NCBI RefSeq assembly: GCF_000381045.1
Contig: NZ_KB905736.1
Location: 1 to 64,000, forward strand
From: Thermus scotoductus DSM 8553
GTDB lineage: Bacteria; Deinococcota; Deinococci; Deinococcales; Thermaceae
Direction: 5' to 3'
DNA length: 64,000 nucleotides
The translations under genes were made by a program, and so were the position numbers. The notes below the pieces were generated by a model. It had not been told where the DNA came from. It saw nothing but the letters and a program-made list of their open reading frames with translations, and made no database searches. Below are positions 1 through 64,000 of the stretch, piece by piece. Within the stretch, counting starts at the first letter, position 1, and the number at the start of each line of letters is the position of its first letter.

Positions 1-241
1 CCAGGAGCCACTCCGTGGGCTTGCCCTCCCAGTAGTGGCCGAAGAGGTAGAGGGGGGAGGTCACGAAGCCCAGGGCGTTCAGAATGGCCGCTTTCAGGGC
101 CACCCCCGTGCTCACCTTTTCCCCCGGGCGGGGGCCCACCCGTTCGTCCACCAGGGGGACCAGCCCGATACGGTCCACGATGCTGGCCACCAGGCCCAGG
201 TGGCCGAGGTCGTACACCTGTAGGTCGGGTGTGGCTGCCAT
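1..241 (-). CDS. IS transposase, N-terminal part (DUF4277 / IS1634-like), cut by window edge
   Basis: The reverse strand reads 80 codons from an ATG at 241 and runs off the left edge. The start of the protein, MAATPDLQVYDLGHLGLV, followed by ASIVDRIGLVPLVDERVG, matches the N-terminal DUF4277 domain of IS1634-type DDE transposases (recognised from memory of the family). The catalytic core lies outside the window, so I cannot say whether the element is intact. TAGGAT (248-253, minus) sits six bases before the ATG, a start-proximal -10. No terminal inverted repeat could be fixed between 242 and 379; GC-rich runs around 291-302 and 336-356 are the only candidates. Confidence 0.7.
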   Translation of the reverse strand, partial: MAATPDLQVYDLGHLGLVASIVDRIGLVPLVDERVGPRPGEKVSTGVALKAAILNALGFVTSPLYLFGHYWEGKPTEWLL

Positions 242-379
242 CCCAAAATCCTAACGCGGAGGGAGGAGGGGTGCGGAATGTGGGCTATAGACCCCTCCCC
301 CCTTGCGCAACAGGACCTGCCGAACGGTCATAGAACCCCCTTTCCTTTAGGGGTTCATTATACCAGACCGGGCAAGCGC

Positions 380-1186
380 TTATCGCACGGTGAGGACCGG
401 CCCCACCGCATGGCGCACCACGTATTCGGCGGTGCTCCCCAGGACCAGGCGGCGCACCGGCGCTCCCAGGGCCAGAAGATCCGAGGGGGTTTGCAAGGAC
501 AGAAGATGCTCTGCGGGATCGCCCGAGAAGGCCAGGGACTCCACCCGGATCCCCTGGTCCTGCAGGTAGGTCTGCGCCTCGAGGGCCCAGGTCCCTGCCT
601 GCACTGGATCCTCGTGCACGCTCACCACCCGCACCAAAAGCCTCAGGGGTTTGGCCAAACTGGCTAAGGTGTGCAAGGCCCGCACCGCGCTTTCCGAAGC
701 GTTGTAGCCCAGGATGGCCCCTTGTATCTCCACGTAGTCGGTGGGGGCCACCAGAACCGGGGTAGGCGAGGTTCTTAAAACCCTATCCACGGTGCTTCCC
801 AACCCCACGAAACTACCCCCATGGGCTTCCCCGCTTCGGCCCATGACCAGGAGGTCTGCGGTGCGGGCATGGCGCAGGATCACCTCGTGGGGTAACCCGG
901 TTTCCATGAAGACCTCCACCTGAAGCCCCGCCTCCTCGGCGCTCTTGCGAATGCGCTCCAATAAGGCCTCGCCATGGGCGGAAAGGGCCTTTTCCAGCTC
1001 TTCCCGGTAGGCGGGCACGGGCACGGTAAGGGCCCCGAAGTCCATGAGCTCCAGCACCCGGATGAGGCGGGAATCCCGGACGTAGAGGGCCACCAACTTG
1101 GCGGAAAGCTTGTAGCAAAGCCACTCCGCCAGCACCTCCGCCCCCCGGGCCTGGGGCGAGCCATCCGTGGCCAGAAGGATCCTCAT
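380..1186 (-). CDS. Universal stress protein, tandem UspA domains
   Basis: 268 residues, two Usp domains in tandem. Domain 1 (about 1-148) begins MRILLATDGSPQA, the usual first strand with its Asp, and ends with a nucleotide-loop segment around GRSG...GLGSTVDRVLR, close to the ATP-binding G-2x-G-9x-G(S/T) motif. Domain 2 (about 152-268) is shorter and ends LGSTAEYVVRH, with a weaker loop. Cytosolic stress or survival protein; substrate unknown. It follows the MFS gene on the same strand with nine bases between. TAAGAT (1193-1198, minus) overlaps the MFS stop and lies six bases before the ATG, so it may also have its own leaderless transcript. Family assignment is firm; role is not. Confidence 0.85.
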   Translation of the reverse strand: MRILLATDGSPQARGAEVLAEWLCYKLSAKLVALYVRDSRLIRVLELMDFGALTVPVPAYREELEKALSAHGEALLERIRKSAEEAGLQVEVFMETGLPHEVILRHARTADLLVMGRSGEAHGGSFVGLGSTVDRVLRTSPTPVLVAPTDYVEIQGAILGYNASESAVRALHTLASLAKPLRLLVRVVSVHEDPVQAGTWALEAQTYLQDQGIRVESLAFSGDPAEHLLSLQTPSDLLALGAPVRRLVLGSTAEYVVRHAVGPVLTVR

Positions 1187-1195
1187 GGAACCATC

Positions 1196-2338
1196 TTAAC
1201 GCCCCTGGCCGTGCGCCAGGCCCGGCTCCCTTACCCCTTGGGCCAAGCTCCAGGCGGGAAGGATCAAAGCACCCAGGGCTAAAAGCACCGGCATCACGCC
1301 AAAGACCTCGATCCAGTGGCCTATGGGGGCGTAGAAGAGCCCGGCGAAACCCCAGGTGAAGCCCATGAGAAGCCCAGAAACCGTGGCCGTTTGGCCCGGT
1401 TCCAGCTCCTGGGCCAAGGCCACGGCCACCGGAATCCCTGCGTTCATCAGGGCCCCCGTAAGGGCCAAAAGGACCAGATAGGACGCCCCCCCCGGTGGCA
1501 GGAAAAGGAGGCCCAGATACAAGGGAAGACCGAAGGTCAACGTCCCCACCAGAACCCTCTTTCGCCCCAGGCGGTCGGAAAGGGTGCCCCCAAGGAAGGC
1601 GCCCAAGGTGGCGGAGAAACTATAGATGGAAAGGCTCAGGGCAATATAGGCATCGGAGAGACCCCTTTGGGTGAACCAGTAGGGCAGGGTGGTGGAAAAG
1701 CTCATAAACACCAGGCTCCTTAAGGTGGCCATCCCCCAAAGCCGGGCCACATCCCCGCGAAAAACCCGCACGAAGTCCCTAAAGCCCGCAGGCTTCCCTT
1801 GCCGCCGCACCGGGGGCATGCGGAGAAGCAGTAAGGCCGGCAGCCAGGCCAAAGGCGTAAGCCAGAAGAGGCCTTTAAGCCCAAAGGTGCTCACGGTGAA
1901 CAAGGCCACCACCGGTCCCAGGGAAAGGCCCAGATACCCCGCCGACCCGAAAAAGGAAAGCCAAAAACCCCTTCGCTCCCTGGGGGCAAACTCCCCCACC
2001 AGACTGGCCCCGGAGGCGTGGAAGAGGGCCGAACCCAGGCCCGCAAGCCCCAACACCAAAAGCAAGACTTCGAAACGGGGCCATAGGCCCAAGGAACCCA
2101 TGCCCAAGGCCACCAAGACCGGCCCAAAAGCCGCAAGAAGCCTGCGGTCCAGGCGGTCGGCAATGAGGCCCGCAAAGGGCTGGAGAAGGCTCCCCGTGAG
2201 GGAGTACACGGACACCAGAAGCCCCACCGTACCCAACCCCACCCCAAAGTGGGCCATCAGCTTGGGCAAAAGGGGGGTGAGGAAGTTGGAGAAGAGGTCG
2301 TTGACCGTGTGGAGCCAGGCCAGAAGGAGAGGCAGCAC
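1196..2338 (-). CDS. MFS transporter, fosmidomycin-resistance (Fsr) type
   Basis: 380 residues, about twelve hydrophobic segments. The N-terminus (HTVNDLFSNFLTPLLPKL) and the loop after helix 2 (LLQPFAGLIADRLDRR) match the Fsr branch of drug:H+ antiporters; GLGSALFHASGASLVGEF in helix 4-5 is also typical of that branch, and SDRLGRKR marks the start of the second half. Expected in the cytoplasmic membrane as a small-molecule exporter; the substrate cannot be read. The start is GTG at 2338; TAGCAT (2345-2350, minus) ends six bases before it, a leaderless arrangement, although the spacer GGGAGG also looks like a ribosome site with no spacing. A universal stress protein gene follows directly. Confidence 0.82.
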   Translation of the reverse strand: MLPLLLAWLHTVNDLFSNFLTPLLPKLMAHFGVGLGTVGLLVSVYSLTGSLLQPFAGLIADRLDRRLLAAFGPVLVALGMGSLGLWPRFEVLLLVLGLAGLGSALFHASGASLVGEFAPRERRGFWLSFFGSAGYLGLSLGPVVALFTVSTFGLKGLFWLTPLAWLPALLLLRMPPVRRQGKPAGFRDFVRVFRGDVARLWGMATLRSLVFMSFSTTLPYWFTQRGLSDAYIALSLSIYSFSATLGAFLGGTLSDRLGRKRVLVGTLTFGLPLYLGLLFLPPGGASYLVLLALTGALMNAGIPVAVALAQELEPGQTATVSGLLMGFTWGFAGLFYAPIGHWIEVFGVMPVLLALGALILPAWSLAQGVREPGLAHGQGR

Positions 2339-2427
2339 CCTCCCATGCTAAACCCGTTTCTCATGGGGAGTGTGTTACAATCCCTTCGTGCTTGTGGGCT
2401 TTCCGGTTGGCGGGGGGAAAAGAAAAA

Positions 2428-2504
<77 letters not shown>

Positions 2505-2548
2505 ACTCAGCGAGAAGCATCCTAGCACGCTAAGGAGGAGGCGGTCAA

Positions 2549-4366
2549 GTGTTCGGTATCAGCAAGAAAGCCATCACCATCCTATTCGGTCTTCTGGCCT
2601 TGGCCTTCGCCGTGGGGGCCATCCTCCTCTTCACCCCGCAGGCAGGGCAGCAGGCACGGGGCAAACCCGTGCTGTGGGTGAACGGGAAGGCGGTTTACGA
2701 GTTGGATCTGCTCCGGCTTCAGGGGAATGACCCCCTCTACGCCGCAAACCCCCAAGGGTTACTAAAGACCCTGGTGGACACCCACTTCCTGGAGCAGGTG
2801 ATCCTCACCGAGGCCCTCAAACAGGACGCCGCCCGGATACGGGTGGGTAGCGCCGAGGTGCGCAAGGAAGTGGACCGCATCCGGGAGCAGCTTGGCCTAA
2901 AGGACAAGAAGGCCTACGAGCAGTTCCTGAACCAGGTGGGGTACACGGATGCCCAGCTCAGGAGTGAGATAAAAACCCAGCTCCAGATCCAGAAGCGCCT
3001 CGAGCAGATCCGCTCCGCGGCCAAGCCCACCCCGGAAGAAGTGCGGTTCTACTTTGAGGTGCACCAGGAGAACTACAAGGGTGAGCCCCGGGTGAAGGCC
3101 CGCCAGATCGTGGTGGACGATGCCAAACTGGCGGCGGAGCTTCTGGCCAAGGCCAAGGCCGGGGAGGACTTTGCCGCCTTGGCCAAGCAGCACTCCAAGG
3201 TGGGTGCCGAGCAAGGTGGGGCCTTGGGGGCAGCTCCCGGAGAAAGCGAGCCCAAACCCGTGACCAAGGTGGTCTTCCCCGAGAAGGTGGCGGAGGCAGT
3301 CTTCGCCAAGAAGGGGCCTGGCCTGGTGGGGCCCATAGAGGCTGGGGGCCGGTACTACCTGGTGAAGGTGGAGGAGTACCTGCCCCCCAAGGTGCCCACC
3401 TTTGAGGAGGTGAAGGAGCAGGTGGAGAAGGATGCCCAGGAGGCCAAGGGGAACGGGGCCCTCGAGGCCTACCTGGAGAACCTCCGCCAGAAAGCCCAGG
3501 TCCGTTTCGCCGAGGACAGCCCCTTTAGCTACAAAAACCTTCCCGTGGCCAAGGTCAATGAGCAGGAGATCCTCCTGGCCCAGGTCCTCCAGCCGGTCTT
3601 CTCCAACCAGCAGACCGCAGCCCTCATCCAGCAGGGCCTGGGGGAGCTGGCGGTCCAGTTCTTCCTGCCCCAGACCCTGGAAAGCCTGATCGACCGCGAG
3701 CTCCTGGTGGAGGCCGCCAAGAAGAGCGGCAAGCCCTTCATCGGCTCCAAGGACCAGATCGCCCAGGCCTACCTCCTCTACGAAACCCGGGGCCTCACCG
3801 CCACCGAGGAGGAAGCCCGCAGGTTCTATGCGGAAAACCCCGCCCTCTTCACCATCCCCGCCAGCGCCGAGGTCACGGGGGTGGTCTTCAAGGCGGAGGC
3901 CAAGGCCAAGGCCTTCCGGGAGGCGGCCCTGAGGGGTGGGGACCTGCAGGCCCTGGCCAAAGCCCAAGAAGGCACCGTCACCGAGTACGGCACCGTGAGC
4001 CCCAACCAGCTCCCCGCCGTCTTGGACCGCCTGGTCTTCAAGGTGAAGGAAACCTTCCCCAAGGGTCCTTTGGGGGAGGTGAGCGAGGTGGTGAAGCTGG
4101 AAGACGGCACCTTCGCCGTGCTCCTCGTAAAAAACCGCAAGCCCGAGGTGCTCAAGCCCTTCAACGAGGTGGTGGAGGAAGCCAAGGAGCGGGTCATTCT
4201 GAGCAAGCGCCAGCAAAAGGGGCAGGCCCTGGTTCAGGAACTGCGTAAGGCCGCCAAGATAGAAAACCGCCTAAGCCAGGTGCTGGCGGAACTTACGCCT
4301 AAAACCCAGGAGCCCGCAAAACCCCCCACCCAGGAAGCCCCCAAGGAAGCTCCAGCCAAGCCCTAA
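2549..4366 (+). CDS. Membrane-anchored SurA/PpiC-type peptidyl-prolyl isomerase
   Basis: 605 residues. Residues 8-28 form one membrane anchor without a cleavage site, so the bulk should face the periplasm, as in PpiD. A SurA N-like chaperone region (about 40-170) is followed by a parvulin domain (about 175-290: KARQIVVDD, then FAALAKQHS, GGALGAAPG, VGPIEAGGRYYLVKVEE) and a second SurA-like stretch with a degenerate parvulin region (about 330-570). The tail is Pro/Lys-rich. Predicted to fold outer-membrane or secreted proteins. Start is GTG at 2549 behind AAGGAGGAG (2532-2540). It points away from tRNA-Arg and is followed by a terminator at 4431. Confidence 0.88.
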   Translation: MFGISKKAITILFGLLALAFAVGAILLFTPQAGQQARGKPVLWVNGKAVYELDLLRLQGNDPLYAANPQGLLKTLVDTHFLEQVILTEALKQDAARIRVGSAEVRKEVDRIREQLGLKDKKAYEQFLNQVGYTDAQLRSEIKTQLQIQKRLEQIRSAAKPTPEEVRFYFEVHQENYKGEPRVKARQIVVDDAKLAAELLAKAKAGEDFAALAKQHSKVGAEQGGALGAAPGESEPKPVTKVVFPEKVAEAVFAKKGPGLVGPIEAGGRYYLVKVEEYLPPKVPTFEEVKEQVEKDAQEAKGNGALEAYLENLRQKAQVRFAEDSPFSYKNLPVAKVNEQEILLAQVLQPVFSNQQTAALIQQGLGELAVQFFLPQTLESLIDRELLVEAAKKSGKPFIGSKDQIAQAYLLYETRGLTATEEEARRFYAENPALFTIPASAEVTGVVFKAEAKAKAFREAALRGGDLQALAKAQEGTVTEYGTVSPNQLPAVLDRLVFKVKETFPKGPLGEVSEVVKLEDGTFAVLLVKNRKPEVLKPFNEVVEEAKERVILSKRQQKGQALVQELRKAAKIENRLSQVLAELTPKTQEPAKPPTQEAPKEAPAKP

Positions 4367-4430
4367 CGGGAAAGCAGATAGGGGTAAGGGGCTCTGAAGG
4401 GTATAAGGGGTGAAAGGAGGAGGGCTCTGG

Positions 4431-4470
4431 AGGAGGTCCCGGAAGCCGGGACCTCCTGGGCTTTTTAAAA
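4431..4470 (+). terminator. Rho-independent terminator after the SurA-like gene
   Basis: A perfect 12-bp stem (4431-4442 with 4446-4457) with a three-base loop is followed by GGGCTTTTT. It ends seven bases before the pgm start codon, so it also insulates pgm from read-through. Confidence 0.85.
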
Positions 4471-4471
4471 T
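4466..4471 (+). promoter_or_regulatory. Start-proximal -10 box of pgm (leaderless)
   Basis: TAAAAT lies in the T/A tract of the terminator and is six bases from the pgm ATG. No ribosome site is present between hairpin and ATG, so a leaderless mRNA is the simplest reading. No good -35 is visible because the terminator stem occupies that place. Confidence 0.55.
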
Positions 4472-4477
4472 GGGGAC

Positions 4478-6055
4478 ATGGACCTCCTCAGGCTCCTCAC
4501 CCTTTACTACGAGGAACGCCCTGACCCCCAAAACCCTCTCCAACGGGTAGCCTTCGGCACCAGCGGCCACCGGGGCACCAGCCTCAAGGGCACCTTCACC
4601 GAGGCCCATGTGCTGGCCATCACCCAGGCCATCGCCGAGCTTCGGGCCTCCTTCGGAGCCACGGGGCCTCTCTTCCTAGCCAAGGACACCCACGCCCTTT
4701 CCGAGCCCGCCTGGGCCACGGCCCTTTCCGTCCTGGTGGCCAACGGTATAGAGGTGCGCCTCGAGGAGGGCTACACCCCCACCCCCCTGGTGTCCCTGGC
4801 CATCCTGGAGCACAACGCCCACCACCCCGCCAAGGCGGATGGCATCCTCCTCACCCCCAGCCACAACCCCCCCGAGGACGGGGGGCTCAAGTACAACCCC
4901 CCCACCGGAGGACCCGCCGACACCCGCATCACCAAGGCCATAGAGGAAAGGGCCGACACCCTGCTTGCGGAAGGGCTAAAAGGGGTAAAGCGCCTTCCTT
5001 TCCGGGAAGCTTTGCGGCAGGCAAAGCCCTTTGACTACGTGGGCCTTTACGTGGCAAAGGTCAAGGAGGCCGTGGACCTCGAGGCCATAAAGGTAGCTGG
5101 CTTGCGCCTCGGGGTGGATCCTTTGGGCGGCGCCAGCCTAAGGGTGTGGGAGCGGCTTGCCGAGGCCTACCATCTCAATTTGGAGGTGGTGAACCCCACC
5201 GTAGACCCCACCTTCCGCTTCATGCCCCCTGACCACGACGGCAAGATCCGCATGGACTGCTCAAGCCCCTACGCCATGGCGGGCCTTCTGGCGCTGAAGG
5301 ACCGCTTTGACCTGGCCATCGGCAACGATCCCGACGCCGACCGCCACGGGATCGTCACCCCAAGGGGCCTCATGAACCCCAACCACTACCTGGCGGCCGC
5401 CGTCTTCCACCTCTACACCACCCGCACCTGGCCGGGGGCCAAGGTGGGCAAGACCGCGGTGACCAGCGCCCTTCTGGACCGGGTGGCCAGGGCCTTGGGG
5501 CGGGAGGTTTACGAGACCCCGGTGGGCTTCAAGTACTTCGTGGACGGGCTTCTTCAGGGCTGGTTGGGATTCGGCGGGGAGGAAAGCGCCGGGGCCAGCT
5601 TCTTGCGCTTTGACGGAAGACCCTTCTCCACCGATAAGGATGGCATCCTCCTGGGGCTTTTGGCGGCGGAGATCCTGGCCAAGCGGGAAAAGGGGCCCGA
5701 CGAGCTCTACGAGGAGCTGGCCGAGCGCCTGGGCCGGCCCCATTACGCCCGCAAGGACCTTCCCGTCACCCCCGAGGCCAAGGCCAGGCTGGCCCGCCTT
5801 TCCCCCGAGGATGTTAAGGAGAAGGAGCTTGCCGGGGAGCCCATCCTGGCCATCCTCACCCGGGCCCCCGGCAACGGGGAGCCCCTGGGGGGCCTCAAGG
5901 TGGTGACGGAAAACGCCTGGTTCGCTGCCCGCCCCAGCGGCACCGAGGACGTGGCCAAGGTGTATGCGGAAAGCTTCAAGGGGGAGGAGCACCTAAAGGA
6001 GGTCCTCGAGGCCGCCCTGGCCCTGGTGGCAAAGACCTTGGGATTGAGTACCTAG
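4478..6055 (+). CDS. pgm: Phosphoglucomutase (alpha-D-glucose-specific)
   Basis: 525 residues, the usual length of the bacterial Pgm family, with the four alpha-D-phosphohexomutase domains in order. [11 protein letters not shown] opens domain 1; the phosphoserine loop is [13 protein letters not shown] (about 124-136); the metal loop is [10 protein letters not shown] (about 284-293); the sugar loop is [10 protein letters not shown]; the phosphate-binding loop is [12 protein letters not shown] near the C-terminus. It interconverts glucose-1-phosphate and glucose-6-phosphate in the cytosol. It converges with the sugar importer genes, whose stop codon overlaps its own; the placement fits use of imported glucosides. 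The ATG at 4478 has no ribosome site and a -10 box six bases upstream. Confidence 0.95.
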
Positions 6056-6894
6056 CCCTTTACCGCCCCGGCGGTAAGCCCTGCCACGATCCGCTGCTGG
6101 AAGATGAGCACCAGCACCACCAGGGGCACGGTCACCACCACGCTGGCCGCCATGATGGAACCCCACGGGATCTCAAAGGGCGTGGCTCCCCCAAAGCTGG
6201 CGATGGCTGGGGGAACCGTCTTCACCTTATCCCCCACGGTAAAGGTGAGGGCGAAGAGGTACTCGTTCCAGGCGGCGATGAAAGCCAGCAGCCCCGTGGT
6301 CACCAGGCCAGGACCCGTAAGGGGAAGCATGATGCGCACCAGGGTCTGCAAGGGCGTGGCCCCGTCCACATAGGCTGCCTCCTCCAACTCCCTGGGTAGA
6401 CCCTTGAAATAACCCACCAGCACCCAGACGGTAAAGGGCAGGGTGAAGAGAAGGTAGCTGAGGATGAGACCCAGGTGGGTGTTGAATAACCCCGCTTGGC
6501 GTAGCAGCATGAAAAGCCCCCCCAAGACCGCGATCTGGGGAAACATGGTCATGGCTAAGACCAAGTAGAGCACGGCATTCTTGGGAGGGAAAGGGAGCCT
6601 GCCCAAGGCGTAGGCCGCCAAAACCCCCAGGGTCAGGGAAAGCAGGGTCGCCCCCCCGGCCACCATCAGGGAGTTCAGGAGGTTTCGGCCAAAGTTGGCC
6701 TGGATGAAAACATTCCGGTAGTGGTCCAGGGTAAAGGGAAGAGGCAAGAGGCTGGGATTACTGGCGAAAAGGGCATCGGAAGGCTTAAAGCTGGAGATCA
6801 CCGCCCAGTAAAACGGAAACACGCTATACACCACCACGAAGACCACCAGCAGGTAAAAGAGCAAGCGATTCCCCATGCGCAGAAAAGCCCTCAT
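6052..6894 (-). CDS. Sugar ABC transporter permease, MalG-like
   Basis: 280 residues, six membrane spans. The EAA loop, [20 protein letters not shown] followed by MLPL (about 185-208), is the contact point for the ATPase and is of the MalG class. The start [15 protein letters not shown] is preferred because its ATG overlaps the stop of the upstream permease (ATGA, 6891-6894), implying coupled translation; a longer open frame upstream is a shadow of the neighbouring gene. It forms the membrane channel together with the next permease, served by the binding protein at 7802-9091. The stop overlaps that of the convergent pgm. Confidence 0.92.
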
Positions 6895-7766
6895 CGCAAG
6901 GCCTCCCTCCCCAGGGTGCGCATGTAGACCACCACGAAGAGGAAGATAAGGAGCAGAATGGCCACGCTTATGGCCGACCCATACCCCAGGTCCTGGAAGT
7001 CGATCAGGGTCTGGCGATTGTAAACGGCCAGGGTACGGGTGGCGGGGTTCACCCCGCTCATGACGAAGATGACGTCGAACACCCTCAAGGCATCCAGGGT
7101 GCGGAAGATGAGGGCCACCACCAAGGCAGGGGTAAGAAGGGGGAGGGTGATGGCCCAAAACTGCTGCCAACGGTTAGCCCCGTCGATGCTGGCCGCCTCG
7201 TAAAGCTCCTCGGGAATCAACTGCAGACCAGCCAGAAGCAGGAGGGCCATAAAAGGCGTGGTCTTCCACACATCCACGGCGATGATGGCGGGCAGGACCA
7301 GCTCGGGCCGGGCAAGGAAGGCCACCTTTTGCGAGAGGATACCCAGCTTTACCCCCAGGATGTTGATGATTCCATAGACGTCGTGGAGCATCCACTGCCA
7401 CATCTTGGCGGAAACCACTGTGGGAATAGCCCAGGGAATGAGGATGGCGGTGCGTACCAGGCCCCGACCCTTGAAGTTGGAGTGAATAATCAAGGCGATG
7501 GCCAAACCCAAAAGGGTCTCTAGGCTAACGGAGACCACCGTAAACTTCACCGTGTTCCAAAGGGCCTGGCGAAAATCGGGGTCCTGAAGAAGGTACAGGT
7601 AGTTTTTGAAGCCCACAAACTCCGGGGGTTCCACAAAGGCGATGTCCGCCCGAAAGAAGGACCAGTAGAAAACCTGGGCCAGAGGATACCCCGCCACCAG
7701 CACCACCACCAAGAGGGTGGGGAGGACCAATAGCCAGGCCAGGCGTACCTGCCGTTGCGTCAACAT
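6891..7766 (-). CDS. Sugar ABC transporter permease, MalF-like
   Basis: 291 residues. Six predicted membrane helices, with the first at about 11-31 (WLLVLPTLLVVVLVAGYPLA) and the EAA loop ELYEAASIDGANRWQQFWAI followed by TLPLLTP (about 201-227). It is the partner of the MalG-like gene with which it overlaps by four bases, and lies 35 bases downstream of the binding-protein gene. No ATP-binding subunit is encoded here; such importers in Thermus are often powered by a shared MsmK/MalK-type ATPase encoded elsewhere (established pattern, not visible here). Confidence 0.92.
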   Translation of the reverse strand: MLTQRQVRLAWLLVLPTLLVVVLVAGYPLAQVFYWSFFRADIAFVEPPEFVGFKNYLYLLQDPDFRQALWNTVKFTVVSVSLETLLGLAIALIIHSNFKGRGLVRTAILIPWAIPTVVSAKMWQWMLHDVYGIINILGVKLGILSQKVAFLARPELVLPAIIAVDVWKTTPFMALLLLAGLQLIPEELYEAASIDGANRWQQFWAITLPLLTPALVVALIFRTLDALRVFDVIFVMSGVNPATRTLAVYNRQTLIDFQDLGYGSAISVAILLLIFLFVVVYMRTLGREALR

Positions 7767-7801
7767 GGTTTGCGGATAAGCCCCCGGGGACGGGAGGAAG
7801 G

Positions 7802-9091
7802 TTAGCGGAGGATGCGGCGGAGGCGCCCCTCGAGGTCCCGAACCGCCATCTCCCCGGTCTTCTTCCCGGTGAGGACGCTATGGACCTCGGTCCAGATGGC
7901 CTCGGACACCTGGTTGTACTTGGCCCCGGCCACATCGGAGGGCCGGGAAACCGCATTCTGGAAGACGGGAAGGAGGTCGCGGAACCAGGGGTTCCTGGCC
8001 AGGACACCCCGGTCGGTGTAGAGGGCCGGACGGGTGGGCAAACGGGAAAGCCGGATGGCGTTGTCCTTCTGCACCTCGTAGGAGGCCAGGTACCGCACCA
8101 GGTCGGCGGACTCCTTGGGATAACGGCTGTAGGCGGAAACCATGAGCTGCCAACCTCCCAAGGTGGCGGCGTTTGGGGCATCGGCTCCGCCCTTGGGAAG
8201 CACCGTGACCCCGAACTTGCCGCGGATGGCGCTTCCCTCCGCCTGGCCAAGGGCGTAGGCGTAGGGCCAGTTGCGCATGAAGAGGCTATTGCCCTGCTGC
8301 CAGACGTTCCTCGCCTCCTCCTCGGCATAGCTGGTGACCCCCGAGGGGGCAATGGTGCCCACAAAGCGGCGCACGGTGTTCAGGGCCAGGGCCGCACGAC
8401 CGTTGTTGATGCTGATGGTGCCATCGGGCTCTATGATGCGCCCGCCCCTATGGGAGTAGATCCACTCCAAGGCGTCGCAGGTAAGGCCCTCATAAGCCTT
8501 GCCCTGGAACACGAAACCCCAAAAGTCACGGTTGCCTGCCTTGCGCTCGCCCTCCATCACCTTCTGGGCCATCTGCTCCAGCTCGGCCCAGGTGCGGGGT
8601 GGGTTCTTGAAGCCGTATTTGGCCAGAAGGTCTTTGCGGTAGTAGAGGATGCCCGCGTCGGTAAAGAAGGGGATGGAGGTGAGCTTTCCCCGGATGGTGT
8701 TGTTCTGGACAATGCGGGGGAAGAACTCCTTGAGCTCATTATCCGAGAAGTACTGCTTAAGGTCAGCGGCATGGGGGGTCACGATGCCCGGCCAGATGAC
8801 GTCGATCATGTACACGTCCACATCCGGGCTCTTGGCCGCCCAGTACTGCTGGTAGAGGGCCAGGCGGTCGTTGGTGTCCGCAGGGGAGTCGATGTACTCC
8901 ACCCGGGTGCCCGTCTTCTTGCCCCAGGCCTCCACCATCTCCTTCATCCAACGGCCGCCCTCCCCCACCGCGGTGGAGTCCCCGGCCACCCGGATGACCG
9001 GGCCCGCCTGGGCCCGCACCAGAGCTGATCCCCAGAGAGCGCTGGCCGCCAACCCGACCCCTGCCTTCTTGAGAAACTCCCTACGCCTCAT
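7802..9091 (-). CDS. Tat-exported sugar (alpha-glucoside) ABC binding protein
   Basis: 429 residues, family-1 extracellular solute-binding protein. The N-terminus [20 protein letters not shown] is a twin-arginine signal with the RRxFLKK motif; mature protein probably begins after ALVRAQA. The mature sequence closely resembles, from memory, the T. thermophilus alpha-glycoside-binding protein (trehalose, maltose, palatinose class), including [28 protein letters not shown] and [10 protein letters not shown]. It should deliver sugar to the two permeases encoded just downstream in the same operon. A ribosome site (GGAGGT) precedes the ATG. The substrate is inferred from similarity only. Confidence 0.9.
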
Positions 9092-9171
9092 ACAAACCTC
9101 CTGTGGAAGCTTTTCCAGGAGGATTTTAAACCTGGTCCACCCGGCCCGTCAAGCCCTGGAGCAGGCCCTTC

Positions 9172-9205
9172 CCTCAAAACGAAACCCCGGGGGAATCCCC
9201 CGGGG
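9172..9205 (-). terminator. Terminator after the TRAP binding-protein gene
   Basis: On the minus strand CCCCGGGGGATTCCCCCGGGG forms a hairpin (9185-9205) followed by TTTCGTTTTG. It separates the TRAP gene from the sugar ABC operon downstream. Confidence 0.75.
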
Positions 9206-9223
9206 CGGCTACCTTGAGGAACC

Positions 9224-10303
9224 TTAGACGGCAGGGAAGGCGAAGCTTTCGTAACCCAGCTCCGCCACCGCAAACCAGCGGTACTGCTCCTCCCGGAATT
9301 TCTTCCAGGCGGTGTAGACCTTCCGGTAGGTGGCGTCCTTGGCCGCCTCCTCCTCGTACCAGTCAAAGGCTGCCTTCTGGGCCGCCTTCATTACGTCAGC
9401 GGGCCACTTGCGCAACCGCACCCCCGCCTTGATGAGCCGCTGGAGGGCAGGGGGGTTCACCTGGTCGTACTTGGCCAGCATGGACAGGTTGGCCTCGGCG
9501 GCCGCCACCTCGAGGGCCTGCTGGTACTCCTTGGGTAGCTTCCTCCACTCGTTCAGGTTCACGTAGAAGGAGAGCTGGGGACCGGGCTCGTGCCAGCCAG
9601 GGTAGTAGTAGTACTTGGCCACCTTGTAAAAGCCCAGCTTCTCGTCGTCATAGGGGCCCACCCACTCGGCGGCGTCCACCACACCCCGCTCCAGGGCCGG
9701 GTAGATGTCCCCACCCGCCAGCACCTGGGGCACCACCCCAAGCCGGCTCATCACCTGGCCGCCCGGGCCGGGGATACGCATCTTGAGGCCCTTGAGATCG
9801 GCCACGCCCTTGATCTCCCTGCGGAACCAGCCCCCCATCTGGGCCCCGGTGTTGCCGCCGGGGAACTGGATGATGCCAAAGTCGGCAAAGATGGGGCGGA
9901 AAAGCTCAATACCGCCGCCATAGTACATCCAGGCGTTCTGCTGCCGGGCGGTGAGGCCGAAGGGCACTGCGGTGTCAAAGGCGAAAACCGCTGCCTTGCC
10001 CACGAAATAGTAGCTGGCGGTGTGCCCCACCTGGATCGTGCCCTGCTGCACGGCGTCCATCACCTGGAGCCCAGGCACGATCTCCCCTGCCTGGTAAGGG
10101 CGGATCTGGAAGCGGCCGCCGGTGAGGGTGGAAACCCGCTCCGCCAGCACCTCCGCTGCCCCATAGATGGTGTCCAGGCTCTTGGGGAAGCTACTGGCTA
10201 GCCGCCACCTCACGCTGGGCTGGGCCTGGGCAAAGACTGGGCCAAACGCCGCGCTGGCCGCTACGCCGATACCTGCCTTCTTCAAGAAGTCACGCCGCTT
10301 CAT
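9224..10303 (-). CDS. TRAP transporter substrate-binding protein (DctP/TakP family)
   Basis: 359 residues from the ATG at 10303, which has AAGGAGGT at ideal distance; a longer frame to 10342 has no such support. MKRRDFLKKAGIGVAASAAF is a Tat signal. The mature protein is a DctP-type periplasmic protein: the helix-strand segment VADLKGLKMRIPGPGGQVM (about 160-178) contains the Arg that binds the carboxylate of 2-oxo or hydroxy acids, and ALERGVVDAAEWVGPYDD carries metal-site-like acids. It resembles TakP and the Thermus calcium-lactate-binding protein (from memory). The membrane subunits DctQ and DctM are absent from the window, so this is an orphan component. A strong terminator follows. Confidence 0.88.
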   Translation of the reverse strand: MKRRDFLKKAGIGVAASAAFGPVFAQAQPSVRWRLASSFPKSLDTIYGAAEVLAERVSTLTGGRFQIRPYQAGEIVPGLQVMDAVQQGTIQVGHTASYYFVGKAAVFAFDTAVPFGLTARQQNAWMYYGGGIELFRPIFADFGIIQFPGGNTGAQMGGWFRREIKGVADLKGLKMRIPGPGGQVMSRLGVVPQVLAGGDIYPALERGVVDAAEWVGPYDDEKLGFYKVAKYYYYPGWHEPGPQLSFYVNLNEWRKLPKEYQQALEVAAAEANLSMLAKYDQVNPPALQRLIKAGVRLRKWPADVMKAAQKAAFDWYEEEAAKDATYRKVYTAWKKFREEQYRWFAVAELGYESFAFPAV

Positions 10304-10383
10304 TGTTGACCTCCTTAGCGGTCCGGGGGGATTATACCCCACCTAGGAGTGGAAAGCGCAAGCCCCCTTGCAAGTTTTTGCGG

Positions 10384-10854
10384 TCAGCGTATGTAGAAGT
10401 AGGTCTCTGCCACCTGGTAACGGCGGGCTCCAGAGGTTTCCAAATAGACCCTTAGCCGGGCATCCCAGTCGGTGTATACTCCTTCCAAGCGCAGGCTCCC
10501 GGGATGGGTATCCGTGTAGATGGCCCGCACCCGCTGAAGCCCTCGAGGGGGCGTGACCGTATAGCGGTAGGCCCCCGGGGGAAGCACATGGGTGCCCCGG
10601 CCCAGGTAAAAACGGTCAAACTCGTAGGTACGCCCGTCGGGATCTATGGCCACCAGGCTTATCCAACCGGGATCCGCCAGGGTGAGGAAGAAGCGCACCT
10701 CCTCCCCCACGTAGTAGGTGGCCCCCGCTCCCCGATCCGGCTCGAAGCGCAGGATGGCCGGAGTGAAGTCCAGGCGGTAGCTTACCGTCACCCCCTCGAG
10801 GGTCACGGTGCAGGCGGAAAGTAGCCCCGCCAAAAGAATCCCCAAAAGCCGCAT
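10384..10854 (-). CDS. Small lipoprotein with DUF4384-like domain
   Basis: 156 residues. MRLLGILLAGLLSACTVTLEG is a type II signal peptide with lipobox LSAC, so the mature protein should be lipid-anchored on the outer face of the cytoplasmic or on the outer membrane. The body, YYVGEEVRFFLTLADPGWIS followed by LVAIDPDGRTYEF, is the beta-rich DUF4384 pattern. The ATG at 10854 is preferred over a GTG at 10860 because GGAGG is six bases ahead of it. Function unknown. It follows RNase HII on the same strand, 38 bases away. Confidence 0.75.
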   Translation of the reverse strand: MRLLGILLAGLLSACTVTLEGVTVSYRLDFTPAILRFEPDRGAGATYYVGEEVRFFLTLADPGWISLVAIDPDGRTYEFDRFYLGRGTHVLPPGAYRYTVTPPRGLQRVRAIYTDTHPGSLRLEGVYTDWDARLRVYLETSGARRYQVAETYFYIR

Positions 10855-10892
10855 ACCCACCTCCTTCTCCTCAAGCTTATCTCCAAGGGGAC

Positions 10893-11495
10893 CTACTCCC
10901 CTTCAGGAAACCTTAAGGGAGCCTGGGCCACCGGGGAAAAGCGCCTACGGTGCACGGGGGATGGCCCCAGGGCCTGGAGGGCCCTTTGGTGCTCTGGGGT
11001 GCCATAGCCCTTGTGCCGAGCAAAACCGTAGCCCGGGTAAAGGCGGTCCAGCTCCTCCATGAGCCGGTCCCGGTGCACCTTGGCCAGGATGCTGGCAGCA
11101 GCCACGCTGGGGCTTTTTTGGTCCGCCTTGGGAGGGGCCAGGAGGGGCAAGAAAGTGGCCACCTGCAGGTAATCGGTGACCAGGGCCTCAGGGGGTGGAT
11201 CCAGAAGGTCCAAAGCCCTTTGCGCCGCCAGAAGGGTGGCCTTCAAAACCCCAAGCCGGTCCACCTCCCCTACCTCCGCCACCCCCAGGGCATGGGCTAA
11301 GGCCACCCGCCGCACTTCCTCCGCCAGGCGCTCGCGTTCCTTTGGCCTTAAGAGCTTGGAATCCCGGAAAGGGTAGCGCCCAGGACGCAGGATCACCGCC
11401 CCCACCACGATGGGGCCGGCCCAGGCTCCCCGGCCCGCCTCATCCACCCCGGCCACCCTAAGCCCCAAGGACCAGAAGGGGGCCTCGAGGTCCAT
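10893..11495 (-). CDS. rnhB: Ribonuclease HII
   Basis: 200 residues from ATG at 11495. VAGVDEAGRGAWAGPIVVGA (about 12-31) carries the first catalytic Asp-Glu pair; the following motifs are DSKLL (Asp), VTDYL and KADQKSPSVAAASILAKVHRD with the final metal Asp, then GYGTPEHQRAL. It cuts the RNA strand of RNA:DNA hybrids and single ribonucleotides in DNA. GGGAGG lies six bases before this ATG. The frame stays open upstream through a tandem repeat that would encode REDKGPEGPRLA units; those are not part of the family and are read here as leader, not protein. Confidence 0.95.
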   Translation of the reverse strand: MDLEAPFWSLGLRVAGVDEAGRGAWAGPIVVGAVILRPGRYPFRDSKLLRPKERERLAEEVRRVALAHALGVAEVGEVDRLGVLKATLLAAQRALDLLDPPPEALVTDYLQVATFLPLLAPPKADQKSPSVAAASILAKVHRDRLMEELDRLYPGYGFARHKGYGTPEHQRALQALGPSPVHRRRFSPVAQAPLRFPEGE

Positions 11496-11503
11496 CCCTG
11501 CAT

Positions 11504-11583
11504 CCTCCCTAGCCAACCTAGGCCCTTCGGGCCCCTTATCCTCCCTAGCCAACCTAGGCCCTTCGGGCCCCTTATCCTCCCCC
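11504..11583. repeat. Tandem 36-bp repeat in the rnhB leader
   Basis: Two identical 36-base units (11504-11539 and 11540-11575) and the start of a third (11576-11581). Each unit holds a GGGCCCGAAGGGCC hairpin and ends in GGGAGGAT, a ribosome-site-like sequence. The array fills the space between rnhB and the divergent esterase. Confidence 0.9.
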
Positions 11584-11613
11584 ATCCCCTGGCATTATGC
11601 CCCAAGCCCAGGG

Positions 11614-11644
11614 TTGGCACTCCCGTATATACTCTGGATAGAGT
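11614..11644 (+). promoter_or_regulatory. Candidate leaderless promoter of the carboxylesterase
   Basis: TTGGCA (11614-11619) and TAGAGT (11639-11644) are 19 bases apart; the ATG follows the -10 by six bases. No ribosome site is present. Confidence 0.5.
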
Positions 11645-11650
11645 TTGTTT

Positions 11651-13198
11651 ATGCGCCCCCTCGCCCTCCTTAAGGTATCCACACTAGCCCTAGGCCTCGC
11701 CCTGGCCCAGGAGGTTGTGGTCCAGACCCCCTTGGGCCTAGCTTTGGGCCAGGTGGAGAAGGGAGCCATTGCCTTCTACGGCCTGCCCTATGCGGAGGCG
11801 GGCCGCTTCCAAGCTCCAAAGCCCGTGGCCTCCTGGCCCAAAGGGGTGGGCAGGGAAAGGGTGGCCTGTCCCCAGACTCCAGGAACCACCGCCCGGCTAG
11901 GGGGGTACATCCCCCCGCAAAAGGAGGACTGCCTGGTCCTAAACCTTTTCCTGCCCCTAAGGCCCCCGCCCCCAGGGGGGTTTCCCGTCATGGTCTTTCT
12001 GCACGGGGGAGGCTTCACCTCAGGAAGTGCCGCCGAGCCCATCTACGGGGGGCACCTCTTGGCCCAGGAAGGGGTGGTGGTGGTCTCGGTGGACTACCGC
12101 CTAGGGCCCCTGGGATTTTTAGCCCTCCCCGCTTTGGCCCAGGAAGACCCCAAGGCCGTGGGCAACTACGGGCTTTTAGATGTGATTGAGGCCCTTCGCT
12201 TTGTCCAGCGCCATATCGCTTACTTCGGCGGCGACCCGCAAAACGTCACCCTCTTTGGGGAATCGGCAGGGGGCATGCTGGTCTGCACCCTCCTCGCCAC
12301 ACCGGAAGCCCAGGGGCTTTTCCACAGGGCCATCCTCCAGTCGGGTGGATGCCACCAGGTGCGCCCCTTGGAGAAAGACTTCCCTTCCGGGGAACGGTGG
12401 GCCAAAGATCTAGGCTGCCCCCCTGAAGACCTCGCCTGCCTTAGGCGTCTTCCCCTAGAACGCCTCTTCCCACCTGGGGAGGCTAAAGGTCTACCCGACA
12501 TCACCGCTGCAACTCTAAGTTTTCCCCACGCCCCCTTCAAGCCTCACCTGGGAGTCCTCCTTCCAGAAATCCCCTCGGAAGCCCTGAGCCAAGGCAAGGC
12601 CCGAGGTATCCCCCTCCTGGTGGGGGCCAACCTCGAGGAGCTTGCCTTTCCCACCCTGGCCTGGCTCCTGGGGCCCAGGACCTGGGAGGAGTTCAGCGGA
12701 AGGCTTGCCGCCCAGGGTATTCCCCCAAAGGAGCGGGAGGCTTTAACGAAGGTCTACCAAAAGCGTTTTCCCGACCCCCGAAAGGCCTGGGGAGAGGTCC
12801 AGACGGACCTACAACTCCTCTGCCCCTCCCTGAAGGCCGCCAGGCTCCAGGCTCCCTTCGCCCCCACCTACGCCTACCTCTTCACCTTCCGTGTCCCCGG
12901 CTTTGAAGGTCTAGGCGCTTTCCACGGTCTGGAACTCGCCCCCCTATTCGGCCAGCTCCAGGAGATGCCCTTCTTCCCCCTTTTCCTTAGCGCTGAAGCC
13001 CGGGAAAAGGCCGAAGCCTTGGGCAAGCGGATGCGCCGCTATTGGACCTCCTTTGCCCGGGAGGGGGAACCCAAGGGCTGGCCCCGCTGGCCCACCTACG
13101 AGGAAGGCTACCTCCTCCGGCTGGACGAGCCCCCGGGCCTCCTTCCCGATCCCTACGGGGAACGATGCGGTGCCCTCGAGGCCCTGGGGCTACTATAG
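11651..13198 (+). CDS. Secreted type-B carboxylesterase
   Basis: 515 residues with an N-terminal signal peptide (MRPLALLKVSTLALGLALAQ). Alpha/beta-hydrolase of the carboxylesterase type B family: EDCLVLNLFLP signature (about 97-107), oxyanion hole HGGGF (about 119), nucleophile in FGESAGGML (Ser about 203), and candidate charge-relay acid and His in GANLEELAF and FHGLELAPLFG. It hydrolyses carboxylic esters outside the cytoplasm; natural substrate unknown. Disulfides are plausible (VACPQTPG, EDCLVL, GGCHQVR, LGCPPEDLACL). ATG at 11651 is preferred over an upstream TTG at 11645. The next gene starts four bases after its stop. Confidence 0.9.
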   Translation: MRPLALLKVSTLALGLALAQEVVVQTPLGLALGQVEKGAIAFYGLPYAEAGRFQAPKPVASWPKGVGRERVACPQTPGTTARLGGYIPPQKEDCLVLNLFLPLRPPPPGGFPVMVFLHGGGFTSGSAAEPIYGGHLLAQEGVVVVSVDYRLGPLGFLALPALAQEDPKAVGNYGLLDVIEALRFVQRHIAYFGGDPQNVTLFGESAGGMLVCTLLATPEAQGLFHRAILQSGGCHQVRPLEKDFPSGERWAKDLGCPPEDLACLRRLPLERLFPPGEAKGLPDITAATLSFPHAPFKPHLGVLLPEIPSEALSQGKARGIPLLVGANLEELAFPTLAWLLGPRTWEEFSGRLAAQGIPPKEREALTKVYQKRFPDPRKAWGEVQTDLQLLCPSLKAARLQAPFAPTYAYLFTFRVPGFEGLGAFHGLELAPLFGQLQEMPFFPLFLSAEAREKAEALGKRMRRYWTSFAREGEPKGWPRWPTYEEGYLLRLDEPPGLLPDPYGERCGALEALGLL

Positions 13199-13202
13199 GG
13201 GC

Positions 13203-15212
13203 ATGAAGGCCCGCGCCACCTGCCCCCTGGACTGCCCGGATGCCTGTAGCCTCCTGCTTACCCTTGAAGAGGGAAGGCTCTCCCGGGTGGAGGGCGACCC
13301 CCGCCACCCCGTCACCCGAGGCTATGCCTGCGCCAAAACCTACCGCTACCCGGAAAGGGTAAGGGAACGCCTCCTTTACCCCATGCGCCGGGTGGGCAGG
13401 AAGGGCGAAGGCCGATTTGAACGGGTTTCCTGGGAGGAGGCCCTGGGGGGGATCGCGGAAAGGCTAAGGACCATCCTGGACGCCTATGGCGGGGAAGCCG
13501 TCCTCCCCTACCACTACGCGGGCACCATGGGCCTTGTGGAAAACCAGCATCCCCTGGCCTTCTTCCGGGCCATCGGGGCCAGCGAGCTAGAGGAAACCAT
13601 CTGCGCCACCGCGGGAAGCGCCGCCTGGGAGATGACCTATGGTCCCAGGCTCGGCCCCGACCCGGAGGAGGTGCCCGAGGCCCGCTACATCCTCCTTTGG
13701 GGCATCAACAGCCTCTCCACCAACAGCCACCTCACTCCCTTTCTCAAGGAGGCGAGAAGGCGGGGGGCCAAGGTGGTCCACATCGACCCCTACGAGAACC
13801 CCACCAGCCGATTCGCCGACCAGCACATCAAGCTCCGCCCGGGCACCGACGCCGCCTTGGCCTACGCCCTGGCCCACGTGCTCTTCCGGGAAAACCTGGT
13901 GGACTGGGAATACCTCAAGGAGGCCGCCACGGGGTTGGAAGCCTTCCAGGAGGAGGCCCGGAAGTGGCCCCCAGAAAGGGCCGAGGCCCTCACCGGGGTG
14001 CCCAAGGAAGCCATGGAGCGGCTGGCCCGGGAACTCGGGGAAGCCAAACGGGTCTTCCTCCGGGTGGGCTACGGGATGACCCGGCACCCCGGTGGGGGGA
14101 ATGCCTTAAGGGCGGTGATCCTCCTCCCCGCCCTCCTGGGAGCCTGGCGCTACCCGGGGTGCGGGGCGCTTCTTTCCACCAGCGGCGCCTTTGCCCTAAA
14201 CAAGCGTTTCCTTGGGGGAAGGCACCTCCTGGAAGGAAAACACCCCCATGAGGGCTACTTCCGGCCCAACCCCCAGGTGCGACGGGTGAACATGAACCAG
14301 CTGGCCAGCGCCCTTACCCGGCTCGACCCCCCCATCCGGGCCCTTTTCGTCTTCAACTCCAACCCCCTGGTGGTGGCCCCCAACACGGCTGGGGTTAAGG
14401 AGGGGCTCTTGCGGGAGGACCTCTTCACCGTGGTGCTGGAGCAGGTCTTCACGGAAACCGCCCTTTACGCCGACTACCTCCTTCCCGCCACCTTCTTTTA
14501 CGAGCACCCCGACCTTTACACCAGCTACGGCCACTACTACCTCTCCTGGAACGAGCCCCTGGCCGAGCCCGAAGGGGAGGCCAGGCCCAACACCTGGGTC
14601 TTCCGGGAACTGGCCAGGAGGCTTGGCCTAAAGGAACCCACCCTCTACTGGACGGCGGAGGAGGTGGCAGAAAGCCTCCTGGATGTGGACCACCCCTACC
14701 TTGCGGGCATCAACCTGAAGAGGCTTAAGGAGGAGGGGTTTGTGAAGCTCAACCTCCCCAAGCCCTTCCTGCCCTTCAGAAACGGCCCCGTGCGCTTCAG
14801 CCCACCCCCTGAGGTCATTCCCACCGAACCCCTTCCCGATTACCCCCTAATCCTCCTCACCCCCCCGGCCCACCGCTTCCTGAACACCACCTACGGGAAC
14901 GTCCAGGCCCTGGTGGAGGCGGAAGGAGGCGAGCCCAGGCTTCTCATCCACCCCAAGGACGCCGAGGAGCGGGGGATCGCCGAGGGCATGCTGGTCTACA
15001 TCCGTTCCCCTCAAGGGAGGGTGGTGCGCAAGGCCAAGGTGACGGAGGCCCCCATGCCAGGGACGGTGGTCCTCGAGGGCACCTGGTGGGAAAAGTGGGC
15101 CCCCGATGGCAAGGGCATCAACCACCTCACCGCGGAAACCCTCACCGACTTAGGGGGCGGAAGCACCTTCCACAGCACCCCGGTGGAGGTGGAACCCCTC
15201 CGCCTGGCCTGA
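13203..15212 (+). CDS. Molybdopterin oxidoreductase (formate dehydrogenase/NapA-like branch)
   Basis: 669 residues. Four cysteines, C7-x3-C11-x3-C15-x27-C43 followed by Lys45, bind a 4Fe-4S cluster. The molybdopterin domains follow: SWEEALGGIAERLR, then ETICATAGSAAWEMTYG (Cys about 133 sits where the Mo-coordinating Cys or Sec lies in this branch; inference), LWGINSLSTNSHL, IDPYENPTSRFADQHIKLRPG, and a C-terminal Mo-dinucleotide-binding domain (LLTPPAHRFLNTTYGN to the end). No Tat signal, hence cytosolic. No electron-transfer subunit is adjacent; mogA, which makes the cofactor, is 3 kb downstream. Start ATG at 13203; a longer open frame overlapping the esterase is rejected. Substrate cannot be assigned. 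Confidence 0.88.
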   Translation: MKARATCPLDCPDACSLLLTLEEGRLSRVEGDPRHPVTRGYACAKTYRYPERVRERLLYPMRRVGRKGEGRFERVSWEEALGGIAERLRTILDAYGGEAVLPYHYAGTMGLVENQHPLAFFRAIGASELEETICATAGSAAWEMTYGPRLGPDPEEVPEARYILLWGINSLSTNSHLTPFLKEARRRGAKVVHIDPYENPTSRFADQHIKLRPGTDAALAYALAHVLFRENLVDWEYLKEAATGLEAFQEEARKWPPERAEALTGVPKEAMERLARELGEAKRVFLRVGYGMTRHPGGGNALRAVILLPALLGAWRYPGCGALLSTSGAFALNKRFLGGRHLLEGKHPHEGYFRPNPQVRRVNMNQLASALTRLDPPIRALFVFNSNPLVVAPNTAGVKEGLLREDLFTVVLEQVFTETALYADYLLPATFFYEHPDLYTSYGHYYLSWNEPLAEPEGEARPNTWVFRELARRLGLKEPTLYWTAEEVAESLLDVDHPYLAGINLKRLKEEGFVKLNLPKPFLPFRNGPVRFSPPPEVIPTEPLPDYPLILLTPPAHRFLNTTYGNVQALVEAEGGEPRLLIHPKDAEERGIAEGMLVYIRSPQGRVVRKAKVTEAPMPGTVVLEGTWWEKWAPDGKGINHLTAETLTDLGGGSTFHSTPVEVEPLRLA

Positions 15213-15248
15213 TTTGCGCCTGGGCTAGGGTTTTGCTAGGCTGGTTGG

Positions 15249-15677
15249 GTGCAGACGGCCAAGCCCCTTAAGCGCGCGGTGGCCCTGGCCGCCTGGAGCG
15301 AGGAAGGGCTTCTCTTGGTGAAGCGGCCCGAGGAGGACCCCGAGTTCGCCGGGGCCTGGGGCCTGCCGGCGGTGAGCCTTGGGGATGGAGAAGGCCCGGA
15401 GGATGGGGCCCTAAGGGTAGGCCGGGAGAAGCTGGGAGCCGGGGTGGAGGTCCTCCGGCCCGTGGCCTTCGGGGTGGAGGAGCGGACCGCGTACACCCTG
15501 GAGCTTTGGGTGGTGGAGGCCAGGCTTCTCGCCAGGCCTGAGCTTCCCGAGCCCAAACCCGGCAAGACCTACTACCGGGCCTACCGCTTTGGCCGGCCCG
15601 AGGAGCTTAGGGAAGCCGCCCGGCAAGGCTCCTTATGCAGCCGCCTTTACCTGGCGGTGAAAGGTCTCTGCCCGTGA
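15249..15677 (+). CDS. Nudix-fold protein with degenerate Nudix box
   Basis: 142 residues, GTG start at 15249. It opens [20 protein letters not shown] and [20 protein letters not shown], as in Nudix hydrolases. The box fits GX5EX7RE (G..E..RE in [16 protein letters not shown]), but the following Glu-Glu that binds the catalytic metal is Gly-Ala (KLGAGVEV). Either the protein no longer hydrolyses, or it uses other residues. TAGGCT (15237-15242) is six bases before the GTG. It overlaps nothing and is followed two bases later by thiI, with which it is probably co-transcribed. Confidence 0.75.
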
Positions 15678-15679
15678 CC

Positions 15680-16909
15680 ATGGAAACCCTGGTTCTGGTC
15701 AACCTGTTCCACGAGCTGGCCCTGAAAGGGGAAAACCGCCCCTTTTTCCTGAGGAAGGCCAAGGCCCATGTAAGGGAGGCCCTTAAGGGCACGGCGGCCC
15801 GGTTGGAGGCGGAGTGGCCCATGGCCCTCCTCTTCCGCCTGCCCCAGGAAGCCTGGCCCGAGGCCAAGGAACGCCTGAAGGACACCCTGGGGGTGGAGGG
15901 CTTTGCCCGGGTCCTGCGCACTCCCCCGGATCTAAAGGCCCTCGAGGCCGCCCTGGAGGAAACCCTTGCGAGGGAACGCTTCGGAAGCTTCCGCATCACC
16001 GCCAAGCGCTCCGATAAGGCCTTTCCCCTCACCTCCCCGGAGATAGAGCGCCTCCTTGGGGCCTTTGTGAAGGAGAAGACGGGAGCCAGGGTGCAGCTCA
16101 AGGGGCCAGAACGGGAGTTCGTGGTGCGCATCCTGCCCAACGCCGCCCTCCTGGAGGTGGAGCGCCACCCGGGACCGGGAGGGCTTCCCCCCGGGGTTTC
16201 CGGAAAGGTGGTGGCCCTCCTTTCCGGGGGGATTGACTCCCCCGTGGCCGTCTACCGCCTCATGCGCCGGGGAGCGGAGGTGGTCTTAGTGCACTTCCAC
16301 CCCTTCCCCCTTCTCTCGGGCCAGAGCCGGGAAAAGGCCAAGGCCATCGCCGAACGCCTGGCCCGCTTCCAGCACCGCATCACCCTCCACCTGGTTCCCT
16401 TCAGCGAGGTGCAGCGGCAGATCATCCTCGAGGCCCCCAAGGCCTACCGGGTGGTCCTCTACCGCCGCTACATGCTCCGCATCGCCGAGGCCATCGCCAA
16501 GGAGGAAGGGGCCCTGGCCTTGGCCACCGGGGATAGCCTGGGCCAGGTGGCCTCGCAGACCCTGGAGAACCTCCATGTGGTCAACCAGGCGGCCACCCTT
16601 CCCGTCTTCCGGCCCTTGATCGGCTTCGACAAATGGGAGATCAAGGCGGAGGCGGAGCGCATCGGCACCTACGCCATCTCCATCCTCCCCGACGAGGAGT
16701 GCTGCACCCTTTTCGCCCCCAAGCACCCCGTGACCCGGGCCCAGCTTTCCGTGGCCTTGGAAACGGAAAGCCGTTTGGATACGGAAAGGCTCATCGCCTT
16801 GGCCCTCGAGGGCCGGGAGGTGGTGCGCTACACCTGGCCGGGGCAAAAACCCCTACCAAGGCCCCAAGAAGAGGTCCCTATAATGGGGCATGGACCTCTT
16901 GACGGCTAA
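15680..16909 (+). CDS. thiI: tRNA 4-thiouridine synthase ThiI (no rhodanese domain)
   Basis: 409 residues. N-terminal ferredoxin-like and THUMP region (about 1-165) binds tRNA; the PP-loop [18 protein letters not shown] (about 177-194) adenylates U8; [17 protein letters not shown] and [13 protein letters not shown] contain the conserved Asp and the catalytic Cys. The C-terminal rhodanese domain of the E. coli enzyme is missing, as in many thermophiles, so sulfur must be handed over by another carrier. It makes s4U8 in tRNA and may serve thiamine synthesis. ATG at 15680 is chosen; a longer frame overlaps the Nudix gene. Its last 20 bases overlap the amidase gene. Confidence 0.93.
16879..16884 (+). 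promoter_or_regulatory. Consensus -10 box inside the end of thiI, driving the amidase
   Basis: A perfect TATAAT inside thiI coding sequence, five bases before the amidase ATG. The codons used there (CCT ATA ATG) are unusual for this GC-rich gene set, which suggests selection for the promoter. Confidence 0.6.
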
Positions 16910-18194
16910 AGCCCTCCTGGAAAGGGGCGAAACCACCCCCCTGGCCCTTTTGGAGGAAGCCCTGGAAAGGGCCCGGGCCTTCCAGGACCGCAACGCCTTG
17001 GCTCACCTGGACGAGGAGGGAGCCAAGGAGGAAGCCCAGCGGCTTACGGAGGAGCTAAGGCAGGGGTACATCCGCGGACCCCTACACGGCATCCCCCTCA
17101 CGGTAAAGGACCTCTTCCCGGTCAAGGGCATGCCCACCCGGGCAGGAACCCGGGCCCCCCTCCCTCCCCTTCCCGAGGAGGCCCAGGCGGTAAGGCGCCT
17201 GAGGGAAGCCGGAGCCCTCATCTTCGCCAAAACCAACATGCACGAGGTGGCCCTGGGCATCACCGGGGAAAACCCTTGGACGGGCCCGGTGCGCAACGCC
17301 TTAGACGCAAGCCGCCAAGCCGGGGGAAGCAGCAGCGGAAGCGCCGTGGCCGTGGCCCTGGGGATCGGCCTCGCCTCCCTGGGCTCGGACACGGGAGGGT
17401 CCATCCGCATCCCTGCCGCCTTCAACGGGGTGGTGGGCTTCAAGCCCTCCTACGGCCGGGTAAGCCTGGAAGGCGCCTTGCCCCTCTCCCGCTCCACCGA
17501 TCATGCGGGGCCCATCGCCAAGACGGTGCGGGACGCCCACTTCCTCACGGAGATCCTGGCCGGGGAAAGCATCCCCCTCGAGGGCCCGCAAAACCCCACC
17601 TTCGGCGTACCCCTGGACTTCCTGGAGGGCCGTCTGGGGGTGGAGGTGCGCAGGGCTTTCCAGAGGCTTCTAGAGGAACTCCCCTCCTTGAGGGCTGAGG
17701 TAAGGGAGGTATCCTTACCCCTACCCGGGGTCTATGAGGTCTACACCCGGCTGGTGCGCTACGAGGCCGCCCGCATCCACGAAAAAGCCTTAAGGGAACA
17801 TCCAGAAGGCTTCTCTCCCCAGGTGCAGGAGGCCCTTATGGCCGGGCTTGCCCTCACGGAGAAGGATTACCGGGATGCGGTGGCGGAAAGGGAGGCCCTG
17901 CGCCTCCAGTTGGTGAAGGCCTTAAGGGGGGTGGACGCCCTCCTCCTCCCCGCCCAGCCCCTTCCTGCCCCCCCCTTGGGCACGGAGGAGGTGGGGTTGG
18001 AATCGGGGAAGAAGAGCCACCGGGAGGCCTTCATCACCCTTACCTTGCCCTTTAGCCTCCTCGGGGTGCCCACCCTCACCCTCCCCTTCGCCCGGGTGGA
18101 GGGGATGCCCGTGGGGCTCCAGGTGGTGGGGCCCTACGCGGAGGATGGCCGGGTGCTGGCCATTGGAGGCTGGCTCGAGGCCCGGCTAAAGTAG
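16890..18194 (+). CDS. Amidase (amidase-signature family)
   Basis: 434 residues. The Ser-cisSer-Lys triad is readable: Lys in [14 protein letters not shown] (about 71), cis-Ser in [12 protein letters not shown] (about 146), and nucleophile Ser in [16 protein letters not shown] (about 170). Cytosolic amide hydrolase. It resembles GatA, but lacks gatB and gatC neighbours, so a general amidase is more likely than glutamyl-tRNA amidotransferase. The ATG overlaps the end of thiI by 20 bases and has TATAAT five bases ahead, pointing to leaderless expression. Its 3' end overlaps the remnant of an anion permease on the other strand. Confidence 0.85.
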
Positions 18195-18362
18195 CGCGTA
18201 GAGCAGGCCCAGGGTCAAGAGGGTAAGGGGTAGCCCCAGCCGAAGGTGCTCCATGAATCCTATCCTCACCCCCTCCCTTCCTGCTCCCTCGGCCACGATG
18301 AGGTTGGCCACGCTGGCCAAGAGGGTCAGGTTCCCCGCCAAGGTGCTTCCCCCTTTTGCAAA
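18186..18362 (-). pseudogene. Remnant of an anion permease (ArsB/NhaD, SLC13-like), C-terminal 58 codons
   Basis: The minus strand reads FAKGGSTLAGNLTLLASVAN then LIVAEGAGREGVRIGF and [22 protein letters not shown] before a stop at 18186-18188. This matches the last two membrane segments and loop of ArsB/NhaD-type anion transporters. No start or upstream membrane part is present, and the frame runs into mogA on the other strand, so the gene is a 3' stump. It overlaps the amidase stop by nine bases. Confidence 0.65.
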
Positions 18363-18383
18363 GGGTCTTCCACGGGGTAAGCT
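18355..18383 (+). promoter_or_regulatory. Candidate promoter of mogA
   Basis: TTTGCA (18355-18360), 17-base spacer, TAAGCT (18378-18383), then eight bases to the ATG. It lies within the edge of the permease remnant. Confidence 0.5.
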
Positions 18384-18391
18384 CTTGACAA

Positions 18392-18886
18392 ATGTTCCGC
18401 GTGGGCATCCTGACGGTTTCCGACAAGGGCTATAGGGGGGAACGGGAGGACACCACCCACCTGGCCATCCGCGAGGCCCTAAAGGGAGGGCCCTTTGAGG
18501 TGGTGGCCTACGAGATCGTCCCCGACGAACCCCCCTTGATCAAGAAGGCCCTCCGGCTTTGGGCCGACCGGGAGGGCGTGGACCTCATCCTCACCAACGG
18601 GGGTACGGGCCTAGCCCCCAGGGACAAGACCCCCGAGGCCACCCGGGAGCTATTGGATAAGGAGGTTCCGGGCCTTGCCGAGCTCATGCGCCTTAGGGGC
18701 TTGGAGAAAACCCCCATGGCCGCCCTTTCCCGGGGCCTTGCGGGGGTAAGGGGGAAAAGCCTCATCCTAAACCTTCCCGGAAGCCCCAAGGGGGCCCGGG
18801 AGTCCCTCGAGGCGGTGCTTCCCGTATTGCCCCACGCCCTAAGCCTCATCACCGGCAAGGCCTGGCGGGAGGGGCACCATGAGTAG
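18392..18886 (+). CDS. mog: Molybdopterin adenylyltransferase MogA/MoaB
   Basis: 164 residues. MFRVGILTVSDKGYRGEREDT is the usual opening; the MPT-binding loops are LTNGGTGLAPRDKTPEAT (about 69-86) and LILNLPGSPKGARES. It activates molybdopterin with ATP before metal insertion in the cytosol, and would serve the molybdoenzyme 3 kb upstream. Its last eight bases overlap the aminotransferase start, so the two are translationally linked although no metabolic link is known. Confidence 0.92.
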   Translation: MFRVGILTVSDKGYRGEREDTTHLAIREALKGGPFEVVAYEIVPDEPPLIKKALRLWADREGVDLILTNGGTGLAPRDKTPEATRELLDKEVPGLAELMRLRGLEKTPMAALSRGLAGVRGKSLILNLPGSPKGARESLEAVLPVLPHALSLITGKAWREGHHE

Positions 18887-20009
18887 GGTTCCTGAAGCCT
18901 CGGTCTTCCTGGTGGTGGATGAGGCCAAGAGAAAGGCCCGGGAGAAGGGGATCCGCCTCATCGACCTCTCCATCGGCTCCAGCGACCTCCTGCCCCCGGC
19001 TGAACCCCTTCGGACCTTAAGGGAAGCCCTTTCCGACCCCAGCACCTACGGCTACTGCCTCAAAAGCTGCACCCTGCCCTTCCTGGAGGAAGCCTCCCGC
19101 TGGTACCAAGGCCGCTACGGGGTACGCCTGGACCCCAGGCGGGAAGCCCTGGCCTTGATCGGCAGCCAGGAAGGGTTGGCCCACCTCCTTCTGGCCCTCA
19201 CCGAGCCCCAAGACCTCCTCCTCCTCCCCGAGGTGGCCTACCCCAGCTACTTCGGGGCCGCCCAGGTGGCCTCCCTGAAGACCCACCTCATCCCCTTGCG
19301 GGAGGATGGCCTGGCGGACCTCTCCCGGGTGCCGGAATATGTCTGGAAGGAAGCCAAGATTCTCCTCCTCAACTACCCCAACAACCCCACGGGAGCCCTG
19401 GCGGACTGGGCCTACTTTGAAGAGGCCCTGAGCCTCGCCAGGAAACACGGCCTGTGGCTCATCCACGACAACCCCTATGTGGACCAGGTCTACGAAGGCG
19501 AGGCCCCTTCCCCCTTGGCCCTCCCCGGGGCCAAGGAACGGGTGGTGGAGCTTTTCAGCCTCTCCAAGAGCTACAACCTGGCGGGCTTCCGCCTGGGCTT
19601 CGCCCTGGGGAACGAGGAGGCCATAGCCCGGCTGGAAAGGGTCAAGGGGGTCATAGACTTCAACCAGTATGCGGGCATCCTGCGCATGGGGATCGCGGCC
19701 CTAAGGACCCCAAGGGAGGTGACCCGGGGCTTCGCCCAGGTCTACCAAAAGCGGGCCCTGGGAATGGCGGAAGCTCTTAAAGGGGCCCTGGACCTCCTTT
19801 CCCCCAAGGCCACCATGTACCTCTGGGGGAAGCTTCCCCAGGGGATGGATGACCTGGAGTTCACCCTAAGCCTGGTGGAGCGGGGCGTGGCCGTGGCCCC
19901 GGGGAGGGGGTTCGGCCCTGGGGGAAGGGGACACGTGCGGATCGCCCTGGTGCAACCCATGGAAACGCTACAGGAAGCCGCCCGCATCCTGCGGGAGGCC
20001 CTGGACTGA
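18879..20009 (+). CDS. PLP-dependent class I/II aminotransferase
   Basis: 376 residues, fold-type I. IDLSIGSSDLLPP at the N-terminus, NYPNNPTGALAD (about 165-176) and the PLP lysine in LFSLSKSYNLAGFRLGF (about 228-244); the carboxylate-binding Arg is in HVRIALVQ near the end. The pattern is closest to the LL-diaminopimelate/alanine aminotransferase branch, but substrate cannot be decided. Start ATG at 18879 has GGGAGGGGC in front and overlaps mog by eight bases. A hairpin after the stop separates it from the convergent folC. Confidence 0.85.
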   Translation: MSRVPEASVFLVVDEAKRKAREKGIRLIDLSIGSSDLLPPAEPLRTLREALSDPSTYGYCLKSCTLPFLEEASRWYQGRYGVRLDPRREALALIGSQEGLAHLLLALTEPQDLLLLPEVAYPSYFGAAQVASLKTHLIPLREDGLADLSRVPEYVWKEAKILLLNYPNNPTGALADWAYFEEALSLARKHGLWLIHDNPYVDQVYEGEAPSPLALPGAKERVVELFSLSKSYNLAGFRLGFALGNEEAIARLERVKGVIDFNQYAGILRMGIAALRTPREVTRGFAQVYQKRALGMAEALKGALDLLSPKATMYLWGKLPQGMDDLEFTLSLVERGVAVAPGRGFGPGGRGHVRIALVQPMETLQEAARILREALD

Positions 20010-20010
20010 T

Positions 20011-20038
20011 ACCACCCCGGCTTCGCCCGGTGGTGTTT
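20011..20038. terminator. Bidirectional terminator between the aminotransferase and folC
   Basis: ACCACC (20011-20016) pairs with GGTGGT (20029-20034), with an inner GGC/GCC stem; GTTT follows on the plus strand. The U-tract is weak. Confidence 0.5.
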
Positions 20039-21278
20039 ACTGCCACCTTTCCTCCGGGGGAAGCCCCCTCAGGCCCCGCTTCACCTCCCCCACCAGGTAG
20101 AGGCTCCCCGCCACCACCGCACGGTCCGCAAACCCAAAGGCCCGCTCTAGGGCCTTGAGGGGGTCTTCCTCCACCAAAGCCCCGGGGAAGAGGGGGAGGA
20201 GGGCCCTGGGGTCCTGGCTCCGGGGGGAGGCGTAGCGGGTGAGGACCACGGGGCCCAAGCCTTCAAAGGCCTTAGCCATGGCCCGGTGGTCCTTCTCCCG
20301 GCTGAAGCCCAGGACCAGGGCGGCGGGCAGGAGCCCGTGGAAATGGAGGGCTTCCCGCAAGGCCCAGGCCCCTTCCGGATTGTGGGCCCCATCCAAAAGA
20401 AGCTCCTTTCCCCCAGGCCAAGGAAGGCGCTCCAGCCTTCCCGGGTTTTCCACCCGAAGGAGGGCCCTTGCCACCGCTTCCCAACCCGCCGAGAGGAGCC
20501 TCCCCGCCACCGCGGCCAAGGCCAGGTTCTCCGCCTGGTGGGGGCCGAGGAGGCGGGTTTGCAACACCCTTTCCACACCCTCAAACTCCAGGCGAAAGGC
20601 CAGGCCCATAGGAAGGGCCTCCACCCCCAAGAGGGAAAAGGCCTCCCCCAAAACCTTAAGGGGGGTGCCGCGTTTTTCCGCCTGGAGGCGGAGTTCCTCA
20701 AGCCCCTCCCCCCTGGCGGCGGTGAGGGCCGGCACCCCCTGGCGGAAGATTCCCGCCTTCTCCCGGGCCACGTCCCTCAGGGTGGGGCCTAGAATCTCCA
20801 AATGGTCGTGGCCGATATTGGTGACCACGGAAAGAAGGGGCTCGGCCACGTTGGTGGCGTCAAAGCGGCCTCCCAGGCCCACCTCGAGGACCGCAAACTC
20901 CACTCCCTCCCGGGCAAAGTGGAGAAGGGCGAGGGCGGTAGCCACCTCAAAGAAGCTGGCCTCTAAGGCCTCCGCCAAAGGGCGGACCTCCTCCAAGAGG
21001 ACAAGAAGCCTGTCCTTGGGGATGGCCTGGCCCTGGACGGATATGCGCTCTTGGAAGTCCACCAGGTGGGGGCTGGTGTAAAGCCCCACCCTCAAGCCCG
21101 CCTCCTCCAGGATGGCCGCCAGGGCCCGGGCGGTGGTGCCCTTGCCGTTAGTCCCCCCGATGAGGGCCACGGGGTAGGCCTCCTGGGGATTGCCCAAACG
21201 GGCCAGAAGGGCCTGGATGCGCTCCAGCCCAGGCTTTACCTCGCCCTGCCGGGCGTAAAGCCAGGCCAAGGGATCCAT
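20037..21278 (-). CDS. folC: Folylpolyglutamate / dihydrofolate synthase
   Basis: 413 residues. The Mur-ligase-type ATP loop is IGGTNGKGTTARALAAIL (about 40-57), followed by YTSPHLVDFQERI, LEVGLGGRFDATN and NIGHDHLEILG with the carbamylated-Lys region after it (REKAGIFRQG), and DGAHNPEGAWAL in the C-terminal domain. It adds glutamate to folates in the cytosol. The ATG immediately follows the stop of the Fur-family gene with no gap, so the two are one operon with coupled translation. Confidence 0.93.
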   Translation of the reverse strand: MDPLAWLYARQGEVKPGLERIQALLARLGNPQEAYPVALIGGTNGKGTTARALAAILEEAGLRVGLYTSPHLVDFQERISVQGQAIPKDRLLVLLEEVRPLAEALEASFFEVATALALLHFAREGVEFAVLEVGLGGRFDATNVAEPLLSVVTNIGHDHLEILGPTLRDVAREKAGIFRQGVPALTAARGEGLEELRLQAEKRGTPLKVLGEAFSLLGVEALPMGLAFRLEFEGVERVLQTRLLGPHQAENLALAAVAGRLLSAGWEAVARALLRVENPGRLERLPWPGGKELLLDGAHNPEGAWALREALHFHGLLPAALVLGFSREKDHRAMAKAFEGLGPVVLTRYASPRSQDPRALLPLFPGALVEEDPLKALERAFGFADRAVVAGSLYLVGEVKRGLRGLPPEERWQ

Positions 21279-21674
21279 CTACCCCTTGAGGGCTGCCTTG
21301 CAGGTGGGGCAGAGGCCCCTGTAGGTGACCTCCACCGAACGCACCTCCAGGTGGGGATGCGCCTCCTGGACAGGGGTGAGAAGGTCGGGAAGGGGCACCT
21401 CCAGGTCCACGATGGCCCCGCACCCCTGGCAGACCAGGTGCAGGTGGGGGTGCAGGTTGGCGTCGTAACGGGTGGCCTCCCCCGCCTTGGTGATGGGGAT
21501 GAGGTAGCCCTCCTCCACCAGGGCCTCGAGGGTGCGGTAGATGGTCCCCAGGCTCACCTTGGGCACCACCTTGCGCACCTCCTGGTAGATCCAGGCGGCG
21601 TCGGGGTGGTTATGGGCCTTCCGCACCACCTCCAAGACAGCCTTGCGTTGGCGGGTCAAGCGCTTAAGCGCCAT
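21279..21674 (-). CDS. Fur-family regulator, PerR-like (first copy)
   Basis: 131 residues. Winged helix (about 8-75: PKVSLGTIYRTLEALVEEGY is the recognition region) and dimerisation domain with two Cys pairs, CQGC and CPTC, for structural zinc. The regulatory-site residues of PerR all have counterparts: His in HNHPDA, Asp in ATRYDA, His-x-His in HPHLHLVC and Asp in IVDLEV. It may sense peroxide or a metal; the exact signal is not readable. TATAGT (21682-21687, minus) is seven bases before the ATG. It leads the folC operon. Confidence 0.88.
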   Translation of the reverse strand: MALKRLTRQRKAVLEVVRKAHNHPDAAWIYQEVRKVVPKVSLGTIYRTLEALVEEGYLIPITKAGEATRYDANLHPHLHLVCQGCGAIVDLEVPLPDLLTPVQEAHPHLEVRSVEVTYRGLCPTCKAALKG

Positions 21675-21681
21675 CTACCCC

Positions 21682-21687
21682 ACTATA
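21682..21687 (-). promoter_or_regulatory. -10 box of the fur-folC operon
   Basis: TATAGT on the minus strand, seven bases before the ATG; no ribosome site is visible. Confidence 0.55.
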
Positions 21688-21716
21688 CCCTAGGCCGGGG
21701 GAAAACTCCAGCAAAC

Positions 21717-22622
21717 CTATCGGCTTTGGGCAAGAATCTCCCGCCCTCCCTGCTCCAACACGTCCTGGGCCAGCTCCAACCCCAGCTCCTCGGCCTCGGA
21801 GGCGTCGCCTTCGATCTCCGCCCGGATGAAGCTCTTGCCGTCGGGGGTAAGGACCATCCCCTCGAGGAGGAGGGTGCCATCCTCCGCCACCTGGGCCAAG
21901 GCCCCCACCGGAGCCAGGCACCCAGCCCCAAGGCCCTTCAAAAAGGCCCGCTCCGCCCGCACCCGGTCGTGGGAAGGGTGGTGGTGAAGGGCGTAGCAGA
22001 GCTCCTCCGCCAGGTCGTCCCCCTGGCGCACCTCCAGGGCCAAGGCCCCCTGGCCAGGGGCAGGGAGCATCACCTCGGGTTCCAGGAACTGGTCGATGCG
22101 GTTGCGCAGATCCAGCCGGATGAGCCCCGCCGCCGCCAGGATGATCCCGTCATACTCCCCATTCCCCAAGGCAGCCAGCCGGGTGTCCACGTTGCCCCTC
22201 AGGTCCTTCACCACCAGGTCCGGGCGGTGGGCCAGAAGCTGGGCCTTGCGCCTTATGGAGCTCGTTCCCACCACAGCGCCTTCAGGGAGGTCCTCGAGGC
22301 GCTTATACACCTTGCCCAAGAAGGCGTCCCGGGGGTCCTGCCTGCGGGGGATGGCAGCGATCCTAAGCCCCGGGGGTTCCTCCGTGGGGAGGTCCTTCAG
22401 GGAGTGCACGGCGATGTCGATCTCCCGGGAAAGAAGCGCCTCCTGAAGCTCCTTGACAAAGATGGCCTGCTCCATGGGGTTCGCCCCCTGGTCCCCCCGG
22501 GTCTTGATGGTCTTCACCTTGAACTCCGCCTCGGGCCAGCTTTCCTTAAGACGCTCCACCACAAAGCGGGTCTGGGCCAGGGCCAAGGCGCTGCCCCGGG
22601 TTCCCACCACGATGACGCGCAT
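21717..22622 (-). CDS. hemC: Porphobilinogen deaminase (hydroxymethylbilane synthase)
   Basis: 301 residues. [18 protein letters not shown] at the start, HSLKDLPT (substrate-binding Lys/Asp), [12 protein letters not shown] (Arg cluster) and [10 protein letters not shown] with the Cys that holds the dipyrromethane cofactor (about 237). It condenses four porphobilinogens in haem synthesis, needed for the caa3 oxidase further on. It lies 40 bases downstream of the pyruvate dehydrogenase E2 gene but has its own TAGTAT (22631-22636, minus) eight bases before the ATG. Confidence 0.95.
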
Positions 22623-22630
22623 ACTTTCCC

Positions 22631-22636
22631 ATACTA
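22631..22636 (-). promoter_or_regulatory. -10 box of hemC
   Basis: TAGTAT on the minus strand, eight bases before the hemC ATG, in the gap after the E2 gene. Confidence 0.5.
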
Positions 22637-22662
22637 CACGAGAACCCGGGGCCGGGCACCCC

Positions 22663-23919
22663 CTATTCCAAGGCCAGACCTAAAGGATCCTCCAGAAGCT
22701 GGGCCAGATGGCGGCAGAAGCGGGCTGCCTCAGCCCCGTCTATAAGCCGGTGGTCGTAGGTGAGGCTGTAAGGCATGATGAGCCGGGGCTGGAAGGCTTC
22801 CTTCTCCGGATCCCACACCGGCTTCATCTGGGAACGGGAAACCCCTAAAATGGCCACCTCCGGCCAGTTCACGATGGGGGTGAATCCCGTGCCGCCAATC
22901 CCCCCCAGGTTGGAGAGGCTGAAGGTGCCTCCCTGCATCTCCTCCGGGGTGAGCTTCCGCTCCCGGGCCCGTTCGGAAACTTCCTGAAGCTCCTTGGCCA
23001 GGCGCAGAACCCCTTTTTGGTCCACATTCCGGATCACCGGCACCAGGAGGCCATGGGGGGTGTCCACCGCCACCCCGATGTGCACGTAATCCTTGTAGAT
23101 GGTCTCTCCCTTTTCCGCATCGATGGAGGCGTTGAACTTGGGGAAGGCCTTCAGGGTTAGGGCCAGGGCCTTGAGGAGGAAGGCGGTGAGGGTAAGCCGA
23201 AAACCCCTTTCCTCCGCCCGCTTAGCGTAGCGCTTTCTTAAACCCTCCAGCTCGGTGATGTCCGCCTCGTCAAAGTGGGTGACCATGGGCACCTGGGCCC
23301 AGGCCTGGGCCATGGCCCTCAAGGTGGCCTTGCGCACCCCGCTCATGGGCTCGGTGCGCACCGGGCCCCAGCGGCTGAAATCGGGGAGCTTGGGGGTCGG
23401 GAGAGGGCTTATGGCCTCCGCCGGCAGGGAAGGGGGAACCTGGCCCGCAGCCCGCCTCACGTCCTCGGCGGTGATGCGCCCCGCAAGGCCTGTACCCCTC
23501 ACCTGGCGGATGTCTACCCCGAGCTCCCGGGCCAGGCGCCGCACCGAGGGAGCGGCGGGGATGAGCCGGCCTTCCTCCTGCCCTGCTAAGGCTGGTGAAG
23601 GGCTAGAGGCTTTTGAAGGAGGTGCTGCCTGGACCTTCTCCTCCCTGGGTGGGGGGGGCACCTCCTGGGGCGAAGGAACCTCCGCCCCCCCAGCCTCCAG
23701 CTCCAGGAAGGGTTGCCCGGGACGCACCTCATCCCCCACCTTCACCAGAACCCGCTTCACCACCCCGCCCGCCTCGGCGGGGACCTCCATCACCGCCTTG
23801 TCGGTTTCCAGCTCCAAGAGGGGGTCCCCCGGGGCCACCCGGTCCCCCTCCTTCACCAGCACCCCCACCACCGTGGCGGCGCTCACGTTATCGCCCAGTT
23901 CGGGAAGCTTCAGCTCCAT
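22663..23919 (-). CDS. aceF: Pyruvate dehydrogenase E2, dihydrolipoamide acetyltransferase
   Basis: 418 residues, three parts. One lipoyl domain (about 1-75) with lipoylated Lys in [17 protein letters not shown]; a Pro/Ala/Ser linker; a peripheral-subunit-binding domain ([18 protein letters not shown] and [17 protein letters not shown], about 120-155); and the catalytic core ending [18 protein letters not shown], with the conserved His and Asp. It passes acetyl groups to CoA. It follows the E1 gene after 21 bases. The E3 gene is not in the window. A single lipoyl domain is at the small end for E2. Confidence 0.94.
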
Positions 23920-23940
23920 CTTGCCCTCCAGAATACCCCC

Positions 23941-26664
23941 TTACCTCCTGTGGGGCGGGGTTTCCAAAAGCTCGAGCCCAAGCTCCTTCCGTGCCTTGGC
24001 CAGAAGCTTGGCCGGCACCTGGCCTTCCTCGGCCAAAAGGGAAAGGGCGGCGTAGGCGATGTGCCGGGCATCCACTTCAAAGAAATCCCTCAAGGCCTCC
24101 CGGGTGTCCGAGCGGCCAAAACCATCGGTGCCCAGGGCGCAGAAGGGCCGGTCCAAGTACCCCCTTATGAGGTTGGGCAGGGCTTTGAGGTAGTCGCTGG
24201 CGGCCACCACCGGGCCCTCGTGCCCCTCCAAAGCCTCGGCCACATAGGGCTTGCGGGCCTTCCCCAGAAGCCTCCTTTCCCTTTCCGCCTCTATGGCATC
24301 GTAGTAGAGGGCCTTATAGCTGGTGGCACTCCAGACATCCGCCACCACCCCGTAGCCCTTAAGAAGCTCCTGGGCCTTCACCGCCTGGGGCAGGATGGGC
24401 CCAGAACCCAGAAGCTGGACCCGGGGGCCTTCCCCCTCGCCGAGGCGGAAGAGGTAGAGGCCCTTCAGGATCCCTTCCTTTACCTTCTCACGGGGCTCAG
24501 GCATGGGGGGGTGGGGATAGTTTTCGTTCTCTATGGTGATGTAGTAGAAGACATCCTCCCCCTTCTGGTACATGCGCCTTAGGCCGTCTTCCAGGATGAC
24601 GGCGAACTCGTAGGCAAAGGCGGGGTCGTAGGCCAAGAGGTTGGGGGCCGCCAAGGCGTAGATGTGGCTCTGCCCGTCCTGGTGCTGCAAACCCTCCCCC
24701 TCCAGGGTGGTCCGCCCGGCGGTGGCCCCAAGGAGGAAGCCCCGGGTACGCTGGTCGGCCGCCGCCCAGACCAGGTCCCCGATGCGCTGGAGGCCGAACA
24801 TGGAGTAGGTAATGAGGAAGGGAATGGTGGGGATGCCCCAGTGGGCGTAGGCGGTACCGGCGGCTATAAAGTCGGCCATGGCCCCCGCCTCGGTGATGCC
24901 CTCTTCCAGGATCTGGCCCTCCTTGCTCTCCTTGTAGGCGGTGAGGGTGCCGGCGTCCACAGGGATGTAAAGCTGCCCCTGGGGGGAGTAGATGCCCACC
25001 TGGGCGATCAGAGCCTCCATGCCGAAGGTGCGGGCCTCGTCGGGCACGATGGGGACGATGAGCTTGCCGATCCTGGGATGCCGGAGGAGCTTGGCCAGGA
25101 TCCGCACGAAGGCCATGGTGGTGGAGATCTCCCGCCCCCCCGTGCCCTCGTAGAACTCCTGGAAGAACTCCTCCCCCGGCACCTCGAGGCCCCCCTTAAA
25201 GCGCACCTGCCTTTCCGGCACAAATCCCCCCAGGGCCCTTCTCCGCTCCAGGAGGTACCTCACCTCGGGAGAGTCCGGCCCCGGGTGGTAGTAGGGAAGC
25301 TCAGAAAGCTTTTCCTCGGGGATGGGAATGCCCAAAAAGGTCCGGGCCTCCTTAAGGTCCTCCTCGGTAAGCTTCTTCACCTGATGGGCCACGTTCTTGG
25401 CCATGGCCGTGGGCCCCATGCCGTAGCCCTTGATGGTCCGGGCCAGGATGACCACGGGGCTTCCCTTGTGCTCCACCGCCGCCTTGTAGGCGGCATAGAT
25501 CTTCACCAGGTCGTGCCCACCCCGGCTCCGGGTTAGCTCATCCAGCTCCTCGTCGCTCATGCCCTCGATGAGCTGCTTGAGCTCGGGGGTGTTGAAGAAG
25601 CGCTCCTTGAGCTCCTTGGCCCCGAAGGCGGCGTACCGCTGGGACTCCCCGTCCACCAGGGCCTCAAACCGCCTTAAGAGATGGCCTTCCTTATCCTTGG
25701 CCAAGAGCCGATCCCAGGCCGAGCCCCAGACGATCTTGATCACCCGCCAACCCGCACCCCTATAAAGCCTTTCCAGCTCCTGGATGACCTTGGAGTTCCC
25801 CCGCACGGGCCCGTCCAGGCGCTGCAGGTTGGCGTTCACCACAAAGATGAGGTTATCCAGGTTCTCCCTAGCCGCCAGGTGCAAGGCCCCCACGGTTTCC
25901 GGCTCGTCGTGCTCCCCGTCCCCCAGGAAGGCCCAGACCTTGGCGGTGCTTTTGGGCTTCAGGCCCCGGTCCTCGAGGTAGCGCATGAAGCGGGCCTGGT
26001 AGATGGCCTGGATGGGGCCAAGGCCCATGCTGACCGTGGGAAACTCCCAAAAATCCGGCATCAGCCAGGGATGGGGGTAACTGGAAAGCCCCCGGCCACC
26101 CGGCACAGGGGGATGCACCTCCCGGCGGAAGTTCTCCAGGTCAGCCTCGCTTAACCTTCCCTCCAAAAAAGCCCGGGCGTAGATGCCAGGGGAGGAGTGC
26201 CCCTGGAAGAAGACCAGGTCCCGGTCCAGCCCCGCCTCGGGCCCGCGGAAGAAGTGGTTGAACCCCACCTCGTAAAGCTCCGCGATGGAGGCGTAGGTGG
26301 AGATATGCCCCCCGATGCCGTCCGCCTTCTTGTTGGCCCGGGTAACCATCATGGCCACATTCCAGCGCAGGATGTTGGCGATGCGCCTTTCCAACCCCAG
26401 ATCCCCTGGGTAAGGAGGCTCCTTATGCTGGGGAATGGTGTTCAGGTAGGGGGTGGAAAGGCGGTTTTGCGGGAAGAAGCCCTCTAGGTAAAGGTACTCG
26501 TCCAGAAGGCGCAAAAGCTCCTCCACCCTGGCAAAGCCCTCCACCCGGAGCACGTACTCCAAGGACTCCCGCCACTCCCGGTTTTCCTCCTCCCTGAACC
26601 GGGCCATTTCCTCTGGGGAAAGGGCCTCTAGGGCCTGCTTGAGCACTTCCTCCACTGCGGTCAT
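23941..26664 (-). CDS. aceE: Pyruvate dehydrogenase E1, homodimeric type
   Basis: 907 residues from ATG at 26664, the length of the single-chain AceE family. The thiamine-diphosphate motif is [20 protein letters not shown] with the following [14 protein letters not shown] (about 228-265); active-site and phosphate residues appear in [14 protein letters not shown] and [11 protein letters not shown]. It decarboxylates pyruvate and acetylates E2. Start is uncertain: ATG at 26664 abuts GGAGG, an ATG at 26679 would suit a leaderless transcript, and a GTG at 26655 has the best ribosome-site spacing. A LysR gene diverges from it and is the natural candidate regulator. Confidence 0.94.
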
Positions 26665-26761
26665 CCTCCCCCCTTGCATGCAAAACTACACTACACCGAC
26701 TCCTCATTTCAGTCTGGGTCAAGGGGAGCCTTTTGTCCAATAGAAAAGCCTGGAGCGGTGT

Positions 26762-26778
26762 GATAAGTTTATTTTATC
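26762..26778. promoter_or_regulatory. Dyad with T-N11-A (LysR-type box) at the lysR start
   Basis: GATAA-N7-TTATC, perfect five-base arms, ending at the base before the lysR ATG. T26764 and A76 of the same stretch give the T-N11-A spacing of LysR boxes. It overlaps TAAGTT (26764-26769), a possible -10. Confidence 0.5.
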
Positions 26779-27636
26779 ATGGATCTGCGCCGCCTGCGGC
26801 TTTTCCTCCTCCTGGCCGAGGAACGGAACTTCCACCGGGCAGCGGAGAAGGCCTATCTTTCCCAGCCTGCCCTCTCCCAGCAGATCAAGGCCCTGGAGAA
26901 GGCGCTGGGAATAAGGCTTCTCGAGCGCAGACCTTTCCGCCTGACCCCTGCGGGGGAGGTGCTGAAGCAGGAGGGCAAGCGGCTTTTAGAGGAGGCGGAA
27001 GCGCTTAAAGAACGGGTGCGCCGGGCTGGGCGGCAGGAGCTTCGCTTCGGGGTGCCGGAGAACCTCCTTCCCGACCTCATGCCCCTCCTGGACCATCTGC
27101 GCCGGGGCCTAGGCCAGCCGGTGGAGATCCTGGAAATGCACACCCCCGAGCAGGTGAAGGCCCTAAGGGAGGGGAAGCTGGACTATGGGCTTGCGGGGCT
27201 AAGGGTAGAGGACCCCGCCATCGGCCAGGAACCCCTTTTGCAGGTGCCCATCGTGGTGGCCCTGCCCGAAGGGCACCCCTTGGCCCACCGGGAACGGGTG
27301 CCCCTCAAAGCCCTTAAGGAAGCTCCCTTCCTCCTTCTCCCCAAGGAAACCCTGCCCCCCCTTTACGAGGCCTTCATGGAGGTGTTCCGCCGGGCGGGTT
27401 TCACGCCCCGGGTGGCCCGGGAGGTGGCCCGGTTTTCCCAAGCGGTGAGCCTGGTGGCCGCCGGGGTTGGGGTTTACCTTACCCTGGCCCCCTACCGGGT
27501 CTTCCCCCACCCCGGGGTGGTGCTCAAGCCCCTCGAGGAGGAGGCCGCCTTACAGGTCTCCCTCATCTACCGCCTCACTCCCCCTCCCCCCAGGCTTTCC
27601 GAGGTGCGGGAGCTCTTAAAGGCCCTGGTCCTTTAG
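26779..27636 (+). CDS. LysR-family transcriptional regulator
   Basis: 285 residues. N-terminal winged helix-turn-helix MDLRRLRLFLLLAEERNFHR then AAEKAYLSQPALSQQIKALE (about 1-60); effector domain from about 88 with the usual LDYGLAGLR and VALPEGHPLA segments. It is divergent from aceE with about 115 bases between, which makes pyruvate dehydrogenase its most likely target besides itself. The dyad at 26762-26778 touches its start codon, consistent with autorepression. Inducer unknown. Confidence 0.92.
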   Translation: MDLRRLRLFLLLAEERNFHRAAEKAYLSQPALSQQIKALEKALGIRLLERRPFRLTPAGEVLKQEGKRLLEEAEALKERVRRAGRQELRFGVPENLLPDLMPLLDHLRRGLGQPVEILEMHTPEQVKALREGKLDYGLAGLRVEDPAIGQEPLLQVPIVVALPEGHPLAHRERVPLKALKEAPFLLLPKETLPPLYEAFMEVFRRAGFTPRVAREVARFSQAVSLVAAGVGVYLTLAPYRVFPHPGVVLKPLEEEAALQVSLIYRLTPPPPRLSEVRELLKALVL

Positions 27637-27890
27637 GCCTCTAGACCCGGGGCCTCGGCCCCGCCCCAGGCCAGTTCCACCAGGCCGATGAGCTCCTCCA
27701 CCGGCAGGCCATAGTCGCGGGAAAGGCGGGTGATCTCGTGCCCCAGCCTTCTCAGATGGGCCAGCTCTTGAGGGGTGGCCTCCCGCGCCAGGTCCAAAAG
27801 CCAGGAAAGAAGGGTTTCCGCTTCCTCATCGGTGAGGCCGTCGGTCAGGGCTTCATCCTCCAGAAAGAGTGCCGCCGGGTCTTCCCTCAT
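27633..27890 (-). CDS. Small acidic protein of unknown function
   Basis: 85 residues, rich in Glu and Leu, mostly helical by eye (DEEAETLLSWLLDLAREATP, then ELAHLRRLGHEI). No cysteine, signal peptide or membrane segment. I do not recognise a family. Its ATG overlaps the stop of the FtsB-like gene (ATGA, 27887-27890), so it is translated with it and may act in the same process. It converges with lysR; the two stop codons overlap. Confidence 0.65.
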   Translation of the reverse strand: MREDPAALFLEDEALTDGLTDEEAETLLSWLLDLAREATPQELAHLRRLGHEITRLSRDYGLPVEELIGLVELAWGGAEAPGLEA

Positions 27891-28150
27891 CGCCTCCTTA
27901 GTATCTCCTCTTGCCGCACAAAACCCAACCTGCGGACCAGGGCTTCCAGGTAAGCGGGATCCTTGACCGCCTTCACCTCGGCCTCGAGGCGGGCCACCCG
28001 GGCCTCCGCCTGGCGCAGGGCTTCCTCCAGCCTGGCCCGCTCCCGAGCGAGCTCATACGCCCTGACCCCCTCCTGCCCCAAAAGGAAAAGGGCATGGGCC
28101 AAACCCAGGGCGAAGACCAGGTGGAGGATGCGGTAGACGGGCCGCTCCAA
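27887..28150 (-). CDS. FtsB/DivIC-like cell-division protein
   Basis: 87 residues from a TTG at 28150. One membrane helix (about 6-24, YRILHLVFALGLAHALFLL) is followed by a coiled coil (ARERARLEEALRQAEARVAR) and the family-typical end DPAYLEALVRRLGFVRQEE. That is the FtsB/DivIC architecture: a bitopic septum protein with an external coiled coil. TATAAT (28160-28165, minus) stands nine bases before the TTG. An in-frame ATG further upstream (28264) would add a tail unlike the family and is not used. Divergent from the PerR-like gene. Confidence 0.75.
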   Translation of the reverse strand: MERPVYRILHLVFALGLAHALFLLGQEGVRAYELARERARLEEALRQAEARVARLEAEVKAVKDPAYLEALVRRLGFVRQEEILRRR

Positions 28151-28159
28151 GATGGGTCC

Positions 28160-28165
28160 ATTATA
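28160..28165 (-). promoter_or_regulatory. -10 box of the FtsB-like gene
   Basis: Perfect TATAAT on the minus strand, nine bases before the TTG start. Confidence 0.6.
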
Positions 28166-28307
28166 CCGCGGACAACCCGTGGCCTTGGAAGGGTATGGCA
28201 TAATGGAAGAACCTGGAACTTTACCTAAACTTGGGGAACACTCCCTGAGAAAAACCCTTCCCAAAAAGAGAGGGAAAGTCTATACCACCTTTTACCCAAT
28301 TTGGGTG

Positions 28308-28335
28308 TTGCATTTGTACACAGCCTGTGTATACT
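28308..28335 (+). promoter_or_regulatory. Promoter of the PerR-like gene
   Basis: TTGCAT (28308-28313), 16-base spacer, TATACT (28330-28335). The stretch 28166-28300 upstream is notably AT-rich for this genome and holds no gene that I can support. Confidence 0.65.
28317..28331. promoter_or_regulatory. 7-1-7 palindrome, PerR/Fur-type operator
   Basis: TACACAG-C-CTGTGTA is a perfect inverted repeat with one central base, the geometry of PerR boxes, lying between -35 and -10 and touching the -10. Binding would block transcription of the regulator's own gene. Confidence 0.7.
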
Positions 28336-28358
28336 GGAATGGAAAGGAAGGAGGAGCT

Positions 28359-28802
28359 ATGCCAAGGATGAGGGAAAAGGAAAACTACCGGGCGCGGCTA
28401 AAGGCGGTTGGGCTCAGGCACACCCTGCCTCGCGAGCGGATCCTCAGCTACCTGGATCGCAAGAACGTCCACCCCACCCCGGAGGAGCTTTACAACGGCC
28501 TTAAGAAGCGGGGTTACGACATCGGCCTCTCCACGGTATACCTGAACCTCCACGTCCTCAGGGAACACGGCCTCATCTACGAGTTCCGCGACCCCAAGGG
28601 CCTGACCCGCTACGACGGCTACAACGAGCCCCACGTGCACCTGGTCTGCACCTCCTGCGGGAAGGTGGAGGACCTGCTCTTGAAGAACCTGCCGGAGTTG
28701 GACCTTTCCCAGGCACAAAAGGCCGCCGCCGAGAAGTCCGGCTGGGCTCTGGAGAACTTCCGCTTGGAGTTCAGGGGGCTCTGCCCCAACTGCCAGGAGT
28801 AA
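28359..28802 (+). CDS. Fur-family regulator, PerR-like (second copy)
   Basis: 147 residues from ATG at 28359 behind AAGGAGGAG. Winged helix (LRHTLPRERILSYLDRKNVH, STVYLNLHVLREHGLIYEF) and dimerisation domain with CTSC and CPNC zinc pairs. The five PerR sensor ligands have matches: His in NVHPTPEEL, Asp in TRYDG, His-x-His in PHVHLVC, and Asp in KVEDLLL. Predicted peroxide-sensing repressor; the metal-site reading is from comparison with B. subtilis PerR from memory. The frame is open 207 bases upstream, but that part is AT-rich leader containing the promoter and is not coding. The palindrome at 28317-28331 indicates autoregulation. Confidence 0.9.
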   Translation: MPRMREKENYRARLKAVGLRHTLPRERILSYLDRKNVHPTPEELYNGLKKRGYDIGLSTVYLNLHVLREHGLIYEFRDPKGLTRYDGYNEPHVHLVCTSCGKVEDLLLKNLPELDLSQAQKAAAEKSGWALENFRLEFRGLCPNCQE

Positions 28803-28832
28803 TACCTTCTCACCGGGGCCCATCCCGGGAAA

Positions 28833-28869
28833 GTTTCCCCACCCCGCTTTTCTCGCAGGGTGGGGAAAC
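28833..28869. terminator. Hairpin downstream of the PerR-like gene
   Basis: Perfect 12-bp stem (28833-28844 with 28858-28869), 13-base loop. No U-run follows, so termination strength is uncertain. Confidence 0.5.
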
Positions 28870-28889
28870 CTTATGGCGCACAACCGGGG

Positions 28890-28954
28890 CCAGCCTGCCG
28901 CAAGGCAGGCTGGGGTGGTTTACCGGGGCTTCCAGCCTGACCAAGTCAGGCTGG
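28890..28954. repeat. Tandem pair of related hairpins between convergent genes
   Basis: Hairpin A (28890-28913, 10-bp stem, GCAA loop) and hairpin B (28932-28954, 9-bp stem) share the outer CCAGCCTG/CAGGCTGG arms and the following GGGGTGGT, but differ within the stem and keep pairing. Hairpin B overlaps the pepA stop codon. Confidence 0.7.
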
Positions 28955-30352
28955 GGTGGTATCGGTGAGCCCCCGGGCCACCTCGAGGACCGTCCTCACC
29001 CCAAACCCCGTGCCTCCTTCCGGGCCCAGGGCATGGGCCTTTTTGGCGAAGGCGGGCCCGGCGATATCCAGGTGCACCAAGGGCACCGTCACGAACTCCG
29101 CCAGGAAGAGGGCGGCCGTGATGGCGCCGCCATTCCGGTCCCCCACGTTCTTAAGGTCGGCCACGGGGCTTTTCAGCTTCTTCCGGTAGGCCCTTTCCAA
29201 GGGAAGGGGCCAGACCTTCTCCCCAGCCCGCCTTGCGGCATCTTCCACCCGCCTTCCCCAAGCCTCCTCGGTGGCGAACAGGGCAGCCACCTCCTCCCCT
29301 AAGGCCACCACCGCCGAACCGGTAAGGGTGGAAAGTTCCAGAATGCGCCTGGCCCCTTGCCTTTCCGCATAGGCCAGAGCATCGGCCAAGGTAAGCCTTC
29401 CCTCGGCGTCGGTGTTCATCACCTCCACCGTTTTGCCGGTCAAGGTCTTGAGGACATCCCCAAGCCGGTAGGCCCGGCCCGAGACCATGTTCTCGCAGGC
29501 GGCGATGTAGCCCCGGATCTCCACGGGCAGGCCCAGGAGGGCGGCGCTCTTCATGGCCCCGAGGACCGCCGCTCCCCCGGCCATATCCCCCTTCATGGTG
29601 GCCATGCCCTCCGTGGGCTTGAGGGAGTAGCCCCCGGAGTCAAAGGTGAGCCCCTTGCCCACCAAATCCAGCCTTTCCCCGGCGCCTTCCGGGGCATAGC
29701 GCAAAGCGATGAAACGGGGTGGGTTTTCCGAGCCCTGGGCCACCGCTAGGAAAGCCCCCATGCCCAAAGCCTGGATGGCCCCTTCGTCCAGAACCTCCAC
29801 CTCTACCCCGAAGGCCTTAAGGGAAAGGGCCGCCTCCGCCAGGGCCTCCGGGGTGAGGACGTTGGGAGGCTCGTTCACCAGGTCGCGGGCCCAGTAAACG
29901 CCTTCCGCCACCTTCTTCGCCCTTTCCACCTCCTCCGGGTTAGCTCCGGAAAGCTGGATGGCCACGGGCTTTTCCTCCCTGGAGCCCTTGTAGCGGTCAA
30001 AGCGGTACGCCCCCAAGAGAATCCCTTCCGCCAGGGGGTAGGCCTCGAGGGCCTCCACCAGAACCTCGGGGAAGGATAGCTTGGCGAGCGCCTGGGCCAG
30101 CCTTCCCCCCGTGGCCCGGGGATCCTCGTCCAGGCCGAAGAGGAGGAAATGCCCCTCGGGGGTGGAAAGCAAGAGGTTCTCCCCCGCCTCCCCCTTGAAC
30201 CCTGCCCCGGCCATGGCCCGCCTTAGAACTCCTCCCAGACGGACATCCAGGGCCTCTCCCTGGGGGGTAAGCTCCCCCTTCTTCACCCACACCACCTTCA
30301 AAGGAGCCTTCCCCTCCGCCAACGTGGCCTCTAAAGCATGCAAGGTGATCAC
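28946..30352 (-). CDS. pepA: Leucyl aminopeptidase (M17)
   Basis: 468 residues from a GTG at 30352. C-terminal M17 catalytic domain: LVGKGLTFDSGGYSLKP (Lys and Asp metal ligands), MKGDMAGGAAVLGA and the signature NTDAEGRLTLAD (about 317-328). Two-metal, hexameric cytosolic exopeptidase that removes N-terminal residues from peptides. TATCTT (30359-30364, minus) lies six bases before the GTG, supporting that start; an in-frame ATG at 30376 would add eight residues without a ribosome site. Divergent from the DUF1385 gene; the two starts are only 39 bases apart. Confidence 0.92.
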   Translation of the reverse strand: MITLHALEATLAEGKAPLKVVWVKKGELTPQGEALDVRLGGVLRRAMAGAGFKGEAGENLLLSTPEGHFLLFGLDEDPRATGGRLAQALAKLSFPEVLVEALEAYPLAEGILLGAYRFDRYKGSREEKPVAIQLSGANPEEVERAKKVAEGVYWARDLVNEPPNVLTPEALAEAALSLKAFGVEVEVLDEGAIQALGMGAFLAVAQGSENPPRFIALRYAPEGAGERLDLVGKGLTFDSGGYSLKPTEGMATMKGDMAGGAAVLGAMKSAALLGLPVEIRGYIAACENMVSGRAYRLGDVLKTLTGKTVEVMNTDAEGRLTLADALAYAERQGARRILELSTLTGSAVVALGEEVAALFATEEAWGRRVEDAARRAGEKVWPLPLERAYRKKLKSPVADLKNVGDRNGGAITAALFLAEFVTVPLVHLDIAGPAFAKKAHALGPEGGTGFGVRTVLEVARGLTDTTPA

Positions 30353-30391
30353 GCCTGGAAGATACCACGCCCCCATGGCAGAATGGGAGGG

Positions 30392-31279
30392 ATGCGGCTT
30401 CTTTTGCTTCTCGCCAAGCAGGTGGCCCTAGGGGGTTCGGCGGCCCTCGAGGGGGTGATGATGAAGGCTCCCTGGGCCTGGGCCCTGGCGGTACGCCTTC
30501 CCGACGGCCAAATCCACGTGGAGCGCCACGAGGAGCCCGCCCTAAGCCAGCGCTACCCCCGGGCCAAGCTCCCCCTGATCCGGGGGGTGGTGGCCCTTTG
30601 GGATGCCCTTTCCGTGAGCTACCGGGCCCTGGCCCGCAGCGCCGAGCTGGTGGGGGGCGAAGAGGAAATGCCCAAGGGGGCCCTGTGGGGCACGGTGGCG
30701 GTGAGCCTCCTTCTGGGCATCGCCCTCTTCATCGTGCTGCCGGGGTTCCTGGCCGGCCTCCTCCTGGATGCCGCCCGCTTCCCCCTTCTCTACAACCTCC
30801 TGGCCGGCCTCCTCAAGGTGGGCATCCTGGTGGGCTACCTCCGCTTCATCGGACGCCTGCCGGAGATCAAGCGCTTCTTCATGTACCACGGGGCGGAGCA
30901 CAAGGCCATCCACGCCTTTGAAAAGGGGCTTCCCCTCACCGTGGAAAACGTCATGGCCCAGCCCCGCTTCCACCCCCGGTGCGGCACCACCTTCATCGCT
31001 TTTGTCATCGTGGTTTCCATCTTGGTCTACAGCTTTATTCCCGCCCCGGAGGTACTCTGGTGGCGGCTCCTGGCCCGGGTCCTCTTCCTGCCGGTGGTGG
31101 CGGCCTTGGCCTTTGAGCTCCTCTACTTCTCCGCCCGGCACAACGACCCCGTTTCCCTGTTCTTGAGGGAGCTTGGCTTCCGCTTCCAGGCCCTCACCGT
31201 GGCCGAGCCCACCCCGGAGATGGCGGAGGTGGCCATAAGGAGCACGGAGGCCGCCTTGGGCGAACGGGTGGTGGCATGA
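30392..31279 (+). CDS. DUF1385 integral membrane protein
   Basis: 295 residues. Two signatures of DUF1385 are clear: LGGSAALEGVMMKAPWAWAL near the N-terminus and MYHGAEHKAIHAFEKG (about 166-181), then HPRCGTTFIAFV. Four hydrophobic segments (about 97-120, 125-148, 205-225, 235-255) place it in the cytoplasmic membrane. The conserved His/Glu/Cys residues between helices suggest a metal-linked enzyme or channel, but no function is established. ATG at 30392 with GGGAGG immediately before. Its stop overlaps mnmA by four bases (ATGA), so the two are co-translated. Confidence 0.85.
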   Translation: MRLLLLLAKQVALGGSAALEGVMMKAPWAWALAVRLPDGQIHVERHEEPALSQRYPRAKLPLIRGVVALWDALSVSYRALARSAELVGGEEEMPKGALWGTVAVSLLLGIALFIVLPGFLAGLLLDAARFPLLYNLLAGLLKVGILVGYLRFIGRLPEIKRFFMYHGAEHKAIHAFEKGLPLTVENVMAQPRFHPRCGTTFIAFVIVVSILVYSFIPAPEVLWWRLLARVLFLPVVAALAFELLYFSARHNDPVSLFLRELGFRFQALTVAEPTPEMAEVAIRSTEAALGERVVA

Positions 31280-32397
31280 GCAAGAAGGTTCTGGTGGCCA
31301 TGTCTGGGGGCGTGGACTCCTCCGTCTCCGCTTACCTCCTGAAGGAGGCGGGGTACGAGGTGGTGGGGGCCATGATGCGCTTCTGGCCCGAGGAGCCCCC
31401 AAGGCCCACCCTGGATATCCCCCCCAAGGGGCGGGCCTGGGAAAGCTGCTGCACCCCCGAGGCCGCCTACGAGGCCCGCAGGGTGGCGGAAACCCTGGGC
31501 ATCCCCTTCTACCTCTTGGACTACCGGGAGACCTTTGAGGAGGAGATCATAAAGCCCTTCCTAGAGGACTACGCCCAAGGCCGCACCCCCAACCCCTGTG
31601 CCCGCTGCAACACCTTCGTCAAGTTCGGGGCCCTCCTCAAGCAGGCCCAGCGCCTGGGCCTGGACTATGTGGCCACGGGGCACTACGTGCGCCGGGAGGG
31701 GGAAAGCCTTCTCCGGGGAATAGACCCCCTGAAGGACCAGAGCTACTTCCTCTGGGGAACCCCCAAGGAAGCCCTGCCCCACCTCCTCTTCCCCGTGGGG
31801 GGGATGACCAAGGCTGAGGTGCGGGCCCTGGCGGAAAGGGCCGGGCTTCCCACCGCCAGGAAGCCGGAAAGCCAGAACCTCTGCTTCGTGGCCGGGGACC
31901 TGAAGGAGTTCCTGAGGGAAAGGCTCAAGGTCCGCCCCGGTCCCCTGGTGGACGCCCTCACCGGGGAGGTGGTGGGAGAGCACCAAGGGGCAAGCCTCTA
32001 CACCATCGGCCAGCGAAAGGGCCTCGGCCTGTTCAAGCCCCACCTGGAGCAGTACGTGGTGGGTGTGGACCCCCTGGCCAACGTGGTCTACGTGGGGCCC
32101 AGGGAGGCTACCCTTTGGCTAGGGCTTGAGGGGGAGGAAGCCAACCTCCTGGCCGAGCTTCCCGAGGAAGTGGAGGTCCAGGTGCGCTACCGCACCCCTC
32201 CCGTAAGGGCCAAGGTGGAGTCCTTAAACCCCTTGCGCCTTCGCTTCGCCACCCCGGTCTTCGCCGTGACCCCGGGGCAAAGCGCCGTGTTCTACCAGGG
32301 GGAGAGGCTTTTGGGAGGCACGGTGATCCGCCAGGGGCTTTACAACCTGGCAGGCCTCGAGGGGAAGCCCCAGGCAAACGCCTTGACCTTCTCCTGA
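31276..32397 (+). CDS. mnmA: tRNA-specific 2-thiouridylase MnmA
   Basis: 373 residues. PP-loop VAMSGGVDSSVSAYLL (about 8-23), insertion typical for the family, first catalytic Cys in NPCARCNTFVKF (about 109), ATGHY substrate loop, second Cys in ESQNLCFVAGD (about 203), and a C-terminal barrel ending GLYNLAG. It forms the 2-thio group at wobble U34 of Lys, Glu and Gln tRNAs; genes for tRNA-Lys(TTT) and tRNA-Glu lie in this window. Overlaps the DUF1385 gene by four bases. Confidence 0.95.
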   Translation: MSKKVLVAMSGGVDSSVSAYLLKEAGYEVVGAMMRFWPEEPPRPTLDIPPKGRAWESCCTPEAAYEARRVAETLGIPFYLLDYRETFEEEIIKPFLEDYAQGRTPNPCARCNTFVKFGALLKQAQRLGLDYVATGHYVRREGESLLRGIDPLKDQSYFLWGTPKEALPHLLFPVGGMTKAEVRALAERAGLPTARKPESQNLCFVAGDLKEFLRERLKVRPGPLVDALTGEVVGEHQGASLYTIGQRKGLGLFKPHLEQYVVGVDPLANVVYVGPREATLWLGLEGEEANLLAELPEEVEVQVRYRTPPVRAKVESLNPLRLRFATPVFAVTPGQSAVFYQGERLLGGTVIRQGLYNLAGLEGKPQANALTFS

Positions 32398-32411
32398 CAA
32401 AGGGCTGCCAG
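32383..32411 (+). promoter_or_regulatory. Pho-box-like direct repeats upstream of pstS
   Basis: TTGACCT (32383-32389), CTGACAA (32394-32400) and CTGCCAG (32405-32411) are repeated in 11-base steps, the 7-4-7 pattern of PhoB boxes (CTGTCAT type). The array starts inside the last codons of mnmA. No -10 was identified with confidence. Confidence 0.5.
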
Positions 32412-32432
32412 AGTACAGGTGGGAGGTTTCGG

Positions 32433-33512
32433 ATGCGACGGCTAACGGCAACGGTTTTGGGAGCATTGGCACTTGCAGCGTCAGCGTGGGCGCAAAGCAC
32501 CATTACCCTGGTGGGGGCAGGGGCCACCTTCCCTTACCCCCTGATGGCCAAGTACGCGGACGAGTACACCCGGCTCACCGGGGGTAAGGTGCGCATCAAC
32601 TACCAGTCTATCGGCTCCGGCGGGGGTATCCGGCAGTTCCTGGAGCAGACGGTGCACTTCGGTGCCAGCGACGCTCCCTTAAGCGACCAGGTGATGAAGG
32701 ATGTGAAGACCCGCTTCAAGACCAACGCCCTCAACATCGCTTATGCCCTGGGGGCGGTGGTCCCGGTCTATAACCTTCCTGGGGTGCGGGAACCCCTGCG
32801 CTTCACCGGACCCGTGCTGGCGGACATCTACCTGGGCAAGATCAAGACGTGGAATGACCCTGCTCTGCAAGCGCTCAACCCCAATGTGAAGCTTCCTCCC
32901 CTGCCCATCACTGTGGTGCACCGCTCCGACGGCTCCGGCACCACTTATGTCTGGGTAGACTACCTTTCCAAGGTTTCCCCCGAGTGGGCCAGCAAGGTGG
33001 GGCGGGGCACCAGCGTCCAGTGGCCCGTGGGCGTGGGAGGCAAGGGCAACGAGGGCGTGGCCGGGGTGGTCAAACAGACCCCTGGGGCCATCGGCTACGT
33101 GGAGGTCACCTACGCCAAGCAAAATAACTTGAGCTACGGAGCGGTGCAGAACAAATCAGGCCGGTTCATTCTGGCGGATCTGGCCAGTATAAAGGCCGCC
33201 GCTAACGTGCCCCTCCCCGGGGACATGCGGGTCTCCATCACCGACACCGCAGCTCCCGACGGCTACCCCATCGCCAGCTTCACCTACCTCCTCCTTTACG
33301 AGGACCTCTCCGTCAATAAGGCGGTGAAGAGCGAGGCTGAGGCCCGGGCCCTGGTGGAGTTCGTGAAGTGGATCCTCACCGACGGGCAGAAGTACAACGA
33401 GCCCCTCACCTACGGGGCCCTGGACTCCGTGCCCCAACAGCGGGCCCTGGCCCTCCTTTCCCGGGTCACCTACCAGGGCAAGCCCATCGGCAAAGAGATC
33501 ACGGGGCGCTAG
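32433..33512 (+). CDS. pstS: Phosphate ABC transporter binding protein PstS
   Basis: 359 residues. Signal peptide MRRLTATVLGALALAASAWA with cleavage near AWA-QS. Phosphate-binding loops are readable: GAGATFPYPLMAKY, SIGSGGGIRQFL, FGASDAPLS, and HRSDGSGTTYVW (about 166-177), with the closing GKGNEGVAGVVKQTPGAIGY. High-affinity inorganic-phosphate receptor outside the membrane. GGGAGGT precedes the ATG. First gene of pstSCAB; a hairpin separates it from pstC, as expected where the binding protein is made in excess. Confidence 0.96.
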   Translation: MRRLTATVLGALALAASAWAQSTITLVGAGATFPYPLMAKYADEYTRLTGGKVRINYQSIGSGGGIRQFLEQTVHFGASDAPLSDQVMKDVKTRFKTNALNIAYALGAVVPVYNLPGVREPLRFTGPVLADIYLGKIKTWNDPALQALNPNVKLPPLPITVVHRSDGSGTTYVWVDYLSKVSPEWASKVGRGTSVQWPVGVGGKGNEGVAGVVKQTPGAIGYVEVTYAKQNNLSYGAVQNKSGRFILADLASIKAAANVPLPGDMRVSITDTAAPDGYPIASFTYLLLYEDLSVNKAVKSEAEARALVEFVKWILTDGQKYNEPLTYGALDSVPQQRALALLSRVTYQGKPIGKEITGR

Positions 33513-33528
33513 AAACACCCTTGCCCCA

Positions 33529-33554
33529 GGGGTGGCCTTTTCCCAGGCCACCCC
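33529..33554 (+). terminator. Intercistronic hairpin between pstS and pstC
   Basis: Perfect 9-bp stem GGGGTGGCC/GGCCACCCC with an eight-base loop, followed by TTATCTT. Likely an attenuator or mRNA stabiliser favouring pstS. Confidence 0.65.
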
Positions 33555-33576
33555 TTATCTTGAAAAGGGGTTGTCC

Positions 33577-34524
33577 ATGAAGCGGCTGTACACCCATTCT
33601 GGCGACCGGATCTTTGCCTGGGCCCTCCTTCTCCTGGCTCTGGGCGTGGTGGTCTTGGCCCTGCTCATGGCCTACGAGCTCTACCAAGGGGGAAGCCTGG
33701 CCCTGAAGCGCTTTGGGCTTTTGGGGTTTGCCCTGGGTAGGGAGTGGGACCCCGTGATCCAGAAGTCCTTCGGGGCCTGGCCGTACATCTTGGGCACGGT
33801 GATCGTGAGCCTTTCGGCTCTTTTGCTCTCCTTTTTCCCCGCCCTGGCCGCAGCCATCTTCGCCGCCGAGTATGCCCCCAGGTGGCTCGCCCAGGTGATC
33901 AACTTTCTCCTGGACCTCATGGCCGCGGTGCCCAGCGTGGTCTACGGCCTTTGGGGTATCTTCGTCTTAGCCCCGTGGATCCGGGACCAGGTACAGCTTC
34001 CCCTCTACATGTGGGCGGCGGAGCATGCGCCCTGGTTGGTGCCCATTCTGGGGGTACCCACGGGATATGGGCTGATGACCGCCGTTTTGATCCTGGCCTC
34101 CATGATCGTTCCCTACACCGCCGCCTTAGCCCGGGATGCCATCGCCCTGGTGCCCAAGGAGCATCGGGAAGCCGCCTACGCCTTGGGGGCTACCCGCTGG
34201 GAAGTGATGCGCATGGCCATCCTTCCTTTGGCCCGGGGCGGGATCATCGCCGGGGCCTTTTTGGCCCTGGCCCGGGCGGTGGGGGAAACCATGGCGGTCA
34301 CTATGGTCATCGGCAACTCCCACAAGCTCCCCTACACCCTCTTCGGCGGGGCGGCCACCATGCCCAGCGTGATCGCCAACGAGTTCACCGAGGCCGTGGA
34401 GGACCTGCACCTTTCCGCCTTGATCGCCGTGGGCTTCCTTCTCTTCTGGGTTTCCATGGCGGTGAACTTCGCGGCGGCCTACGTCCTCCGGCGCCAGGAG
34501 CGCCTGGTCAAGGGGGTGCTGTGA
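33577..34524 (+). CDS. pstC: Phosphate ABC transporter permease PstC
   Basis: 315 residues, six membrane helices. N-terminus DRIFAWALLLLALGVVVLAL is the first; MAAVPSVVYGLWGIFVLAP is a PstC hallmark; the EAA loop is EHREAAYALGATRWEVMRMA then ILPLARGGI (about 200-228), and ARAVGETMAVTMVIGN follows. Channel half of the phosphate importer. ATG at 33577 is chosen over an upstream in-frame start that falls inside the intercistronic hairpin. The stop TGA overlaps the pstA ATG by one base. Confidence 0.94.
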   Translation: MKRLYTHSGDRIFAWALLLLALGVVVLALLMAYELYQGGSLALKRFGLLGFALGREWDPVIQKSFGAWPYILGTVIVSLSALLLSFFPALAAAIFAAEYAPRWLAQVINFLLDLMAAVPSVVYGLWGIFVLAPWIRDQVQLPLYMWAAEHAPWLVPILGVPTGYGLMTAVLILASMIVPYTAALARDAIALVPKEHREAAYALGATRWEVMRMAILPLARGGIIAGAFLALARAVGETMAVTMVIGNSHKLPYTLFGGAATMPSVIANEFTEAVEDLHLSALIAVGFLLFWVSMAVNFAAAYVLRRQERLVKGVL

Positions 34525-35393
34525 TGCTTCCTGCCGGCAACCTGAGGAGCCTGGAAAAAAACCTGGCCCTTCGAGCCCGCTACCGCAAGGAGCGCTTCAT
34601 GATGGCCCTGGTGGGCCTGGGTACGGGGCTTGCCTTCCTCATCCTGCTTTTGGTGCTGGCCTACGCCTTAAGCCAAGGGGCAGGCGCCCTTAACCTGGAT
34701 TTCTTCCTTAAGGATATGCGCCCCCCCGGGGAAACCGGAGGGGGGCTCAGGCAAGCCATCGTGGGTACCTTGATCGTGGACGGGCTGGGACTTCTCATTG
34801 CCCTGCCCTTTGGCTTGGCCGCCGGGATCCTCCTGGCCGAGTATCCCGACCATCCGGTAAACCCGTACCTCCGCCTCCTCTCCGACACCTTAAACGGCAT
34901 GCCCGCCATCCTCTTTGGGCTTTTGGCCTTCATCCTCATCGTAAAGCCCATGGGGGGGTTTTCGGGCCTCTCGGGGGCCTTCGCCTTGGGCTTCCTCATG
35001 ATCCCCATCCTGGCCCGGAGTACCGAGGGCGTCCTCGCCCTGGTACCCAAGGAGATCCGTGAAGCCGGCCTGGCCCTGGGGCTTCCCCGCTGGCGGGTGA
35101 TCCTTTCCCTGGTCCTGCCCACGGCCCGGGCCGGGCTCATCACGGGGGTTCTTCTGGCCTTCGCCCGGGCGGCGGGGGAAGCAGCACCTCTCCTCTTCAC
35201 CGCCTTTGGCAGTCCCCTCTTGGAGCTAAACCCCCTTAAGCCCATGGACACCCTTCCCCTGCGGCTTTTCGCCTTTGCCATCAGCCCCTACGAGGACTGG
35301 CACCGCCAGGCCTGGGCTGCGGGGCTGGTGCTCTTCGGGCTCATCACCCTGACGAGCCTGCTGGCCCGCTGGGCCTCGAGGAGGAGGTTCTAA
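34524..35393 (+). CDS. pstA: Phosphate ABC transporter permease PstA
   Basis: 289 residues. First helix at about 29-51, then GGLRQAIVGTLIVDGLGLLI, LNGMPAILFGLLAFIL and the EAA loop EIREAGLALGLPRWRVILSL followed by VLPTARAGL (about 173-201), and ARAAGEAAPLLFTAFG, typical of PstA. Start ATG at 34524 overlaps the pstC stop. The frame is open far upstream inside pstC in another reading frame, but that part is not coding. The stop TAA directly precedes the pstB ATG. Confidence 0.94.
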   Translation: MLPAGNLRSLEKNLALRARYRKERFMMALVGLGTGLAFLILLLVLAYALSQGAGALNLDFFLKDMRPPGETGGGLRQAIVGTLIVDGLGLLIALPFGLAAGILLAEYPDHPVNPYLRLLSDTLNGMPAILFGLLAFILIVKPMGGFSGLSGAFALGFLMIPILARSTEGVLALVPKEIREAGLALGLPRWRVILSLVLPTARAGLITGVLLAFARAAGEAAPLLFTAFGSPLLELNPLKPMDTLPLRLFAFAISPYEDWHRQAWAAGLVLFGLITLTSLLARWASRRRF

Positions 35394-36185
35394 ATGTTAC
35401 CGGAAACCAAGGAAACCGTGGGCACCCACATGGAATCCAAAGGGCTAGTGGTCCGCTACGGAAACCGGGTGGGCGTGGGGGTCGGGGGCGGGGTAAACCT
35501 CCCCATCTACCGCCACCGGATCACCGCCCTCATCGGGCCCTCCGGGTGCGGCAAGACCACATTCCTAAGGGCCCTAAACCGCATGCATGACCTCACCCCC
35601 ATCGCCCGAGTGGAAGGGGAGGTCCTCCTGGACGGGGAAAACATCTACGCCCCCGGAGTGGACCCGGTTCTGGTGCGGAGGCGGGTGGGGATGGTCTTCC
35701 AAAAACCCACGGCCTTCCCCACCATGTCCATCTACGACAACGTGGCGGCGGGTCTTAAGCTGGTGGGTATAAGGGATAAGCGGCGCCTGGACGAGGCGGT
35801 GGAAAGGGCCCTGCGGGGCGCTGCCCTGTGGGACGAGGTCAAGGATCGCCTGCGCACCCCGGCGAGCGGCCTTTCCGGAGGACAGCAACAACGCCTCACC
35901 ATCGCCCGGGCCCTGGCGGTGGAGCCGGAGGTCCTGCTTATGGACGAGCCCACCGCCAGCCTGGATCCCATCTCCACCCAGGCCATAGAGGACCTCCTCC
36001 TCTCCCTGAAGGAGCAGGTGACCATCGTCATCGTGACCCACAACATGCAACAGGCCGCCCGGGTTTCCGACTACACTGCCTTCTTCCTCAACGGGGAGAT
36101 GGTGGAGTTCGGTGCCACCGAGTCCCTCTTCACCAAGCCCAAGGACCCTCGCACCGAGGCCTACATCACCGGCCGCTTCGGATAA
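35394..36185 (+). CDS. pstB: Phosphate ABC transporter ATPase PstB
   Basis: 263 residues. Walker [16 protein letters not shown] (about 48-62), Q-loop [11 protein letters not shown], signature [15 protein letters not shown] (about 163-177), Walker [14 protein letters not shown] and switch His in [11 protein letters not shown]. Drives phosphate import with PstC/PstA. A small oddity is the glycine-rich [11 protein letters not shown] before Walker A, where relatives have an A-loop followed by a short turn; the reading frame is intact. No phoU, phoB or phoR is found in the window. Starts immediately after pstA. Confidence 0.95.
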
Positions 36186-36188
36186 GCT
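36183..36188 (+). promoter_or_regulatory. -10 box of the MFS gene overlapping the pstB stop
   Basis: TAAGCT uses the pstB stop codon TAA as its first three bases and lies seven bases before the next ATG. Confidence 0.45.
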
Positions 36189-36195
36189 CTAGGGC

Positions 36196-37368
36196 ATGTC
36201 CCCTGTAGGCCTCCTCTTCCTGACCCTTTTCAACAGCATCCTGGGGCTTTCCATCCTCTTCCCCATCCTGGGGCCTTTGGGCCGGGAGCTCGGGCTCACC
36301 GAGGTCCAGGTGGGTCTTTTCTCCACTGGCTACGCCCTCATGCAGTTCCTCCTTTCGCCTCTCTGGGGAAGGCTGAGCGAGAAGGGCAGGAAGCCCATCC
36401 TCCTCCTGGGCATCCTGGGCTTTGCCGTGAGTTTCCTCCTCTTTGGCCTCTTTGCCCTTTTGGGCCAAAGGGGGCTGGTTTCCGCGGAACTCCTCTTCCC
36501 TCTCCTCCTCCTGGCCCGGCTTCTTGGCGGGGCCTTCAGCTCCGCCACCCTACCCACCGCCCAGGCCTACGTGGCCGATATCACCGGGCGGGAACACCGC
36601 ACCGCAGGCATGGCCCTCTTGGGGGCTGCCTTCGGCCTGGCGGTCATCCTGGGGCCCGCCTTGGGGGCGGGGCTTGCCGCATGGTTTGGCCTCCTGGCCC
36701 CGGTGTTCTTCTCCTCCGGCATCGCCTTCCTCAACGCCCTTTTCGTGGCCCTGGTCCTGCCGGAATCCAGGCCCCAGGGATCGCAGGAGGCGGGGCACCT
36801 TTCCCCCTGGGATGGAAGGGTCTTCCCCCTTCTCCTCCTGGGGTTTTCCCTGAACCTTTCCGGGGTGGCCCTCGAGCAGACCATCGCCTTCTACTTCCAA
36901 GACCGCCTCGGGCTTTCGGGGGTGGAAACCGCCAGGAGCGTGGGGCTTGCCCTGGTGCTTTACGGCTTTGTGGCGGTCTTCATCCAGGGTTTCCTGGTGC
37001 GGCGCTTCTCCTGGCCGCCTAGGACCCTCCTCCTCCTGGGGCTACCCGTGGGCATCCTGGGCTTCCTCCTTTTGGTGGTGGCCCATGGCTTTCCCCTTTT
37101 GGCCCTGGGCCTGGCCCTGCAGGGGGCGGGGACGGCCCTGGCGGGGCCGGGGGTCACCGCCGCCCTCTCCCTGGCCGTGGGGGAAGGGGAACAAGGTCTG
37201 GTGGCAGGCTTGAACGCCTCCGCCCAGGCCCTAGGCCGGATGCTCGGGCCTGTTCTGGGTACAGGCCTCTACCGCCTTTCCCCTGAGGCCCCCTACCTCC
37301 TGGGGGCTATCCTCCTCCTCGTGGCCCTCCTGGCCCTTCCCTTTCTCTTTCGTCGGGCAAGGATCTAG
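36196..37368 (+). CDS. MFS transporter, TetA/DHA1 type
   Basis: 390 residues, twelve predicted membrane helices. The loop 2-3 motif is SPLWGRLSEKGRKPILLLG (about 55-73) and the antiporter motif region is GAAFGLAVILGPALGAGL (about 143-160), typical of drug:H+ antiporters such as TetA. Predicted exporter in the cytoplasmic membrane; substrate unknown. It starts ten bases after pstB and abuts recF with no gap. The -10-like TAAGCT overlapping the pstB stop may give it its own transcript. Confidence 0.85.
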   Translation: MSPVGLLFLTLFNSILGLSILFPILGPLGRELGLTEVQVGLFSTGYALMQFLLSPLWGRLSEKGRKPILLLGILGFAVSFLLFGLFALLGQRGLVSAELLFPLLLLARLLGGAFSSATLPTAQAYVADITGREHRTAGMALLGAAFGLAVILGPALGAGLAAWFGLLAPVFFSSGIAFLNALFVALVLPESRPQGSQEAGHLSPWDGRVFPLLLLGFSLNLSGVALEQTIAFYFQDRLGLSGVETARSVGLALVLYGFVAVFIQGFLVRRFSWPPRTLLLLGLPVGILGFLLLVVAHGFPLLALGLALQGAGTALAGPGVTAALSLAVGEGEQGLVAGLNASAQALGRMLGPVLGTGLYRLSPEAPYLLGAILLLVALLALPFLFRRARI

Positions 37369-38391
37369 ATGCGTCTCCTCGTCTTCCGCCAGAGAAACTT
37401 CCGCAACCTGGCCCTCTCGGCCTTCCAGCCCCCTCAGGGCCTTTTCGCCCTGGTGGGAGGGAACGCCCAGGGGAAGACCAGCCTCCTCCTCGGCATCCAC
37501 CTGGCCCTTGGAGGCGAGGTCCGGGCTTCCTTGGCCGACCTGATCCGTTTCGGAGAGGAGGAAGCCTGGCTGCAGGCGGAGGTGGAAACCGAGCTGGGTC
37601 TATACCGGATCGAGCAACGGCTGAGGCCGGAGGGAAGGGAGATCGTGCTGAACGAGAAGGCGGTGAGCCTACGGGCACTCCAGGAACTTCCGGGTTCGGT
37701 TTTGGTGCTTCCTGAGGACGTGGAGGTGGTCCTGGGGAGCCGGGAGGAGAGGCGGGCCTTTCTGGATCGCCTGATCGGGCGCTTCTCCCGCCGGTACGCC
37801 GCCCTTCTTTCCGCCTACGAAAAGGCCCTGCGCCAGCGAAACGTCCTTTTGAAGGCTGGGGGGAACGGGCTTTCCGTATGGGATCAGGAGCTGGCCCGCT
37901 ACGGCACGGAGATCATGGCCTTTAGAAGGCGCTTCTTAAAGCGATTCTTGCCCATATTCCAATCCGTCCACCGGAGCCTGGCCCCGGGGGAGGTGGGGCT
38001 TCTTCTGGAGGAAACCGCCCCGGGGGATCTCCTCGAGGCCCTAAGGACCCGGAGGGAGGAGGAGCTGGCCCGGGGGCAGACCCTGGTGGGCCCCCACCGC
38101 GACGACCTGGTCTTCCTGCTCTCAGGACGGCCGGTCCACCGCTTTGGTAGCCGGGGGGAGGCCAAGGCGGTGGCCCTCTCCCTCCGCCTGGCCGAGCACC
38201 GCCTGCTTTCCGAGCACCATGGGGAAGCCCCCCTTCTCCTGGTGGACGAGTGGAGCGAGGAGCTGGACGAGGGCAAACGGCAGGCGGTTCTGGCCTATAC
38301 CCGCACCCTACCCCAGGCCATCCTGGCGGGGCTTTGGGCCCCCGAGGGGGTGCCGGTATGCTGGGTGGAAGGAGGGGTGGTCCTATGCTGA
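37369..38391 (+). CDS. recF: Recombination mediator RecF
   Basis: 340 residues. Walker A is VGGNAQGKTSLLLGIHL (about 28-44); ABC-type signature region TLVGPHRDDLVFLL and HRFGSRGEAKAVALSLRLAE; Walker B LLLVDEWSEELDEGKR (about 285-300). DNA-gap repair SMC-like ATPase that loads RecA with RecO/RecR. It starts directly after the MFS stop and is followed 19 bases on by a DciA-like gene, a pairing that resembles the replication-origin neighbourhood of many bacteria even though dnaA and dnaN are not here. Confidence 0.93.
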   Translation: MRLLVFRQRNFRNLALSAFQPPQGLFALVGGNAQGKTSLLLGIHLALGGEVRASLADLIRFGEEEAWLQAEVETELGLYRIEQRLRPEGREIVLNEKAVSLRALQELPGSVLVLPEDVEVVLGSREERRAFLDRLIGRFSRRYAALLSAYEKALRQRNVLLKAGGNGLSVWDQELARYGTEIMAFRRRFLKRFLPIFQSVHRSLAPGEVGLLLEETAPGDLLEALRTRREEELARGQTLVGPHRDDLVFLLSGRPVHRFGSRGEAKAVALSLRLAEHRLLSEHHGEAPLLLVDEWSEELDEGKRQAVLAYTRTLPQAILAGLWAPEGVPVCWVEGGVVLC

Positions 38392-38410
38392 CCCTCCCGG
38401 GAGGGTGGGC

Positions 38411-39172
38411 ATGCCCTGGCGGCTTAAGGAGGTGATCCCCGAGGCCCTGAAGAAGGCAGGGGGCAGGGAAAAGCTAAAGCGGGGCCTGGTCCTGGCTGCC
38501 TGGCGGGAGGTGGTGGGCAAGGAACTGGCTCGCCTAAGCGAACCCCTGGCCCTCGAGGGGGGTGCCCTCACCGTGCGCGTGGCGGACCCCGTCACCGCCC
38601 ACCAGCTCACCTATAGCCGCCTGGCCCTTTTGCGACGCTACGAGGAGCAGTTTCCAGGGGTGGTGAAGGAGATCCGCTTTGTGGTGGGGCCCCTGGAAAA
38701 GGAGCCAGAGACCCCCAAAACCCCGGAAAACCCCGAGCGCCTCCTATGGGCAAGTCGCCGGGCGTTGGAGCTTTCGGAAAAAGCCCCCCTGGAGCTACGG
38801 GAAAAGGTAGCCCGGGCCGCCCTGGCCCTTTTGCAAAAGGATCGAGGCGAGCCCTGCCCCATCTGCGGAAGCCCCAGCCCCAAGCATCCCTGCCCCACCT
38901 GCCGCCGCCTTCTGGAAAGCCCCTGGGTGCGCAAGGAGGCGGAGCGCCTCAAGCGGGGCCGGCCCACGGGCCTCGAGGGGGAAGCCCTCCTGGTGGCTCG
39001 GCACCTGGCCAGACAATCCCTTCTCAGCGAGATGGAAGCCCTTTACCCCCAGGCCTTACGGGACGAAACCCTACGTCCTCTGCTCCGGGACCTGGCCCAG
39101 CGCTTCCGGACCCTCTTTCCTGGGGAAACCCTCCCCGAGGCGGTGCGGAGCCTCCTCGCCAAGGAGGCCTAA
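38411..39172 (+). CDS. DciA-like (DUF721) helicase-loader protein with zinc knuckle
   Basis: 253 residues. Residues 1-95 are a DUF721/DciA domain: VLAAWREVVGKELARLSEPL, EGGALTVRVADPVTAHQLTY, LLRRYEEQFPGVVKEIRFVV. DciA is the ancestral loader of the DnaB helicase in bacteria lacking DnaC/DnaI. Unlike short DciA proteins, this one continues with a linker, a C-x2-C-x8-C-x2-C knuckle (CPICGSPSPKHPCPTC, about 152-167) and an Arg/Leu-rich helical tail. Function of the extension is unknown; it could bind DNA or DnaA. Lies just after recF and before a terminator and three tRNA genes. Confidence 0.8.
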   Translation: MPWRLKEVIPEALKKAGGREKLKRGLVLAAWREVVGKELARLSEPLALEGGALTVRVADPVTAHQLTYSRLALLRRYEEQFPGVVKEIRFVVGPLEKEPETPKTPENPERLLWASRRALELSEKAPLELREKVARAALALLQKDRGEPCPICGSPSPKHPCPTCRRLLESPWVRKEAERLKRGRPTGLEGEALLVARHLARQSLLSEMEALYPQALRDETLRPLLRDLAQRFRTLFPGETLPEAVRSLLAKEA

Positions 39173-39186
39173 AGCCCTCAAAACAT

Positions 39187-39219
39187 CTTCCCCCTCGCTA
39201 CCGAGGGGGGAAGTTTTGT
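39187..39219. terminator. Bidirectional terminator between dciA and the tRNA genes
   Basis: CTTCCCCCTCG ... CGAGGGGGGAAG hairpin followed by TTTTGTG on the plus strand and by GATGTTTT on the minus strand, so it can end both the dciA and the tRNA transcripts. Confidence 0.75.
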
Positions 39220-39229
39220 GTTCCCATCG

Positions 39230-39306
39230 TGGTGGGCGGCAGAGGATTTGAACCTCTGACCTCTCGCTTGTAAGGCGAGCGCTCTGACCAGCTGAGCTAG
39301 CCGCCC
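39230..39306 (-). tRNA. tRNA-Val, anticodon TAC
   Basis: 77 bases with encoded CCA. Acceptor GGGCGGC/GCCGCCC, anticodon stem CTCGC/GCGAG with loop CTTACAA (TAC), T-arm GGTTCAAATCC, discriminator A. Confidence 0.97.
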
Positions 39307-39307
39307 G

Positions 39308-39382
39308 TGGTGACCCCAGGGGGAATCGAACCCCCGTTTCGGCCTTGAGAGGGCCGCGTCCTGACCGCTAGACGATGGGGCC
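39308..39382 (-). tRNA. tRNA-Glu, anticodon CTC
   Basis: 75 bases with encoded CCA. Acceptor GGCCCCA/TGGGGTC, anticodon stem CGGCC/GGCCG with loop CTCTCAA (CTC), T-arm GGTTCGATTCC. One base from tRNA-Val; same transcript. Confidence 0.97.
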
Positions 39383-39388
39383 CTGGCT

Positions 39389-39464
39389 TGGTGGGCCGTG
39401 CAGGATTCGAACCTGCGACCTACCGATTAAAAGTCGGTTGCTCTGCCAGCTGAGCTAACGGCCC
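39389..39464 (-). tRNA. tRNA-Lys, anticodon TTT
   Basis: 76 bases with encoded CCA. Acceptor GGGCCGT/ACGGCCC, anticodon stem ACCGA/TCGGT with loop CTTTTAA (TTT), T-arm GGTTCGAATCC. First of the three-tRNA cluster; its wobble U is a substrate for MnmA. Confidence 0.97.
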
Positions 39465-39515
39465 AACAGCCTTAGTGATTATAGGGGAAGGGCAAGGGCT
39501 TGTCCAGGGCAAAGG

Positions 39516-40217
39516 CTAAAAGAGCCCCCTTAGGCGCTCCATGATCCTAAGGCCAAGGGCTTCCTCCTCTGACCGCCTTAGGAGGCCCACGAGGTCGAAT
39601 GGCCTCCTCGCCACCGCCTCGAGGGTCACCTTAGGCAAGGGCGCTTTCCCTAAGAAGGCGAAGAAGTCCCCGTCGGCCCAGGGAGGGACCCAAGCCCCAC
39701 TCCGGCAGAGGAAAACCCGGTGAAAGACCCCTTCCACCCGCCCCCCGGGGTCCAGCGCCCGCGCCACCGGGACCTGGGGCTCGGGCTCCAAGGAGGGGTC
39801 CCGCCAGGGAGGGTAATAGACCCGAAGCCTCGCCCCCAGGCGGTGGTAGAAGACCATCCAGTCGTCGCAGGCGGGCTCCTCCCCCAAGGGGCGGTAGCCC
39901 GCATCGTGGTGGGCGTCAAAGAGGACCACCTCCCTCACACCTTCCCGTACCTCGGGGTGGAAGGCCAGGGCGTTGCTTTCGGCGTAGTAGAGCACCGCCC
40001 CAGGGGCGAAGGCGAAGCGCCCCCAGAAGCCCTCCCACCCCCGGGCCCCGGGCAGGGGAAGCCCCCGGAGGAGGAAGGCCAAGGCCCGCTCCTCCCAGGC
40101 CTCCTCCAGGTAATAGGGGGTTTCAAAGTGGGCCCAGGCGAAGAGGGGGGCCAGGGGGTCCTTGGCGTCTTGGGGCACGGGGAAGAAGTAGTCAAAGTCC
40201 ACCACCAAAAGCCGCAT
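39516..40217 (-). CDS. Unknown protein with arginase-fold-like motifs (UPF0489-like)
   Basis: 233 residues, cytosolic. VVDFDYFFPVP at the N-terminus and VVLFDAHHDAGY (about 96-107), with DDWMVFYHRLG after it, resemble the metal-binding strands of the arginase/deacetylase fold, in which Asp-x-His-x-Asp binds two Mn ions; the UPF0489 and peptide-arginase families share this look. DAHHD is present, but I cannot align the remaining metal ligands with confidence, so catalysis is only a suggestion. It sits alone between the tRNA cluster and the oxidase operon, on the oxidase strand. Confidence 0.55.
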   Translation of the reverse strand: MRLLVVDFDYFFPVPQDAKDPLAPLFAWAHFETPYYLEEAWEERALAFLLRGLPLPGARGWEGFWGRFAFAPGAVLYYAESNALAFHPEVREGVREVVLFDAHHDAGYRPLGEEPACDDWMVFYHRLGARLRVYYPPWRDPSLEPEPQVPVARALDPGGRVEGVFHRVFLCRSGAWVPPWADGDFFAFLGKAPLPKVTLEAVARRPFDLVGLLRRSEEEALGLRIMERLRGLF

Positions 40218-40275
40218 CCCCTTCTATCCATAGCAAAGGCCCCCGCCCCAGGGCGGGGGCCCAGCACCCGATGCC

Positions 40276-43675
<3,400 letters not shown>

Positions 43676-43687
43676 CCGCTTCCCTCC

Positions 43688-45511
43688 CTAAAGTACCCGG
43701 TCCACCGCCATGGCCACGAACAAGAGGGCCAGGTAAAGCATGGAGTATTTATACAGCGAAACCGCCGTCCTCCGCTCGGGCTGGCGGTAGAGGGCAAGGC
43801 TCTTAAGGATAAGCAAAGCATTAAGGGCGAGGCTCAAGAAGAAGTAAACCAGGCCGAGTTCCCCCAAAAGGAGGGGCATGAGGGAAATCAAGGCAGTGAG
43901 CACGGCATAAAGGGCGATCTGCATCACCGTCACCCTTTCCCCCAACACCACGGGCAGCATGGGCACCCCCACGGCCCGGTAGTCGTCCTGGATCATGAGG
44001 GCTAAGGCCCAGAAGTGCACCGGGGTCCAGAAGAAGATGAGGGCAAAGAGGTACCAGGCAAAGAGGCTCAAGTCTCCGGTCACCGCCGCCCAGCCCACCA
44101 GGGGGGGAAAGGCTCCCGCCGCCCCACCGATGACGATGTTCTGCCAGGTGCGCCGCTTCAGGTAGAGGGTGTAGACCAGCACGTACCAGATAAGGCCCAT
44201 GAGGGCCAGGGTGGCGGAAAGGAGGTTCGCCCCCCACCAGAGGAGAAGGAAGGCAGAAAGGGCAAGGCCAAAGGCGAAGAGAAGGGCATCCCGGCTGGAA
44301 ATGCGCTGGGTCACGGTGGGACGCTTGGCGGTGCGGCGCATGCGGGCGTCGATGTCCCGGTCCACCACCATGTTGATGGCGTTGGCCGCTCCCGCCATCA
44401 TGTAGCCTCCCAGGGCCACCACCAGGAAGAGGCCCGTGCCAGGCCAGCCCTTGGCGGCGATGAGCATGGCCAAAAGGGTGGTGAAGAGAAGGAGGCTGAT
44501 CACCCGGGGTTTGGTGAGGGCCAGGTAGTCCTTCCAGGTGGCTCCCCCAGTGCCCCGGTGCACCTGCCCCGCCTCCGTACCCTCCCCCAGCTCCACCCGC
44601 CTAGCCCCCTGGACCAACGCCGCCGCCGAAAGCAGGATGAAAAGAAGCCACACGGCGTAGGCCAAAAGAAGGTGCAGGATCTGCATCCAGACCGGGGCCT
44701 TGAGCCACACGTTCACCAGGCCCACGAGAAGCTGCACTCCATAGAGGTATGCGAGGGCATGGGCGAAGCGGCGGGTATGGGAGGAAGGCCGCAGATGGGC
44801 CACCAGGTAGCCAGCAAAAACCACATAAAGCCCCACGCTCACGGCGATGAGGGGGTGAAGCACCCTGAGGCGCACCAGGAAGTGCTCGCCTGGGGTCAGG
44901 GAGCGCTCCAGGGCCTCGAGGGTGTTCCGCACGGGGAAGAGAAGGTCCCCCAAGGCGGTCACCGCCCCGCTCATCCCCAGGAAGAGCAAGGCGATAAGCC
45001 CCAGGAGCAAGGCCGCCCCCACCGCACCCTGCCCCCTAAGGCGCAAGGGAGCACCCCCAGAGGCCCACCAGGCGGTGAGGACCAGGAAGGCCAGGAGGAA
45101 ATAGGTGTTGGCCAGGTGCACCATCTGCACCACGGCCCGGGCTGCGCTGGCGTTTTGGGCCGTCCAGCCAAAGAGGACCAGGGAGGCCCCCACCAGGCTC
45201 TCCGTGACCATGAAAAGGAGGGAAAGCCCAGCCCCAAAGCGCACAGGATGCCCCTTGGGAAAAGCGCGAAGGGCAAAGAGGAAGAAGAGAAGGACCAAGA
45301 GGAAGGCCAGGCCCGAGGTAGCCCGGTGGGTGAACTCGATGAAGGTCTCCACCTGTGGGCTTCTGGGGATGATCTCCCCGTTGCAGGTGGGCCAGTGGGC
45401 ACCGCACCCCGCCCCCGACCCCGTGGCCCGCACGTAGGCACCCCAAAGGGCCACCAGGATGTTCCACACCAGGACGCCCCAGGCGTAACGGCTAAACCAG
45501 GCTTGGCTCAT
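43688..45511 (-). CDS. Fused haem A synthase / haem O synthase (CtaA-CtaB)
   Basis: 607 residues from ATG at 45511. N-terminal half (about 1-300) is Cta[22 protein letters not shown] with the two Cys, then [12 protein letters not shown] and RVLHPLIAV carrying the haem His residues. After a linker (about 300-320) the C-terminal half is CtaB, a UbiA prenyltransferase: [20 protein letters not shown] then RPT (about 385-408) and [16 protein letters not shown]. The single polypeptide would farnesylate protohaem and then oxidise haem O to haem A for the oxidase encoded just downstream. An upstream in-frame ATG (45604) adds a tail unlike CtaA. Confidence 0.93.
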
Positions 45512-45678
45512 AACAGACCCGTCCCCCAGACGGCAGTAGCCATCATTTTGCCAGAAGTACCTAGGCGGGGGTGAAGTACATTTGTCCCTTCCATTACCTG
45601 CCACCTGGGAGACTAATACCCCCGGGCCCTACTTGGCAAGGGGCTGGGCAGAAGGCCCATCTCCACAAAGGATAAGGG

Positions 45679-47268
45679 CTACCCCACCTTTGGCCCTGCC
45701 CGGCGTATGGCTTCCTCCACCCCGTCCGCGTACTTCTGGAAGTTTTCCTGGAACAAGGTAGCTAGCTTCCTGGCCTGGCGATCGTAGGCCTCCTTGTCCT
45801 CCCAGGTTTCTCGCGGGTCCAAAAGCTCCTTGGGCACCCCGGGAACCTCCAGGGGGACCTCAAAGCCGAAGACGGGATCCTGGCGATAGGGAACCCCCTC
45901 GAGGGCCCCGCTTAGCGCCGCCTGCAAAAGGGCCCGGGTCACGGGCAGGGGAAAACGCCGGCCCACCCCGTAAGGCCCCCCGGTCCAGCCGGTGTTCACC
46001 AGGTACACCCTGGGACCATGCTTCTTGATCTTCTCCCCCAGCATGCGGGCATAGACCCCGGGATGGAGGGGAAGAAAGGGCGCCCCGAAGCAGGCGGAGA
46101 AGGTGGCCTTGGGCTCGGTGACACCCCGCTCGGTGCCCGCCACCCGGGCGGTGTAGCCGGAGAGGAAGTAGTACATGGCCTGCTCCGGAGAAAGGCGGGC
46201 GATGGGGGGCAGAACCCCGTAGGCGTCGGCGGAGAGAAAAAAAATGGCCCTGGGGTGTCCGGCCACGCCAGACTCCACCACGTTTTCCAGGTGGCCCAAG
46301 GGGTAGGAGGCGCGGGTATTTTCCGTCTTGGTGTCGTCATCCCACTCCACCCGACGGCTTTCCGGGTTCACCACCACGTTCTCCAGGATGGCCTCAAACT
46401 GGTTGGAGGCTTTATAGATAAGGGGCTCATACTCCGGAGAAAGGCGGATGACCTTGGCGTAGCATCCCCCTTCAAAGTTGAAGACTCCCTCCTCGCTCCA
46501 ACCGTGCTCGTCGTCGCCGATCAAGGGCCTCTCCGGATCGGTGGAAAGGGTGGTCTTGCCCGTCCCGGAAAGACCAAAGAAGATGGCCACATCCCCCTCC
46601 TTCCCCACGTTGGCCGAGGCGTGCATGGGGAAAACCCCCCGCTTGGGCATGAGGTAGTTCATCACGGTGAAGATGCTCTTCTTGATCTCCCCCGCATACC
46701 TGGTACCCACGATGAGGACCATCCTCCTCTGGAAGCTGATGCCCACGAAGACCTCGCTCCGGGTGCCGTCCCGCTCCGGGTCGGCCAGGAAGTAGGGAGC
46801 GTGGACCACGGTAAAGCCTGGGGAAAAGGGCTCCACCTCGTCGTCCTCGGGGAACCGGCGCGGGAGGATGAACATGTTGCGGGCAAAGAGGGCGTGCCAG
46901 GGGCTTTCCGTCACCACCCGCACCGCCAGCCGGTAACGCTTATCCGCTCCCGCATACAGGTCCTGCACGTAGAGGTCGCGGTCAGAAAGGTAGGCGGCCA
47001 CCCTTTCCCAAAGGGCCTGGAAGGCCTCCGGGGCGAAGGGCTGGTTCACCTCCCCCCACCAGACCTCCTCCTCTACGCCCAGCTCCCGCACCACGAACTT
47101 ATCTCTGGGGCTTCTCCCCGTGTAAGGGGTGGTGTCCACCACCAAGGCCCCCTTGTGGGCCAGAAAACCCTCCCCCCGGGCCAGGGTGTGCTCCACCAGG
47201 ATGGGGGAAACCGTGTTCCAGAAAACCTGTTTCCTCGGTTTGATGCCCAAAGGCTCCAGTCGGTCCAT
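45679..47268 (-). CDS. pckA: Phosphoenolpyruvate carboxykinase (ATP)
   Basis: 529 residues. Phosphate loop [18 protein letters not shown] (about 231-248) and following [22 protein letters not shown] with metal Asp; RSPRDKFVV near the N-terminus binds substrate. Converts oxaloacetate to PEP in gluconeogenesis. AAGGGGGT precedes the ATG. It lies downstream of pgi on the same strand, 52 bases away, so two gluconeogenic enzymes are grouped. A TATGAT element is visible upstream (minus strand, about 47292-47297). Confidence 0.96.
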
Positions 47269-47320
47269 AGAGACCCCCTTATGCCTAGGGCATCATACAC
47301 TTATTTCCACGCTTCCAGGT

Positions 47321-48586
47321 TTAGAACTCGTACCCCGGCCGCTCCAAAAAGGTAAGCGTAAGGCGCTTGCCCAGCTCCACCCCGGGCTGGTCAAAGGCGT
47401 TCACCCCCCAAAGCTCCCCCAGGAAGGCGGTTTGCCACATGAGGTGCTGCAGGAGCCAGCCCACCGTGTAGGGGGAGATCTCGGAAAGGTACAGGGTGTA
47501 GACCTTTTGCCCCGCTTCCGCCAGGGCCTGGTAGGTGGCCTCGGCCTCGGCCTTCAAGAGTTGGAACAAGCCCTTGCCGAAGAGGTAACCTGCCTCCCCC
47601 TCGAGGCCTTCCACCTGGGGCAGGAGGAGGTCCTCCGTGGCCCTTTCCGGCACCACCAGAACGATGAGCTTGTCCAAGGGGCCTTCCCGGAAGAGCTGCA
47701 CCTGGGCGTGCTGGTCCTGGGGACCCAGGGCGGGCACGGCGGTGGTGCCCACCCGGTTGCCCTCCCCATCCCGCTTGCCCAAGGACTCGTCGTGGAGCTG
47801 GACAAACCAGGCGGGAAGGTATTTCAGCCTTTCCGAGTACACCATAAAGACCGTGATGGGCAGGTGGCGGTGGAGGTGCTGGAGCAAGGCGGTTTTCAGG
47901 GGGAGGTTTTCCTCCAGCGGGGCCAGGGCCAGCTCGTTCGCCTTCCTCGCCCCCATGAGGAGGGCCTCCAGGTCCATCCCGGCAAAGGCCAAGGGAAGGA
48001 GCCCCACCGGGGAGAGCACGGAGAAGCGCCCTCCCACGTTGTCGGGAATGGAAAAGGCCTCGAGGCCCTCCTTTTCCGCCAAGGCCCTTAGCGCCCCCCG
48101 CCGGGGATCCGTGGTGAGAACCAGGTGCCGCCGCCAGTCCTCCCCCAGGTTCTCCCGAAGCCAGTTCAGAAAAACCAGAAGAGCGGCCAGGGTTTCCGCG
48201 GTGGCCCCCGACTTGGAAACCGCATTCACCAGGGTCTTCCGGGGGTCTAGGCCCCGAAGGAGCCGAAGCACGGGCTCCGGCTCCACGTGGTCCACGTAGT
48301 GGAAGCGCACGCCGCTTTCGTTGAAGGCACTCTCCAGGGCCTTAGGCCCCAAGGCGCTTCCCCCGATGCCCAGGAGGACGAAGTCCTCCACCCAGGGGTT
48401 AGCCTCCCGATAGCGGCGGATCCGCCTCAGGGTTTCCGTGTCCTCGGGGAGGTCCATCCAGCCCAGCATGCTTTGGGGATCCTTCCGCTTGGCCAAAAGG
48501 GCCTCCCGGGCCTGAAGAAGGAGGGGCCCGTGCTCCTTAAAAGCCTGGGGGAAATCCGGGAGGAAGCGGGTATCCAGGCGCAGCAT
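47321..48586 (-). CDS. pgi: Glucose-6-phosphate isomerase
   Basis: 421 residues, the short Thermus-type PGI. LLGIGGSALGPKALESAF (about 70-87) binds phosphate, VNAVSKSGATAETLA (about 118-132) is the second sugar-phosphate loop, and the catalytic Glu and Lys regions are VGGRFSVLSPVG and VNAFDQPGVELGKR. Links fructose-6-P with glucose-6-P, the product of pgm. ATG at 48586 has TAGCAT six bases upstream and no ribosome site. Divergent from the GNAT fusion gene with 32 bases between start codons. Confidence 0.95.
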   Translation of the reverse strand: MLRLDTRFLPDFPQAFKEHGPLLLQAREALLAKRKDPQSMLGWMDLPEDTETLRRIRRYREANPWVEDFVLLGIGGSALGPKALESAFNESGVRFHYVDHVEPEPVLRLLRGLDPRKTLVNAVSKSGATAETLAALLVFLNWLRENLGEDWRRHLVLTTDPRRGALRALAEKEGLEAFSIPDNVGGRFSVLSPVGLLPLAFAGMDLEALLMGARKANELALAPLEENLPLKTALLQHLHRHLPITVFMVYSERLKYLPAWFVQLHDESLGKRDGEGNRVGTTAVPALGPQDQHAQVQLFREGPLDKLIVLVVPERATEDLLLPQVEGLEGEAGYLFGKGLFQLLKAEAEATYQALAEAGQKVYTLYLSEISPYTVGWLLQHLMWQTAFLGELWGVNAFDQPGVELGKRLTLTFLERPGYEF

Positions 48587-48592
48587 ACCCCC

Positions 48593-48612
48593 ATGCTACC
48601 CGGATGTAAGCT
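48593..48612. promoter_or_regulatory. Divergent overlapping promoters of pgi and the GNAT fusion gene
   Basis: TAGCAT (48593-48598, minus) is six bases before the pgi ATG; TAAGCT (48607-48612, plus) is six bases before the other ATG. Each polymerase footprint would cover the other start, so the two should compete. No convincing -35 on either side. Confidence 0.5.
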
Positions 48613-48618
48613 AAAGGC

Positions 48619-50916
48619 ATGGGCTACGTGCCCCCACCCACGCCCCAGCATGGCCTCGAGGAGGGTCCCATCCTCCTCAAGGACGGGCGCACCGCCTTCC
48701 TGAGGCGGGCAGGCCCCAAGGACCTTCCCCTTTTCGTGGAGTTCCTGAGGCGGCTATCCCCGGAGTCCTTGCGCATGCGCTTCTTCTCCCCCATCTCCCC
48801 GGAAAAGGCGGCGGAGCTTCTCCTTTCCGCCAAACCGGAAGAGGAAAAGGTGATCCTCATGGTCCTGGCGGGAGACCCCCCCAGGATGGTGGCCACGGGG
48901 GAGTACGTGCGCCTGAAGGGGGAGGGCACCGCCGAGGTGGCCTTTCTGGTGGACGATGCCTTCCAGGGCAAGGGCCTGGGCACCCTCCTTCTGGAGCGCC
49001 TGGCCTTGATCGCCGCCAAGCGGGGGGTAAGGCGGTTTCAGGCCTTCGTCCTGGCGGAGAACCAGAAAATGCTCAACGTCTTCATGGAAAGCGGCTTCCA
49101 GGTACGGGCCCGCAGGGATAGCGGGGAGGTGGAGGTGGAGTTTGAGATCCTCCTGGAGGAGAAGGCGGCGGAGCGGTTTGAGTGGCGGGAAAAGGTTTCC
49201 ACCCTTGCGAGCCTTCACCCCTTCTTCTTTCCCCGGGGCGTGGCGGTGGTGGGAGCAAGCCGCGACCCGGAAAGCATCGGCTACCGGGCCCTGGAAAACC
49301 TCATCTTTGGCCGCTTCCAAGGCCCCGTCTACCCGGTGAACGAGGCCATCGGCAAGGAAGGAGGTACGGTGGGGCCCCTTCTCGCCTACCCCAGGGTGGA
49401 GAGCATTCCCGGCCCCGTGGACCTGGCGGTGATCGCCGTGCCCAAGGAGCGGGTTTGGGAGGCCCTCGAGGCCTCGGGAAGACGAGGGGTGCGGGCGGCC
49501 ATCGTCCTCACCACCGGCTTCCAGGACCAAGAGGCCAGGGAGCTGGCCGACAAGGCCAGGCGTTTGGGGATGCGCCTTCTGGGGCCGGGTTCCTTGGGCC
49601 TGGTCCACACCCACCCCGAGGTGCGCCTGGCGGCGGGCCTGGCCCCCCTCCCCAAACCCGGACCCCTGGCCATCTCCAGCCAATCCGGCACCCTGGGCCG
49701 GGCGGTGATGGCCTATGCGGAGGGCATGGGACTCGGCATCTCCTCCTTTGTCTCCTTGGGGGCCAAGGCGGACATCTCCTCCAACGACCTTTTGCAGTTC
49801 TGGGAAGAGGACGAGCGAACCCGGGTGATCCTCCTTTACCTGGAGAGCTTCGGCAACCCCCGGCGCTTCTCCCGCCTAGCCCGCAGGATCGGCAAGAAAA
49901 AGCCCATCCTGGCGGTGCATCCCTCCCGGGATCCCTTGGTGCGCACCCTCTTCGCCCAGGCCGGGGTGATCCGGGCCAACAGCCTGGAGGAAGCCTTTGA
50001 CGTGGCCGCCCTTCTGGCCCTGGGGCGCCTTCCGGAAAACAACCGGGTGCGACTCATCTCCAACGCCTCCGGTCCCTCCAACCTGGCCCTCGAGGCCCTC
50101 AGGGAAGGAGGGCTTTTCGTGGAGCACGTGGACCTGGGCTCCACCGCCAAGGCGGAGGAGTTCGCCCGCGCCCTGGAAGAAGCCCTGGAAGGCGAGGCGG
50201 GAAGCGTGTTTCTCCTCTTCGTGCCCATGGGCTTTACCAGCGAGGAGGAGTTCCTGGCTCTTTTGGAGAAGGCAGAAGGGAACAAGCTCCTTTTGGCCTG
50301 CGTGATGGGCTCCTCGGGAGTGCGGGCCCGGGTTATGGGCCAGGTGGCCCTCTACCGCTTCCCCGAATCCGCGGCCATCGCCCTGAGCCGGGCCTGGGCC
50401 TACAGGGTTTGGCGGGAAGAACCCCTTTACTTCCCCGACTTCCCGGACCTGCGCCTGGAGGAGGCGAGGAAGCTCCTAGAAGGGAAAGAGACCCTGAGCC
50501 AGGCGGAGGGGGCCGCCCTCTTGGAGTGCTTCGGCCTGCCCTTGGGGAAGGGGGAAGGGCTTTCCCTCAAGCTCACCGCCAAGCCCCACCCCCTCTTCGG
50601 CCCCGTCCTCACCCTGGTCCTGCCCACCCCCCTGGGGGACCAGGTGCTGGGCCAGCGGCTTTCCCCCCTCACCCAGAAGGACGCCCAGGAGCTGGTAAGA
50701 CCCCTAAGCCACGGGCAAAGCCCGGATCTTTCGGGTCCTCTCGACCCCGCCCCCTACCAGGAAATCGTCCTCAGGCTTTCCCGGCTTCTGGAGGAACTGC
50801 CTCAGGTGGAAGAAGTTTCCCTGGAGCTTTCCGGACCCCGGATCGCCAGCTTTGAAGTGCGCCTCGGGGGAAACCCCGAACCGAGGAACCGCCATGCGCA
50901 TTCAAAGCCCCGCTAA
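48619..50916 (+). CDS. GNAT acetyltransferase fused to an acyl-CoA synthetase-like region (Pat-like)
   Basis: 765 residues. N-terminal GNAT domain (about 14-185) with acetyl-CoA loop DAFQGKGLGTLLLERLALIA. Then an NDP-forming acyl-CoA synthetase region: CoA-binding RGVAVVGASRDPESIGYRAL (about 208-227), ligase flavodoxin-like domains (ISSQSGTLGRAVMAYAEG), and a shortened ATP-grasp part at the C-terminus. The phospho-His segment (SHTG in active enzymes) is absent after KKPILAVHPSR, so ligase activity is doubtful. This fits protein lysine acetyltransferases of the Pat type, but with GNAT first rather than last. It overlaps the next gene by 23 bases. Confidence 0.82.
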   Translation: MGYVPPPTPQHGLEEGPILLKDGRTAFLRRAGPKDLPLFVEFLRRLSPESLRMRFFSPISPEKAAELLLSAKPEEEKVILMVLAGDPPRMVATGEYVRLKGEGTAEVAFLVDDAFQGKGLGTLLLERLALIAAKRGVRRFQAFVLAENQKMLNVFMESGFQVRARRDSGEVEVEFEILLEEKAAERFEWREKVSTLASLHPFFFPRGVAVVGASRDPESIGYRALENLIFGRFQGPVYPVNEAIGKEGGTVGPLLAYPRVESIPGPVDLAVIAVPKERVWEALEASGRRGVRAAIVLTTGFQDQEARELADKARRLGMRLLGPGSLGLVHTHPEVRLAAGLAPLPKPGPLAISSQSGTLGRAVMAYAEGMGLGISSFVSLGAKADISSNDLLQFWEEDERTRVILLYLESFGNPRRFSRLARRIGKKKPILAVHPSRDPLVRTLFAQAGVIRANSLEEAFDVAALLALGRLPENNRVRLISNASGPSNLALEALREGGLFVEHVDLGSTAKAEEFARALEEALEGEAGSVFLLFVPMGFTSEEEFLALLEKAEGNKLLLACVMGSSGVRARVMGQVALYRFPESAAIALSRAWAYRVWREEPLYFPDFPDLRLEEARKLLEGKETLSQAEGAALLECFGLPLGKGEGLSLKLTAKPHPLFGPVLTLVLPTPLGDQVLGQRLSPLTQKDAQELVRPLSHGQSPDLSGPLDPAPYQEIVLRLSRLLEELPQVEEVSLELSGPRIASFEVRLGGNPEPRNRHAHSKPR

Positions 50917-51685
50917 CCCCAAGGTGAAGGCCTTGGCCGCCCTGAAGGAACGAAGGGAGCGGGAAAGGACTGGCCTTTTCCTGGTGGAAGGCCGGCGGGA
51001 GGTGGAAAGGGCCCTAAGGGCTGGCCTCCAGTTAGAAACCCTCCTTCTCGGCCCCAAGGCCACCCCGGAGGACCAAACCCTGGCGGGATCGGCCCCCACC
51101 CTGGAGCTTTCCCAGGAGGCGATGGAGCGGGTTTCCGTAAGGGAGAACCCGCCTCCCGTCATCGGGGTCTTCCGCCTGCCCCACAAAACCCTAAAGGAGG
51201 TCCGGCTCCCGCAAAACCCCCTGGTCCTGGTCCTTCTGGGCCTGGAAAAACCCGGCAACCTGGGGGCCATTCTGCGCTCGGCGGATGGGGCGGGGGTGGA
51301 TCTGATCCTGGTGGCGGAAGGGGTGGACCTCTATAGCCCCCAGGTGATCCGGAACTCCACGGGGGTGGTCTTCTCCCTGCCCGTCTTCCCCGTGGCCGAG
51401 GAGGAAGCCGCCCGCTTCCTGGAGGAAAAAGGGCTTTTTTTGGTGGCCGCCACCCCCAGAGGGGAAAAGGTTTACTGGGAAGAAAACTACCAAAGGGGAG
51501 TGGCCTTCCTCCTGGGCACCGAGGACGAAGGCCTTTCCGAGGCCTGGCTGGCCCGGGCGGGGGTGAGGGTGCGCATCCCCATGCGGGGGGTGGCGGATAG
51601 CCTCAACGTCTCCGTGAGCGCTGCCCTCCTCCTCTACGAGGCCCTGCGCCAGCGCTCCTTACACGACCCCCCTCAACCCCCTTGA
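50894..51685 (+). CDS. SpoU/TrmH-family RNA methyltransferase
   Basis: 263 residues. N-terminal substrate-binding domain (PANPKVKALAALKERRERER, LFLVEGRREVERAL) and a SPOUT catalytic domain with the three motifs: LGLEKPGNLGAILRSADGAG (about 114-133), FLLGTEDEGLSEAWL (about 210-224) and IPMRGVADSLNVSVSAALLL (about 232-251). Methylates ribose 2'-OH of rRNA or tRNA using SAM in a trefoil knot; the target site is not readable. ATG at 50894 is chosen (family start); overlaps the previous gene by 23 bases. Its stop TGA overlaps the groES -35 element. Confidence 0.9.
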   Translation: MRIQSPANPKVKALAALKERRERERTGLFLVEGRREVERALRAGLQLETLLLGPKATPEDQTLAGSAPTLELSQEAMERVSVRENPPPVIGVFRLPHKTLKEVRLPQNPLVLVLLGLEKPGNLGAILRSADGAGVDLILVAEGVDLYSPQVIRNSTGVVFSLPVFPVAEEEAARFLEEKGLFLVAATPRGEKVYWEENYQRGVAFLLGTEDEGLSEAWLARAGVRVRIPMRGVADSLNVSVSAALLLYEALRQRSLHDPPQPP

Positions 51686-51710
51686 CAGGAACACGCGGGG
51701 GCAAAATAAT
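51682..51710 (+). promoter_or_regulatory. groESL promoter
   Basis: TTGACA (51682-51687), 17-base spacer, AATAAT (51705-51710). The -35 is perfect and overlaps the stop of the upstream gene. Confidence 0.75.
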
Positions 51711-51720
51711 AACCCTTGGT

Positions 51721-51747
51721 TTGACACTCTCGCCCTTTGAGCGTCAA
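51721..51747 (+). promoter_or_regulatory. CIRCE-like operator upstream of groES
   Basis: TTGACACTC, nine bases, GAGCGTCAA: the 9-N9-9 geometry of CIRCE (consensus TTAGCACTC-N9-GAGTGCTAA), with one mismatch between arms. It lies just after the expected transcription start, where HrcA binds in many bacteria. Confidence 0.75.
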
Positions 51748-51761
51748 AGGAGGGAGTGAAT

Positions 51762-52067
51762 ATGGCTGCGGAGGTGAAGACGGTGATCAAGCCCCTAGGC
51801 GACAGGGTTGTGGTGAAACGGATTGAGGAGGAGCCCAAGACCAAGGGCGGCATCGTGCTCCCCGACACCGCCAAGGAGAAGCCCCAGAAGGGCAAGGTGA
51901 TCGCGGTGGGCTCGGGCCGCATCCTGGACAACGGGCAGAAGGTGCCCCTCGAGGTCAAGGAGGGGGACATCGTGGTCTTCGCCAAGTACGGCGGCACCGA
52001 GATCGAGATCGACGGCGAGGAGTACGTGATCCTCTCCGAGCGCGACCTTTTGGCGGTTCTGCAGTAA
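51762..52067 (+). CDS. groES: Co-chaperonin GroES
   Basis: 101 residues. [20 protein letters not shown], the mobile loop [18 protein letters not shown] (about 25-42) and the roof region; ends [11 protein letters not shown]. Heptameric lid of GroEL. AAAGGAGGGAG stands before the ATG at 51762; a GTG two codons earlier is possible but would be too close to the ribosome site. Leads the groESL operon under the CIRCE-like element, with groEL 14 bases downstream. Confidence 0.97.
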
Positions 52068-52078
52068 AAGGGAGGTGA

Positions 52079-53710
<1,632 letters not shown>

Positions 53711-53715
53711 AGCCA

Positions 53716-53742
53716 CCCCAACCTGGCTTTGCCAGGTTGGGG
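53716..53742 (+). terminator. Hairpin directly after groEL
   Basis: Perfect 12-bp stem (53716-53727 with 53731-53742), three-base loop, no U-run. Probably protects or helps end the groESL mRNA. Confidence 0.55.
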
Positions 53743-53761
53743 CCCCGGCAAAGGGGCAAAG

Positions 53762-53792
53762 GAGGCTGGGCCTACGCCCAGCCTCTTTTCTC
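53762..53792 (+). terminator. Rho-independent terminator between groEL and dnaE
   Basis: 10-bp stem GAGGCTGGGC/GCCCAGCCTC with CTAC loop, followed by TTTTCTCT. It ends the groESL transcript at the edge of the convergent dnaE. Confidence 0.85.
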
Positions 53793-56700
53793 TAAAAGGG
53801 CACCACTTCCTCCTTGGGCCCTCCTCCACCGTTCCCCTGGAGGAAGGCCTCCCGATCCGGGATCAAGTAGGCACGGAAGCCCTCGGCCTCGAGGGCCTCG
53901 AAAACACCTTCCCCCACCCGGGTTTCCCGCAAGGAGAAGATGGCCTCACCGAAAGGCCCCTGCACCCTGAGGTAAAGGGGGAGGGTTCCAGGGTATTCGT
54001 CCAAGAGGCTCTTCAGAAGGGCAACACCCCCTTCGTCCAAAAGGGCATGGTCTACCTCCACCTCCAGGGCCTTGGGGGCCTCGGCCACCTCCTCGTGGGT
54101 CCAGGCGGCCTGGGCCATGACCCTAAGCCCCCCTTCCTCCCGCTCCACCTCCGCCAGGACCAGGAGAGGGGTGTCCTCCTTGAGCTTGGGAGAAACCCCC
54201 TCGTAAGCCCGGCCGAAAACCACCACCTCGAGGGCCCCTGTCTCATCGGAGAGGGTAAAACGGGCCATCATGCCCCCGCTTTTGGTGGGCTTGCGCGCCA
54301 CCTCCTCCACCATGCCCGCGAGGAGCACCCTGGGCCTTGGGGGAAGGCCCCGGATGAAGTCGGAAAGCTCCTCCAGGGTGCAGCTCGCCACCTCCCTCAG
54401 GCCCGGGTAGCGCAGCACCGGGTGGCCGGAAACATAGATGCCCAAGGCCTCCTTCTCGTAGCGGAGCCGGGTGATCTCGTCCAGGGGCAAGGCTTCCGCC
54501 AGGGGAGGTTCTTCCACCTCGGCGAACAGGCCCATCATGCCGGATCGCTCCCGCTCCCGGCTTTCCGCCGCCCACCGGAGGAGGGGGTCCAAGGAAGCCA
54601 GCAACCGGGCCCTGTCCCCAAAGGCGTCAAAGGCCCCCGCCTTGATAAGGGACTCCAGGGTGCGCTTGTTCACCACCCTCTCGTCCAGGCGCTTGAGGAA
54701 GTCCCCGAGGCTCTTAAAGGGACCACGGCGCTCCCTTTCCGCCAGGATGGCCTGGGCTGCCCCTTCCCCCACGTTCTTCACCGCGGAGAGGCCAAAAAGG
54801 ATCTCCTCCCCCACCACCTTGAAGTCAAAGCCTGAGCGGTTGATGTCGGGGGGAAGGACCTCTATGCCCATGGCCCGGGCGTCGCGGATGTACTCCGCCA
54901 CCTTGTCGGAATCGTGCCGCTCCACGGTGAGGAGGGCGGCCATGAACTCCACCGGGTAGTGGGCCTTCACGTAGGCGGTCTGGTAGGAAAGAAGGCTGTA
55001 GGCGGCGGCGTGGGAGTTGTGGACGATCACATCCTCGGCCAGGAAGGTATGGGTTCCCTCCACGGTGAGGTCGTAGACCTCTTCCTCTCCCAGAGGCTCT
55101 ATGGCCTCCACCCGGTCCCAGTAGATCTCCGCCGTGGCCAGGCGCAACAGGGCCAGGCTTCCCGTGAGGGCCGAAAGGCGCGCCAGGGTGGCGCGGGAAA
55201 GCCCCAGGCGGCCCTTGCTGGGCCGCAAAAGACCCTGGGCTAAGCCATGGGCCTCCAGAAAATCCCCCACCCTACCCCCGGAAGCCTGGGCCAAAGCATC
55301 CCTTACCAGGGGGAGAAAGCCCAGAGGCAGGATGTCCTTGGTGCTCCGGCCCACCTCCTTCCAGGAGGAAAGAAGGGCCTCCAGGTCCCGCTTCCTCTTG
55401 CCGAGAAGGTAAGGCCCCACCCGCTCCCCAAAGCGCCGGGCCGCCTCGAGGCCCCCCAGGAGGTAGACCACATATCCTTTCCGGCCCCCTCCATAGGGAA
55501 AGCGCTTCTCCACCAGACGGCTTTGCAAGCCCAGGCGGAGGAGGAGGTGCTGGACCCCGCGGGCAAGGGCCTCGGAGGCCGTGGCGTAATGGATGAGCCT
55601 ACCCTTGGCGTCCACTCCCCCATCCCCCACCCACAGGCGCCCAAGAAGCCGGGCCACCCCTTCCTGGGAAAGGCCAAAGACCCTTTCGGGAAGATGCTTG
55701 TCCTTGGCGGCAAGCCCCAAAAGCCCCATCTCCCTCAAGAAGGTTTCCGCCTCCGAGGGAAGCTTGCGGTCCCGCCGGCCCACGTAGATATGGGCTACCC
55801 CCCGGCGCCAGACCACCCGGGTGCGGGTGTTGGCAAAGCCCGCCAGGGCCTCCTCCATAGCGGCCAGCTCTTCCTCCGAGGAGGTGTAGAGGTAAAAGCC
55901 GGAGGGATGTCGGAGGTTTCCCTCGCTAAGGGCGAAGCCCAGAAGGTCCAGCTCATGGGGCTTCAGGTCCTCTGAAGGCTGGTAGGGAAGGTGCCTGGGC
56001 AGGGCCACGAAGTCCCCTGGGCGAAGGGTGCCCAACTCCCGCCAACCCTCTGGGGTGTAGAGGGGGTGGTTGGCCGTGGCCTCGAGGACCCGTCCCGTGG
56101 CGGTGCGCAAACGGTAGACCATGGCCCGGCCGCTTTGGAAGGCGGCCACCACCGGCCTCGGCACCAGACGCAGGGTGCTCTCGTCCAGGGAAACCACCCA
56201 GACCCCTTTGGCTTCCCCCCGGACGATGGCCTCTATGGGCACAAGCTTTCCCGTACGGTAGTCCAGCACCCGGGCCCTTCCCGGCAGGCACTTGTTGAAG
56301 CCGTAGTTGGCGAAGGCCTCCAGCATGTCAAAAAGCCGGTTGGCCTCCTCCTCGGGCACGCCCCGTTCCCTGGCCCCCCGCACGAAGCGCTCTCGGTGCT
56401 TTTGCATCTCCTCCACCTTCTTCTTGCCCATGGCCCGCCTCAAGAGGTCGGCCTCCCCCAGGGAGTAGCCCGCCACCTGGGAGGCGATCTGCATGATCTG
56501 CTCCTGGTAAACGGGGATGCCGTAGGTTTCCTCCAGGATGGGCCTCAGGTACTTCTCCGCATGGGGGAATTCCACGTAGCTCACGGGCTCCTGGCCGTGG
56601 TGGCGGCGGATGTAGGTGGGGATGTGCTCCATGGGCCCCGGGCGGTAGAGGGAAACCAGGGCGATGATGTCCTCGAGGCGCCTGGGCTTTAGCCCCCGCA

Positions 56701-58732
56701 CCGTGGCGGTCATTCCTCCCGATTCCAGCTGGAAAACCCCCTTGGTCTCTCCCCGCGCCAAGAGGGCGAAGGTCTTGGGGTCGTCCAAAGGCAAGCGGTC
56801 GTAGTCCAGCTCCACCCCCTTGGACTCCTTCACGATCTTCTTGGCCTCGTCCAGGAAGGTGAGGGTGCGCAGGCCCAGGAAGTCCATCTTCAAAAGCCCC
56901 AGGGCCTCCACCGCTCCCATGTCGTACTGGGTCACGGGCCGCCCCTCCTGGTCCCGCATGAGGGGCACCAGGTCCGTGAGGGGCTCGGCGGCGATGACCA
57001 CCCCGGCGGCGTGCACGGAAGCATGGCGGTTCAGGCCCTCGAGGCGCATGGCCACCTCGATCACCTCCCGCACCCGCGGGTCCTTTTCCATCTCCGCCCT
57101 TAGCTCCGGCACCAGCTCTATGGCCTCGGCCAGGGGCTTGGGCTTGCCGAACTGCACGGGAATCAGCTTGGCCAGCTCCTCCGCCTTCTTGTGGGGGATG
57201 CCGTAGACCCGGGCCACATCCTTGAGGGCTGCCTTGGAGGCCAGGCTACCGAAGGTGCCGATCTGGGCCACCTTGTCCTCCCCGTAGCGCCCGCGCACGT
57301 ACTGGATCACCCGGTCCCGCTCCCGGTCGGAAAAGTCCGTGTCGATGTCGGGCATGGAAACCCGCTCGGGGTTCAAAAAGCGCTCAAAGAGGAGGCCGAA
57401 GCGCAGGGGGTCGATGTTGGTAATGCCCACGGCATAGGCCACCAGGCTCCCGGCGGCGCTTCCCCGGCCCGGCCCCACGGATACCCCATTCCGCCTGGCC
57501 CAGTTGATGTAGTCCTGGACGATGAGGAAGTATCCGGGAAAACCCATCCGCTCGATCACGGAAAGCTCGTAGAGGGCCCGGTGCAAGATGGCCTCCGCCG
57601 TCCACTCCCTCACCCCCTCCAACGGGGGTAGCTTGGGCAGAAGGGCTTCCCAGGCCTTCCCTTCCACCTGGGCCAAGGCTTCCGCCAGGGCTTCCCCGTC
57701 CCCGTGGGGCGGCATCTGCCCCAGAAAGCGGAAAACCTCCCGGTAAAACCCCTCGGTGATGCGGTCCGGATAGCGGGAAAGAAGCCCCTTAAAGGTGAGC
57801 TCCCTCAGGTACTGGGCCTCGGTCCTGCCCTCGGGAAGGGGAAAGCGGGGGATGCGGTAGACCATCTTGCCCCCGATGGGCAGGTCCACCTCGCACATGC
57901 GGGCGATCTCCACCGTGTTGTCAAAGGGTTCGTCGCCCCACTCCTCCTCCGGGAGCATGGCCCGCATCTCCTCTGGGGTCTTCACGTAAAACTCGTCGCA
58001 GGGGAAACGCCAGCGCTCGGGGTCATCCAGGGTGCTCTTGGACTGGATGGCGAGAAGCACCTCGTGGGCCCGGGCGTCCTCCTTGCGCACGTAGTGGCCG
58101 TCGTTGGTGGCCACCATCCCCAGGCCGTACTTCCGGGCGAACTCCCTCAGAACCTGGTTCACCTTTCTTTGCTCGGGAAGCCCATGGTTTTGGATCTCTA
58201 TAAAGAAGCGGTCGCCGAAAATGGAGAGGTATTCGTTAAGCCGGGCCTCCGCCAGGTCCAGACGATCCTGCAGGATGAACTGGGGAATCTCCGCCCCCAG
58301 GCAGCCCGAAAGGGCGATAAGACCCTCGGCATGCTCCCGTAGAATCTCCCGGTCAATACGGGGTTTTTCGTAAAAACCCTCCAGGTATGCCCGGCTCGCC
58401 AGGCGCACCAGGTTCTGGTAGCCCTTGAAGTCCTTGGCAAGAAGGGTGAGGTGGAAGTACCCCCCGTCTAAGCCCTTCCCCCTTTTGCGGTCAAAGCGGC
58501 TTTCCGCGGCCACGTAGGCCTCGTAGCCGATGATGGGCTTGATTCCCATGGCGGTGGCCTTCTTGTAGAACTCCACCGCCCCGAAGAGGTTGCCGTGGTC
58601 GGTCATGGCCAGGGCAGGGTCCTCGGGGGAAACCGTCTTCACCCACTCAAGAAGGTCAGAAAGCTTTGCCGCCCCGTCCAGGAGGGAGAACTGGGTGTGC
58701 TGGTGCAGGTGGGCGAACTTAAGGCGGCCCAT
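53792..58732 (-). CDS. dnaE: DNA polymerase III alpha subunit with intein
   Basis: 1646 residues, of which 815-1239 are an intein; the spliced polymerase would be 1221 residues, as in T. aquaticus. PHP domain at the N-terminus (FAHLHQHTQFSLLDGAAKL, metal-binding His), palm with catalytic PDIDTDFSD (about 461-469), thumb and fingers (TIGTFGSLASKAALKDVARV type region, then MDFLGLRTLTFLDEA), beta-binding and OB-fold region (about 1450-1540, LAGMVEEVARKPTKSG), and C-terminal domain. Main replicative polymerase. The intein interrupts the highly conserved ANYGFNK-SHAAAYS segment. It converges with groEL and has no obvious partner gene. Confidence 0.97.
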   Translation of the reverse strand: MGRLKFAHLHQHTQFSLLDGAAKLSDLLEWVKTVSPEDPALAMTDHGNLFGAVEFYKKATAMGIKPIIGYEAYVAAESRFDRKRGKGLDGGYFHLTLLAKDFKGYQNLVRLASRAYLEGFYEKPRIDREILREHAEGLIALSGCLGAEIPQFILQDRLDLAEARLNEYLSIFGDRFFIEIQNHGLPEQRKVNQVLREFARKYGLGMVATNDGHYVRKEDARAHEVLLAIQSKSTLDDPERWRFPCDEFYVKTPEEMRAMLPEEEWGDEPFDNTVEIARMCEVDLPIGGKMVYRIPRFPLPEGRTEAQYLRELTFKGLLSRYPDRITEGFYREVFRFLGQMPPHGDGEALAEALAQVEGKAWEALLPKLPPLEGVREWTAEAILHRALYELSVIERMGFPGYFLIVQDYINWARRNGVSVGPGRGSAAGSLVAYAVGITNIDPLRFGLLFERFLNPERVSMPDIDTDFSDRERDRVIQYVRGRYGEDKVAQIGTFGSLASKAALKDVARVYGIPHKKAEELAKLIPVQFGKPKPLAEAIELVPELRAEMEKDPRVREVIEVAMRLEGLNRHASVHAAGVVIAAEPLTDLVPLMRDQEGRPVTQYDMGAVEALGLLKMDFLGLRTLTFLDEAKKIVKESKGVELDYDRLPLDDPKTFALLARGETKGVFQLESGGMTATVRGLKPRRLEDIIALVSLYRPGPMEHIPTYIRRHHGQEPVSYVEFPHAEKYLRPILEETYGIPVYQEQIMQIASQVAGYSLGEADLLRRAMGKKKVEEMQKHRERFVRGARERGVPEEEANRLFDMLEAFANYGFNKCLPGRARVLDYRTGKLVPIEAIVRGEAKGVWVVSLDESTLRLVPRPVVAAFQSGRAMVYRLRTATGRVLEATANHPLYTPEGWRELGTLRPGDFVALPRHLPYQPSEDLKPHELDLLGFALSEGNLRHPSGFYLYTSSEEELAAMEEALAGFANTRTRVVWRRGVAHIYVGRRDRKLPSEAETFLREMGLLGLAAKDKHLPERVFGLSQEGVARLLGRLWVGDGGVDAKGRLIHYATASEALARGVQHLLLRLGLQSRLVEKRFPYGGGRKGYVVYLLGGLEAARRFGERVGPYLLGKRKRDLEALLSSWKEVGRSTKDILPLGFLPLVRDALAQASGGRVGDFLEAHGLAQGLLRPSKGRLGLSRATLARLSALTGSLALLRLATAEIYWDRVEAIEPLGEEEVYDLTVEGTHTFLAEDVIVHNSHAAAYSLLSYQTAYVKAHYPVEFMAALLTVERHDSDKVAEYIRDARAMGIEVLPPDINRSGFDFKVVGEEILFGLSAVKNVGEGAAQAILAERERRGPFKSLGDFLKRLDERVVNKRTLESLIKAGAFDAFGDRARLLASLDPLLRWAAESRERERSGMMGLFAEVEEPPLAEALPLDEITRLRYEKEALGIYVSGHPVLRYPGLREVASCTLEELSDFIRGLPPRPRVLLAGMVEEVARKPTKSGGMMARFTLSDETGALEVVVFGRAYEGVSPKLKEDTPLLVLAEVEREEGGLRVMAQAAWTHEEVAEAPKALEVEVDHALLDEGGVALLKSLLDEYPGTLPLYLRVQGPFGEAIFSLRETRVGEGVFEALEAEGFRAYLIPDREAFLQGNGGGGPKEEVVPF
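55016..56290 (-). mobile_element. Intein in DnaE (425 residues, LAGLIDADG type)
   Basis: In frame within dnaE. It starts with Cys (CLPGRARVLDYRTGKLVPIE), has block B ATANHPLYTPEGW, two LAGLIDADG-like motifs (LDLLGFALSEGN, with Glu where Asp is usual, and RLLGRLWVGDGG), block F YDLTVEGTHTFLAED and block G VIVHN followed by Ser as +1 residue. All splicing residues (Cys1, block B Thr/His, penultimate His, Asn, Ser+1) are present, so it should splice. The first motif's Asp to Glu change leaves endonuclease activity open. Confidence 0.95.
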
Positions 58733-58772
58733 AGGGTCCAGTCTAGCAAGGGCCTTGCCTCCCTTAGTTGGG

Positions 58773-58778
58773 TATACT
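58773..58778 (+). promoter_or_regulatory. -10 box of the antitoxin gene
   Basis: TATACT, ten bases before the ATG at 58789, in the short gap divergent from dnaE. No convincing -35. Confidence 0.45.
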
Positions 58779-58788
58779 GATTAATGTA

Positions 58789-59094
58789 ATGATTGAGAAC
58801 ACCGGCACCCCCATCTCCGCCACCGAGGCCCGGGTTCACTTTGGGGAGGTCCTCCAACGCGTGGCCCAGGGAGAAACCCTGGTGGTGGAACGGGGAGGAA
58901 GAGCCGTAGCGGTCATCCTGTCCGTGGAAGAATACGAGCGGCTCCGGAAAGCGCCTAAGCAACAAGAGATCCTCGATGCGCTTTGGAGGCCGGGCCAGGA
59001 GATCCGAAGCCACCTACAAGGACCCATCTCTTCCCCAGAGGAAGTCATACGGGCGATGCGGGAGGAACGCACCCTTGAACTGGGCGGTTCTTGA
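58789..59094 (+). CDS. Phd/YefM-type antitoxin, without an intact toxin
   Basis: 101 residues from ATG at 58789. The N-terminal domain, TPISATEARVHFGEVLQRVA then ETLVVERGGRAVAVILSVEEYERL, is the Phd/YefM DNA-binding fold; the C-terminal half (SSPEEVIRAMREERTLELGG) is the usual toxin-wrapping tail seen with VapC-type partners. It would repress its own operon. The toxin gene that should overlap its stop survives only as the first eleven codons (59075-59107), so it is an orphan. It diverges from dnaE. Confidence 0.85.
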   Translation: MIENTGTPISATEARVHFGEVLQRVAQGETLVVERGGRAVAVILSVEEYERLRKAPKQQEILDALWRPGQEIRSHLQGPISSPEEVIRAMREERTLELGGS

Positions 59095-59107
59095 CGCAAG
59101 CTTCCTC
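59075..59107 (+). pseudogene. Remnant of a VapC-like PIN toxin (first 11 codons)
   Basis: From a TTG at 59075, GGGAGG nine bases ahead, the frame reads LNWAVLDASFL, the opening strand of PIN-domain VapC toxins with the first catalytic Asp. It overlaps the antitoxin stop as in vapBC operons. It then runs without stop into the ATG of the cyclo-ligase. Confidence 0.55.
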
Positions 59108-62434
<3,327 letters not shown>

Positions 62435-62503
62435 AAGCCCTCCTTCTTTGATACTCTACTCCTTAAGGGTCCAGCTTGGCTAGGGGCATTTGCCCAAAAG
62501 GGG

Positions 62504-63010
62504 CTATTCCTCCTGGTCCGCCTGGTGGAGCCTTTGGCCCCAGAGGCTTTGCGGGCGGTGGTGCTCCAGGACCAAAGCCCGCACCTCGGGGTCCTGAATG
62601 CGCTCCGCAGCGTACAGGGGGTGGTGGCGGCGCACCTGGAAGGCCCCCAAGATCCCCTTGCGCAGGGGATAAGGGGGTACGGGGAGGGCGTAAAGCCCGG
62701 TGAGGATGCGCTCCAGGGGACGGTAGGGCCTCAGGGCCTTTCCCGCATCGTGAAGAAGGGCAGCCCGGATGGCGAAGGCAGGGGCCTCAGGGTAGTGCTT
62801 CAGGAGCCTTTTCGCCACCCGCACCGCATGGGCCCGGTCCCTGGGGTCCATGGAAAGGTAAAGGGTGCGCTCCTCCTCCTGCAGAAAGGCCAGGGCGAAG
62901 GCATCGTCCGGCTCCTCGCCTCGAGGGAAAAAAGCCTGAAAGAGGCGCCTGAGCCTCTTCGGCACCTTCCCAAACCCTCGTCCTAAGCCCGGGCTCCTGC
63001 GACCCAGCAA
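62504..63010 (-). CDS. HD-domain hydrolase, small
   Basis: 168 residues from a TTG at 63010. HD-fold residues: His in RDRAHAVRVAK (about 57), His-Asp in RAALLHDAGKAL (about 82-93), His-His in VRRHHPLYAAERI and LVLEHHRPQ. Likely a metal-dependent phosphohydrolase acting on a nucleotide or other phosphate ester; the substrate is not readable. The first 35 residues are Arg-rich and poorly family-like, and no ribosome site supports the TTG, so the true start may be internal. Four bases after the CsoR-like gene on the same strand. Confidence 0.72.
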   Translation of the reverse strand: MLGRRSPGLGRGFGKVPKRLRRLFQAFFPRGEEPDDAFALAFLQEEERTLYLSMDPRDRAHAVRVAKRLLKHYPEAPAFAIRAALLHDAGKALRPYRPLERILTGLYALPVPPYPLRKGILGAFQVRRHHPLYAAERIQDPEVRALVLEHHRPQSLWGQRLHQADQEE

Positions 63011-63014
63011 GGGG

Positions 63015-63296
63015 CTAGATGAACTTCTTCAGCATGGTGGCGATTTCCCCGGGTTTTTTGGGATCCACCTTGCCCTCGGAAACCCCGGCGGCGCAGATGT
63101 TGAGGAACTCCTCCAGGATCAAGGTGGCCGCCGCCTCCATGGCCTTTTTGGTGGCGGTCATCTGGGTGAGCACCTCGTCGCAGGGACGCCCCTCCGCCAC
63201 CATCTTCTGCAAACCCCTCACCTGGCCTTCGATACGCCGTAGCCGCTTAAGGATGTTTTCTACGGTCTCTTGCCTCAGCTCGGTGGTCTTGGTCAT
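63015..63296 (-). CDS. CsoR/RcnR/CstR-family repressor with C-F-C sensor triad
   Basis: 93 residues, four-helix DUF156 fold. VENILKRLRRIEGQVRGLQK in helix 1, first sensor Cys in GRPCDEVLTQM (about 39), second Cys in EEFLNICAAG (about 68). In copper-sensing CsoR a His stands four residues before the second Cys; here it is Phe. The two-Cys, no-His pattern resembles the persulfide sensor CstR more than CsoR. Sits between dnaX and the HD gene. A consensus TATAAT is six bases before the ATG, flanked by G5 and C5 tracts as in operators of this family. Confidence 0.88.
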   Translation of the reverse strand: MTKTTELRQETVENILKRLRRIEGQVRGLQKMVAEGRPCDEVLTQMTATKKAMEAAATLILEEFLNICAAGVSEGKVDPKKPGEIATMLKKFI

Positions 63297-63325
63297 GGGG
63301 GCATTATATACCAGTACCCCCTATG
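63297..63325 (-). promoter_or_regulatory. Promoter and candidate operator of the CsoR-like gene
   Basis: On the minus strand: GGGGGTA, a TA-rich centre containing TATAAT (63303-63308), then GCCCCC and the ATG six bases after the -10. G-tract and C-tract flanking an AT centre is the general operator form of the CsoR family, so repressor and polymerase would compete here. Confidence 0.6.
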
Positions 63326-64000
63326 TCGTCTTCACTCAGCGGTTCCTCGGCCTCGGGAAGCCTGGGCCTGCGCACCCCTAGAAGCCGCGCCCCCAGGAGC
63401 CGGGCGATCTCCACCAGGCGCCGGTTGGGATCCTCAGGAGGCCTGATGGGGTCCTCCGCCGGAGCCTCTTGGCCAAAGGGATCCACCTCCCCTCGCCAAG
63501 AAGCCTCTGCGGATGGTGGCCTTTCGGCTGGCTCGGGCAAGGCATCCCACGGCTCCTCCTCCCCTTCAGGAAAACCCCTGGCCTCCTGGACACTCCCTTT
63601 GGGCAGGGCCGGGGAAGCGGGCTCGGAGGCCTTGGGCTCTTCCGAACGCCCACGTTTTTCCCCGGGCAAAGGAAGGTTCCGGGACGGGGGCCTAGGGTCT
63701 AGGCTTTTTTTTTCCAGGAGAAAGGCCACCTCCTCCACCCCGAAGTGGGCCCGCACCAGGGGGAGAAGGATGGCCCTTTGCTCCTCAGCCCGCTTGTGGT
63801 GGAAGGCCTTGCTCTCGGGGAAGCGAAGCACCAAGCGCCCTTCTTCCAGGTCCGGCCGGGCCTCCCTGAGGAAGGCCCTCAGGGTGGGCTTCAGGGCCTC
63901 GAGGAGCGCCCGCCACCTCCCGGCCAGGTCCCTTGGCATCTCCCCGGAAAGGCCTGCTTCCCTGGCGCCTGGTGGCACCAGGGGCTTGGTGGGATGGAAC
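63304..64000 (-). CDS. dnaX: DNA polymerase III subunit tau, C-terminal part (dnaX), cut by window edge
   Basis: 232 codons of the 3' end. The segment RWRALLEALKPTLRAFLREA and SKAFHHKRAEEQRAILLPLV followed by RAHFGVEEVAFLLEKK is the tau domain after the AAA+ core, which lies outside the window. An acidic Pro-rich linker and a C-terminal polymerase-binding tail (NRRLVEIARLLGARLLGVR, DDIGGTGI) follow. Clamp-loader subunit that ties polymerases to the helicase. The A9 tract at 63705-63713 is a slippage site giving the short gamma form. The CsoR-like gene follows seven bases after the stop. Confidence 0.9.
   Translation of the reverse strand, partial: FHPTKPLVPPGAREAGLSGEMPRDLAGRWRALLEALKPTLRAFLREARPDLEEGRLVLRFPESKAFHHKRAEEQRAILLPLVRAHFGVEEVAFLLEKKSLDPRPPSRNLPLPGEKRGRSEEPKASEPASPALPKGSVQEARGFPEGEEEPWDALPEPAERPPSAEASWRGEVDPFGQEAPAEDPIRPPEDPNRRLVEIARLLGARLLGVRRPRLPEAEEPLSEDDIGGTGI
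63705..63713 (-). promoter_or_regulatory. A9 slippage tract of dnaX (gamma/tau switch)
   Basis: Nine A on the minus strand within GAA AAA AAA AGC. With one A lost the frame ends at once (GCC TAG); with one gained it ends four codons on (AAG CCT AGA CCC TAG). Both products would be gamma-like, as described for T. thermophilus. Confidence 0.85.

Follow-up and report, generated by a model that had tools for sequence, protein, structure and literature searches.

It has long been asked why inteins cluster at a few residues of replication proteins. The dnaE gene of Thermus scotoductus DSM 8553 raises the question at a narrowly defined place: an intein separates a lysine from a serine (the K|S site, the bar marking the junction) immediately ahead of the polymerase's proposed steric gate, and invaded and empty sister alleles of Thermus differ at one codon. 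This one-codon difference makes it testable whether an allele is cut or resists. The element is of a known kind, a mobile LAGLIDADG intein, and its site is common to many phyla. Taken together, the evidence discussed below makes it very probable that this is a bifunctional class 1 intein with a LAGLIDADG homing endonuclease, mobile in Thermus dnaE and lodged at a recurrent site. All coordinates refer to the window, that is, the whole stretch of 64,000 nucleotides analysed.

Anatomy of the dnaE intein

Pfam recognizes the DnaE domains PHP, palm, fingers, HhH, and OB in the frame, and within it an Intein_splicing domain (E 7.6e-22) and a LAGLIDADG_3 domain (PF14528, E 2.8e-15), the latter between the splicing halves. 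The features are as follows.

53792..58732, minus strand: dnaE, precursor of the DNA polymerase III alpha subunit, 1646 open codons plus stop
56291..58732, minus strand: N-extein, residues 1-814, ending in ANYGFNK (from uninterrupted homologues)
56291..56302, minus strand: GFNK codons between K|S and the equivalent of the cyanobacterial Y|C site, which lies upstream of 56302 (from site comparison)
55016..56290, minus strand: intein, 425 residues, CLPGRA...VIVHN, in frame
56288..56290, minus strand: Cys1, the N-terminal splicing nucleophile (invariant in 50 relatives)
56066..56077, minus strand: block B, T72-A-N-H75 (T72 and H75 invariant in 50 relatives)
55391..55969, minus strand: LAGLIDADG homing endonuclease region, about residues 108-300 (Pfam, structural matches, dN/dS about 0.22)
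55919..55945, minus strand: LAGLIDADG motif 1, LLGFALSEG, residues 116-124, with Glu123 (motif reading and alignment of relatives)
55616..55648, minus strand: LAGLIDADG motif 2, LLGRLWVGDGG, residues 215-225, with Asp223 (motif reading and alignment of relatives)
55016..55156, minus strand: C-terminal splicing region, residues 379-425, ending in His424-Asn425 (alignment; boundary as in the dN/dS analysis)
55013..55015, minus strand: +1 Ser codon TCC, equivalent to E. coli Ser759 (TCC tracks intein presence, AGC absence)
53795..55015, minus strand: C-extein, 407 residues, SHAAAYS... (from uninterrupted homologues)

In nine other Thermus genomes the allele is empty and YGFNK is directly joined to SHAAAYS; the ends of the intein are therefore exact. 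The preliminary description had placed a 425-residue intein at 55016-56290 between ANYGFNK and SHAAAYS, in agreement with both the frame and the empty alleles. It had also seen a single intein in this gene, and LLRR|AMGKKK, the other site used in Thermaceae, is indeed uninterrupted here. In two relatives (L163 in G047, L164 in G069) the C-extein is 18 residues longer, with an insertion, common to both, some 70 residues past the junction.

The intein carries the class 1 signature, namely C1, T72..H75, H424, N425, and Ser+1, and it is inserted in frame into a protein with uninterrupted homologues in the nine genomes. All class 1 splicing residues are present, and no mutated one emerges here. C1, T72, H75, H424, and N425 are invariant among 50 endonuclease-bearing inteins at K|S. 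We infer from these residues that the DnaE precursor would be translated with the intein included and that Cys1, His75, His424-Asn425, and Ser+1 would excise it, joining YGFNK to SHAAAYS.

An AlphaFold model of the intein has a mean pLDDT of 94.2. Its top Foldseek matches are the endonuclease-bearing TliVMA intein (7qss) and PI-PfuI (1dq3), followed by mini-inteins and I-DmoI. The first two are the closest solved whole-intein structures and likewise combine a splicing domain with a LAGLIDADG endonuclease, but they come from archaeal hosts and share 18-19% identity with the Thermus intein. The nearest profile family is that of the DnaB inteins (NCBIfam PRK07773, E 3.3e-72; Ssp, Npu, and Thermaceae DnaB), which belong to the same size class and carry a LAGLIDADG endonuclease, but interrupt a different host gene at LRESG|CL...HN|SIEQ. 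A DnaE intein is already known from the same genus and is likely of the same family. Phage records gave no close match, and plasmids weak DnaB-type matches only.

The same genome (G000) encodes a DnaB intein of 219 residues from which most of the endonuclease is gone (L001, G000:C16; 428 residues in relatives), and this intein is a decayed sister element. An RtcB-type protein contains a further intein of 482 residues (L004, G000:C11). With inteins in DnaE, DnaB, and an RtcB-type protein, the genome thus has at least three.

The endonuclease and its probable mobility

The preliminary description remarked on Glu in place of Asp in the first LAGLIDADG motif. The residue is there, as Glu123 of LLGFALSEG, but to read it as a lesion would be mistaken. 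E123 and D223 are each conserved at 90% or more among the 50 endonuclease-bearing inteins at K|S, so that Glu is the family state rather than decay, and a defect at this residue is ruled out by that conservation. Of 92 aligned inteins, 62 pair a motif 1 Glu with a motif 2 Asp. Both motifs thus offer acidic catalytic residues (E123, D223), and PF14528 and the structural matches place an endonuclease fold between the splicing halves. In I-DmoI, a Glu at this kind of position is catalytic, and the entry for its E117A mutant shows such a residue to have been the object of functional study.

An alternative is that the intein splices but no longer homes, the endonuclease with its Glu for Asp being a vertically inherited relic. 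The motif acid has in fact been lost in some relatives, with Glu to Lys in motif 1 of three (G046, G068, G071) and Asp to Gly in motif 2 of one (G058) in the alignment; the endonuclease is apparently dead in several Thermus relatives and mobility is therefore not universal. Synonymous divergence also usually runs higher in the intein than in the extein (median ratio 1.42), which favors vertical descent. The conservation of Glu123 and Asp223 and the glutamate of I-DmoI, a structural match, argue the other way, as does the rate of protein change. By region, the median dN/dS amounts to 0.22 for the endonuclease part, 0.23 and 0.12 for the N- and C-splicing parts, respectively, and 0.12-0.17 for the exteins; the first of these values implies purifying selection on the endonuclease region. 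Moreover, between G000 and two other genomes the intein is closer than its host gene, being less diverged than the extein at synonymous sites (G000-G048, p 0.0011; G000-G052, p 0.00066). The same comparison for G050 and G070 gives 0.035 for the intein versus 0.197 for the extein, a ratio of 0.18. G000 and G053 share a block of low divergence in the endonuclease, set within more diverged flanks, which suggests that this block has been exchanged. We consider a non-homing relic improbable.

The distribution of the intein within the genus is patchy. Of the 25 Thermus genomes scored, 16 have it at K|S and 9 are empty, and mapping presence and absence on a dnaE extein tree, built without 60 codons on each side of K|S, requires 8 changes. 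Two broken assemblies, G061 (intein present) and G064 (empty), were left out of the counts. A natural split intein at K|S in G061 was considered and rejected: its exteins are broken too, so the interruption reflects frameshifts. A genome of a sister genus (G071) also has the intein.

For a mobile intein, homing would proceed as follows. The endonuclease most likely recognizes an empty dnaE across AAC AAG|TCC CAC and cuts near the junction, and repair from an intein-bearing copy would then install the intein together with the nearby flank. The purifying selection, the transfers, and the flank codon described below bear on such cutting indirectly.

The K|S site and its neighbors

The idea of a hot spot, put forward in the preliminary description, gains from the wider distribution, as K|S is occupied in at least about 19 phyla besides the 16 of 25 Thermus genomes. 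A pattern scan of public genomes, one per species, for FA.Y.FNK followed by Cys returned at least 118 stretches, from which native FNK-CH polymerases (mostly of Alphaproteobacteria) and chance matches were set aside. The remainder includes at least 71 complete K|S inteins, mostly from metagenome bins, and both counts are lower bounds. Among the matches listed, the inteins are 117-461 residues long and all end in HN before Ser-His.

The cyanobacterial split DnaE inteins (Ssp, Npu) interrupt the same host protein four residues away and share the Hint splicing fold. Their site can be placed at Y|CFNK from two sources: in the Synechocystis intein structure 1zde the flanking extein stretches KFAEY and CFN are retained, and one cyanobacterial genome has FAEY|CLTY... 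at one end and ...SN|CFNKSH at the other. This puts the cyanobacterial site four residues upstream of K|S, where the preliminary description had placed it. Unlike the Thermus intein, which lies in a single open frame, the split inteins are divided between two genes; they also have Cys at +1, lack His before the last Asn, and form a separate lineage.

Could the two inteins be one element that has shifted by four residues? The proximity of the sites and the common intein fold would fit such a shift, which can nevertheless hardly be credited. In trees built from the splicing regions (quick trees of 152-153 columns with long branches), the Y|C inteins form one group (support 99-100) whose branch is 2.7-3.5 changes per column long, and they end in Ala/Ser-Asn before Cys+1, as against His-Asn before Ser+1 in the Thermus K|S intein. 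The two lineages are separate in these trees, in keeping with the earlier suggestion of two independent inteins. No K|S intein was found in cyanobacteria: in the 15 of 39 matches read, the host was DnaB in all 13 readable loci. The pattern N-CFNK-C, which would mark a cyanobacterium with both DnaE inteins, occurs 15 times in 386 Cyanobacteriota genomes, never in dnaE, and these matches are attributable to chance.

The K|S inteins themselves do not follow their hosts. Those of Thermus group with that of G034, from the same family, and with a Bacteroidota bin (support 99-100), and those from other families of Deinococcota cluster with one from a Methylococcaceae bin (support 98 and 93 in two trees); the intein tree is not congruent with that of the hosts. 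In the best tree the main K|S group (96 support) leaves out two others, of Chloroflexota type and of Rokuibacteriota type. Up to three separate invasions of K|S may have taken place. Another reading of the hot spot is shared descent: one ancient K|S intein would have spread and later been lost, without repeated invasion. A tree with all K|S inteins in one clade is compatible with the data (AU p 0.30, rejection fails). Against a single ancestor stand the two groups outside the main one, the mixture of host phyla within the main group, the separate Y|C lineage only four residues off, and further sites in the fingers region of the sampled loci (RR|MGKKK, ETYGI|VYQEQ, FQLE|DGMKR). We regard a single ancestor as rather unlikely.

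The first of these further sites, LLRR|(S)MGKKK, lies 48 residues upstream of K|S and is occupied in G061 (Thermus) and G024 (Thermaceae), G061 having inteins at both LLRR|MGKKK and K|S. This second site, with double occupancy in one Thermus assembly, would accord with the more than one DnaE intein that the preliminary description mentions for T. thermophilus strains. At LLRR|SMGKKK the residue after the junction is Ser in the intein-bearing genes (L162 of G061, L180 of G024) and Ala in intein-free ones. The two other sites, ETYGI|VYQEQ (L087; also written ETYGI|CVYQEQ) and FQLE|DGMKR (L133; also written FQLE|SDGMKR), occur in genes that each have a K|S intein as well.

A related LAGLIDADG gene was observed in 14 of 60 genomes of one cyanobacterial family (f155). 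In 12 of 12 loci read it lies between the dnaE-N and dnaE-C genes of the split Y|C intein; tandem halves with the endonuclease gene between them were noted at L243 2487-3293 and at L246-L257. In most loci the beginning of dnaE-C shares 8 bases with the frame of this gene. The endonuclease gene, intact in most cases, evolves under purifying selection (pairwise dN/dS about 0.16). By its position between the split halves, the neighboring Y|C also looks like a homing site, and the arrangement may represent a stage on the way from a whole homing intein to a separated split intein. Endonucleases between split-intein halves have reportedly been found in other genes, as so-called fractured genes. In another cyanobacterium (G252, L244 2756-3448), a gene for a Uma2-type putative endonuclease occupies the space between tandem dnaE-N and dnaE-C.

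The steric gate and the serine codon at the junction

Alignment to E. coli DnaE chains, with no length change, places the junction at K758|S759 in E. coli numbering, with His760 next. In the E. coli enzyme the steric gate that keeps out ribonucleotides is proposed to be His760, and Ser759 packs against the palm. Cloning succeeded for only 9 of 38 substitutions, and the changes S759C, S759N, and S759T give mutators (PMC8485763). The preliminary description had called the site irreplaceable and made this the cause of the hot spot. The first part fits a junction that adjoins the steric-gate residue; for the second we propose the following. If the residues corresponding to E. coli Ser759 and His760 are hard to replace, imprecise loss of the intein would be lethal and the target DNA would stay conserved, so that the site would persist.

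The first codon after the junction differs between invaded and empty alleles of Thermus. This pattern was found on inspecting the flanks and was not predicted beforehand. Ser+1 is encoded by TCC in 17 of 17 intein-bearing Thermaceae, G071 included, and in intein-free Thermus by AGC in 7 of 9 and TCC in 2 of 9 (G045, G067). The association has a Fisher p of 5.5e-5, with kinship ignored; in independent sister contrasts, 6 of 8 agree, 0 are opposite, and 2 are equal (sign test p 0.031). Among the 1155 positions variable in these contrasts, nucleotides +1 and +2 have the top score, 6, ahead of 4 for the next best, and 28 columns of control Ser codons show 3 single switches between TCN and AGY. The association is confined to Thermus: across phyla, TCN at K|S is found in 62 of 92, versus a background of 66%, and there is thus no bias. 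It also fades within a few bases, and hence no long co-conversion tract is seen.

Read from sequence, these patterns point either to a codon carried along with the intein, through co-conversion or exchange of the entire site, or to AGC alleles that escape the endonuclease. Resistance would go further in that the +1 codon would set the fate of an allele in Thermus, TCC being cut and invaded and AGC resisting. Single-step changes from AGC to TCC pass through Thr or Cys, and since S759T and S759C are mutators (PMC8485763), AGC would then be a stable immunity allele. Such control by one codon is possible, and we offer it tentatively.

Alphaproteobacterial DnaE proteins (L039, L051, and others) natively read FNK-CHSAPYA, with Cys at +1 where others have Ser.
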